This document shows positions 1-34,312 of a stretch of DNA of 34,312 bases, piece by piece (positions within the stretch are counted from its first letter, which is position 1; each line of letters starts with the position of its first letter). The position numbers were made by a program, and so were the translations under genes. The notes below the pieces were generated by a model. That model saw only the letters and a program-made list of their open reading frames with translations, searched no databases and was not told where the DNA came from. The stretch covers positions 1 through 34,312 of the forward strand of contig JAIMBK010000034.1 of NCBI GenBank assembly GCA_023511535.1, written 5' to 3'. Source of the stretch: Armatimonadota bacterium (GTDB taxonomy: Bacteria > Bacillota > Desulfotomaculia > Desulfotomaculales > Nap2-2B).

Positions 1-1
1 A

Positions 2-893
2 GGGAGGGATGCCCAAAAAAACAAAGAAATACTGCGATACATGGAGTTTTTTAACCGGACAAATGTCCTAAGTGTAAATTCAAATAAAAATATCTTCTTT
101 AATGATCCGGAGAGAATTTTAGCTTCAGTCCGCGAAGCTGTTTCAAAGTGGTTTAGAAGAAAGCGAAAGGCAACGCGAAGATGCCTTGCGTAGGGCTCAA
201 GGCTATGATAGGGCAAGGGAACGTTTGGATGCGATTCATGAGGCTTTAAAAACGGAATTAACCAGTCGCACTTCTCTGATTGAAAAGGTGCTGGAACTAC
301 CGGAAAAAGAAATGGAGCGGTTTGCCGAACTTGTAAACCAGGTATTTATTACATTCCGCACAGTCGAAGGCCTTTGTCCTGTTCGGTTTATATCGGGAAA
401 AAAAGGCAGAGGAAGCGCTCAATCGTATACCTGGAATATTTCAACGGGTGATGGGCGGCCGCTTGGAGCCCTTTCTACGGGACAAAAAGCACAGTTGGGT
501 TTATCTCTACTTATAAGTCTTAATATTGCTCTTGATCATCTGATTCCTCATAAGATCATAGCCCTTGATGATACTACGACGGCTCTGGACATGGCTCAGT
601 TGCCCCGGGAGGCTTCCCTTTTACGGCAGATTGCTTATGGTTCCAACTTTAATGAGTCATTTCCCCGCCGCCAGCTTTTTATTGTCAGCCATCACGAGGA
701 TCTTACTCACCGTCTTATCGACTTTCTTATTCCGCCCGAAGGAAGATCAATGCACATTTTAAACATTACTGATTGGAGTCCTGGGAAGGGACCAAAAATT
801 GAACAGTTAAAAGTAGAACCTGCTCTTTCGGCAACGGAAAGAACAAAATCCAGGTTCGTTCGTTTACTATGCTCAGGATTAAGGGTGGATTAA
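2..893 (+). pseudogene. SMC/RecN-like ABC ATPase, C-terminal part, frameshifted
   Basis: This is the 3' part of a gene that begins outside the window. The C-terminal portion shows an ABC-type signature (LSTGQKAQLGLSLL), a Walker B strand (KIIALDDTTTALD) and an H-loop (FIVSHHEDL), preceded by a charged, probably coiled-coil stretch. This is the layout of SMC/RecN/Rad50-like DNA-linked ATPases. The frame is broken: positions 2-196 read as protein in one frame (..NDPERILASVREAVSKWF) while the sequence continuing to the stop at 891-893 (..EESERQREDALRRAQGYD) lies in another. The switch falls near 141-158, consistent with a single-base indel or a sequencing error. The longest intact piece would start at a TTG at 186. 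It sits 25-34 bases before the DUF499 ATPase gene, so both probably belong to one accessory operon. The exact family is not identified; a defence or DNA-repair role is inferred from the neighbour only. Confidence 0.7.
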
Positions 894-927
894 ATGTCTT
901 GCATATCTTTAGAAACGGGTGATAGTC

Positions 928-3882
928 ATGGCGCTGAAACCCTGGTACAAAGTGGTCACGCCCCGGGAGGATCTACGTGAGGGCAAGCCGCTGGATGCGG
1001 CAGAATTCGCTGTTCACCTCGATCAGGTCCGGGACGGGCGTGCCCCGGCGGATTACCAGAATCCAGAACGATTCTTTGAACGCACGTACCTGACCCAAAA
1101 TCTGACGGCTTTGGCTGCCGAGGTGATCCGGCGTCTGTCCGGCATAAAGACCGAGACTTCGGCCGTATTCAACATGGCCACCCAGTTCGGCGGCGGGAAA
1201 ACCCACGCCTTGACTTTACTATATCACCTGGCCAAAAACGGCCCATCCTCTAATAATTGGGTTGGGGTAGATAAAATGCTGGCTAAAGCCGGGGTGCGCA
1301 GTGTTCCCCAGGCAGCTACAGCGATCTTTGTCGGTACAGAATTCGATTCCCTTATCGGTCGCGGCGGTAACGACGGTACGCCAATCCGGAAGACTCCGTG
1401 GGGTGAGATTGCCTTCCAGCTTGCTGGCGAGCAGGGCCTGGCTCTGGTGGCGGAACACGAAAAAAAGATGATTGCCCCGGCAGGAGACGTGATCCGCCGA
1501 CTCCTTCCAAAGGGCAAGCCCTGCCTGATTCTTTTTGACGAACTGATGAATTATGTCAGCCGGAACCGGAAAAGCGGCCTTTCGGCGCAGCTTTACGATT
1601 TTCTCCAGAACCTGTCTGAGACGGCCCGCGGCGAGGATAATATAGTCCTGGTGGTTTCTATACCGGCCTCCGAACTGGAGATGACTGCGGAAGACCAATC
1701 GGATTACGACCGGCTAAAAAAGCTTTTGGATCGCCTCGGTAAAGCGGTTATTATATCCGCCGAGGCTGAAACATCCGAGATCATTCGCCGCCGGTTGTTT
1801 GAATGGGATCCAAGAGCCGTAACCCCGGACGGGAGAGTGATGCTTACCCGGGATGCAATCCAGGTTTGTAACGAATATGCTGATTGGGTAGTTGACCACC
1901 GTCAGCAGATTCCTGGCTGGTTCCCCGTCGATCATGCCCGGGAAGCTTTCGCCGCGACCTATCCCTTCCACCCGATGGTGCTCTCTGTTTTTGAGCGCAA
2001 ATGGCAGGCTCTTCCGCGCTTCCAACAAACGCGTGGGATCTTAAGGCTTTTGGCCCTCTGGGTGGCCAGGGCGTATCAGGAAGGTTTCAAAGGTGCGCAC
2101 CGCGATCCCCTCATCAGCCTGGGGACCGCTCCGCTGGATGACCCGCTTTTCCGGGCAGCAGTATTTGAGCAACTTGGCGAGCCACGCCTGGAAGGAGCCG
2201 TTACCGCCGATATCTGCGGCAAAAAGGATTCTTTTGCCGTCCGGCTGGACAATGAGGCCGTGGATACAATCAGAAAGGCCCGTTTGCACCGGAAGGTGGC
2301 CACGGTGATCTTCTTTGAGTCCAATGGGGGACAGCTCCGGGGTGAAGCGACTGTGCCGGAGATCCGCCTGGCCGTGGCTGAACCCGAACTCGATATTGGG
2401 AACGTTGAGATGGCCCTGGAGGCGCTTGAGTCCTCCTGTTTCTTCCTCTCAGTTGAGCGAAACCGCTACCGCTTTAGCCTTACTCCCAACTTGAACAAGC
2501 TCCTGGCAGACCGCCGGGCCAGCATTCAGGCGGATAAGATAGATGAACGGGTGCGCAGCGAGATTCAAAAAGTTTTTACCGAGGGTAATGGTATAAAACC
2601 AATTTATTTCCCGGAAAAAAGCAACCAGATCCCGGATCGCCCCGCGCTTACACTGGTTGTATTATCACCCGAACATTCTATGCAAGACAAAAAGACGCTC
2701 GAACTGATCGAGTCTATGACCAGGGAGCATGGAACTTCCGCCCGAACCTTTAAGAGTGCGCTGATCTGGGCGGTGGCTGATACTGATGCTTCGCTCAAAG
2801 AAGAGGCCCGCAAGGCCCTGGCCTGGGAGGACATCCGCAGTGAACAGGACGAACTGCGCCTGGACGAAACGCAGAAGCGCCAGTTGGCAGAGAACCTGAA
2901 AAAAGCCCAGCGCGACCTCAAGGAGTGCGTGTGGCGCTCATATAAAAACGTTGCCCTTCTCGGCAAGGATAACACCATCCGCGTGGTGGACCTGGGGCTG
3001 GTTCACTCCAGTGCGGCCGACACAATGGTGGCGCTTATTCTCAACCGCCTGCGCCAGGACGGAGACGTAGAAGAGGGTGTAAGCCCGAATTTCCTGGTGC
3101 GAAACTGGCCGCCGGCTTTTCAGGAGTGGAGCACCAAAGCAGTGCGGGATGCCTTCTTTGCCTCCCCGCAGTTTCCCCGCTTGCTAAACGTAGAGAGCAT
3201 CAAGGAAACAATTGCCCGGGGCGTGTCCAGTGAGCTTATTGCTTACGTAGGTAAGTCTGCAGACGGAAGCTATGAGCCTTTTTACTTCGGCGTTAGTATT
3301 GCTGCCAGCGATGTCGAGTTCTCCGAAGACATGTTCATCATCACCGCTGAAGAGGCGAGGAAGCACATTGAGCCGCCAAAGCTGACTACTTTGGTAATTT
3401 CTCCCCAGGACATATTGATTGAACCAGGCAAGAAGCATACGTTTATGGCCAGGGGGTTGGATCAACATGGCCGCAAGATTGCCGTCACGGATGTTATTTG
3501 GAGAGCAACCGGTGGAACAATTGATCAGGATGGGGTTTTCCAGGCAGGCCAGGACGAAGGTACGTTTATGATTATTGCCACTGTCGGTACCGTTAGTGGC
3601 CGGGCCAGGGTCAACATCGCCAGGCGGGGAGTGATGCCGCCGCTACCCCCTCCGCTACCGCCACCTGGTCCGACAAAACTTTCCTGGAGTGGCGAGGTGC
3701 CCCCGCAAAAGTGGATGAATTTCTATACTAAGGTTCTCTCAAGGTTTGCCGTTGGCAAAGGGTTGAAAATTTCTATTAATATCGAGGTTACCCAAGAGGA
3801 AGGCATCTCCGCGCAGAAGGTAGAAGAGACCAAAGTCGCCCTCCGGGAACTGGGGCTAAAGGACGAAGTTGAAATTTCTTAA
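928..3882 (+). CDS. DUF499-family AAA+-like ATPase with Ig-like domain
   Basis: This protein of about 984 residues matches the DUF499 (COG1483) predicted ATPases. A Walker A-like FGGGKTH lies at about residues 87-93 and a Walker B (CLILFDELMNYV) at about 199-210. The family is known to co-occur with DUF1156 DNA methylases and helicases in predicted phage-defence islands; no methylase or helicase is in this window, and partners may lie upstream. Near residue 815-900 there is a bacterial Ig-like segment (ISPQDILIEPGKK.., DVIWRATGGTIDQDG), then a polyproline linker (PPLPPPLPPPGP) and a conserved-looking C-terminal domain of about 75 residues. An in-frame GTG at 919 also exists, but ATG 928 gives the natural MALKPWYKVV start. 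The ATPase assignment is strong; the defence role is inferred from family context. Confidence 0.85.
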   Translation: MALKPWYKVVTPREDLREGKPLDAAEFAVHLDQVRDGRAPADYQNPERFFERTYLTQNLTALAAEVIRRLSGIKTETSAVFNMATQFGGGKTHALTLLYHLAKNGPSSNNWVGVDKMLAKAGVRSVPQAATAIFVGTEFDSLIGRGGNDGTPIRKTPWGEIAFQLAGEQGLALVAEHEKKMIAPAGDVIRRLLPKGKPCLILFDELMNYVSRNRKSGLSAQLYDFLQNLSETARGEDNIVLVVSIPASELEMTAEDQSDYDRLKKLLDRLGKAVIISAEAETSEIIRRRLFEWDPRAVTPDGRVMLTRDAIQVCNEYADWVVDHRQQIPGWFPVDHAREAFAATYPFHPMVLSVFERKWQALPRFQQTRGILRLLALWVARAYQEGFKGAHRDPLISLGTAPLDDPLFRAAVFEQLGEPRLEGAVTADICGKKDSFAVRLDNEAVDTIRKARLHRKVATVIFFESNGGQLRGEATVPEIRLAVAEPELDIGNVEMALEALESSCFFLSVERNRYRFSLTPNLNKLLADRRASIQADKIDERVRSEIQKVFTEGNGIKPIYFPEKSNQIPDRPALTLVVLSPEHSMQDKKTLELIESMTREHGTSARTFKSALIWAVADTDASLKEEARKALAWEDIRSEQDELRLDETQKRQLAENLKKAQRDLKECVWRSYKNVALLGKDNTIRVVDLGLVHSSAADTMVALILNRLRQDGDVEEGVSPNFLVRNWPPAFQEWSTKAVRDAFFASPQFPRLLNVESIKETIARGVSSELIAYVGKSADGSYEPFYFGVSIAASDVEFSEDMFIITAEEARKHIEPPKLTTLVISPQDILIEPGKKHTFMARGLDQHGRKIAVTDVIWRATGGTIDQDGVFQAGQDEGTFMIIATVGTVSGRARVNIARRGVMPPLPPPLPPPGPTKLSWSGEVPPQKWMNFYTKVLSRFAVGKGLKISINIEVTQEEGISAQKVEETKVALRELGLKDEVEIS

Positions 3883-4216
3883 TTAACGGAACAAACTCTT
3901 TAAGGGTAACCGGAGCGCCTACGTTCCTGATCGGGTTAACCGATTCTTCGATGATCTCCACTTGAAATTAGGGGCCGTTATATCCAATCTTTGCCGCAAA
4001 TACGCGCACTCATAAGGGGTTTGACGGCTATGCGCCAATCTTTGCCTACCGGGGTGAAGAAGGTACGCCATCAACTAAGGGAAGGCGAGGGGCATTGCCA
4101 AAAGCGCCATGAACGCGGCGGGCCAGGCCATTGCCGCTTTCTTGTGGACTCCCGGTACCATCAAGAAGCAGATCGGTAACGAGGTGGCCGTTGGTATCTG
4201 GCTTTTTTCTTCCTGG
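3883..4216 (+). other. decayed intergenic region with short coding remnants
   Basis: No intact gene is visible. Two stretches look like leftover coding sequence: about 3894-4012 reads as a peptide ending in VISNLCRKYAHS before a stop, and about 4084-4190 reads AMNAAGQAIAAFLWTPGTIK in the frame that runs on into the downstream pduO gene. Neither begins with a convincing start and Shine-Dalgarno site, and the frames change between them. The simplest reading is remnants of one or more genes lost at the edge of the accessory island. I do not recognise the parent families. Confidence 0.4.
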
Positions 4217-4245
4217 TTGTCAGTAAATCCTTTTTGTTTTATAAT
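4217..4245 (+). promoter_or_regulatory. sigma-A promoter of the pduO-type gene
   Basis: TTGTCA at 4217-4222 and TATAAT at 4240-4245 are separated by 17 bases, which is 11 of 12 consensus positions with ideal spacing. Transcription would begin around 4252, only about 16 bases before the chosen GTG start. That rules out the long upstream in-frame extension as part of the gene. Confidence 0.75.
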
Positions 4246-4267
4246 TTTGGAAATAGGGAGACTAGGG

Positions 4268-4813
4268 GTGAATTTTTTGAAAACGTTTAACGAAAAGGGG
4301 GACCGGGCCGAAACGAGCCTGCTCTACGGCCGGCGGATCTCGAAAGCAAGTTCCCGGTGCGAATTTTTCGGGGCGGTCGACGAAGCCGTTTCCGCGCTCG
4401 GGTTGGCGCGGGCGCTGGTTAAAAGGGAGAAGGTCCGGGACGTTTTATTTACTGTTCAAAAAGAGATGTTTGTTCCCGCCGCCGAAGTGGCCGTTCCGCC
4501 GGAACATTACGCCGAGTATAAATTCAGAGGTCCGGTGGTCACCGGGGAAGTGGTGCAGCGGCTTACCAGCCTGATTGAGGAACTGGAGAGGCTGGTGGCC
4601 GTGCCGCAAGAATTTATCATCCCGGGTGACACGGTGGCTTCAGCCGCCATCGATCTGGCCCGGGCCGTGGTGCGCCGGGCGGAAAGAAGGGCCGCGCAGC
4701 TTTACGAGGAAGGGCAGCTCCCTAACGAAAATATTTTAAAATACCTCAACCGGCTCGCCGATCTCCTTTTTGTCCTGGCCCGTTACGAAGAGGCGAAGCG
4801 AACTGAAGGGTAG
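4268..4813 (+). CDS. PduO-type ATP:cob(I)alamin adenosyltransferase
   Basis: This enzyme transfers the adenosyl group of ATP to cob(I)alamin, making adenosylcobalamin. The roughly 181-residue product shows the family N-terminus (KGDRAETSLLYGRRISKASSRC), with the ATP-binding basic and Ser/Thr residues, then FFGAVDEAVSALG, and the C-terminal motif AVVRRAERRA..NILKYLNRLADLLFVLARY. Length matches the PduO/MMAB-type fold. GTG 4268 is preferred because GGGAG at 4256-4260 lies 7 bases upstream; TTG 4277 is an alternative. The open frame continues upstream to 4109, but that part lies before the promoter. It is a single-gene unit, with no cobalamin riboswitch or B12 biosynthesis genes next to it. The N-terminal motif is slightly divergent (TFNEKGDRAETSL rather than TKTGDKGETSL). 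Confidence 0.87.
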   Translation: MNFLKTFNEKGDRAETSLLYGRRISKASSRCEFFGAVDEAVSALGLARALVKREKVRDVLFTVQKEMFVPAAEVAVPPEHYAEYKFRGPVVTGEVVQRLTSLIEELERLVAVPQEFIIPGDTVASAAIDLARAVVRRAERRAAQLYEEGQLPNENILKYLNRLADLLFVLARYEEAKRTEG

Positions 4814-4890
4814 GGCAACCGCCTTTGGGTTCGCCAGTGTAGGCCACCACAAAATAAGGAAAAACAGCACCGGGAGGCGAGCCTTTTTCT

Positions 4891-4932
4891 AAGGATAAAA
4901 TCTAGGATTAAACCAAGGATTTAAATCAAGGA
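4891..4932 (+). repeat. short AGGAT tandem array in the birA leader
   Basis: AGGAT recurs at about 12-13 base intervals (AAGGAT 4891, TAGGAT 4903, AAGGAT 4915, AAGGAT 4927), separated by A/T-rich spacers. The last copy provides the Shine-Dalgarno-like element 10 bases before the birA ATG at 4943. The array is short and its function is unknown; replication slippage could change the leader length. Confidence 0.5.
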
Positions 4933-4942
4933 TCTGACACCC

Positions 4943-5911
4943 ATGAAAGAACAGGTCTTGCATTTATTAAAAAAACAGCAGTCCGAATTTGTCTCGGGAG
5001 AGCTGATCTGTAAAAATCTCGGTGTTTCCCGGACGGCCGTCTGGAAGCACATCCAGGCTTTACGCGCGGAGGGGTACGAGATTGTTTCCCAGCCCCGCGC
5101 CGGCTACCGGCTGGCCGGTGTGCCCGACCGCCTGTACCCGCAGGAAATTCTTTCCGGATTGAAAACGGAGTTTATGGGGCGGCGCATTTTTTATTTTGCG
5201 CAGGCCCCCTCGACCAACGTCCTGGCGCGGGAGCTGGCCCTGGCGGGGGCTCCGGACGGCGCTCTGGTAGTGGCCGAAGAACAAACCGGGGGACGGGGGC
5301 GGCTGGGCCGGGGTTGGTTTTCCCCGGCCGGAAAAGGGATCTGGTGTTCTTTGATTCTTTATCCCCCGGTAAATCCGGCCGCCGCCCCCCCGCTGACCAT
5401 GCTCACCGCCGTGGCCGTGGCCCGGGCCGTGCGCCTGGTCGCCGGCCTGGCTCCGGGCATCAAGTGGCCCAATGATCTTCTGCTGGAAGGCAAAAAAATT
5501 TGCGGCATTCTGACCGAAATGAGCGCGGAGATGGAGCGGATCAATTATTTAATCATCGGCACCGGCATAAATGTAAATATAGAGAATTTTCCCGGAGAAA
5601 TTGCAAACGCAGCCACGTCGCTCAAGGCTTGCGCGGGCCGGACCGTTTCCCGGGTAGAATTATTGCAGGCGTATTTGCAGGAAATGGAACAGCTTTATCG
5701 AATCTGGATCAAAGAGGGTTTTGCCCCGGTGTTGAAGCTATGGAAGGATCTGTGTGTAACGCTGCAGCGCCCGGTGAGGGTGAGCAGTTTAAAAGAAAGT
5801 ATAGAAGGGTGGGCGGAAGATGTAGACGAGGAAGGGAACCTTGTTTTGCGGCTGGCGGACGGGACGGTCCGGCACATCACGGCCGGGGAGGTTTCTTTGC
5901 GGCCTTTTTAA
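4943..5911 (+). CDS. birA: bifunctional biotin operon repressor / biotin-protein ligase BirA
   Basis: This 322-residue protein activates biotin as biotinyl-AMP and attaches it to biotin-dependent carboxylases. The N-terminal winged helix (about residues 1-60, with LICKNLGVSRTAVWKHIQAL) lets it act as the biotin repressor. The catalytic domain carries the biotinyl-AMP loop GGRGRLGRGW (116-125), KWPNDLL (174-180) and the GKKICGILTEM strand. A small C-terminal domain follows (VRVSSLKESIEGWAEDVDEEG). Length and domain order are those of class II BirA. A perfect BirA-type operator lies 80 bases downstream in front of bioY, so repressor and target are adjacent. The start is the ATG that follows AAGGAT. 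Confidence 0.96.
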   Translation: MKEQVLHLLKKQQSEFVSGELICKNLGVSRTAVWKHIQALRAEGYEIVSQPRAGYRLAGVPDRLYPQEILSGLKTEFMGRRIFYFAQAPSTNVLARELALAGAPDGALVVAEEQTGGRGRLGRGWFSPAGKGIWCSLILYPPVNPAAAPPLTMLTAVAVARAVRLVAGLAPGIKWPNDLLLEGKKICGILTEMSAEMERINYLIIGTGINVNIENFPGEIANAATSLKACAGRTVSRVELLQAYLQEMEQLYRIWIKEGFAPVLKLWKDLCVTLQRPVRVSSLKESIEGWAEDVDEEGNLVLRLADGTVRHITAGEVSLRPF

Positions 5912-5991
5912 GATCCCGGCGGTCTTTTTCGGGTTGCGTTTTTTAAGTTTTTTTGCCGGCTTTTCTTTTCAGGTTTTTATTTTTTGGGTTA

Positions 5992-6025
5992 ATTGTTAAC
6001 CTGATCGCTTGAATAGGTTAACAAT
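5992..6025 (+). promoter_or_regulatory. BirA operator upstream of bioY
   Basis: A perfect inverted repeat has half-sites ATTGTTAACC (5992-6001) and GGTTAACAAT (6016-6025), separated by 14 bases. This is the known Gram-positive BirA box layout. It sits between birA and bioY, about 120 bases before the bioY start, so holo-BirA should repress biotin uptake when biotin is plentiful. Confidence 0.9.
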
Positions 6026-6146
6026 AACGGCCAAAAAATACGGTCAAAAAACTGCCTTGATCGGCCTGGAAGCAACCGGCGCCCACCAAGAGCGCGGGCG
6101 GACGAAGCAAGAGGAAATGATTAGTGAAGAAAGGAGAAGATGATTA

Positions 6147-6722
6147 ATGAAACTGACGATCCGGGAAATGATTCTGGCGGCTTTGTTTGCGACCCTGGCG
6201 ATGGTGGCGGCGGCGCTCTTCCGCTTCGGGGCGCCGGTGGTTCCTTTCAGCCTGGTGCCTTTTGTGGTGATGCTGAGCGGTGCCTTGCTGGGCGCCCGCA
6301 CAGGGGCGCTGGCCATGCTGGTGTACGTGCTGCTGGGCTTAATCGGCCTGCCGGTTTTTGAAAAACCGCCTTTCGGCGGCCCGGCCTACATCCTGCAGCC
6401 CACTTTCGGTTTTCTGATCGGTTATATTGCGGGGGCCTACGTTACGGGGGCGCTCTTGCCGAAAAAAGGGCAGCCGGGCGCAGTCCGTTATTTTCTCGCT
6501 ATGGCGGGCGGTTTGGCGGCCCTTTATCTTTTTGGCCTGCCCTATCTTTACCTGATTTTAAATTTCTACCTGGGGAAAACTTTTTCTGTGGGGCAGGTTC
6601 TCAAAATCGGTTTTCTTCCCTTTATCGGCCTGGATCTCCTGAAGGCGGCGGCCGCCGCGGCGCTGGCCAGGGCAGTCGGCCGGCGGCTGGCGGTGCTGCG
6701 GGGGAAAGAGGCGGACGCTTGA
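6147..6722 (+). CDS. bioY: biotin transporter BioY (ECF S component)
   Basis: This 191-residue, very hydrophobic protein has about six membrane segments and the BioY pattern: an N-terminal MKLTIREMILAALFATLAMV helix, the GAPVVPFSLVPFVVMLSGALLG segment, and the loop GLPVFEKPPFGGPAYILQPT typical of BioY. It binds biotin in the membrane and works alone or with a shared energy-coupling (EcfAT) module, which is not in this window. The ATG follows AAAGGAGAAG. The BirA operator upstream shows biotin-responsive control. A basic C-terminal tail (RAVGRRLAVLRGKEADA) is probably cytoplasmic. Confidence 0.93.
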   Translation: MKLTIREMILAALFATLAMVAAALFRFGAPVVPFSLVPFVVMLSGALLGARTGALAMLVYVLLGLIGLPVFEKPPFGGPAYILQPTFGFLIGYIAGAYVTGALLPKKGQPGAVRYFLAMAGGLAALYLFGLPYLYLILNFYLGKTFSVGQVLKIGFLPFIGLDLLKAAAAAALARAVGRRLAVLRGKEADA

Positions 6723-7004
6723 AGGGTGCGGGGGCCGGAACGAAGGGTGAAGCGAGGGCGCCCGGAGCCGTTCGAAGCGATGGTATGGGGCGGGGTTTGA
6801 CGGACGGCGAAATCGGCCTGTCGGGGAGAGCAGGAAAATTAAAAGGGGATGACTGCCGGAGAGAAGCGGCCTGAGCAATTTTCCCGGGATGTCGGCGTCC
6901 CGGTTGCCTGTCCCGGAGGAAACTGCCGGTCGGGCGGCAGAGCATGCCCTGGAGGCAGAGGATGCCCTGAAGAGAGCCGCAGCCCGGACAGCGAAAAAGA
7001 AATG
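6723..7004 (+). other. GC-rich gap between bioY and coaX
   Basis: No gene is supported here. An open frame from 6889 runs into coaX, but it lacks a Shine-Dalgarno site, its sequence is low-complexity Ala/Glu/Arg-rich, and it lies upstream of the coaX promoter. No terminator with a clear T-run was seen after bioY. Confidence 0.5.
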
Positions 7005-7033
7005 TTGCCTGACGAACGGTCCTTTGGTACAAT
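7005..7033 (+). promoter_or_regulatory. coaX promoter
   Basis: TTGCCT (7005-7010) and TACAAT (7028-7033) are 17 bases apart. Transcription should begin near 7040, giving a leader of about 17 bases to ATG 7057. GGTGATC at 7047-7053 fits the 3' part of an extended Shine-Dalgarno match. The arrangement decides the start of coaX. Confidence 0.65.
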
Positions 7034-7056
7034 GGGCTAAAAAAATGGTGATCGGA

Positions 7057-7848
7057 ATGATTCTGGCTTTTGACGTGGGGAATACCAATATTGTCCTGGG
7101 CGTGTACAGGGGCAAAGAACTCCTGGAGCACTGGCGGCTGTCCACCTTTCCTTACCGGACGGCGGACGAGTACGGAATGCTTTTACGGGATCTGCTCAAA
7201 TCCATCGGGGTCGCGCTGCCGGAAATTAAAGATATGGTAATTTCCTCCGTGGTGCCGCCGTTAATGCTGTCCCTGGAGCAAATGGCGCAAAAGTACTTCG
7301 GGGTTGCTCCCCTGGTGGTCGGCCCCGGCATCAAGACGGGCCTGGCCATCAAGTATGAAAATCCCAAAGAGGTGGGTGCCGACCGGATTGTGAACGCCGT
7401 GGCCGGCTTTGAACTTTATGGCGGGCCATTGATTATTGTTGACTTCGGCACGGCCACCACCTTTTGCGCCATTTCCGCCAGAGGCGAATACCTGGGCGGC
7501 GTGATTGCGCCGGGCATCGGAATTTCCACGGAAGCGCTTTTTGCCCGGGCCGCCAAATTGCCCCGGGTGGAATTTGTCCGCCCCCCTTCCGTCATCGGGA
7601 AAAACACCGTGCACAGCATGCAGTCCGGGATTATTTACGGCTTTGCCGGGCAGGTGGACGAGATTGTCCGGCGGATGAAAAAGGAGATGGGCGGGAACGC
7701 CCTGGTGATCGCCACGGGCGGCCTGGCGGAGCTGATTGCCGGAGAAGCGGGCACCATCGACCGCGTGGAACCGCTGCTTACCCTGACGGGGCTGCGGATT
7801 ATCTACGAGCGCAACCGGGGCGCCGGAGGAGCCGCCGACCGGGGTTAG
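7057..7848 (+). CDS. coaX: type III pantothenate kinase
   Basis: This enzyme phosphorylates pantothenate in the first step of coenzyme A synthesis. The 263-residue product has the ASKHA-fold landmarks of CoaX: the phosphate-binding FDVGNTN at 5-11, GADR at 107-110, the DFGTATT motif at 129-135 and GGVIAPG at 147-153. Length is typical (about 255-260). The ATG at 7057 gives the family-typical [11 protein letters not shown] start; ATG 7045 or GTG 7048 would add only 3-4 residues. Longer upstream extension would begin before the promoter. dusB follows after 61 bases and may be co-transcribed. Confidence 0.95.
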
Positions 7849-7909
7849 CGCGGCACATTAGTGATCTTTACCTGCTGATGATCATTTGCTCGCGGGGAGA
7901 AAAGCAGTA

Positions 7910-8866
7910 ATGCAGATTGGTAGCATTAAGCTGGCCAACCCGGTAATTGCTGCTCCGATGGCCGGGGTGACGGACCGGGCGTACCGGATGATCGCCAGGG
8001 AATTCGGCTGCGGCCTGGCGTGCACCGAAATGGTGAGCGACCAGGCCCTTTTATACGGCAACCCGCGCACGCTGACCATCTTGAATCACGACGGCGAGCC
8101 CGGTCCTTTGAGTGTTCAAATTTTCGGGTCCAACCCGGAATATATGGCCCGGGCGGCGAAAATCGTGGAAGGGTTGGGGGCGGACATCATCGACATCAAC
8201 ATGGGCTGCCCCACCCCGAAGATTGTCAACAACGGCGAAGGGGCGGCGCTGATGAAAAATCCGGAACTGGCGGCGCGGATCGTCCGGGAGGTGGTGAACC
8301 GGGTGAGCGTGCCGGTGACGGTGAAAATGCGCAAGGGGTGGGACGAAAATTCCGTCAACGCCGTGGAGGTGGCCGGGCTGGCGGAGGAGGCGGGCGCCGC
8401 GGCGGTGACCGTGCACGGACGCCTGCGGAGCCAGTTTTACAGCGGAAAAGCCGACTGGGATATGATCCGGGCGGTGAAGGAAGCGGTGCGCATTCCGGTG
8501 ATTGGCAACGGCGACGTCTGGAGCCCGCAAGATGCGCTGGAAATGATGCGCGTGACGGGGTGCGACGCGGTCATGATCGGACGCGCCGCGCTGGGCAACC
8601 CCTGGATTTTCCGGCAGACGGTGCATTACCTGGCCACCGGGGAGGTGCCGGCGCCGCCCACCCTGCAGGAGAAGATAGAAGTGGCCTTAAAGCACTTTGA
8701 ACTCCTTCTCGAAACCAAAGGGGAAAGGGTGGCCGTTCTGGAAATGCGCAAACACGCGGCCTGGTACCTGAAAGGAACGCCCGGAGCGGCTAAAATGCGG
8801 GTCAGGATCAACCAGGCGGCCAGTGCGGAGGAACTGAAGAAGATTTTAACGGAAGTTTACGTTTAG
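7910..8866 (+). CDS. dusB: tRNA-dihydrouridine synthase, DusB type
   Basis: This flavoenzyme reduces specific uridines in the tRNA D-loop to dihydrouridine using NADPH. The 318-residue TIM-barrel protein shows LANPVIAAPMAGVTDRAYR at the N-terminus, the active-site INMGCPTPKIV with catalytic Cys100, VTVKMRKGW, VTVHGR and the FMN phosphate-binding NGDV..GCDAVMIGRAALGNPW. ATG 7910 is preceded by GGGGAG at 7894-7899. It follows coaX closely; the coaX-dusB pairing occurs in related Firmicutes. A weak hairpin lies beyond the stop, shared with the convergent hepT gene. Confidence 0.95.
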   Translation: MQIGSIKLANPVIAAPMAGVTDRAYRMIAREFGCGLACTEMVSDQALLYGNPRTLTILNHDGEPGPLSVQIFGSNPEYMARAAKIVEGLGADIIDINMGCPTPKIVNNGEGAALMKNPELAARIVREVVNRVSVPVTVKMRKGWDENSVNAVEVAGLAEEAGAAAVTVHGRLRSQFYSGKADWDMIRAVKEAVRIPVIGNGDVWSPQDALEMMRVTGCDAVMIGRAALGNPWIFRQTVHYLATGEVPAPPTLQEKIEVALKHFELLLETKGERVAVLEMRKHAAWYLKGTPGAAKMRVRINQAASAEELKKILTEVYV

Positions 8867-8912
8867 CGTAATTCATATAGGGGATAGGGTACTTATCAGC
8901 TTGGCTTACTTT

Positions 8913-9449
8913 TTAAAAGGACCTCTCCTTTTCTGCCGGGCGCAGTTCCTCGATTAATTTCGCGATAAACGACTCAAATTCCTGAATTCTCTTTTTCACC
9001 ATGTCAAGAATGTCTCCCATGTTTTCCGCCAGGTGGCCCATTTTCGACCAGCGTAATTCACTGGCGTAAGCATGGCGAAACAAGTGGCGAAAGCGCCGGT
9101 ATTCATCCAGTTCTTCCCTTAGCTCAGGTGAAATCACCGCTGGCCGAAGCCCTTCCAGTTCCACGGCCATGCTTCTTAAAAGTTCGCGGTGCCAATCGGC
9201 GGCTTTATCCGGACCTCCGTCAATCTGGCGGGAAATGCGGTCGAAGATGGTTTCGATCCCGGTGTAGAAGTGGTGCAGATAACCGGCCATGGCCATCAAA
9301 TCAGCATCGGGAACAGGACCCGTTCTGGCGTTGACAGCTTTCAAAAGAGCCGTGGCCTTTTCTTTAATTCTTTCCACGACCCGTAGATCTTCGTTTACTT
9401 CTGCCACCAGGCGTTTCAGCCGGGCTATTTTTCTTTCCCTGGCCGTCAT
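8913..9449 (-). CDS. HepT-like HEPN-domain toxin (RNase)
   Basis: This 178-residue helical protein carries the HEPN ribonuclease motif RX4HXY as R121-HLFR-H126-A-Y128. In characterised HepT toxins the Arg and His are catalytic, and the Tyr is AMPylated by the partner MntA nucleotidyltransferase, which neutralises the RNase. It is encoded immediately downstream of the mntA-like gene, with an 86-base overlap in another frame. The start ATG at 9449 has GGAAGGGGTGG just upstream inside the mntA coding sequence. It is longer than many HepT proteins (about 110-145 residues), with a charged N-terminal helix of about 40 residues. Family assignment is from motif and context; toxicity is inferred. Confidence 0.85.
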   Translation of the reverse strand: MTARERKIARLKRLVAEVNEDLRVVERIKEKATALLKAVNARTGPVPDADLMAMAGYLHHFYTGIETIFDRISRQIDGGPDKAADWHRELLRSMAVELEGLRPAVISPELREELDEYRRFRHLFRHAYASELRWSKMGHLAENMGDILDMVKKRIQEFESFIAKLIEELRPAEKERSF

Positions 9450-9801
9450 ACAAAACCACCCCTTCCTTGTTCACCCGTTCTTTTAAACTATCTACGGCGC
9501 TTTCGAGAAGGACCAGGTCAACCGGGAAAGGCTGTGCTACACCTTCGGCCAACCCGTAGGCCTTCAGGTGGTGCTCCTCCGGAAGGCCGGCCACGGCCAG
9601 ATCGATATCCGAATCCTGATCGAATTCGCCCGTCGCCAGGGAGCCAAAAAGGTATATCTTTTTCGCTCCGTAACGGCAGGCCAGTTGCCGGGCGATTTCA
9701 CCCGCCTTTGCCCGGGCCTGGCGAGCCTTTCTGGCGATTTGTTTTTCTTCCCGCTTTAACTGACGAAGGTGGCCGGTGATGTATTTCTTGTCTTCCGGCA
9801 T
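9364..9801 (-). CDS. MntA-like nucleotidyltransferase antitoxin
   Basis: This 145-residue protein contains the minimal nucleotidyltransferase core: GS at 53-54 in IYLFGSLATGEF, the catalytic DID at 65-67 in SDIDLAV, and a third acidic residue D95 in VDLVL. Known MntA antitoxins add AMP to a tyrosine next to the HEPN active site of HepT. An N-terminal basic helix of about 40 residues precedes the core. The last 25-30 residues (rich in Lys, Arg, Ser, Gly) overlap the hepT start and look unconserved, as though the stop was displaced. The ATG follows GGGAGGGGGTG. A good promoter lies just upstream on the same strand. Confidence 0.87.
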   Translation of the reverse strand: MPEDKKYITGHLRQLKREEKQIARKARQARAKAGEIARQLACRYGAKKIYLFGSLATGEFDQDSDIDLAVAGLPEEHHLKAYGLAEGVAQPFPVDLVLLESAVDSLKERVNKEGVVLYDGQGKKNSPAETPGGRSKRRSTGRGKN

Positions 9802-9877
9802 TAGCTGACACCCCCTCCCGGGATTAATCCGGCGTCCTCTCTTGATTACCTCTGCTCTTCATGGTTTGCCTGTTTTC

Positions 9878-9906
9878 AGTATAAAATACCGGCGTGCTCT
9901 TGACAA
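9878..9906 (-). promoter_or_regulatory. mntA-hepT promoter (minus strand)
   Basis: Read on the minus strand, TTGTCA (9906-9901) and TATACT (9883-9878) are 17 bases apart, which is 10 of 12 consensus positions. Transcription would start near 9871, giving a leader of about 70 bases to the mntA ATG at 9801. Confidence 0.65.
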
Positions 9907-10030
9907 GCAAAATGGGCTGGGAAAAAGCGAATTGTCCGGGCCTGTTGATTTATAATTATAGTGTCGGCTTTTTTGGAAGCGTTTTTTGGGAAACTGACTT
10001 GCTTATTTTGGCTTCTCTTGTTAAAATAAG

Positions 10031-10050
10031 TGTGCACAAAACCGTGCACA
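10031..10050 (+). promoter_or_regulatory. palindromic site upstream of the AAR-like gene
   Basis: TGTGCAC (10031-10037) and GTGCACA (10044-10050) form an inverted repeat with a 6-base spacer, 64 bases upstream of the AAR-like start. The two-fold symmetry and the A/T-rich surroundings suggest a regulator-binding site. A TATAAT lies at 9951-9956 but has no convincing -35. No regulator gene is adjacent, so the ligand and protein are unknown. Confidence 0.4.
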
Positions 10051-10113
10051 GTCTTTTGATACTTGTCTCGATTTTGGGGTTGACTTTCTAGCTTTTAACA
10101 GGAGGGCTCCTTC

Positions 10114-11205
10114 ATGGAAAGTTTTGCTTTCCTCATCCACCCCCTGGACGTCCGGGACGTGGCCAGGAAGTTTCCCTTCACCCGGCGCCTTCCCGAAAAG
10201 GTGGTCGAAGGCATCTTTCGCCTGGTGCCGCCGATGAAACTTTCCCGGATCACCGGGGTGAAGACCCCCTCCAGCGAGGCGGAAGGGTGGTTTGTTTCCT
10301 GCCCCCTGACCGCCCGGCAGATGCTGACGCTCCCGGAAAAGTTTGTCTACAAGCGGCTGATTCAGACGGGCCGGATTGCCGAAAGGCTGGGGGCGAAAAT
10401 TTTGGGGCTGGGGGCCTTCAGCTCCGTGGTGGGGGACGCAGGAATAACGATTGCCAGGAATTTAAAAATTGCGGTCACTACGGGCAACAGCTACACCGTG
10501 GCCACAGCCGTCGAAGGGGCAAAGGAAGCGGCCCGCTTGATGGGGCACGATCTCAAGCAGGCGCACGTGGTCATTTTGGGGGCGACCGGCTCCATCGGCA
10601 AAGTGTGCGCGCTTTTGCTGGCCCGGGAGGTGCGCCGGATGACCCTGGTGGCCCGGAACAAGGCCAATTTAGAGGAAGTGGCCCGGAAAATTCTTTACGA
10701 AACCGGCCTCTCCGTAAAAGTTACGGACAACGTTAAACAGGCCCTGGCCGACGCGCACGTGGTTATTGCCGTGACCAGCGCCACCGACGCCATCATCGGC
10801 CCCCGGGATCTAATGCCCGGCGCGGTGGTCTGCGATGTGGCGCGCCCGCGCAACGTCAGCCGGCAGGTGGCTGCAGAACGGGACGACGTCCTGGTGATCG
10901 AAGGCGGCGTGATCGAAGTGCCGGGGGAAGTGGATTTTCACTTCAATTTCGGTTTTCCGCCGCGGACGGCTTACGCCTGCATGGCCGAAACAATGATCCT
11001 GGCTTTGGAGGGGCGCTACGAGAATTTTTCCCTCGGCCGGGACATCACCATTGAACGGGTGGAGGAAATCAGCCGGCTGGCGAAGAAGCACGGCTTCAAA
11101 CTGGCCGGCTTCCGGAGCTTTGAGCGGGCCGTCAGCAAGGAGGAAATCGAACGCATCAGGGCTCGCGCCCGGCAGCGCACCGGCGGAAAAACAGCGGTCA
11201 ATTGA
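10114..11205 (+). CDS. acyl-ACP reductase-like dehydrogenase (COG5322 type)
   Basis: This 363-residue NAD(P)-binding protein resembles cyanobacterial long-chain acyl-ACP reductase (AAR), which makes fatty aldehydes. Seen in the sequence: LGLGAFSSVVGD followed by TTGNSYTVA (about 98-130), a Rossmann motif ILGATGSIGK (154-163), VIEGGVIEVPGEVDF (261-275), and Cys289 in RTAYACMAETMILALEGR, at the place of the acyl-accepting Cys of AAR. The C-terminus (GRDITIERVEEISRLAKKHG) also fits. Such proteins are often labelled shikimate or amino-acid dehydrogenase-like. The ATG follows AGGAGGG. No aldehyde-deformylating oxygenase or fatty-acid gene is nearby, so the substrate in this organism is unknown. 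It stands alone between two accessory modules. Confidence 0.75.
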   Translation: MESFAFLIHPLDVRDVARKFPFTRRLPEKVVEGIFRLVPPMKLSRITGVKTPSSEAEGWFVSCPLTARQMLTLPEKFVYKRLIQTGRIAERLGAKILGLGAFSSVVGDAGITIARNLKIAVTTGNSYTVATAVEGAKEAARLMGHDLKQAHVVILGATGSIGKVCALLLAREVRRMTLVARNKANLEEVARKILYETGLSVKVTDNVKQALADAHVVIAVTSATDAIIGPRDLMPGAVVCDVARPRNVSRQVAAERDDVLVIEGGVIEVPGEVDFHFNFGFPPRTAYACMAETMILALEGRYENFSLGRDITIERVEEISRLAKKHGFKLAGFRSFERAVSKEEIERIRARARQRTGGKTAVN

Positions 11206-11269
11206 TCAGGAACATCAATAATTTCCCCAAAAATACCTTTCACTTAAAATTAAAAAAGCCCGTAAATTG

Positions 11270-11914
11270 CTACCAACCTTCCGAAAAAGTGTCTGTTCTT
11301 CCTGCCGAAAACCATTTCTTCAAAGTCGCTTTCAACTTTACGAACGCCGGATTGACGCAGCTTTTCAGACTAACAGACCTCGCCAACTGATCATATAGCG
11401 AAGAAGAACGGGCCTTCCCGGCCAGCTTCAAAGCCTGTTCAAAGGCCATTTTTGGTTTATTGGGTTTGCCCTGGCGGTCTTCGGTAAAGCCCTCCTGGAT
11501 CAACCAGGACCGCAAATCCACCTCTCTTCCGGTCCATCCGATGATCCGGTCCACGTGGGGAGAATTAGTCCAGACCCATATTTCCAGTTCCGGAGAAATA
11601 ACGACGGCTGCAGCCCGGTCACCCCAACCGGAATGAAACAAACGTTCTTCAATCTGTCTTTCCAGTTCTTTTCTGGATACCTTTTCCTGGCCGCAGCCTT
11701 CATGATCAAGCATGACCAGTGCGTGGGCATAGATGTTTACCATCGGCCGCAAGAAATCGTGCCCGCGCAAAAGGCAGCCGGGGTCGCGTTCGGGATGAAC
11801 GAAACAATCACAAGTCAGTTGACGTATCCCCAGCGCCTGGGGGCGCGTCAGCAAACCCTTAATTGTGTACTCCATGTCTTTGTCGGCCACGAGGACCGTC
11901 AGGTCCCTGATCAT
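11270..11914 (-). CDS. small TOPRIM/DUF4276-like protein coupled to ATPase
   Basis: This 214-residue protein is not firmly recognised. Its N-terminus (MIRDLTVLVADKDMEYTIKG, with E15) followed by ALVMLDHEGCG (D70, E72) resembles the acidic-residue layout of TOPRIM-fold nucleases such as DUF4276-like proteins. A His/Cys-containing stretch (CDCFVHPERDPGC) lies between. The ATG at 11914 overlaps the stop of the upstream ATPase gene as ATGA, so the two are translationally coupled and probably work together. The C-terminal part is basic. ATPase plus TOPRIM pairs are known as defence modules (PARIS AriA-AriB, split OLD), so a phage-defence effector role is a reasonable inference. Confidence 0.65.
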   Translation of the reverse strand: MIRDLTVLVADKDMEYTIKGLLTRPQALGIRQLTCDCFVHPERDPGCLLRGHDFLRPMVNIYAHALVMLDHEGCGQEKVSRKELERQIEERLFHSGWGDRAAAVVISPELEIWVWTNSPHVDRIIGWTGREVDLRSWLIQEGFTEDRQGKPNKPKMAFEQALKLAGKARSSSLYDQLARSVSLKSCVNPAFVKLKATLKKWFSAGRTDTFSEGW

Positions 11915-13170
11915 CCCAGCACACCCCCGGCAAAAAGGACACCCAGGCTGGTTTCCCCCTGCCATTCCTTCAACGCCGGGTGTTCGCTGCCCAGAACGAT
12001 ATCGGTGGCGCCTTCGGCGGTCCTGGCGAAGCAAAGGATTTTCTCAGGCTCAGCCAGACTTAAAATGACCGGGGAATGGGTGGCCAGGAGAATCTGCGCA
12101 TTGTAAACGGAAGACAGGGACTGGAACATGGTTTCTACGGCCCGGGGGTGAATGCCGTTTTCCGGTTCCTCAATCAAATAAATGCCCTTAAAATCAGGCA
12201 GATAAGCAGGCAACGTAAGCGCCAGGAGGCGCAGCGTCCCATCTGACGCCATCCATGACGGCACGCTTAATCCGCCGCGATAGACCAGCACCAGGTAACA
12301 GTGTTTGTCGTCTTCCCGCACGATGGTCTGGATGTCTTCCAGGTCCGGGAGCGCCGTCTGCAGGTGGGCGATCCAGTCTCTAAACCGTTCAGGTGCTTTT
12401 TCCCATAACCGGGCAACCACCCAGGGCAGGTTGGACCCGTCCGGCTTGAATCCCCGCACCTGTCCGGGGGGGCTGGCCCGGCGTAAAAGCAGGCTGTTCA
12501 GGATAAACTGCTGCACGCCTTCCGTTAACAAGCCTTTCAACCAGGTGGCTACCGGAAACTTGGATTCATCCTGAGGAAGATTGCCCAGGGCCGATTTGCG
12601 TGGGCCCAGTTTAAATGCGGGAGCCCATCCCTTGCCGAATTCTGAGTATACTTCAGAATAGTAATTATCATTTCCCCCGTAGACTTTGTTGACGACAGTG
12701 CGACCATATTTTTTGCTCTTTCCTTTAGGGGTCAGGATTGTTTGCGGCGGCTCAAGATAATCTGGAAAGAGGATTTTTTCTCTGTGGGGAAGAGGAGTTG
12801 CCTTTTTTAACAAAACCTTTTCAGCAAGTATTTCCGTTTCCCCCTGCACATTACCCAACTTGACTTCGTAGCGTACGGTATCATAGGGCTGCTCGCCCAA
12901 TTGGACCCGGCGATCGGCGGGAATTCCGGCCTCAATGGCCAGTTCAAAACTATCCCCGCTCCGCCCCCAGACCAGATCTTGAAAATTTTTTGTTCTTTCA
13001 CTTACTGCCGCGTCCAGGCCTTCCGATACCAGGCTTCCCAGAAAGGAAATTACGTCCAGGAACGTCGTTTTTCCGCTGGCGTTGGGACCGATCAAAACGT
13101 GAAAAGGGCCAAGCGGTTGTTGGACATACCTCAGACAGCGAAAATTTAAGGCTTCAATCAAAGTTATCAT
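11911..13170 (-). CDS. OLD/AAA_21-like ATPase, sensor partner of TOPRIM-like protein
   Basis: This 419-residue ABC/SMC-type ATPase is without a long coiled coil. Walker A GPNASGKT is at 28-35 (after FRCLRYVQQPLGPFHVLI), Walker B IYLIEEPENGIHP at about 330-342, and an H-loop LLATHSPVIL at about 362-371. The signature region is SDGTLRLLALTLP. This is the AAA_21/AAA_15 architecture of RecF/OLD-like ATPases found in anti-phage systems. The gene begins with ATG preceded by GCGAGGG and ends in a 4-base overlap with the TOPRIM-like gene. The family assignment is solid; a role as a phage-infection sensor is inferred from the two-gene arrangement. Confidence 0.88.
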   Translation of the reverse strand: MITLIEALNFRCLRYVQQPLGPFHVLIGPNASGKTTFLDVISFLGSLVSEGLDAAVSERTKNFQDLVWGRSGDSFELAIEAGIPADRRVQLGEQPYDTVRYEVKLGNVQGETEILAEKVLLKKATPLPHREKILFPDYLEPPQTILTPKGKSKKYGRTVVNKVYGGNDNYYSEVYSEFGKGWAPAFKLGPRKSALGNLPQDESKFPVATWLKGLLTEGVQQFILNSLLLRRASPPGQVRGFKPDGSNLPWVVARLWEKAPERFRDWIAHLQTALPDLEDIQTIVREDDKHCYLVLVYRGGLSVPSWMASDGTLRLLALTLPAYLPDFKGIYLIEEPENGIHPRAVETMFQSLSSVYNAQILLATHSPVILSLAEPEKILCFARTAEGATDIVLGSEHPALKEWQGETSLGVLFAGGVLG

Positions 13171-13273
13171 CGGGTACCCTCGCTAAAGTTGATAAATGTA
13201 AAGAGCTTTTCCGGGAGCCTGATCAGCAGGATCAATAAATTTCCAAATGTAACCTATCGTATTTACTTTATAT

Positions 13274-13302
13274 ATTATAACCACTGGCCAGGAAATAAGG
13301 AA
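13274..13302 (-). promoter_or_regulatory. possible promoter of ATPase-TOPRIM operon
   Basis: On the minus strand a perfect TATAAT (13279-13274) lies in a strongly A/T-rich stretch about 100 bases upstream of the ATPase start. The -35 at ideal spacing (TTCCTT, 13302-13297) is poor. The site is plausible, but the -35 is not supported. Confidence 0.4.
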
Positions 13303-13412
13303 CACCCCGGAAGCAAAGATTTACATAAAAGATAGCAGGATTTATCGTTTTTACAGGGAAATAAATAGTAAACCTACCTTATGTCTACCTGTCGCGGTGA
13401 TTTGCAATATAG

Positions 13413-13907
13413 AAGACAAGGGATGAAAAGATTGAACCTGCCGACGGGGACAAAGTGACCCTGCACCGCATTGAAGTGAGCCGCATGCCCGGCAGTGGAA
13501 AGTTGAAGATCACCGGTACCAGCGACCGGCCCATGCGGGAATCCATTTTCACTGCCTTTGACTACATCAGGTCCCGGCGCAAAGAGCTGGGCATCGAAAA
13601 AGACCTGGCCAGCTACGACTTTCACGTGCAGGTGGTGGACCTGATGGCCTCTAAGGAAGGGAGCGAGGCCGGGGTGGCTTTTTTTGTGGCCTTGTATTCC
13701 ATTCTGAAAGAAATGCCGGTGCAGCCGGGACTGGTGGTGCTGGGGGAGATGACCATCCAGGGCAACGTCATCCCCTTGCGCAGTCTGACCGAGCCCCTGC
13801 AGGTAATCATGGACAACGGGCCGAAAAATTTTAGCGATCTTTATCTTGACAAAGCAGGGGGTTCTCCTTATAATGGGGAAAAAGATTTTGAGGGCACTGC
13901 AACTTGA
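13413..13907 (+). pseudogene. brxL: truncated BREX BrxL (Lon-like) protease remnant
   Basis: About 125 residues match the C-terminal Lon-like (S16) domain of BrxL: GSGKLKITGTSDRPMRESI, FDYIRSRRKELGIEKDLASY, VQVVDLMASKEGSEAGVAFF (with the active-site-like GSEAG) and PGLVVLGEMTIQGNVIPLRS. The AAA+ portion expected upstream is absent: an in-frame stop at 13410 closes the frame. Homology ends at about 13826 (QVIMDNGPK), and the next bases are the greA promoter, read through to a chance stop at 13907. The normal family C-terminus is missing. A GTG at 13455 could start translation but has no good ribosome site. It is the relic of a lost BREX-type system. Confidence 0.8.
13846..13874 (+). promoter_or_regulatory. 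consensus sigma-A promoter of greA
   Basis: TTGACA (13846-13851) and TATAAT (13869-13874) are separated by 17 bases, a perfect consensus. Transcription should start near 13881, leaving a leader of about 118 bases before greA. The promoter lies inside the 3' end of the open frame of the BrxL remnant. Confidence 0.9.
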
Positions 13908-13930
13908 ACGCAAGGCAGTGCTTTAAGTTT
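13894..13930 (+). promoter_or_regulatory. stem-loop in greA leader (possible attenuator)
   Basis: GCACTGC (13894-13900) pairs with GCAGTGC (13915-13921), and inside it CTTG pairs with CAAG around the tetraloop AACG, leaving an AA bulge. The stem of about 11 base pairs is followed by TTTAAGTTTT. Just downstream of a consensus promoter, this looks like a weak intrinsic terminator or attenuator. In E. coli the greA leader ends partly at such a hairpin to yield the small RNA GraL; similarity of function here is only inferred. Confidence 0.55.
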
Positions 13931-13998
13931 TGCATAAACGGCCTTGACCGGCGCATATATTTGACGAAAAAGAGATCGATGCGGGGAGACGAAAGCAG

Positions 13999-14475
13999 AT
14001 GAAAAAAGAAAAAGAAGTGCCCCTTACTTTAGCGGGGCTAAAAAAGCTGGAGGACGAGCTGGAAGTGCTCAAGTCCGTCCGGCGGCGGGAGATCGCGCAG
14101 CGGATCAAGCAGGCCATCGAGTTTGGTGATATCTCCGAAAATTCGGAGTACGAGGACGCCAAAAATGAACAGGCCTTCGTGGAAGGCCGCATTTTGACCC
14201 TGGAAAAGATGCTCCGCAACGCCCGCATCATTGACCGGGAGGCGGGGGCAACGGAAGTGGTGGATCTCGGTTCGACGGTAACTTTGCGCGATCTCGAAAA
14301 AGGGAACGAATTTCAGTACACCATTGTCGGCTCCGCGGAGGCAGATCCCGGAGCTAAAAAAATCTCCAACGAGTCGCCCGTGGGCAGGGCGATTTTAGGC
14401 AAGCAAAAAGGGAGCGTGGTGGAAATTACCGTCCCGGCCGGCCTTTTTAAATACCAGATCGTCGAGATATCGTAG
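13999..14475 (+). CDS. greA: transcription elongation factor GreA
   Basis: This 158-residue factor rescues backtracked RNA polymerase by stimulating transcript cleavage. The N-terminal coiled coil (about 8-80) carries the acidic tip seen in [25 protein letters not shown], and the C-terminal FKBP-like domain ends in [26 protein letters not shown]. Length is standard. The ATG follows GGGGAGACGAAAGCAG. greA precedes lysS, as in several Firmicutes, but a terminator-like hairpin separates them. Confidence 0.97.
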
Positions 14476-14643
14476 ACGTTTCTTCTTGCGCTTGAAGCAG
14501 AAAATATAATAGGGAAAGTCAGGGCAACCAGCAAGAGGACCGGGCCAGAGCCCTGCGATTAAAGGCGCGTCTGCAGGCAGAGAAAAAAATGGAGGATGTC
14601 CGTATGTCCGCAAAATATGCATAATGGCGGTAAAAAACGGGAG

Positions 14644-14673
14644 GAGGGTTCCGCAAGGAACCTTTCTTTTTTT
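14644..14673 (+). terminator. intrinsic terminator between greA and lysS
   Basis: GGTTCC (14647-14652) and GGAACC (14657-14662) enclose the loop GCAA, with weaker pairs extending outward (GAG/TTT), followed by T-rich TTTCTTTTTTT. It would end greA transcription or attenuate read-through into lysS. The rest of the gap 14476-14795 holds no supported gene. Confidence 0.7.
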
Positions 14674-14715
14674 GGGAGTGATTTGAAAGACGGATGGAAA
14701 CGGTCCGGAGAGAAC

Positions 14716-14744
14716 TTGATCTTGCCCGGTTTTTCCTATATTTT
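14716..14744 (+). promoter_or_regulatory. possible lysS promoter
   Basis: TTGATC (14716-14721) and TATTTT (14739-14744) are 17 bases apart; TATATT at 14737 gives a 15-base alternative. It lies just after the terminator and about 50 bases before lysS, a sensible position for a separate lysS promoter. Confidence 0.4.
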
Positions 14745-14789
14745 ATTGTTATCGGCCAGTTGCTGCCGGAATAGAAAAGGGAGAGGTAA

Positions 14790-16292
<1,503 letters not shown>

Positions 16293-16614
16293 GGTTTTCG
16301 CCGGAAATTTTCGCCTGAAAATTACAGGTATTTACTTTGTGCGGAAGTTTCGGCCTCCGCTTATTGGTCATGAGGGTTTCTCCACTGTTTTTCCGGGGGT
16401 TGCTCTTGATGTCCCGGAGAGTTTCAAACAGTATACCATATCCTGTAAGCAGGGGCAACACCGCCGTTGGTTAGAAGTGAGGCAGAATGAGGCTGTTTTG
16501 AGAACTATCTGGTAAGTGGTTAAACCAGTAGCAAAGCTCGCTTCGGCAAGCTTCTAATAGTGGCTACCAATGGTTTGCTCATGTTAATCGCTGAGTTAGA
16601 GTAATATTATAAGA
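16293..16614. other. intergenic gap between convergent lysS and GGDEF gene
   Basis: No gene is supported. Small inverted repeats are present: AATTTTC/GAAAATT just after the lysS stop (about 16307-16323), GCGGA/TCCGC at about 16340-16359, CTGGT/ACCAG near 16510-16530, and an imperfect AGCTCGC-TTCG-GCAAGCT hairpin near 16540. None has a clear T-run. They may contribute to termination of the two convergent units. Confidence 0.4.
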
Positions 16615-17475
16615 TTATCGAATTTCGGTAATTTCCACCTGGCCCACGACGACCAGTTGAGTGTTTTCTTTTTTCGCTTTTGTCGAACCGAGGCTGGCCA
16701 GGTTAATCAAATCGTTGATTGTATAGCGCTCGGCTCCTTTCCTGGCCTGGCTCCGCCTGCCCCCGGCAATTCCCGCGGAAGCGCTCAATTTTACGCCGCC
16801 CGGCCAGCGCTCTTCGGTCAGCGAAGTTAAGAGTTCGAGGCAGAGTGTTTTGGCTTCTTTCAGGGGTCGGGCGGTAACGACGGCGAATTCGTCTCCGGCA
16901 TACCGGCACAGGTAATCGGTTTCCTCCCGGACCACCTCTTTAAACAGTTTGGCCACTCGTTGCAGAATAAGGTCTCCCGATACGTGGCCCAGTTCTTTGT
17001 CGATCACCCCGAAATTGTCGAGATCGATGAAGATAACGGCTATCTCCTGCCCGTTGCGCAGTAGCTTTAGAGCGGCGTAATGCAGATATTCCGACCGGTA
17101 CAGCCCGGTCAGGGCGTCTATTCTTTTGCCAAATTCCATTAAAAAAAGGGCTTTTGTCACCACTCCGAGCAGCTTGCCTTCCTGGGCCACTACCACGCGT
17201 TCGAGTCCGTGCTTTTCAATAAACTCTTTGGCCTCCCAGAGAGAATATTGGGGAGGAACGGTCAGGACGTCTTTCGTCATGGCGTCGGCGACGAGCCTGT
17301 TGGGGTGGCTTTTTCTCACGTCCCGCGAAGTTATTATCCCCACCACGAACCCGCCGTCAACCACCGGCAGCCCGCCGATTTTAAATTTTTCCATGATGTC
17401 TGCCGCCCTGCCGACGCTCAATTCGGGAGAGATCACCAAAGGATTTTTGACCATTATATCGGCTACGGTGATCAT
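16615..17475 (-). CDS. CBS-domain pair fused to GGDEF diguanylate cyclase
   Basis: This 286-residue signalling protein has two N-terminal CBS motifs (about 1-55 and 60-115, e.g. VADIMVKNPLVISPELSV and VADAMTKDVLTVPPQYS) followed by a GGDEF domain (about 117-265). The domain shows DALTGLYRSEYL, the Mg/GTP-binding FIDLDNFGVIDKELGHVSGD and the signature AGDEF at 193-197. The first Gly is replaced by Ala, a variant found in active cyclases. The RxxD inhibitory site is not visible (REETD instead). No membrane segment is present, so it is a soluble enzyme likely tuned by adenine nucleotides through the CBS pair. The start is ATG 17475, overlapping the upstream stop as TGATG; a TTG at 17478 is an alternative. 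Confidence 0.9.
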   Translation of the reverse strand: MITVADIMVKNPLVISPELSVGRAADIMEKFKIGGLPVVDGGFVVGIITSRDVRKSHPNRLVADAMTKDVLTVPPQYSLWEAKEFIEKHGLERVVVAQEGKLLGVVTKALFLMEFGKRIDALTGLYRSEYLHYAALKLLRNGQEIAVIFIDLDNFGVIDKELGHVSGDLILQRVAKLFKEVVREETDYLCRYAGDEFAVVTARPLKEAKTLCLELLTSLTEERWPGGVKLSASAGIAGGRRSQARKGAERYTINDLINLASLGSTKAKKENTQLVVVGQVEITEIR

Positions 17476-17843
17476 CAAAGGCTCACTACCTTGCTGACCA
17501 GGATAGTCGCGTTTACGCAGACTTTGATCACCATGCCCTCCGTGGCGATTCGCGAGCCCTCCTCAAGAATGAGAGGGAAAAGATTTTCTTTGGGGACGAT
17601 TTTGAGAATTGACTTTCTTACTACTGCCGCCTCGAAAAGCGCGTGCTCCAGGGGGACAATTTCATACTGGTCGGGGGACAAGGCGTCTGCCATTCTCCTG
17701 GCGGCCTCCGGGCCGATCGGGGCTTTCCTGCCGATCAGAAGCATATCCTGCATGGGAGGGAATTCAAACTCGGATAGGCGCAGGTTGATTTCGGCCTTCC
17801 TGACGAGCCCCGGCTTCAGATCCGCCGGCTGGTTGGCGGACAT
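17475..17843 (-). CDS. unknown 122-residue protein coupled to CBS-GGDEF
   Basis: I do not recognise this family. The soluble 122-residue protein contains a motif-like block QDMLLIGRKAPIGPEAARRMADALS and the segment LVRKAEINLRLSEFEFPPM. It has no Cys cluster or membrane helix. The start at 17843 follows GGAGAGGAGTG; a longer frame to 17888 lacks a ribosome site. Its stop overlaps the ATG of the CBS-GGDEF gene (TGATG), which implies coordinated synthesis. It may be a regulatory or ligand-binding partner of the cyclase; that is inference from coupling alone. Confidence 0.75.
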   Translation of the reverse strand: MSANQPADLKPGLVRKAEINLRLSEFEFPPMQDMLLIGRKAPIGPEAARRMADALSPDQYEIVPLEHALFEAAVVRKSILKIVPKENLFPLILEEGSRIATEGMVIKVCVNATILVSKVVSL

Positions 17844-17976
17844 AAAAAACACTCCTCTCCATAAAAATACCAGACAATAGTTTAGCAAAAAAACGCAGAA
17901 ATATCCATACTTTTAAATCGCCCGAAGAAATTCAATTGCCGCTACAAATTTTTCCACCTTGTAAAAAAGAACCATC

Positions 17977-18006
17977 TTGACAAGGAAAAGCGGTTCGTGT
18001 TAAAAT
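17977..18006 (+). promoter_or_regulatory. promoter of the alanine T-box operon
   Basis: TTGACA (17977-17982) and TAAAAT (18001-18006) are separated by 18 bases. Transcription would begin near 18013, at the start of the T-box leader. It is 11 of 12 consensus positions. Confidence 0.8.
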
Positions 18007-18012
18007 CAGCAT

Positions 18013-18299
18013 GATTTTCAGCAAGGCAAAGGCTGTGAAAGGGAAGAAGGATGCCGGTAACCGCGCAGCGAGCCGGGGGTGGTGCAAGCCCGGCGGGGGA
18101 TGGCATCCGGGCCGCCCTGGAGCTGGAGGCGGAAAATCGCCCGGTCGCCGGGCGGTGAGTATGCCTTTTTACCGGTCGCCCGCCGTTAACCGGGCAAAAG
18201 GGGGCTGCCGGCGGCCCGGGGGGTCTTTCCCGGGCGGGCGGCCAAGTAGGGTGGTACCGCGAGAATCAGCTCTCGTCCCTTGGGGACGGGAGTTTTTTA
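18013..18299 (+). promoter_or_regulatory. T-box riboswitch leader, probably alanine (GCC) specific
   Basis: The hallmark T-box AGGGTGGTACCGCG is at 18248-18261, followed by the terminator hairpin. Stem I is visible: GGATGCC (18049-18055) pairs with GGCATCC (18102-18108), and the distal part holds GCCGGG..CCCGGC around 18072-18094. Placing the specifier as in the glyQS leader (5 bases after the upper helix) gives GCC at 18114-18116, an alanine codon. This agrees with the downstream AlaR/AlaT-like genes. Uncharged tRNA-Ala should stabilise the antiterminator and switch the operon on. The T-box call is firm; the specificity is inferred. Confidence 0.93.
18270..18298 (+). terminator. T-box regulated intrinsic terminator
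   Basis: CTCTCGTCCC (18270-18279) pairs with GGGACGGGAG (18283-18292), a 10-base-pair stem with one G-U pair, followed by TTTTTT (18293-18298). It competes with the antiterminator formed by the T-box sequence. Confidence 0.9.
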
Positions 18300-18312
18300 T
18301 TGGAGGTGGGCC

Positions 18313-18801
18313 ATGGAGAAAGTCCTGGAAATTTTGGAAATCCTGGAGTCGGACGCCCGTCTGGAGGCGGCGGACATCGCCGTCATGCTGGGCATGGAAA
18401 AAGAAGAAGTGCAGCGGACGATTAAAGAACTGGAGAAAAATAAAATTATTTTAAGGTACATGACGCTGGTGAACTGGGAAAAGGCCGGCGACGAGAAGGT
18501 AATGGCCATGATCGAGGTCCGCGTGGCCCCGCAGCGGGAAGTCGGGTACGACGCCGTGGCCGAGCGCATCTGCCGGTTCCCCGAGGTCCGGAGCGTGCGC
18601 CTGGTTTCCGGGGCGTACGACCTGGCGGTTTTCATCGAAGGAAAAAGTATGCGGGAGATCAGCAATTTCGTGGCCACCAAACTGGCCACCATTGAAGGAG
18701 TCCTCAGTACGGCCACGCATTTTATCCTGAAAACCTACAAACAGGACGGCGTGATGTTCGAAGACGGCGAAAAAGACAGGAGGCTGGCAGTTTCCCCATG
18801 A
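18313..18801 (+). CDS. Lrp/AsnC-family transcriptional regulator (AlaR-like)
   Basis: This 162-residue regulator has an N-terminal winged helix (about 1-60: LEAADIAVMLGMEKEEVQRTIKEL) and a C-terminal RAM ligand-binding domain (about 68-145: MAMIEVRVAPQREVG.., VRSVRLVSGAYDLAVFIEG). The ATG at 18313 follows GGAGGTGG directly after the T-box terminator. The gene overlaps the next by ATGA. The pair matches Bacillus subtilis alaR-alaT, where the Lrp-type protein activates the alanine transaminase gene. AlaR identity is inferred from this arrangement and the alanine-type T-box. Confidence 0.92.
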   Translation: MEKVLEILEILESDARLEAADIAVMLGMEKEEVQRTIKELEKNKIILRYMTLVNWEKAGDEKVMAMIEVRVAPQREVGYDAVAERICRFPEVRSVRLVSGAYDLAVFIEGKSMREISNFVATKLATIEGVLSTATHFILKTYKQDGVMFEDGEKDRRLAVSP

Positions 18802-20042
18802 AAACGTGGAACTCGTACGTCAACCCGCTGGTTAGCTCCCTCCCGCCTTCGGGAATCCGGAGGTTTTTTGACCTGGTGACGGAAACCAAAGGGGTCATTT
18901 CCCTGGGCGTAGGCGAGCCGGACTTCATCACCCCCTGGCACATCCGGGAGGCCTGCATTTACTCCCTGGAAAAAGGGTACACCATGTATACGTCCAACCA
19001 CGGCCTGCTCGCGTTGCGCCAGGCGATTGCAGCGGATTTAGAAGCAGCCTGCGGGGTGACCTACAATCCAAAAAATGAAATCCTGGTCACGGTAGGGGTG
19101 AGCGAGGGTCTGGACCTGGCCGTGCGCGCGCTGACCTGCCCCGGCGACGAAGTTTTAATCCCCGAGCCTTCCTACGTATCTTACGCCCCCTGTGTTCTGC
19201 TGGCCGGCGGAAAAGTGATCACCGTTCCGACGACGATGAACGAAGGCTTCCGGGTTACCGCCGGAAAAATCGAGGCGGCCCTTACCCCCCGGACTAAAAT
19301 TTTAATCTTAAGCTACCCGAATAATCCCACCGGGGCCGTCATGGACCGGCGGACGCTTTTAGAGATTGCCGAGCTTGTCCAGGCGCGCGATCTGCTGGTT
19401 ATTTCCGACGAGATTTACAGCCGGCTCACCTACACCGGGGAACATACCTGCCTGGCCGGTTTGCCCGGGATGCGGGAGCGCACCGTTTTGTTGAACGGTT
19501 TTTCCAAAGCCTACGCCATGACGGGGTGGCGGATCGGTTACGCAGCCGGAAATCCGGACTTTATCGCCGCCATGACCAAAATTCACCAGTACACGCTGCT
19601 CTGCGCCCCCATTACCGCGCAGATGGCCGCCCTGGAAGCGCTGAAAAACGGCCGGCTGGCCATGACCCAGATGGTCCAGCAGTATAACCGGCGCCGCCTG
19701 CTGGTGATGCACGCTTTCCGGGACATGGGCCTGCCCTGCTTTGAGCCGGGCGGAGCCTTTTACGCCTTTCCGGAGATTGCCGGCACCGGCCTTTCTTCCG
19801 AAGAGTTTGCCGAGCGGCTTTTGCAGGAAGAAAAGGTCGCGGTGGTTCCCGGCAACGCCTTCGGCCCCAGCGGAGAAGGTTTTGTACGCTGTTCCTACGC
19901 CGCCTCCGTGGAGGACCTGACGGAAGCCTTCCGGCGCCTCGCCGCCTTTTGCCGGGCGCACGGCCTGCGGCCCAAAACAATCAGCGCCCCCCGCCCGCTC
20001 CCCGGAGAGCGAAGGCCGCTGGCGGGCGGGGCAACGGGCTAG
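18798..20042 (+). CDS. class I/II PLP aminotransferase (AlaT/PatA-like)
   Basis: This 414-residue aminotransferase of fold type I has SLGVGEPDFITP near 35-46, YPNNPTGA (173-180), SDEIY (203-207), and the PLP lysine K237 in FSKAYAMTGWRIGY. A conserved substrate-carboxylate Arg sits in FVRCSYA. It is translationally coupled to the Lrp gene (ATGA) under a probable alanine T-box, which points to alanine synthesis from pyruvate; aspartate or aromatic activity cannot be excluded by sequence alone. The last 25 residues (RPKTISAPRPLPGERRPLAG) are an unusual Pro/Arg-rich tail beyond the family core, reading into a repeat-bearing gap. Confidence 0.92.
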   Translation: MKTWNSYVNPLVSSLPPSGIRRFFDLVTETKGVISLGVGEPDFITPWHIREACIYSLEKGYTMYTSNHGLLALRQAIAADLEAACGVTYNPKNEILVTVGVSEGLDLAVRALTCPGDEVLIPEPSYVSYAPCVLLAGGKVITVPTTMNEGFRVTAGKIEAALTPRTKILILSYPNNPTGAVMDRRTLLEIAELVQARDLLVISDEIYSRLTYTGEHTCLAGLPGMRERTVLLNGFSKAYAMTGWRIGYAAGNPDFIAAMTKIHQYTLLCAPITAQMAALEALKNGRLAMTQMVQQYNRRRLLVMHAFRDMGLPCFEPGGAFYAFPEIAGTGLSSEEFAERLLQEEKVAVVPGNAFGPSGEGFVRCSYAASVEDLTEAFRRLAAFCRAHGLRPKTISAPRPLPGERRPLAGGATG

Positions 20043-20049
20043 CAAAGAT

Positions 20050-20144
20050 CAGTCGTCAGTCGTCGGATGTCGGACGCCGGAAGGCGATCATCAAAGAACG
20101 TGCACTTTCGCAATTGATTTCTGACGACCGACGACCGACGACCG
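20050..20144. repeat. intergenic imperfect inverted repeat A (GTCGTC type)
   Basis: A left arm built of GTCGTC-like units (20050-20073) is matched by the reverse complement of a right arm of GACGACC units (20121-20144) at 19 of 24 positions, with about 47 bases between. It lies just after the aminotransferase stop. The arms are low-complexity tandem repeats, and similar arrangements with other arm sequences occur at 22273 and 24057. Confidence 0.65.
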
Positions 20145-20579
20145 AATAGCATAGGAACGGTTTTCTTAAAACCGGGCGCAAAGCAAAAGCCGGCAAAGAG
20201 GACCGGGTCAAAAGGGCCTTGAGGGATGATCGGTCAGCGACCCCTATGCCTGGCCCGGGGTTCGCAGCCTGCCTGGGGGGATTGGATATGGCTGGACCCC
20301 TCTGCCGGCAAAAACTCTGTGCCTGTTTTTTAGTGTTAAAAGGAATCCTTCAAACCGGTGTCGAACACTTTTTGATGAAAGTCTGTCCGCAGGCAATTAA
20401 TCCCTTTATCACCGGCAGAAAATCTGGTACAATAAAAACGGGATTTGGCCGGGTTCCAGCGGTGGCTGTCCAGCCGGCTTTTCGCTTTTTAAGCAGGACA
20501 TAAAGAAACTGAAAATAATCGTATCCAGGAAAGGGTTTAACCCCAATTCCTGTTTTTTCACGGGAGGTTTTGGCCTTAA
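20145..20579 (+). other. non-coding gap upstream of argS with possible promoter
   Basis: No gene is supported in this 435-base stretch. TACAAT at 20428-20433 with TTTATC at 20405-20410 (17-base spacer) is a possible argS promoter. Downstream, GCCGG (about 20448) can pair with CCGGC (about 20474), with an inner GGCT/AGCC hairpin, followed by TTTTCGCTTTTT, which resembles a terminator or attenuator in the leader. Another inverted repeat, AGTGTT/AACACT followed by TTTTT, lies at about 20332-20375. No T-box sequence was found. Confidence 0.4.
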
Positions 20580-22268
20580 GTGGCTGGGATAGTGGAACAG
20601 ATGCGGGAACGGCTGGCCGGCGCCTTGCGGGACGCCGTTCACGAGGCCGGCCAAAAAGGGGCTTTGCCGGCCGTTCAAGAGTTGCCCGATTTTATCATCG
20701 AGGTGCCGAGGGAAAAGGAACACGGGGATTTTGCCACCAATCTTGCGCTGCTGCTGCCCAGAGCCATGCGCCTGCCGCCGCGCAAAATCGGCGAAATTAT
20801 CGTGAGCCGGCTTAAATTAACCGGTTTGCCGGTCGCCAGGGTAGAGGTCGCCGGCCCCGGCTTTATTAATTTTTATCTTCAACCCGCCTGGGTATTGGCG
20901 GAGCTGCCGCACATCGTCAGGGAAGACGAGAATTACGGGAAAGTCAATGTCGGCAAGGGGGCCCGGGTGCAGGTGGAGTTTGTCAGCGCCAATCCCACCG
21001 GGCTTTTGCACATGGGGAACGCCCGCGGGGCGGCCCTGGGCGACAGCCTGGCGGCAATCCTGGATTTTGCCGGCTACCGCGTAACCAGGGAATTTTACAT
21101 CAACGACGCCGGCCACCAGATCGAATTGTTCGGCCTTTCTTTGGAGGCGCGCTATTTTCAGCTTTTGGGCCTGCCCGCAGAGATTCCCCGGGAAGGTTAC
21201 CACGGTGAAGACCTGATCGAAACAGTAAAGGGTTTTTACGCCCTGCACGGGGACAAATACCTGCGGGCGGCCGCCGAAGAACGGAGGGAGGCCCTGGTTC
21301 GCTACGCCCTGCAGGAAAAGCTGGCGGCCATCAAGAAGGCGTTGGAGGATTTCGGCGTCCACTACGACGTCTGGTTTTCGGAAGCTTCCCTGCACGCCAG
21401 CGGCGCCGTGCAGGAGGTTATCGAACGGCTGCAGGAGAAGGGCTGCCTTTATGAACACGAGGGGGCCCTCTGGTTTAAGGCCCGGGAATTTGGGGTCGAA
21501 AAAGACGAGGTGCTCGTCCGGAGCAACGGCCTGCCCACGTATTTTGCGGCGGACGTTGCCTACCACCGGAATAAATTTCAGCGGGGGTTCGACCTGGTGA
21601 TCAACATCTGGGGCGCCGACCATCACGGCCACGTTCCCCGGATGAAGGGGGCCCTGGCCGCCCTGGGTTATAACCCGGACGCCCTGCACGTGATCATCAT
21701 GCAGCTCGTGCGCCTGTTCCGGGGCGGGGAGATCGTCAAGATGAGCAAGCGCTCCGGGCAGTTTGTCACTTTGGAAGAGCTGGTTGAGGAGGTGGGCAAG
21801 GACGCGGCCCGCTACTTCTTTGTGATGCGCAGCGCCGACAGCCACCTGGACTTCGACCTCGACCTGGCCCGCTCCCAATCCAACGAGAATCCGGTGTATT
21901 ATATCCAGTACGCCCACGCCCGGATCTGCAGCATTTTCCGGCAGCTGCAGGACATGGGCGGGGCCGGGCCGGACGCTTCCCGGGTCGACCTCTTTTTGTT
22001 GCAAGAAGAAGCGGAGCTGGCCCTGGCGCGCAAGCTGGCCGACTTTCCGGAGGAAGTGGCGCTGGCCGCGCGCGAGTGTGCGCCGCACCGGCTGCCCCGT
22101 TACCTGCACGAAACGGCCGGGCTTTTCCACAGTTTTTACAACAGCTGCCGGGTCATCAGCGACGATGCCGCCTTGACCGCAGCCCGGTTGATCCTGGCCG
22201 ACGCCACCCGCGTCGTGCTCAAAAACGGCCTGCGCCTTTTGGGCGTCGGTGCCCCGGAGCGGATGTAA
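20580..22268 (+). CDS. argS: arginyl-tRNA synthetase
   Basis: This 562-residue class I synthetase charges tRNA-Arg. The N-terminal additional domain (about 1-110) is followed by the catalytic core with VEFVSANPTGLLHMGNARGA (HIGH-type HMGN at 144-147), YINDAGHQIE, a WGADHHGHV segment and the KMSKRSGQFV signature near residue 386. The C-terminal DALR anticodon-binding domain contains YIQYAHARICSIFRQL and ends with VVLKNGLRLLGVGAPERM. GTG 20580 follows GGGAGG with a slightly long 12-base spacing. It is first in a block syntenic with the Bacillus argS-pyrG-spo0F-fbaA-tal-rho region. Confidence 0.97.
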   Translation: MAGIVEQMRERLAGALRDAVHEAGQKGALPAVQELPDFIIEVPREKEHGDFATNLALLLPRAMRLPPRKIGEIIVSRLKLTGLPVARVEVAGPGFINFYLQPAWVLAELPHIVREDENYGKVNVGKGARVQVEFVSANPTGLLHMGNARGAALGDSLAAILDFAGYRVTREFYINDAGHQIELFGLSLEARYFQLLGLPAEIPREGYHGEDLIETVKGFYALHGDKYLRAAAEERREALVRYALQEKLAAIKKALEDFGVHYDVWFSEASLHASGAVQEVIERLQEKGCLYEHEGALWFKAREFGVEKDEVLVRSNGLPTYFAADVAYHRNKFQRGFDLVINIWGADHHGHVPRMKGALAALGYNPDALHVIIMQLVRLFRGGEIVKMSKRSGQFVTLEELVEEVGKDAARYFFVMRSADSHLDFDLDLARSQSNENPVYYIQYAHARICSIFRQLQDMGGAGPDASRVDLFLLQEEAELALARKLADFPEEVALAARECAPHRLPRYLHETAGLFHSFYNSCRVISDDAALTAARLILADATRVVLKNGLRLLGVGAPERM

Positions 22269-22272
22269 AATA

Positions 22273-22387
22273 GGTGGTTGGTGGTTGGTGGTGGGGGATA
22301 ATTTAATTCCATAAGAATTTTCTTTTTTCTGCCTTCCAGATTATAACAACCCATGACCAACGGCCCACGATCAACGACTGACGACCA
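22273..22387. repeat. intergenic imperfect inverted repeat B with core shared with C
   Basis: The left arm is a GGTGGTTGGT tandem (22273-22296). The right arm (22350-22387) reads, on the opposite strand, as a degenerate GGTCGTCAGTCGTTG series, giving an imperfect inverted repeat. The centre holds a 28-base core (22314-22341, ending CTTCCAGAT) that matches the core at 24178-24205 at 24 of 28 positions without gaps. The element fills the argS-pyrG gap up to the pyrG ribosome-binding site. Confidence 0.6.
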
Positions 22388-22392
22388 AGTAG

Positions 22393-24015
<1,623 letters not shown>

Positions 24016-24056
24016 CCGGTGCTGTTTTAGCGTATAATATGAACGTGCCGGGATAG

Positions 24057-24284
24057 GGCACAAAGGCACAAAGGGGAAAGGCACAGAGGAAGAGATGGAA
24101 ATACCTGGTAATCGAAAAGAAAGTTAGGAAAAATAGTCTGGAGGGATTGAGAAAAGACCTCCTTCCTCCGGAGAAACAGAATTCTCTTTTTCTTGTCTTC
24201 CAGATATGGAATAATGATGGCTTAAGATCTGAAACCTGACCACTGGTTCCAGATACCTATATTCTCTGTGTCCTCTGTGGCTTA
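24057..24284. repeat. intergenic repeat C (CACAAAGG / CTCTGTGTCC arms) with shared core
   Basis: The left arm is a degenerate tandem of GGCACAAAGG / GGCACAGAGG units (about 24057-24092). The right arm (24262-24284) reads CACAGAGGACACAGAG on the other strand. Between them lies a 28-base core (24178-24205) matching repeat B, and a GGAGG/CCTCC inverted repeat at about 24141-24163. Arms of this CACAGAGG type are seen in intergenic regions of several anaerobes. No coding sequence is supported in the 368-base gap 24016-24383. Confidence 0.6.
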
Positions 24285-24383
24285 ATTTAAAAATACGAAA
24301 AATAGTCGTCATCCGGAAAAGGGTATCATCCTCTAATTCCTAATTCCTAATCCCCAATTCCTATTCTTAAGGGGTGAGGTAAG

Positions 24384-25352
24384 TTGAGGCGAAAAATAAT
24401 TGCGGGCGCAGTGATCGGGATCGTCTTCCTCTCGCTGGTGATCTGGATCGCCGTGGCGGCCACCCGGGCGCCGGGCGAAGGAGCGGTGGTGCGCGGCCGT
24501 TCCGCCGGAGCCGTAGGGGTGATTGCCATTAACGGCGTAATCACGTGCGGCCGGAGCAGCAGCGGCTTATGGAGTGCGCAAACCGGTTCGGAAGACGTGC
24601 TCGCCCGCCTGCGGGAAGCGGCCGGGAATCCTGAAATCAAGGCGGTGGTCTTGCGTCTGAACAGTCCGGGCGGGACGGCTTCCGGAGCGCAGGAAATCGC
24701 CGGGGAAGTGGACCGGCTGCGCCAGACCGGAAAAAAGGTGGTTGCTTCCATGGGCGACGTGGCGGCCTCCGGCGCTTACTGGATTGCTTCCCGGACGGAT
24801 AAAATTATTGCCAACCCGGGCACCTTGACCGGGAGCATCGGCGTGATTATGGAGACGCAGGATTTGCGGGGGCTTTACGAAAAAATCGGCGTCGGTACGG
24901 AAACTTTTAAAAGCGGCCCTCATAAGGATATGGGTTCGCCTGCCCGCGCCGTGACGCCGGAAGAGCGCGCTATTTTTCAGAGCATGGTGGACGACATCTA
25001 CGAGCAGTTTCTGGCCGCCGTCGCCGAAGGGAGGAAGATGGATGTCGCCGCGCTCCGGAGCCTCGCGGACGGGCGCGTCTTTACGGGCCGCCAGGCTTTC
25101 CGGGCGGGGCTGGTTGACGAGCTGGGCAATTATCGCGCCGCCGTCGGCATCGCCGGGGATCTGGCCGGGCTGGGGAGCGACCCGCGGGTGGTCGAGCTTG
25201 GGCCCAAGGGGCTCTGGCAGGAGCTGCTGGGGGGCAGCCGGGAGTCCGTCTGGAAAGAGTTCTTAAAACCGGCGCTGCCGGGAAGGGTGGAAGAGCCGGC
25301 CAGGTACCCCGCGCTGTGGCTTCTTTGCCCGGCGGATTACCTGGGGGAATAG
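24384..25352 (+). CDS. sppA: signal peptide peptidase SppA, S49 family
   Basis: This membrane-anchored protease degrades cleaved signal peptides and other membrane-associated peptides. The 322-residue protein has one N-terminal membrane segment (about 5-26) after MRRK and an S49 domain with LRLNSPGGTASGAQEI, the nucleophile Ser129 in GDVAASGAYWIAS and the general base Lys181 in SGPHKDMGSP. The 52-residue Ser-Lys spacing equals that of Bacillus SppA. Length fits the short Gram-positive form. TTG 24384 follows GGGGTGAGG. The next gene starts 12 bases after the stop, so the two form an operon. The pair interrupts the otherwise conserved pyrG-spo0F neighbourhood. Confidence 0.94.
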   Translation: MRRKIIAGAVIGIVFLSLVIWIAVAATRAPGEGAVVRGRSAGAVGVIAINGVITCGRSSSGLWSAQTGSEDVLARLREAAGNPEIKAVVLRLNSPGGTASGAQEIAGEVDRLRQTGKKVVASMGDVAASGAYWIASRTDKIIANPGTLTGSIGVIMETQDLRGLYEKIGVGTETFKSGPHKDMGSPARAVTPEERAIFQSMVDDIYEQFLAAVAEGRKMDVAALRSLADGRVFTGRQAFRAGLVDELGNYRAAVGIAGDLAGLGSDPRVVELGPKGLWQELLGGSRESVWKEFLKPALPGRVEEPARYPALWLLCPADYLGE

Positions 25353-25364
25353 GAGGGAAAGGAC

Positions 25365-26096
25365 ATGGAAGAAATAGCTGATTACGGGGCGGACGAAACA
25401 AAAGAGATGCTGCCGCAAAAGGTCCCGGAACAGGAAAAAAACGGGCGCCCCCAGGGCTTTTTGGAGCTGGTTTACGGAGTTCTTTTCGAGCCGTCGGCCA
25501 CCTTTTCCAGAATCAAGGACAGGGAACGCCTTCCCGTCGGGCGGACGGTCATTATCTTTACCCTCGCCAACGTCGCTGTCTCTTTAATGAGCGCAACGGT
25601 TACCTCCCGCCTGATGTATTTTCACGCGGTCGACGGCGCGGGCGTTTTAATGAGGTCCGTCGCTCCGGCAATGGCGGTATTGGGGCTTTTCTTCCAGTAC
25701 GCCAAGTGGTTTTTCTACAGCGGCCTTCTGCACCTGCTGGCGGAATTTTTTGGCGGCCGGGGCAGGGCGCTGGGGGTCTTCGTCGTCTCGGGCCTCGCTT
25801 CCCTGCCGGCGGTTTTTACGGTTCCCGTCAATTTTTTGCTTTTGCTTTTCGGGGTCAGGGGCTTTACGCTGTCTTTTTTCGTCTATCTCTTCAGTGTGGT
25901 TGCCGTGGTTTGGGGGGCGGTCCTGCTGGTTCTCGGTATAAGGGAAGTGCACGGCCTGTCCACCGGCAGGGCGGTTGCCGTCGTGCTGCTCCCCCTGGGG
26001 GCGGCACTGGCGGCGGCGGTGCTCCTGGCGGGGGTGCTGGCTGCTTGTGCCGCCGTTTTTTTGCCGTTTTTGAACGTGCCGAAAATCGGCCCTTAA
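25365..26096 (+). CDS. Yip1-family integral membrane protein
   Basis: This 243-residue protein has a hydrophilic N-terminus of about 60 residues (with FLELVYGVLFEPSATFSRIKDR, the Yip1-type entry motif) and about five hydrophobic segments from residue 65 to 240. Bacterial Yip1-like proteins are membrane proteins of unknown function. The ATG follows AGGAGGGAAAGG, 12 bases after sppA, indicating co-expression; a membrane-quality or envelope role with SppA is only inferred. The sequence ends in a short VPKIGP tail. Confidence 0.75.
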   Translation: MEEIADYGADETKEMLPQKVPEQEKNGRPQGFLELVYGVLFEPSATFSRIKDRERLPVGRTVIIFTLANVAVSLMSATVTSRLMYFHAVDGAGVLMRSVAPAMAVLGLFFQYAKWFFYSGLLHLLAEFFGGRGRALGVFVVSGLASLPAVFTVPVNFLLLLFGVRGFTLSFFVYLFSVVAVVWGAVLLVLGIREVHGLSTGRAVAVVLLPLGAALAAAVLLAGVLAACAAVFLPFLNVPKIGP

Positions 26097-26300
26097 AATT
26101 TTCTTGCGGGGGAGGATTTTTCCTTCCCGCCGTCGAATGAAAACAAGCAAAAATTATAAAAGCTTTCAGATGAGTTCCGAGTTGAGTTCCGGCAATAACC
26201 GGGGCCCCGGAAGCGGCTTACGTCCGTTTGTCTGCGGAGGATGCGTTTGTTTTTTGGGGAGAGGGTCGTTTTATTAAGGGGGAGCGGGGAGGTAAAAGGG

Positions 26301-26702
26301 ATGGAGGGTTACGATCTTCTCGTTGTCGACGACCAGGCGGGGGTCCGGAGGTTGCTCTACGAAGCCTTCAGCGCGGAAGGGTACCGGGTGGAGCTGGCCG
26401 CTACCGGCCCCGAGGCGATTCAGAAGGCGGCCGCAAAGGTGCCGGACGTGATCCTGCTGGACAATAAAATGCCGGTCATGAGCGGTCTGGAGGCGGCGCG
26501 GGAGCTCGGCAGGCTGTGCCCGGGCGTGCCGATCGTGTTGATGACCGCCTACGGGGAAATGAACGTGGCCGTTCCCGGGCAAAAACTGGGCATTCTTCAT
26601 TACATCGACAAGCCCTTTGATTTAAACGAAGTGCGGCAGCTGGTGAAGGCCCTTTTGGTGCAAAGGCGGTACGCGAAAAAGTACATGGAGCGGACGGGTT
26701 GA
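26301..26702 (+). CDS. spo0F: Spo0F-like single-domain response regulator
   Basis: This 133-residue stand-alone receiver domain has the catalytic residues at the same numbers as Bacillus Spo0F: D10 and D11 (LLVVDDQ), phospho-acceptor D54 (LLDNKMP), T82 (LMTAYG) and K104 (IDKPF). Spo0F relays phosphate from sensor kinases to Spo0B and Spo0A to start sporulation. ATG 26301 follows GGGAGGTAAAAGG; the open frame extends to 26241 without support. Its place between pyrG and fba matches the Bacillus locus, which supports the identification. Whether a Spo0B relay exists in this organism is unknown; many Clostridia lack it. Confidence 0.88.
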   Translation: MEGYDLLVVDDQAGVRRLLYEAFSAEGYRVELAATGPEAIQKAAAKVPDVILLDNKMPVMSGLEAARELGRLCPGVPIVLMTAYGEMNVAVPGQKLGILHYIDKPFDLNEVRQLVKALLVQRRYAKKYMERTG

Positions 26703-26739
26703 AGTGCGGGCCGCTTTTTTTAAACCCCGGCGTGAAAAG

Positions 26740-26770
26740 TTTACTTTCTCTTCGCGACGGCATTTATAAT
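26740..26770 (+). promoter_or_regulatory. possible fba promoter
   Basis: A perfect TATAAT lies at 26765-26770. TTTACT at 26740-26745 is 19 bases upstream, which is long. It sits after a T-run (26716-26721) that follows a possible AGCGG/CCGCT terminator at the end of spo0F. Transcription would begin about 100 bases before fba. Confidence 0.4.
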
Positions 26771-26875
26771 ACCGGATGTACTGGATGCAGTATTGGAGGC
26801 CGGCCGCGAAAGAGAGCCGGGAAAGGTGAATCGTGATTCCGGAGGCGGAAAAAAGAAAAAGGTGAGGAAGCGCTG

Positions 26876-27751
26876 ATGTCTTTTGTCCCGGCAGGGGTTT
26901 TGCTCCGTGCGGCGCAAAAAGGCGGCTACGCCGTGGGCGCGTTCAACTGCAGCAACATGGAAATCATGCAGGCCATTGTGCGGGCGGCCCGGCTGGAGAA
27001 TGCCCCGGTCATCATCCAGGTGAGTCAGGGGGCCATAAAGTACGCCGGTCTGGATTATCTTGTGGCGATGGCGAAGGTGGCGGTCCGGGAAGCATCTGTT
27101 CCCGCCGCCCTGCATCTTGACCACGGGACGGAGATCGACGTGGTGCTCGCCTGCTTGAAGGCGGGCTTCAGCTCGGTGATGTTTGACGGCTCGAAGCTCC
27201 CCCTGGAGGAGAACATAGCCCTTACCCGGCAGGTGGTGAAGGCCGCGCGGGAGGCCGGCGCCTCGGTGGAGGCGGAGCTGGGCAGGATAGGCGGCACGGA
27301 GGACGAGGTATCGGTGGAGGACAAAGAAGCCTTCTTCACCGATCCGGAGGAGGCCCGCTACTTTGTAGAGCGGACGGGAGTAGACGCCCTGGCCGTGGCC
27401 GTCGGCACCGCCCACGGCCGCTACAAAGGCGAGCCGAAGCTGGATCTGGAAAGGCTTGCCCGGATCGCCGGGCTGGTCGGAATCCCCCTCGTTCTGCACG
27501 GCGCCTCCGGCGTTCCCGGCGGGGCGGTCCAGGAGGCGATAAAAAGGGGCGTCCGGAAAATAAACATCGACACGGATATCCGCCAGCGCTTTGTCGACAC
27601 CATTCGCCGCAGGCTCGACGAAGAGCCCGCCGAGATCGACCCCCGGAAAATCCTGGGTCCGGCCCGGGAGGCGGCCGTGGAGGTGGTCCGGGAGAAAATC
27701 AGGCTGTTCGGCAGCTCGAAAAGGGCGGGGCAGGGCAACCCCGTGAAATGA
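26876..27751 (+). CDS. fba: class II fructose-bisphosphate aldolase
   Basis: This zinc-dependent enzyme cleaves fructose-1,6-bisphosphate, or forms it in gluconeogenesis. The 291-residue TIM barrel shows the catalytic and zinc residues D82-H83 in ALHLDHGTEIDVV, E133 in VEAELGRIGG, H180 in GTAHGRYKGEPKL, H208 in LVLHGASGVP and the phosphate-binding KINIDTDIRQRF. Length is typical of the FbaA/GatY subgroup. The ATG follows GGTGAGGAAGCG. It is followed by the transaldolase gene, as in Bacillus (fbaA-tal). Confidence 0.96.
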   Translation: MSFVPAGVLLRAAQKGGYAVGAFNCSNMEIMQAIVRAARLENAPVIIQVSQGAIKYAGLDYLVAMAKVAVREASVPAALHLDHGTEIDVVLACLKAGFSSVMFDGSKLPLEENIALTRQVVKAAREAGASVEAELGRIGGTEDEVSVEDKEAFFTDPEEARYFVERTGVDALAVAVGTAHGRYKGEPKLDLERLARIAGLVGIPLVLHGASGVPGGAVQEAIKRGVRKINIDTDIRQRFVDTIRRRLDEEPAEIDPRKILGPAREAAVEVVREKIRLFGSSKRAGQGNPVK

Positions 27752-27826
27752 AAACCGCGAAATGAAAACCGGGTCATTTTCAGGCTAAAATTTTTGGCTT
27801 ATTCTTCTTGGGAGGTTTGTTTTAGG

Positions 27827-28480
27827 GTGAAGCTTTTCCTGGATACGGCAAATATCGAAGAAATCAAGGAAGCATACGCTTTGGGCGTCATCAGCGGAGT
27901 AACCACCAACCCCTCGCTCATTGCCAGGGAGGGAAGGGATTTCCGGGAAGTCGTCAAAGAGATCGCCGCCGTGGTGGACGGGCCGATCAGCGCCGAGGCC
28001 GTGAGTGAAAAGGCTCCGGAGATGATCGAAGAGGCCCTGGAGCTGGCCGAAATCCATCCCAACATAGTGGTGAAGATCCCCATGACGGGCGAAGGGCTCA
28101 AGGCGGTGAAGGCCCTTGCGGAAAAGCGAGTGAAAACCAACGTTACCCTGGTTTTTTCCGTCAACCAGGCCCTGCTGGCCGCTTTGGCCGGGGCCTCCTA
28201 CGTCAGCCCGTTTATCGGCCGGCTGGATGACGTCGGCCACGACGGGATGGAACTGGTCGCCGGCATTGTGGAAGTCTACCGCAATTACGACTTTTCCACC
28301 CGGGTTATTGCCGCCAGCGTTAGGCACCCTCTGCATGTTCTCCATGCCGCCAGGGCGGGGGCGGATATCGCCACCATCCCCTATAAGGTTTTAAAGCAGA
28401 TGATTGCCCACCCCCTTACCGATTCAGGGATAAAGAAGTTTTTGGAAGACTGGGCGAAGGTTCCCGGAACCGGCCGTTAA
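27827..28480 (+). CDS. tal: transaldolase / fructose-6-phosphate aldolase-like (TalC)
   Basis: This 217-residue short-form transaldolase starts with [20 protein letters not shown], has [10 protein letters not shown], the Schiff-base Lys83 in [40 protein letters not shown] and a C-terminal helix with [15 protein letters not shown]. It belongs to the TalC/MipB subgroup of the pentose phosphate pathway; some members act as fructose-6-phosphate aldolases. GTG 27827 is chosen because GGGAGG lies at 27810-27815 and the family starts here; the frame extends to 27794. It follows fba by 75 bases. Confidence 0.95.
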
Positions 28481-28518
28481 ACCCCTTTTAGAAAAGCCCC
28501 GGCTGTTTTTGCTTTTTT
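28473..28518 (+). terminator. possible terminator after tal
   Basis: GCCG (28473) and CGGC (28500-28503) flank an inner CTTTT-AG-AAAAG hairpin, followed by TTTTT and TTTTTT runs at 28505-28518. The stem is interrupted by internal loops, so this is a weak call. Confidence 0.35.
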
Positions 28519-28668
28519 GTATTTCTCCCAGAGAATCCCGGAGTCTTCTGGCGGGCGTGCTGCGCGCGTTCAGACCTTCCCTTGTTTTTTGTGCTGATTC
28601 CTTAAGGTGTGTATATTAATCCTGGACGTCTATAAAAAATTATTAATAGAGTAGGGGGGTATTTGCCC

Positions 28669-30003
28669 TTGACCACGAACGCTTCCACCTATGCCGAGCT
28701 TGAGGCGAAAACTCTGCAGGAGCTTTACAAAATTGCCAAAGAACTGGAAATCGGCGGCTACTACCGGCTTCGAAAAAAAGAGCTGATTTACGAGATCATC
28801 AAGGCGCAGACGGAGAAGACGGGTCTTATGTACGCGCAGGGCGTCCTGGAGATCCTGCCCGACGGCTACGGGTTCTTAAGGCCCTTCCAGTATCTTCCCA
28901 GCCAGGACGACATTTACGTTTCTTCTTCGCAGATCCGGCGCTTCGACCTGCGGACGGGCGATCTGGTGGCCGGGCTGGTGCGCGGCCCGAAGGAAAACGA
29001 GCGTTACTTCGCCCTTCTGCGCGTCGAGCAGGTCAACGGCGTGAATGCCGAAGACGCTTCCGAAAGGCTCCATTTCGACGGTTTGACCCCCCTTTACCCC
29101 CAGGAGCGCATCAGGCTGGAGACGGCGCCGGACAACTATTCCGCCCGGATTATCGATCTTTTGGCTCCCGTCGGCAAGGGCCAGCGCGGCCTGATCGTTT
29201 CCCCGCCCAAGGCCGGAAAAACCACTCTTTTAAAGGAGATTGCCAACAGCATCACGAAGAACCACCCGGAGATCCACCTTCTCGTTTTGCTGGTGGATGA
29301 GCGGCCGGAGGAAGTGACCGACATAGAGCGCTCGGTGAAGGGGGAGGTGGTCAGCTCCACTTTTGACGAGCCCCCGGAAAACCACGTGAAGGTGGCCGAA
29401 ATGGTCCTGGAGAGGGCCAAGCGCCTCGTGGAGCACAGGCGGGACGTGGTCATCCTGCTGGACAGCATAACCCGCCTGGCCCGCGCCCATAACCTGGTCG
29501 TCCCTCCCAGCGGGCGGACCTTGAGCGGAGGCATGGATCCTGCCGCCCTGCACAAACCGAAGAGGTTTTTCGGCGCCGCCCGCAAGGTGGAAGAGGGGGG
29601 CAGCCTGACCATCATGGCCACCGCCCTCATTGAAACGGGCAGCCGCATGGACGACGTGATTTTTGAAGAGTTCAAGGGCACCGGGAATATGGAGCTGATC
29701 CTGGACAGGCGGCTGGCCGAGCGGCGGATTTTTCCGGCTATCGACATTCAGCGCTCGGGGACGCGCAAAGAAGAGCTGCTCCTCTCCAAGGAGGAGCTTG
29801 AGTGGATCTGGTATTTCCGCAAAGCCACGGTCAACATGGCTCCCTGGGAGGCAATGGAAATGCTCATCGATAAGATGAGAAAAACAAAATCCAACGAGGA
29901 AATTTTGCTCGGGTTCAAAAACGCCCTGCGCAAGGCCGGGCCTGTGGTCATTCCCGACCGCCCGCCGGACATTCGCCGGGAACTCTCCCCCGCGGGAAGT
30001 TAA
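28669..30003 (+). CDS. rho: transcription termination factor Rho
   Basis: This 444-residue hexameric RNA helicase ends transcription at Rho-dependent sites. The N-terminal helical domain (about 10-50) is followed by the cold-shock RNA-binding domain ([15 protein letters not shown]), Walker [10 protein letters not shown] (178-186), [11 protein letters not shown], Walker [15 protein letters not shown] and the secondary RNA-binding loop [20 protein letters not shown]. Length is typical of Firmicute Rho without a large insertion. TTG 28669 is chosen over TTG 28663 because the GGGGGG at 28654-28659 is then 9 bases away. It completes the syntenic fba-tal-rho order, but murA and glpX, usual in Bacillus, are absent, as is rpmE after it. 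Confidence 0.96.
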
Positions 30004-30079
30004 AGTATCTTTTTAGAAACGGCAAAGAAAAGGCAAAAAGGAAACGGTGAGCCTGTAAAAAGGTCGGCTTGTAAAAGGG

Positions 30080-30478
30080 TCAGGCCAGATTGTAGATACC
30101 CAGGATTTTTAACTGCTTTTGCTCTTTTAGGAGGATGTCGCAGAGGTTTAAATCCAGAAGGTTGCACAGGGCGGCAAGGTAAAAAAGCAGGCGCCCCAGC
30201 GCCGTTTCTACCGCGTCGCGGCACTCGGCGCACATTTCGCCGAGCAGGTGGGAATCGAGAAAATTTTTCAGATCGGCGAGGGAAAGGTCGGAGGGGATTT
30301 CTTTTTTCCCCGCCTGAATTTTCAGGCAGCCGCAGCCGGTCACCGTCCTGATGACAACCCTGTTCAGCCGGGCGTTTGCCTCCTGGATCTGGGAAAGGAT
30401 GTCCAGCACGCTTTTGTTGCAGACCAGCACTTCGGAAACCGTATTTTGAAAGTCGTCGTAGATGAAATCTTTGAGCAA
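30080..30478 (-). CDS. conserved Clostridia protein with paired cysteines
   Basis: This roughly 132-residue protein starts (TTG) with LKDFIYDDFQNTVSEVL and contains TVTGCGCLKI (CxC) and GEMCAECRDAVE (CxxC), ending LCNLLDLNLCDILLKEQKQLKILGIYNL. It resembles a conserved family of Gram-positive anaerobes whose C-terminal helices recall MazG-like proteins and which is often left uncharacterised (some members carry a DUF1573 label); I cannot confirm the domain. Two Cys pairs could bind metal. TTG 30478 is chosen because GGGGGCGG lies 9 bases upstream; the open frame extends to 30652 across the promoter, which is not coding. It is a single gene facing rho. Confidence 0.75.
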   Translation of the reverse strand: MLKDFIYDDFQNTVSEVLVCNKSVLDILSQIQEANARLNRVVIRTVTGCGCLKIQAGKKEIPSDLSLADLKNFLDSHLLGEMCAECRDAVETALGRLLFYLAALCNLLDLNLCDILLKEQKQLKILGIYNLA

Positions 30479-30517
30479 AAGGGGCCGCCCCCTTTTTAGA
30501 TTTTGTCCTTCGCTGTA

Positions 30518-30547
30518 ATTATACAAGGGGGGTCCTTGTCCTGTCAA
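30518..30547 (-). promoter_or_regulatory. consensus promoter of the Cys-pair gene (minus strand)
   Basis: On the minus strand TTGACA (30547-30542) and TATAAT (30523-30518) are perfect matches with an 18-base spacer. Transcription should begin around 30511, about 33 bases before the TTG start. Confidence 0.85.
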
Positions 30548-30610
30548 ATATTTTAAGGACGGACGGCCCTTTAGCGGGCCGTTTTGGCCGCCTGCGCCCC
30601 GGCCCAAAAT

Positions 30611-30650
30611 AAAAATAGTAACGTCCCGGCAAAAATAGAAGCGTCCCGGC
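30611..30650. repeat. two-copy 20-base tandem repeat
   Basis: Two adjacent 20-base units (30611-30630 and 30631-30650) differ at two positions. Each ends in CGTCCCGGC. A degenerate third unit leads into the terminator stem, suggesting the terminator arm and the repeats share an origin. Confidence 0.7.
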
Positions 30651-30653
30651 AAA

Positions 30654-30694
30654 AAATCCCGTGCCCCGGTAAAATGAACCGGGGCACGGGATTT
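30654..30694 (-). terminator. strong terminator of the first Hsp20 gene
   Basis: A perfect 17-base-pair stem (arms 30654-30670 and 30678-30694, with a 7-base loop) lies 39 bases beyond the Hsp20 stop. On the minus strand the stem is followed by a T-run (TTTTTT). On the plus strand it is followed by TTAATTTCTTTTT, so it may work in both directions. Confidence 0.9.
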
Positions 30695-30732
30695 AATTTC
30701 TTTTTCGTTCTTTCTCAGGCTGTCTTTTTTCG

Positions 30733-31428
30733 CTACTGGGCTACGTTTATTTTCACCTTGCGCCTGGTGGCTACGTCGGACTTGGGGGCCCTGATCTCCA
30801 GAATGCCGTTGGCGTAAGTGGCTTCGACCTGTTCGGAGCGGATGCTGGTGGGGAGCGCAATGGTCCGGAACAGGCTCGTCGGCCTGTTGCCCGCCCAGGC
30901 GGTGGCCGAGATGGTCATGGAGTCGTCGGTAACGGTTAGGCTGAGGTCGTTTAAGCTGACGTTGGGAAGCTCGCAGGCCACCACAACGTCGCTGTTGGTC
31001 TCCGCCAGGTCGACCCGCATCTGGGCCATTCCAGCCGACGACTGGATTGTCTGGGCGGGTACCCAGGCTGCCGCGCCGGCGGGGTTGAAGAACGGGTTTA
31101 CGGACGCTCCGGGGATCAGGCCGGCGGTGGTCATGGCCGGGCTAAAGGCCAGCGCCTGGCTGAGGAAGGGGTTTATGCCTGCGGGCATTGCCGCCCCCAC
31201 GGCCAGCTGACCCGGAAGGTTTATGGCCGAGAAAGGATGAAGAAGCGGGTTTTGGGCGATAAAGGGGTTTATTCCCATGGCGGCGGAACTGAGCGCCGGG
31301 TTGAAGGAGTAGGTGACGGTCGTCCCGGGCATTCCGGTGCGCAACGAAACAGGAAAGGCCGTCGCCCCGCTTTGGAAGCCCTGGCTGAACGCCACCGTCT
31401 GGTTAGGATTGAGTGTGGAAATGTACAC
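30733..31428 (-). CDS. Hsp20/alpha-crystallin protein with NPF-rich N-terminal arm
   Basis: This 231-residue small heat-shock protein has an alpha-crystallin domain in residues about 135-231 (MRVDLAETNSDVVVACELPNV.., SLFRTIALPTSIRSEQVEATYANGILEIRAPKS). The first 130 residues are a long hydrophobic, Pro/Ala/Asn-rich arm with repeated motifs: GINPF at 52-56 and 84-88, NPLLHPF at 60-66 and VNPFFNP at 110-116. Most bacterial Hsp20 arms are 30-50 residues, so this is unusual and may drive assembly or substrate binding. The GTG start follows GGAGG by 11 bases. A second Hsp20 gene lies 1.5 kb away on the same strand. Confidence 0.9.
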   Translation of the reverse strand: MYISTLNPNQTVAFSQGFQSGATAFPVSLRTGMPGTTVTYSFNPALSSAAMGINPFIAQNPLLHPFSAINLPGQLAVGAAMPAGINPFLSQALAFSPAMTTAGLIPGASVNPFFNPAGAAAWVPAQTIQSSAGMAQMRVDLAETNSDVVVACELPNVSLNDLSLTVTDDSMTISATAWAGNRPTSLFRTIALPTSIRSEQVEATYANGILEIRAPKSDVATRRKVKINVAQ

Positions 31429-31509
31429 CGAAAACCAATCCTCCTTTTAATTAAGTAGGGTTTTTCTTAGTTTGTTTTTTTTCGGGCGCCGTTATGCAAA
31501 AACAAAAAG

Positions 31510-31538
31510 CATTCTTGTTGCGCCGGGCAAAAAGAATG
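31510..31538 (+). promoter_or_regulatory. inverted repeat between divergent Hsp20 and SDH_sah genes
   Basis: CATTCTT (31510-31516) and AAGAATG (31532-31538) form a 7-base inverted repeat with a 15-base spacer in the shared upstream region. It is shorter than the CIRCE element and does not match it. It could be an operator controlling one or both genes. Confidence 0.4.
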
Positions 31539-31581
31539 TTTTCCGGGCGGCGGTGAATACTAATCCAGAGGTGGATTGATT

Positions 31582-32568
31582 TTGAACCGCGAAAAAAGAT
31601 TAAGGGTGATCCAGAAGATTGCCAGGTTGAGAGAATCGGCTCTTTTGTGCTACGTCACCGGTGACCGGGAGAATGTCAACACGCGCATAGCCCCCGACGT
31701 TACGCCCTTTTTTTACCGTCACCTGGAGATGATCGGGAAAAGAAAAAGGATAGACCTTTTTCTTTACACGCGGGGCGGGGATATTTTGACTCCCTGGCGT
31801 CTCGTTCACCTCATCCGGGAGTATGCTGACGAGTTTAACGTCCTCGTTCCTTTCCGGGCCTACAGCGCCGGCACTCTGATCTGTCTGGGGGCGGACGAAA
31901 TCATTATGGGGAAAATGGGGGAGCTGGGTCCGATCGACCCCAGCGTGGTCAACGCCTTTAACCCGCAGGACCCGGCGAACCCCGCCGCCCGGATTCCGGT
32001 GAACATCGAGGACGTATATTCATATCTCACTCTGGCCAGGGACGAGGCCGGGCTGCGCAACGAGGCGGATCTGAGCAAGGCCTTTCTTCTCCTGGCGGAA
32101 AGAATCCACCCCCTGGCTCTGGGGAATGTACACAGAAATTACCTCCTCATCCGTTCGCTGGCCAAAAAACTCCTGGGCCTGCGCAAAAACTGCAGCGATC
32201 CGGACGAAGTGGGAAGAATCGTGGATCACCTTACCGAGAAGCTTTACGCCCACAACCACATGATCTCCCGGCGGGAAGCGGCCGAAGAAATCGGCCTTCC
32301 CGTGGTCTACCCGGCCCGCGAACTGGAAAGGCTGCTCTGGGAATTGTACCAGTATTACGTTGAAGAGTTGTCTTTGGACGAGCCCTTTAGCCCCGCTCAG
32401 CTGCTTAAAGGAGCGCGGACGGAATTTACCGTCGCGGGCGGTTTGGTTGAGTCGGAATACGGCCAGGACGCCTTTCTTTTTTCGGGAGTGGTGGAAAGGC
32501 GGGATTTTCCGGATGCCGGGCAGATCTGCGTGAATATTTTAAAGCAGGGCTGGAAAACAGTAATATAA
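31582..32568 (+). CDS. SDH_sah-family (ClpP/SppA-class) serine protease-like protein
   Basis: This 328-residue protein matches the SDH_sah (serine dehydrogenase proteinase) family of the ClpP/crotonase superfamily. Key visible features are IDLFLYTRGGDILTPWRLV (oxyanion-type glycines, about 58-75) and the nucleophile Ser95 in FRAYSAGTLICLGADEIIMG, followed by GELGPIDPSV. Members lack a signal peptide and may be cytosolic or membrane-associated proteases. The C-terminal third is helical with RREAAEEIGLPVVYP. TTG 31582 is chosen because AGAGGTGG at 31567-31574 is then 7 bases upstream. It sits between two Hsp20 genes, suggesting a protein-quality-control role by context only. Confidence 0.85.
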   Translation: MNREKRLRVIQKIARLRESALLCYVTGDRENVNTRIAPDVTPFFYRHLEMIGKRKRIDLFLYTRGGDILTPWRLVHLIREYADEFNVLVPFRAYSAGTLICLGADEIIMGKMGELGPIDPSVVNAFNPQDPANPAARIPVNIEDVYSYLTLARDEAGLRNEADLSKAFLLLAERIHPLALGNVHRNYLLIRSLAKKLLGLRKNCSDPDEVGRIVDHLTEKLYAHNHMISRREAAEEIGLPVVYPARELERLLWELYQYYVEELSLDEPFSPAQLLKGARTEFTVAGGLVESEYGQDAFLFSGVVERRDFPDAGQICVNILKQGWKTVI

Positions 32569-32610
32569 CGGCGCGCGAAAGACCGGAAGAGAAAGGGGAG
32601 TGCCTTTTTT

Positions 32611-32856
32611 GTGGAGGAAGAAGTAAGACCTGTTGCGGAGGTTAGATATTTCGGCCCGCCGGGGGCCGACTACTATTACCTGGTGGCCGGCGCTTCCGGC
32701 TGCCCTTCGGCGGATTTCCGGTATCCGGGATATTCCGGCGGCAAAAGCGCGCTGGTCGTTTTGCAGGTGCGCGGCAACAGCGCCGGCCCCGCCCTCCCCG
32801 CCCCCGTTCCCTCCCTGGTGCCGGAAGTGCCGGTAATGCCGGAGGTTCTGGAGTAG
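32611..32856 (+). CDS. small unknown protein (81 residues)
   Basis: I do not recognise this protein. GTG 32611 is preceded by GGGGAG at 32595-32600 (10-base spacing), 42 bases after the SDH_sah stop. The product begins MEEEVRPVAEVRYFGPPGAD followed by YYYLVAGASGCPS and ends in a Pro/Val-rich tail (PAPVPSLVPEVPVMPEVLE). The regular position, ribosome site and same-strand spacing favour a real gene co-transcribed with the SDH_sah gene. The composition of the tail is low complexity, so caution is needed. Confidence 0.5.
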   Translation: MEEEVRPVAEVRYFGPPGADYYYLVAGASGCPSADFRYPGYSGGKSALVVLQVRGNSAGPALPAPVPSLVPEVPVMPEVLE

Positions 32857-32908
32857 GCCCGCCGGGACCCGCGGGCAAAGGATGGGCATAGGCCGACTTT
32901 GCCGGCTT

Positions 32909-33316
32909 TTAAGTTCTCTGCTTCTTGGGGAAGCGCACTTCCAGAAGTCCGTGCCGGTAGTCGGCGCTGATGTTTTCCAGGTCGACGTTGGCCGGAGGGG
33001 TGAGCAGGCGGAAGAACGTGCCCTTGGGCCGTTCCTGGTACAGAAAAGAGGCTTTTGCGTACTTTTCGGCAGTTTCCAGCGGCGCCCGGACGGTCAGTTC
33101 CCCGGGGGAGACCTCAAGATCGATCTTATCGGGGTCCGCTCCGGGCAGTTCAAAAAGGTAAACTATGTGGCCGTCGGCATCTACGATGTCAACGCGCGGC
33201 AAAACGCCCTGATTTGCGGCCGGATGCAAAAAGGCATAACTGGAAATGCCGGAGGTGGCCTGGGCGGCAATCGACCAGGGGTCGCCGGCCGGAATATTTT
33301 GCGAAAAATCACCCAT
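32909..33316 (-). CDS. second Hsp20/alpha-crystallin small heat-shock protein
   Basis: This 135-residue protein has a 40-residue N-terminal arm (MGDFSQNIPAGDPWSIAAQA), then an alpha-crystallin domain: PRVDIVDADGHIVYLFELPGADPDKIDLEVSPGELTVRAPL, FLYQERPKGTFFRLLTPPANVDLENISADYRHGLLEVRFPK. It ends shortly after the domain without a clear I-x-I tail (PKKQRT). The ATG follows GGGAAGGGA. It is distinct in sequence from the NPF-rich Hsp20 and probably an ATP-independent holdase. It is divergent from dapB. Confidence 0.93.
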   Translation of the reverse strand: MGDFSQNIPAGDPWSIAAQATSGISSYAFLHPAANQGVLPRVDIVDADGHIVYLFELPGADPDKIDLEVSPGELTVRAPLETAEKYAKASFLYQERPKGTFFRLLTPPANVDLENISADYRHGLLEVRFPKKQRT

Positions 33317-33489
33317 AAACTATCCCTTCCCCGCCTTTTCTTTATTTTTTTTTCGTTATTATTTCTTTTTGGCACAAAGATTATGCGGCGGCAGCCGTTT
33401 GTAAGTTTTTTGCAGCCAGAAGGTATCCGGCGTTTTTCGGCGAAACATATCTAAAAAAATCCAGCGGAAGCGACAGAGGGGGAAGTTGT

Positions 33490-34257
33490 TTGGCGATTAA
33501 CGTTCTGGTTGCCGGAGCCCTCGGTAAGATGGGCCGGGAGGTCTGCAAAAGCGTCCTGTCCGCCGCCGATCTCCGGCTGGTGGGGGCGGTTGACGTGCGG
33601 GGCGAAGAACAGGACGTGGGCGTTGTCGTTGGCGCCGGGGAAACCGGTGTGCTGGTGGCGAACGACCTGGAAGAGGAGCTGGAAAGAAAAAGGCCCGATG
33701 TTATGGTGGATTTTACCAGGCCCGATGCCGCGGCGGCCAACGTGAAGGCGGCCCTTTGCCGCAGGGTGCGGCCGGTTGTCGGTACGACGGGGATGGGCGG
33801 CGAAGAGCTGCAGGAGATCGTCGAGATGGCCGAAAAGCTCCGGATCGGCGGGATAGTTGCCCCTAATTTTGCCATCGGGGCCGTGCTGATGATTCATTTT
33901 GCCGCCGAGGCGGCAAAATATTTCCCCTGCGTCGAAATTATCGAACTTCACCACGACCAGAAGCTGGACGCTCCTTCGGGCACGGCTCTGGCGACCGCCG
34001 GGGCAATGCTGCGGGTAAGGGGTGGGTTTGGAAGGGAGCCGGCGGCGGCGGAAGTCGAAAAGCTGCCCGGAGCGCGCGGGGGGCTTTACGAGGGCGGCGT
34101 GAGAGTGCACAGCGTCCGCCTGCCGGGGCTGGTCGCCCACCAGGAAGTAATCTTCGGCGGCCTCGGTCAGACCCTGACCATAAGGCACGATTCCATTTCC
34201 CGGGAATCCTTCATGCCCGGCGTGCAGCTGGCCATCCCTTTAGTAAAAGTCGCGTAG
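33490..34257 (+). CDS. dapB: 4-hydroxy-tetrahydrodipicolinate reductase
   Basis: This enzyme reduces dihydrodipicolinate in the lysine/diaminopimelate pathway, which also supplies dipicolinate for spores. The 255-residue protein shows the Rossmann motif VLVAGALGKMGRE near the start, VDFTRPDAAAANVKAALCR, VVGTTGM, and the catalytic/substrate region IELHHDQKLDAPSGTAL, with RLPGLVAHQEVIFGGLGQTLTIRHDS near the C-terminus. TTG 33490 follows AGAGGGGGAA with 9-base spacing. Length is typical. Confidence 0.96.
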   Translation: MAINVLVAGALGKMGREVCKSVLSAADLRLVGAVDVRGEEQDVGVVVGAGETGVLVANDLEEELERKRPDVMVDFTRPDAAAANVKAALCRRVRPVVGTTGMGGEELQEIVEMAEKLRIGGIVAPNFAIGAVLMIHFAAEAAKYFPCVEIIELHHDQKLDAPSGTALATAGAMLRVRGGFGREPAAAEVEKLPGARGGLYEGGVRVHSVRLPGLVAHQEVIFGGLGQTLTIRHDSISRESFMPGVQLAIPLVKVA

Positions 34258-34272
34258 CGACATCTCTCATGT

Positions 34273-34306
34273 CCTTCTCCCTTCGGGAGAAGGTGGCGCG
34301 AAGCGC
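34273..34306. repeat. REP-like palindromic repeat at window edge
   Basis: CCTTCTCCC (34273-34281) pairs with GGGAGAAGG (34285-34293) around TTC, followed by GGCGC-GAA-GCGCC. This two-hairpin form resembles widespread intergenic palindromes of the kind GGGAGAAGG...GAAGCGCCGGATG. The element runs off the window. It has no T-run, so it is unlikely to be a standard terminator for dapB. Confidence 0.6.
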
Positions 34307-34312
34307 CGGATG

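Follow-up and report, generated by a model that had tools for sequence, protein, structure and literature searches.

Enzymes that reduce acyl thioesters to aldehydes

Conversion of an acyl thioester to an amine, and the fused protein architecture that can carry it out, are already known from PigE, TamH and a Thermincola fusion. PigE, of prodigiosin biosynthesis, is one fused polypeptide encoded in a secondary-metabolite cluster, with an N-terminal thioester reductase domain, which has the catalytic cysteine, followed by a transaminase; it provides, or is proposed to provide, a route from a thioester-bound acyl group to an amine, and in vitro its reduction step was seen only with lysate and not with purified protein (PMC8341465). 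TamH, of tambjamine YP1 biosynthesis, is also fused and proceeds from thioester to aldehyde to amine, with a dedicated cysteine and a GxxGxxG motif; its proposed natural substrate is C12-ACP, and it turns the aldehyde derived from C12-ACP into an amine (PMC9594044). In the domain order opposite to that of PigE, a class-III transaminase precedes a COG5322/acyl-ACP reductase (AAR) domain in fusions from Thermincola ferriacetica (Tfer_2018), Thermaerobacter spp. and Pseudomonas putida (PP_2782). These fusions retain the equivalent of the AAR catalytic Cys294, their transaminase halves act on unsubstituted aliphatic aldehydes, and the assays given for the Thermincola and Thermaerobacter proteins concern the transaminase half (PMC10829540). 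Transaminase-thioester reductase fusions have so far been seen as oddities found in gene clusters for pigments and alkaloids, or as tools for biocatalysis.

Two further systems provide points of comparison. Cyanobacterial AAR (TIGR04058; PDB 6JZQ, 6JZU, 6JZY and 6JZZ) carries Cys294 and the nucleotide loop GATGDIG; Arg189 and Arg314 belong to its NADPH phosphate pocket and Tyr247 to its acyl tunnel (PMC7089970). Glutamyl-tRNA reductase is likewise a Cys-thioester reductase that passes its aldehyde to a class-III PLP enzyme, GSA aminomutase, but it acts on aminoacyl-tRNA and belongs to a clearly separate family; its fold is a distant match to the nucleotide domain of the protein described below.

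A stand-alone reductase homologue in an anaerobic Bacillota genome

The window, by which we mean the whole 34,312-nucleotide stretch analysed (contig JAIMBK010000034.1 of assembly GCA_023511535.1), comes from an anaerobic member of the Bacillota related to Desulfovirgula. Positions 10114-11205 form one open reading frame of 363 codons, starting with ATG, whose product is 85% identical to its counterpart at locus L002 and 84% identical to that at L111 (Desulfovirgula sp.). This is the sole member of the AAR family in the genome, which we refer to as G000.

10100 to 10106, + strand: AGGAGGG, a strong canonical ribosome-binding site as read from the sequence, 7 nt before the ATG
10114 to 11205, + strand: aar-like gene, encoding a 363-aa homologue of NADPH-dependent acyl-thioester reductases (from sequence, homology and fold model)

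The best PDB sequence match of the protein is the reductase domain of PigE (4ppm; phmmer E 2.4e-34), and Synechococcus elongatus AAR is also matched (6jzq; E 7e-28). Among NCBIfam models the highest score belongs to PigE (226.6 bits, confined to the N-terminal, reductase half of the model), whereas the AAR equivalog TIGR04058 yields 123.8 bits, far under its cut-off of 449.7; these scores put the protein nearer to the reductase domain of PigE than to AAR. A Pfam search found no transaminase domain in the 363 residues. An AlphaFold model built from 52 natural homologues reached a mean pLDDT of 93.2, and a Foldseek search with this model ranked all AAR entries first (6jzy, E 1.1e-24; TM 0.74-0.78), followed by the TAD reductase domain of carmabin biosynthesis. 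With E-values this low from both sequence and structure, the resemblance is not due to chance. The initial annotation, which had described an AAR homologue in an anaerobic Firmicute and proposed comparing a predicted structure with cyanobacterial AAR, is upheld as to family and host, and the predicted fold is AAR-like.

The active-site residues were placed in a joint alignment of AAR, PigE, 52 stand-alone homologues and nine fusion proteins.

10579 to 10599, + strand: codons 156-162, GATGSIG dinucleotide loop, aligned with GATGDIG at residues 162-168 of AAR
10654 to 10656, + strand: Arg181 codon, aligned with Arg189 in AAR's NADPH phosphate pocket
10843 to 10845, + strand: Arg244 codon, at the position of the AAR tunnel residue Tyr247
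10978 to 10980, + strand: Cys289 codon, aligned with the AAR catalytic Cys294
11038 to 11040, + strand: Arg309 codon, aligned with Arg314 in AAR's NADPH phosphate pocket

Both landmarks that had been singled out from the sequence at the outset, Cys289 as the acyl-carrying cysteine and GATGSIG as the nucleotide site, align with their AAR counterparts. The catalytic position is cysteine in 50 of the 52 stand-alone homologues and in all nine fusions, and the glycine loop is kept in nearly all homologues. Two of the three arginines that form the AAR phosphate pocket (R189, R193 and R314) are present as R181 and R309; the third is N185 here, a position mostly occupied by lysine or arginine among the homologues.

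Departures from cyanobacterial AAR are found in the acyl tunnel and at a residue that contacts aldehyde-deformylating oxygenase (ADO). The tunnel residues M21, Y23, Y26 and Y247 align with F20, F22, R25 and R244, the short segment bearing Met279 is absent, and the ADO-contact residue Arg73 is replaced by proline. At the Tyr247 position, arginine is found in 48 of 52 stand-alone homologues, lysine in all nine fusions and leucine in PigE. Because an aromatic tunnel residue of AAR is arginine here and lysine in the fusions, a long-chain acyl substrate is not assured, and the conserved arginine or lysine makes a non-fatty acyl substrate possible. Judged by homology, Cys-dependent thioester reductase chemistry is well supported, and a preference for C16-C18 acyl groups is not.

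Distribution and genomic neighborhood

Orthologues of the reductase occur in 59 of the 60 nearest genomes, at 59-85% identity and across nearly the whole order. In a wider sample of 399 genomes from the window's phylum, 242 carry the gene, mostly in single copy; named carriers include Desulfovirgula, Desulfofundulus, Pelotomaculum, Thermoanaerobacter, Caldanaerobacter, Pelosinus, Moorella, Caloramator and Halonatronum, and the family extends beyond the Bacillota into Chloroflexota and Armatimonadota bins. The typical gene order is birA-bioY-coaX-dus-AAR-greA-lysS. Whereas PigE is encoded in a secondary-metabolite cluster, the reductase here stands by itself among genes of this kind, which serve only as markers of synteny.

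7886 to 8866, + strand: dus, tRNA-dihydrouridine synthase, conserved upstream neighbor
13999 to 14475, + strand: greA, conserved downstream neighbor in relatives; here an inserted AAA gene pair intervenes
14796 to 16292, + strand: lysS, conserved downstream neighbor

The absence of ADO from the neighborhood, noted in the initial annotation, holds more strongly at the genome level: a search for PF11266 gave no match in G000 or in 40 relatives, with Synechococcus elongatus as a positive control.

Using SpoIVA as a marker of spore formation in the 399 genomes, we found the reductase in 227 of 336 spore formers and 15 of 63 other genomes. We rejected a role as a core sporulation gene, since 109 spore formers do not have it and the enrichment is confounded by phylogeny.

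Two cassettes interrupt the conserved order in the window. Between dus and the reductase gene, a HepT-like gene and an MNT-type nucleotidyltransferase gene (8913-9801, - strand) form a probable toxin-antitoxin pair; it is a recent insertion, since this interval spans just ~150 bp in L111 and L002, the closest relatives. Between the reductase gene and greA lies a probable two-gene defense cassette (11270-13170, - strand), comprising an AAA_21 ATPase that PADLOC labels HEC-01A/Mad3-like and a small, weakly Mad4-like partner; this pair is missing at the corresponding spot in L111.

Split and fused forms of the probable transaminase partner

Fifteen of the 60 nearest genomes encode a fusion protein of about 880 aa, with an N-terminal class-III transaminase (Aminotran_3, E 4e-90) and a C-terminal AAR domain, the domain order of the fusions described in PMC10829540. 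The closest PDB relative of the transaminase half is the transaminase domain of PigE. Genomes lacking the fusion have instead a stand-alone PigE-like class-III transaminase (~470 aa) that shares 40-48% identity with that of the fusion. G000 is of this second type, with reductase and transaminase encoded by separate genes on different contigs.

G000 contig 24, 31296 to 32687, - strand: stand-alone PigE-like transaminase, 512 bits to the transaminase half of the PigE model

The stand-alone transaminase lies near ffh in 19 of 20 loci inspected, and a ylxM-ffh locus is common to it and some of the fusions. A transaminase gene within the window itself (18798-20042) was considered as a partner and rejected, being of class I/II and not PigE-like.

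The two forms have a complementary distribution. An intact stand-alone reductase without the fusion is found in 43 of the 60 genomes, 42 of which have the stand-alone transaminase; the exception is 84% complete. Among the 15 fusion genomes, the stand-alone reductase is absent from 11, present as a relic lacking the catalytic cysteine in three and intact in one, and a separate transaminase (at E<=1e-70) is missing from 12. The two remaining genomes comprise one with a fragment of no clear class and one, 57% complete, with neither form. This pattern suggests that the fused and split forms replace each other. The three relics (L034:2804-3892, L035:2972-4033 and L037:3044-4102) still lie between dus and greA/lysS as open reading frames; in them the cysteine has become serine, leucine or phenylalanine and the glycine loop of the nucleotide site is altered. 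In a tree built from AARs, fusions and the cyanobacterial and PigE proteins, the fusions form one clade, stand-alone reductases of the window's type belong to a different lineage, and the Cys-less relics cluster with the stand-alone copies of the window's order; the branches leading to PigE and to cyanobacterial AAR have a length of 7, too long for either to be placed.

Reductase and transaminase also occur together across the phylum. Both are present in 206 of the 399 genomes and neither in 147, with 36 having the reductase only and 10 the transaminase only (odds ratio 84, Fisher p ~1e-60, uncorrected for phylogeny). The 36 genomes, of the 242 with a reductase, that have no transaminase at the threshold used include some incomplete bins and others with lower-scoring transaminases. 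Although most genomes keep the two genes at different places, the transaminase gene directly precedes the reductase gene in Geosporobacter, Alkaliphilus and Anaerovirgula. A single gene separates the two in an Armatimonadota bin, and in Thermoanaerobacter wiegelii and six more of the sampled genomes they share a strand at a distance of 6-9 kb.

Two of these linked loci have further genes in the row. The Armatimonadota bin (L185:1420-7345) encodes, in sequence, the transaminase, a polyketide-cyclase/START-like protein, the reductase, a protein of the f6 family (described below), greA and lysS, which hints at a polyketide-like acyl group on a carrier as the possible substrate. In Geosporobacter (L171:4592-10159), the transaminase and reductase are followed by a DUF2229 gene, a further gene of the 2-hydroxyacyl-CoA dehydratase-like kind and one for a BadF-type ATPase, possibly in one operon.

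Two additional protein families at these loci

A protein of about 180 aa, with a helix-turn-helix (HTH) and a C-terminal domain and no family above cut-off beyond the HTH, is encoded in 36 of the 60 genomes (a 37th match is weak). All 36 true matches adjoin a component of the pair: the stand-alone reductase in 19, the fusion in 15 (where the HTH gene is directly upstream) and the stand-alone transaminase in two, G000 and its congener G001. The HTH protein is probably a regulator of the reductase and transaminase.

G000 contig 24, 32848 to 33372, + strand: HTH gene beside the transaminase

The G000 copy is 73% identical to the fusion-associated copy at L036 and, G001 aside, 49-56% identical to the other HTH proteins compared. 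It is thus of the fusion-associated type, which suggests descent from an ancestor that had the fusion at this locus. Its position beside the transaminase could consequently be an inheritance from that fusion-bearing ancestor, which counts against the split-module reading proposed below.

The second family, f6, comprises proteins of about 300 aa, with L127:5079-5987 among the 36 loci that encode one; in Thermoanaerobacter, Pelosinus, Moorella and others the f6 gene is flanked by those for the HTH protein and the reductase. It has no match in Pfam or NCBIfam, and its predicted fold gives only weak, low-identity matches (TM ~0.5) to AAR, at 9% identity, and to the carmabin TAD domain.

A proposed split pathway from acyl thioester to amine

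Since the reductase of anaerobic Bacillota travels with a transaminase and a regulator, it probably supplies the aldehyde of an unrecognized acyl-to-amine pathway, and not of alkane or plasmalogen synthesis. Our preferred reading, which we consider likely while allowing for substantial doubt, is that the window gene encodes the NADPH-dependent reductase of a thioester-to-amine module whose two halves are split. Cys289 would take over an acyl group from ACP or CoA, a hydride would come from NADPH at the GATGSIG loop, and the released aldehyde would go to the PigE-like class-III transaminase of contig 24 for conversion to a primary amine. The two enzymes would be the halves of a module that sister genera make as one transaminase-reductase protein, and the HTH protein encoded beside the transaminase would be its probable regulator. 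The module is based on observed homology, catalytic residues, fold, co-occurrence, linkage and the complementary distribution of split and fused forms; from these we infer the reductase activity, the direction of the reaction, the hand-over of aldehyde to the transaminase and regulation by the HTH protein. Against it, the class-III transaminase family is promiscuous, and the G000 enzyme could conceivably have another main job.

The initial annotation had suggested that the aldehyde might serve plasmalogen synthesis or that the enzyme might act on another acyl carrier substrate. The latter suggestion stands, and the former loses ground to genomic evidence pointing to use of the aldehyde by the class-III transaminase. 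Production of long-chain fatty aldehydes from acyl-ACP for plasmalogens or other ether lipids would agree with the AAR homology, with the DUF2229 and BadF genes that follow the transaminase and reductase in Geosporobacter, and with three DUF2229 loci in G000. DUF2229 is not a specific domain; it is associated with 2-hydroxyacyl-CoA dehydratase activases as well as plasmalogen synthases. Bacterial plasmalogens can take up added long-chain aldehydes, unlike alcohols, but the known anaerobic route, PlsA/PlsR, directly reduces the sn-1 acyl ester of a finished diacyl lipid, which weakens the idea (PMC9702350). In the loci examined, it is a transaminase that the reductase is linked to, with no such link to lipid genes. 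This linkage and the replacement of tunnel Tyr247 by arginine also speak against the plasmalogen use of the aldehyde, which we regard as quite improbable. The names given by databases (amino-acid, shikimate or quinate dehydrogenase) are the least credible of all readings: Shikimate_DH (PF01488) is indeed the best Pfam domain match, but it spans just residues 140-255, the nucleotide-binding domain, AAR is the top match of the fold over its full length, and the AAR cysteine is conserved in 50 of 52 homologues.

The pair might also run in reverse or in catabolism, with the transaminase deaminating a mono- or diamine to an aldehyde, which the AAR-like protein would oxidize to an acyl thioester with NADP+. 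Class-III transaminases are reversible, and the G000 enzyme also scores well as a putrescine aminotransferase (434 bits, under the cut-off of 612). Such a catabolic role is nonetheless unlikely, as relatives of known biology (PigE and TamH) run reductively, the NADPH phosphate pocket is kept, and near-universal single-copy conservation in the order fits biosynthesis better than an optional catabolic function. Nor do we expect the reductase to act independently, handing its aldehyde to an alcohol dehydrogenase or an aldehyde:ferredoxin oxidoreductase with only an incidental link to the transaminase. The 36 genomes that have the reductase and no transaminase at threshold, the separate location of the two genes in most genomes and three Chloroflexota loci (L182, L186 and L190) with the reductase next to unrelated genes would all suit this arrangement, but the fusions, the replacement of split by fused forms, the shared linkage to the HTH gene and the repeated adjacency in distant taxa favor the split thioester-to-amine module.

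We further propose, tentatively and with the odds somewhat against it, that much of the anaerobic Bacillota, together with some Chloroflexota and Armatimonadota, has an unrecognized and mostly single-copy pathway at housekeeping loci, leading from a carrier-bound acyl group to a primary amine by split or fused enzymes, accompanied by a dedicated HTH regulator and, in many lineages, by the f6 protein, with a conserved amine metabolite or lipid new to these bacteria as its product. Our literature search covered open publications. It found no earlier work on a stand-alone AAR in Firmicutes and, within its incomplete coverage, no account of the split pair, of how widely it occurs among anaerobic Bacillota, of fusions taking its place, of the HTH protein or of the arginine or lysine in the tunnel. 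The split pair brings the two activities into a majority of the sampled genomes of the phylum, at conserved core loci and under misleading names such as shikimate dehydrogenase. If the proposal is correct, anaerobic Bacillota commonly make an amine of ancient origin that awaits identification, and thermostable two-enzyme routes from acyl groups to amines would be a further gain.

Other features of the window

At the left end of the contig, a DUF499 ATPase with a strong match to HmaC of the Hma defense system (417 bits) is encoded together with an SMC-like fragment (186-3882, + strand); the remainder of an Hma system would fall past the contig end. Toward the other end of the window, a gene at 30733-31428 (- strand) encodes an HSP20-type small heat-shock protein, whose long N-terminal extension has a high content of proline, alanine, glycine and phenylalanine.

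Follow-up and report, generated by a model that had tools for sequence, protein, structure and literature searches.

Organization of the locus

The window analyzed here, which comprises the whole stretch of 34,312 nucleotides, carries four neighboring genes, and the positions and families proposed for them in an earlier note are borne out by PF00011 and PF01972 scores. Hsp20-long (Hsp20L; 30733..31428, minus strand; 231 amino acids) and Hsp20-short (Hsp20S; 32909..33316, minus strand; 135 amino acids) score 33.7 and 45.3 bits against PF00011, both above the gathering score of 20.8. Between them lie, on the plus strand, a gene for a putative SDH-type ClpP-fold serine protease (SDH; 31576..32568), matching PF01972 at 58.1 bits with a cut-off of 31.3, and a small open reading frame of 81 amino acids (32611..32856) without a family match. 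For SDH, comparison with the genus-mate L044 makes a TTG start at 31582, giving 328 amino acids, more likely than the start at 31576. The two Hsp20s are as dissimilar as the note had described them, sharing 28% identity over 92 alignment columns (E 2e-11 in a single comparison). Hsp20L consists of a Pro/Asn/Ala-rich N-terminal part of about 135 residues followed by the alpha-crystallin domain; among its relatives, conservation is found at an N-terminal NP.Q motif and along the alpha-crystallin domain. Just beyond the end of Hsp20L, a perfect 17-bp hairpin (30654..30694; not assigned to a strand) appears terminator-like on the plus strand in a scan, and on the minus strand shows by eye six terminal Ts, three of which fall within the stem. 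At the other side, the first lysine/dipicolinate gene downstream, dapB (33490..34257, plus strand; TIGR00036, 248.6 bits), is followed immediately by the contig end.

The SDH-type protein and its small partner

The PF01972 alignment covers only residues 47–127 of SDH, and all 41 of 41 relatives match this family at E ≤ 0.01. The window protein yields only PF01972 and NfeD1b_N at E ≤ 1, with no match to PF00574 (CLP_protease); the 41 members, at E ≤ 0.01, likewise give these two families and no PF00574. Against NF047768 (SDH family Clp fold serine proteinase), SDH scores 67.3 bits, below the equivalog cut-off of 250. It shares the nucleophile region with the PF01972/NF047768 SDH_protease family but stands apart from the NF047768 family as a separate subfamily, whose members have a distinct C-terminal part and are accompanied by a small partner gene. 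No solved relative was found by sequence, the best of five matches (E 0.47) being apparently unrelated. The top structural matches are 1510-N, tied with ClpP (VIA Z 11.6), and SppA (Foldseek E 2e-4), a ClpP/1510-N/SppA fold. SDH departs from the 1510-N/NfeD stomatin-specific protease and SppA in that the tested window neighbors are not stomatins and in that a lysine at position 113 is present in only 32 of 41 sequences, so that this position shows no invariant Ser-Lys pairing. Protease activity is suggested by one feature, the nucleophile-type serine Ser97 within YSAGT, which is invariant in 41/41 sequences. GGD, His49, His178, His226, and several aspartates are also invariant in this set, and YSAGT is nearly so. 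That SDH might be a ClpP-fold scaffold or binding protein rather than a protease would fit the NF047768 score far under its curated cut-off and the variable Lys113; set against this conservation of Ser97, GGD, YSAGT, the histidines, and the aspartates, we regard it as quite improbable. A second SDH copy was weighed as something that may be a sign of mis-binning.

Of the order's 70 loci, 63 (48 + 15) have a relative of the 81-residue open reading frame adjoining SDH, and the median dN/dS is 0.16 over 48 pairs; the reading frame is, on these grounds of sequence conservation, a real gene. The SDH-type protease gene and the small open reading frame form a conserved pair. The small protein has a conserved core, Y-x-L-T-x-x-SGYPSA-x-F ... 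L-V/I-V/I-P-E. Its structure predicted alone is unreliable (mean pLDDT 59.1), and therefore no fold is claimed for it.

Co-conservation and genomic context

Conservation of the cluster was followed in 113 genomes of the order and in a sample of 398 genomes of the phylum. A strong SDH match occurs in 72 of the 113 order genomes, usually within a sporulation/dipicolinate operon of the arrangement ymxH–SDH–small–dapB–dpaA–dpaB. Full-length Hsp20L is present in 12 of the 113, in every case as a neighbor of SDH. In the phylum sample, SDH was found in 31 genomes and Hsp20L in 24, with both in 17 where 1.9 are expected (Fisher 2e-16, relatedness ignored). Among 23 named loci outside the order, both Hsp20s adjoin SDH in 18, Hsp20S only in two, and neither in three; contig ends cut one locus of each of the latter kinds (L171 and L187, respectively). 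The absence of co-conservation that the earlier note had named as evidence against a common unit was not encountered: the genes are co-conserved, occurring together in four gene orders across all loci read. The outer Hsp20L proteins score 119–178 bits on the Hsp20L profile, compared with at most 61.5 for the genome's own three unlinked Hsp20s. In all 23 of the 23 phylum-sample genomes with Hsp20L whose loci were read, a second Hsp20 adjoins it. In family f45 this second protein scores 71–80 bits on the Hsp20S profile, overlapping the 58–75 bits of unlinked Hsp20s, and its orthology is therefore unsure. A Moorella thermoacetica record (L182) keeps SDH with no Hsp20 pair beside it, an observation that speaks against a simple link with heat resistance.

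The two halves of the cluster also occur apart. Neither Hsp20 was seen at 55 of 70 SDH loci of the order (three of these contigs, L064, L071, and L073, end near SDH), and 7 of the 24 phylum-sample genomes with Hsp20L, all of one family, are without this SDH; each half can therefore manage alone. Within genus g68, three of seven SDH-bearing genomes are without Hsp20L. Where the Hsp20 pair lacks SDH, a three-gene block taken as germination genes (gerABC) adjoins it in 6/6 genomes read; in the one block tested, the genes match GerA, Spore_permease, and Spore_GerAC. A sporulation marker, SpoIVA, is found in 31/31 SDH genomes versus 340/398 overall (P 0.006, relatedness ignored), a modest association because SpoIVA is so common.

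A further point of reference is TepA (YmfB) of the Bacillus subtilis dpa region, reportedly a sigma-G-linked ClpP-fold protease needed for the removal of SASPs in outgrowth. SDH resembles TepA in its ClpP fold, operon region, and link to sporulation; it differs in matching PF01972 and not PF00574, and TepA-like ClpP-fold genes are present besides SDH in the same operon in three of six downstream stretches read. Clostridium difficile tepA stands in a published forespore table just ahead of the sigma-G members (PMC3789822).

These contexts bring up the possibility of two separate spore functions under a common regulon, in which SDH and the small protein would be a TepA-like outgrowth or quality-control protease, the Hsp20 pair would be a spore protectant, and the genes would be neighbors because forespore genes cluster rather than because their products work jointly. 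The SDH–small pairs without visible Hsp20s, the Hsp20 pairs of one family next to gerABC-like genes without this SDH, and the TepA-like genes in the same operon all fit such an arrangement. It nevertheless sits poorly with the distance of at most 1.1 kb between SDH and Hsp20L in 16 of the 17 phylum-sample genomes that have both. Since, moreover, the association persists over four gene orders and different neighborhoods, regulon sharing alone would rarely be sufficient, and we consider separate functions possible, though rather unlikely.

Upstream elements

Forespore-type promoter-like elements precede both Hsp20 genes on the minus strand: GCATAA ... CAAACTA (31468..31497), 39 nt before the Hsp20L start, and GCATAAT ... 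AATAATA (33357..33386), 40 nt before that of Hsp20S. For SDH, the site of the conserved −10-like element reads AATACTA (31556..31562, plus strand); it lies 19 nt from the likely start, lacks a G two bases before, and is weaker than in most relatives. With patterns defined post hoc, the sequences being already in view, YATAA-N16/17-HAWAMTA was found upstream of Hsp20L in 10/12 regions, of Hsp20S in 5/15, of SDH in 10/70, and of SASP genes in 17/30, versus 3/631 controls. Beyond the order this pattern is weak (SDH 4/23, a set that takes in the order member L170; Hsp20L 5/18; Hsp20S 1/20). The SDH-type element G-n-HATAMTA occurs upstream of SDH in 58 of 70 regions (shuffled mean 1.98) and upstream of Hsp20L in 0 of 12, a difference between the two genes that again fits separate functions. 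In the SASP positive control, with starts placed by match coordinates, G-n-HATAMTA and the GYATA two-part pattern were each found in 2/30 regions (shuffled 0.92 and 0.19, respectively); common to SASP regions are only CATAMTA (15/30) and the looser YATAA pattern given above. Promoters of sigma-F and sigma-G are described as closely alike; the former have a conserved G ahead of the −10, the latter an A after it (PMC3789822). The elements at the present genes resemble such forespore sigma-F/G sites, which suggests expression in the forespore.

The families involved, Hsp20 and protease, are typical of a degradation unit serving vegetative heat shock or general stress, which is how the earlier note had read the locus. 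Searches with CIRCE and CtsR patterns gave no CIRCE in the window with up to three mismatches and no excess of CtsR-like sites (three matches with three mismatches, elsewhere in the window, versus 2.5 expected). Among 158 upstream regions of these genes, neither CIRCE (≤4 mismatches) nor a CtsR box (≤2) was found. As the promoter-like elements are, in addition, of spore type, a heat-shock unit seems very unlikely. The stress link is more likely one to sporulation, given the sigma-F/G-like elements, upstream regions devoid of CIRCE and CtsR matches, and dipicolinate-operon or gerABC contexts. The note's "proteostasis cluster" is right, while a forespore unit describes the locus better than a heat-stress unit.

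The shared inverted repeat that the note had flagged in the divergent region (31506–31521/31527–31542, without strand) exists and is 88% complementary. It was rejected as a shared operator: found in this window only, its score is reached by 1 of 30 shuffles and it is not the best repeat in any of 11 other divergent regions, so that a regulatory role is unsupported; the repeat is not conserved.

A putative forespore protein-care module

On balance, we lean toward reading the four genes as a module that serves protein care in endospore formers and is expressed in the forespore, with holdase and protease roles. Hsp20L and Hsp20S, a fixed dissimilar pair, would be made in the developing spore and would hold on to partially unfolded proteins while the core dehydrates, lies dormant, or is heated. 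The SDH protease, made together with the small protein, would clear proteins beyond rescue in late sporulation or outgrowth. The functional link between holdase and protease is the weakest step of this proposal. CotM and other Hsp20s of the B. subtilis spore coat are small heat-shock proteins encoded by mother-cell coat genes. The window Hsp20s share their alpha-crystallin domain; in contrast to them, they form a fixed pair with a protease neighbor and forespore-type elements.

A bolder and decidedly doubtful version of the forespore module is a dedicated spore-core proteostasis machine. In the dormant core, the Hsp20 pair would store proteins damaged by heat. The conserved L-V/I-V/I-P strand of the small protein, which resembles a strand motif that docks on alpha-crystallin domains, would link the pair to SDH. 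SDH, as a ClpP-fold enzyme with no partner ATPase in sight, may act without ATP, and aggregates would be cleared at waking, before ATP is available. Such a machine, if real, could contribute to extreme wet-heat resistance among lineages like Moorella and Desulfotomaculum-type bacteria.

Implications

The protection and repair of proteins in the dormant, dehydrated spore core are poorly understood. Spores of M. thermoacetica are described as very heat-tough in a proteome study covering 1018 proteins from them (PMC8745062), and Desulfotomaculum spores have been studied after serial autoclaving (PMC4817712). In the main text of the proteome study, heat shock, crystallin, chaperone, SDH, TepA, and Hsp are not mentioned. 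The present gene set is undescribed among the open-literature titles and abstract starts listed, a limited check with most subscription papers outside its range. A conserved holdase-plus-protease set with spore-type elements provides named, deletable candidate genes, and the module points to a hitherto undescribed form of protein care in heat-resistant spores.

Gene layout in the window

The long small heat-shock protein gene Hsp20L (30733-31428, minus strand) diverges from the gene of the SDH-type, ClpP-fold serine protease (31576-32568, plus strand, with a likely start at 31582), which is followed by an 81-residue small ORF (32611-32856, plus), the short heat-shock protein gene Hsp20S (32909-33316, minus) and then dapB (33490-34257, plus). 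The arrangement of the first four genes, as claimed in an earlier note, is borne out in the window. The inverted repeat of the divergent region, which that note took for a common element, does not hold up as such: it is the best repeat in 0 of 11 other such regions, and one shuffle in 30 scored as high. An alignment of Hsp20L with Hsp20S has 28% identity across 92 columns, and a 17-bp perfect hairpin lies directly beyond the end of Hsp20L. An ORF of at most 190 residues with Cys residues (30080-30652, minus) has an upstream perfect TTGACA-18-TATAAT (30547-30518); no Pfam or NCBIfam family matched it above cut-off, the sole match being PF24028 (E 0.1). At the contig end (34258-34312), a short stretch contains, by eye, the inverted repeat cttctcccttcgggagaag, perhaps a dispersed repeat at which the assembly broke.

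Two SDH loci and two full-length rho genes (window 28663-30003 and G000:C107:7657-8883) occur in the window's genome, but one pnp, so that the contig of the window may have arisen by duplication, as a paralogous region, or may belong to a relative and have been mis-binned; sequence composition does not separate the two. The second SDH-small ORF-dapB copy, on contig C50, has an SDH 82% identical, followed by dpaA, dpaB, asd, dapG and dapA; no Hsp20s were seen there. None of the counts is corrected for relatedness, many sampled genomes are metagenome bins, and the conclusions rest on many other loci rather than on that of the window.

Conservation within the order

A search with the SDH of the window gave matches at E ≤ 0.001 in 90 of the 113 genomes of the order, many of them short and about 40% identical. 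Strong matches (E ≤ 1e-76) occur in 72, three of which are partial (G099, G055, G111) and lie outside the locus set of 70 SDH loci from 69 genomes, window included. dapB is located downstream of SDH in 65 of these loci; among the other five, the contigs of L064 and L071 end too early, and L045, L054 and L073 have SDH elsewhere. The usual order is pnp, polysaccharide deacetylase, M16 peptidase, dut, a 114-residue protein, ymxH, SDH, small ORF, dapB, dpaA, dpaB, asd, dapG and dapA. Pfam or NCBIfam checks covered one representative each of ymxH (TIGR02888), dpaA, dpaB, M16, dUTPase and deacetylase, whereas the remaining names derive from the sequences and their position in the operon. In the single stretch tested, dapA is followed by RNase J, and TepA-like CLP_protease genes lie further downstream in three of six stretches read. 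The 114-residue protein between dut and ymxH (c9mem cluster, e.g., L118:6035-6376), present in 62 loci, appears membrane-like by eye; one member tested matched no Pfam or NCBIfam family. TTGACAT precedes dapB in 43 of 65 loci (L043-L111) versus 1.6 expected, pointing to a putative separate conserved promoter within the operon.

Relatives of the small ORF adjoin SDH in 63 of the 70 loci, and a median dN/dS of 0.161 (48 pairs) shows the ORF to be under purifying selection; the corresponding medians are 0.148 for Hsp20L (26 pairs), 0.13 for Hsp20S (8 pairs) and 0.118 for SDH (91 pairs, 40 of the 70 loci). Hsp20L is found at 12 and Hsp20S at 15 of the 70 loci, including all 12 with Hsp20L, while 55 have neither, three of them (L064, L071, L073) ending near SDH. 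Hsp20S is also present at L188, on the contig of the partial G099 outside the set. A search with Hsp20L recovered full-length relatives in 12 of the 113 genomes, each at an SDH locus, the remaining matches covering the domain only. Since L059, which has no Hsp20L gene, retains 27 residues that match an Hsp20L with 96% identity, the sequence suggests loss from an older state.

Loci beyond the order

When named genomes were scanned, 84 SDH relatives were obtained and 80 of them retained; 23 loci (L163-L187 minus L170 and L186) lie outside the order, in records including Moorella, Dethiobacter, Fuchsiella, Natroniella, Candidatus Frackibacter and metagenome bins with possibly wrong titles. Both Hsp20s adjoin SDH in 18 of the 23, Hsp20S alone in two (L171 ends there) and neither in three (L187 ends inside SDH). 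Neither ymxH nor dapB occurs in any of the 23 within the stretches covered, several contigs being short. The Hsp20L profile gave 119-178 bits for Hsp20L versus at most 61.5 for the window genome's three unlinked Hsp20s; for the Hsp20S profile the gap is narrower (78.8-108.3 versus at most 74.7 for unlinked Hsp20s). Over all loci read there are four arrangements: the order has Hsp20L–SDH–small ORF–Hsp20S; in Moorella, among others, SDH–small ORF faces Hsp20S–Hsp20L; in the Fuchsiella group Hsp20L–Hsp20S diverges from SDH–small ORF; and at L177 Hsp20S–Hsp20L diverges from SDH. The first three were found in a phylum sample of 398 genomes.

In this sample, 43 genomes matched the SDH profile at E ≤ 1e-30. 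The 31 that scored 233 bits or higher were counted, and the 12 that had shorter frames and scored 110-135 bits were excluded. For Hsp20L, 24 genomes scored 181.9 bits or higher, the next-best match being at 86.9. The two occur together in 17 genomes versus 1.9 expected, counts that ignore relatedness, and are spaced within 1.1 kb in 16 of these and by 12 kb in one. The strongest rival to a joint module, that of two independent spore functions under one regulon, has to be considered here: seven of the 24 Hsp20L genomes, all of family f45, are without this SDH. A second Hsp20 adjoins Hsp20L in 23 of 23 loci read from the 24 genomes, that of f45 scoring just 71-80 bits on the Hsp20S profile, and a three-gene block adjoins the f45 pair in six of six loci read (GerA, Spore_permease and Spore_GerAC in L213, where it was tested). 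In four of the six f45 loci (L212, L213, L215, L216), the pair lies, by eye, between histidine-biosynthesis-like genes and gerABC-like germination genes.

Structure of SDH and the small protein

A Foldseek search with the AlphaFold2 model of SDH (41 sequences, mean pLDDT 83.2) gave 11 rows at E ≤ 0.001 (best E 2e-4), with matches to SppA and ClpP, and in VIA 1510-N and ClpP tied (Z 11.6, rmsd 3.5-3.7, 174-177 residues). Ser97 is invariant (41/41), as are His49, His178 and His226, and K113 occurs in 32 of 41; conservation in these 41 sequences assigns no catalytic partner to Ser97. The small protein modelled alone gave no reliable structure.

Promoter-like elements and a proposed role in spores

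In the SDH upstream regions (172 bases, 12 inside the gene), G-n-HATAMTA occurs in 58 of the 70 order regions against a shuffled mean of 1.98; it is found in 9/15 Hsp20S, 0/12 Hsp20L and 9/65 dapB regions, and in 0-2 regions per gene for ten other control genes. GYATA-N14..18-HAWAMTA precedes Hsp20L in 10/12, Hsp20S in 9/15, SDH in 1/70 and eleven control genes in 2/631. As positive control served 30 SASP spore genes of the order, among the matches listed from 106 matching genomes. CATAMTA occurs in 15/30 SASP regions among the matches listed (1.0 shuffled), whereas, likewise among the matches listed, G-n-HATAMTA and the GYATA pattern each occur in just 2/30 (shuffled 0.92 and 0.19). The YATAA element, its −35 part loosened and its spacing set from SASP genes, is found in 17/30 SASP regions among the matches listed, 10/12 Hsp20L, 5/15 Hsp20S, 10/70 SDH and 3/631 control regions. 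It is weaker outside the order (SDH 4/23, one of the 23 being from the order itself; Hsp20L 5/18; Hsp20S 1/20). All patterns were defined post hoc from viewed sequences, and the control comparison therefore outweighs P values. By these counts, the Hsp20 genes carry a SASP-like putative promoter element and SDH a −10 of related sequence that is preceded by a G. CIRCE and CtsR heat-shock boxes were looked for upstream, and none was found.

According to PMC3789822, an upstream G marks sigma-F promoters and a downstream A sigma-G promoters, which are otherwise very similar; the putative SDH promoter may thus be of sigma-F type or be read by both factors. That paper places tepA in a forespore table and dpaAB under sigma-K. 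Over two independent spore functions, the best supported reading is a module made in the forespore. The gene association, its genomic contexts and the promoter-like elements are observed, and from them we infer the timing of expression, the protease activity and the cooperation of holdase and protease: Hsp20L and Hsp20S would hold damaged spore proteins, and the ClpP-fold SDH protease would remove them.
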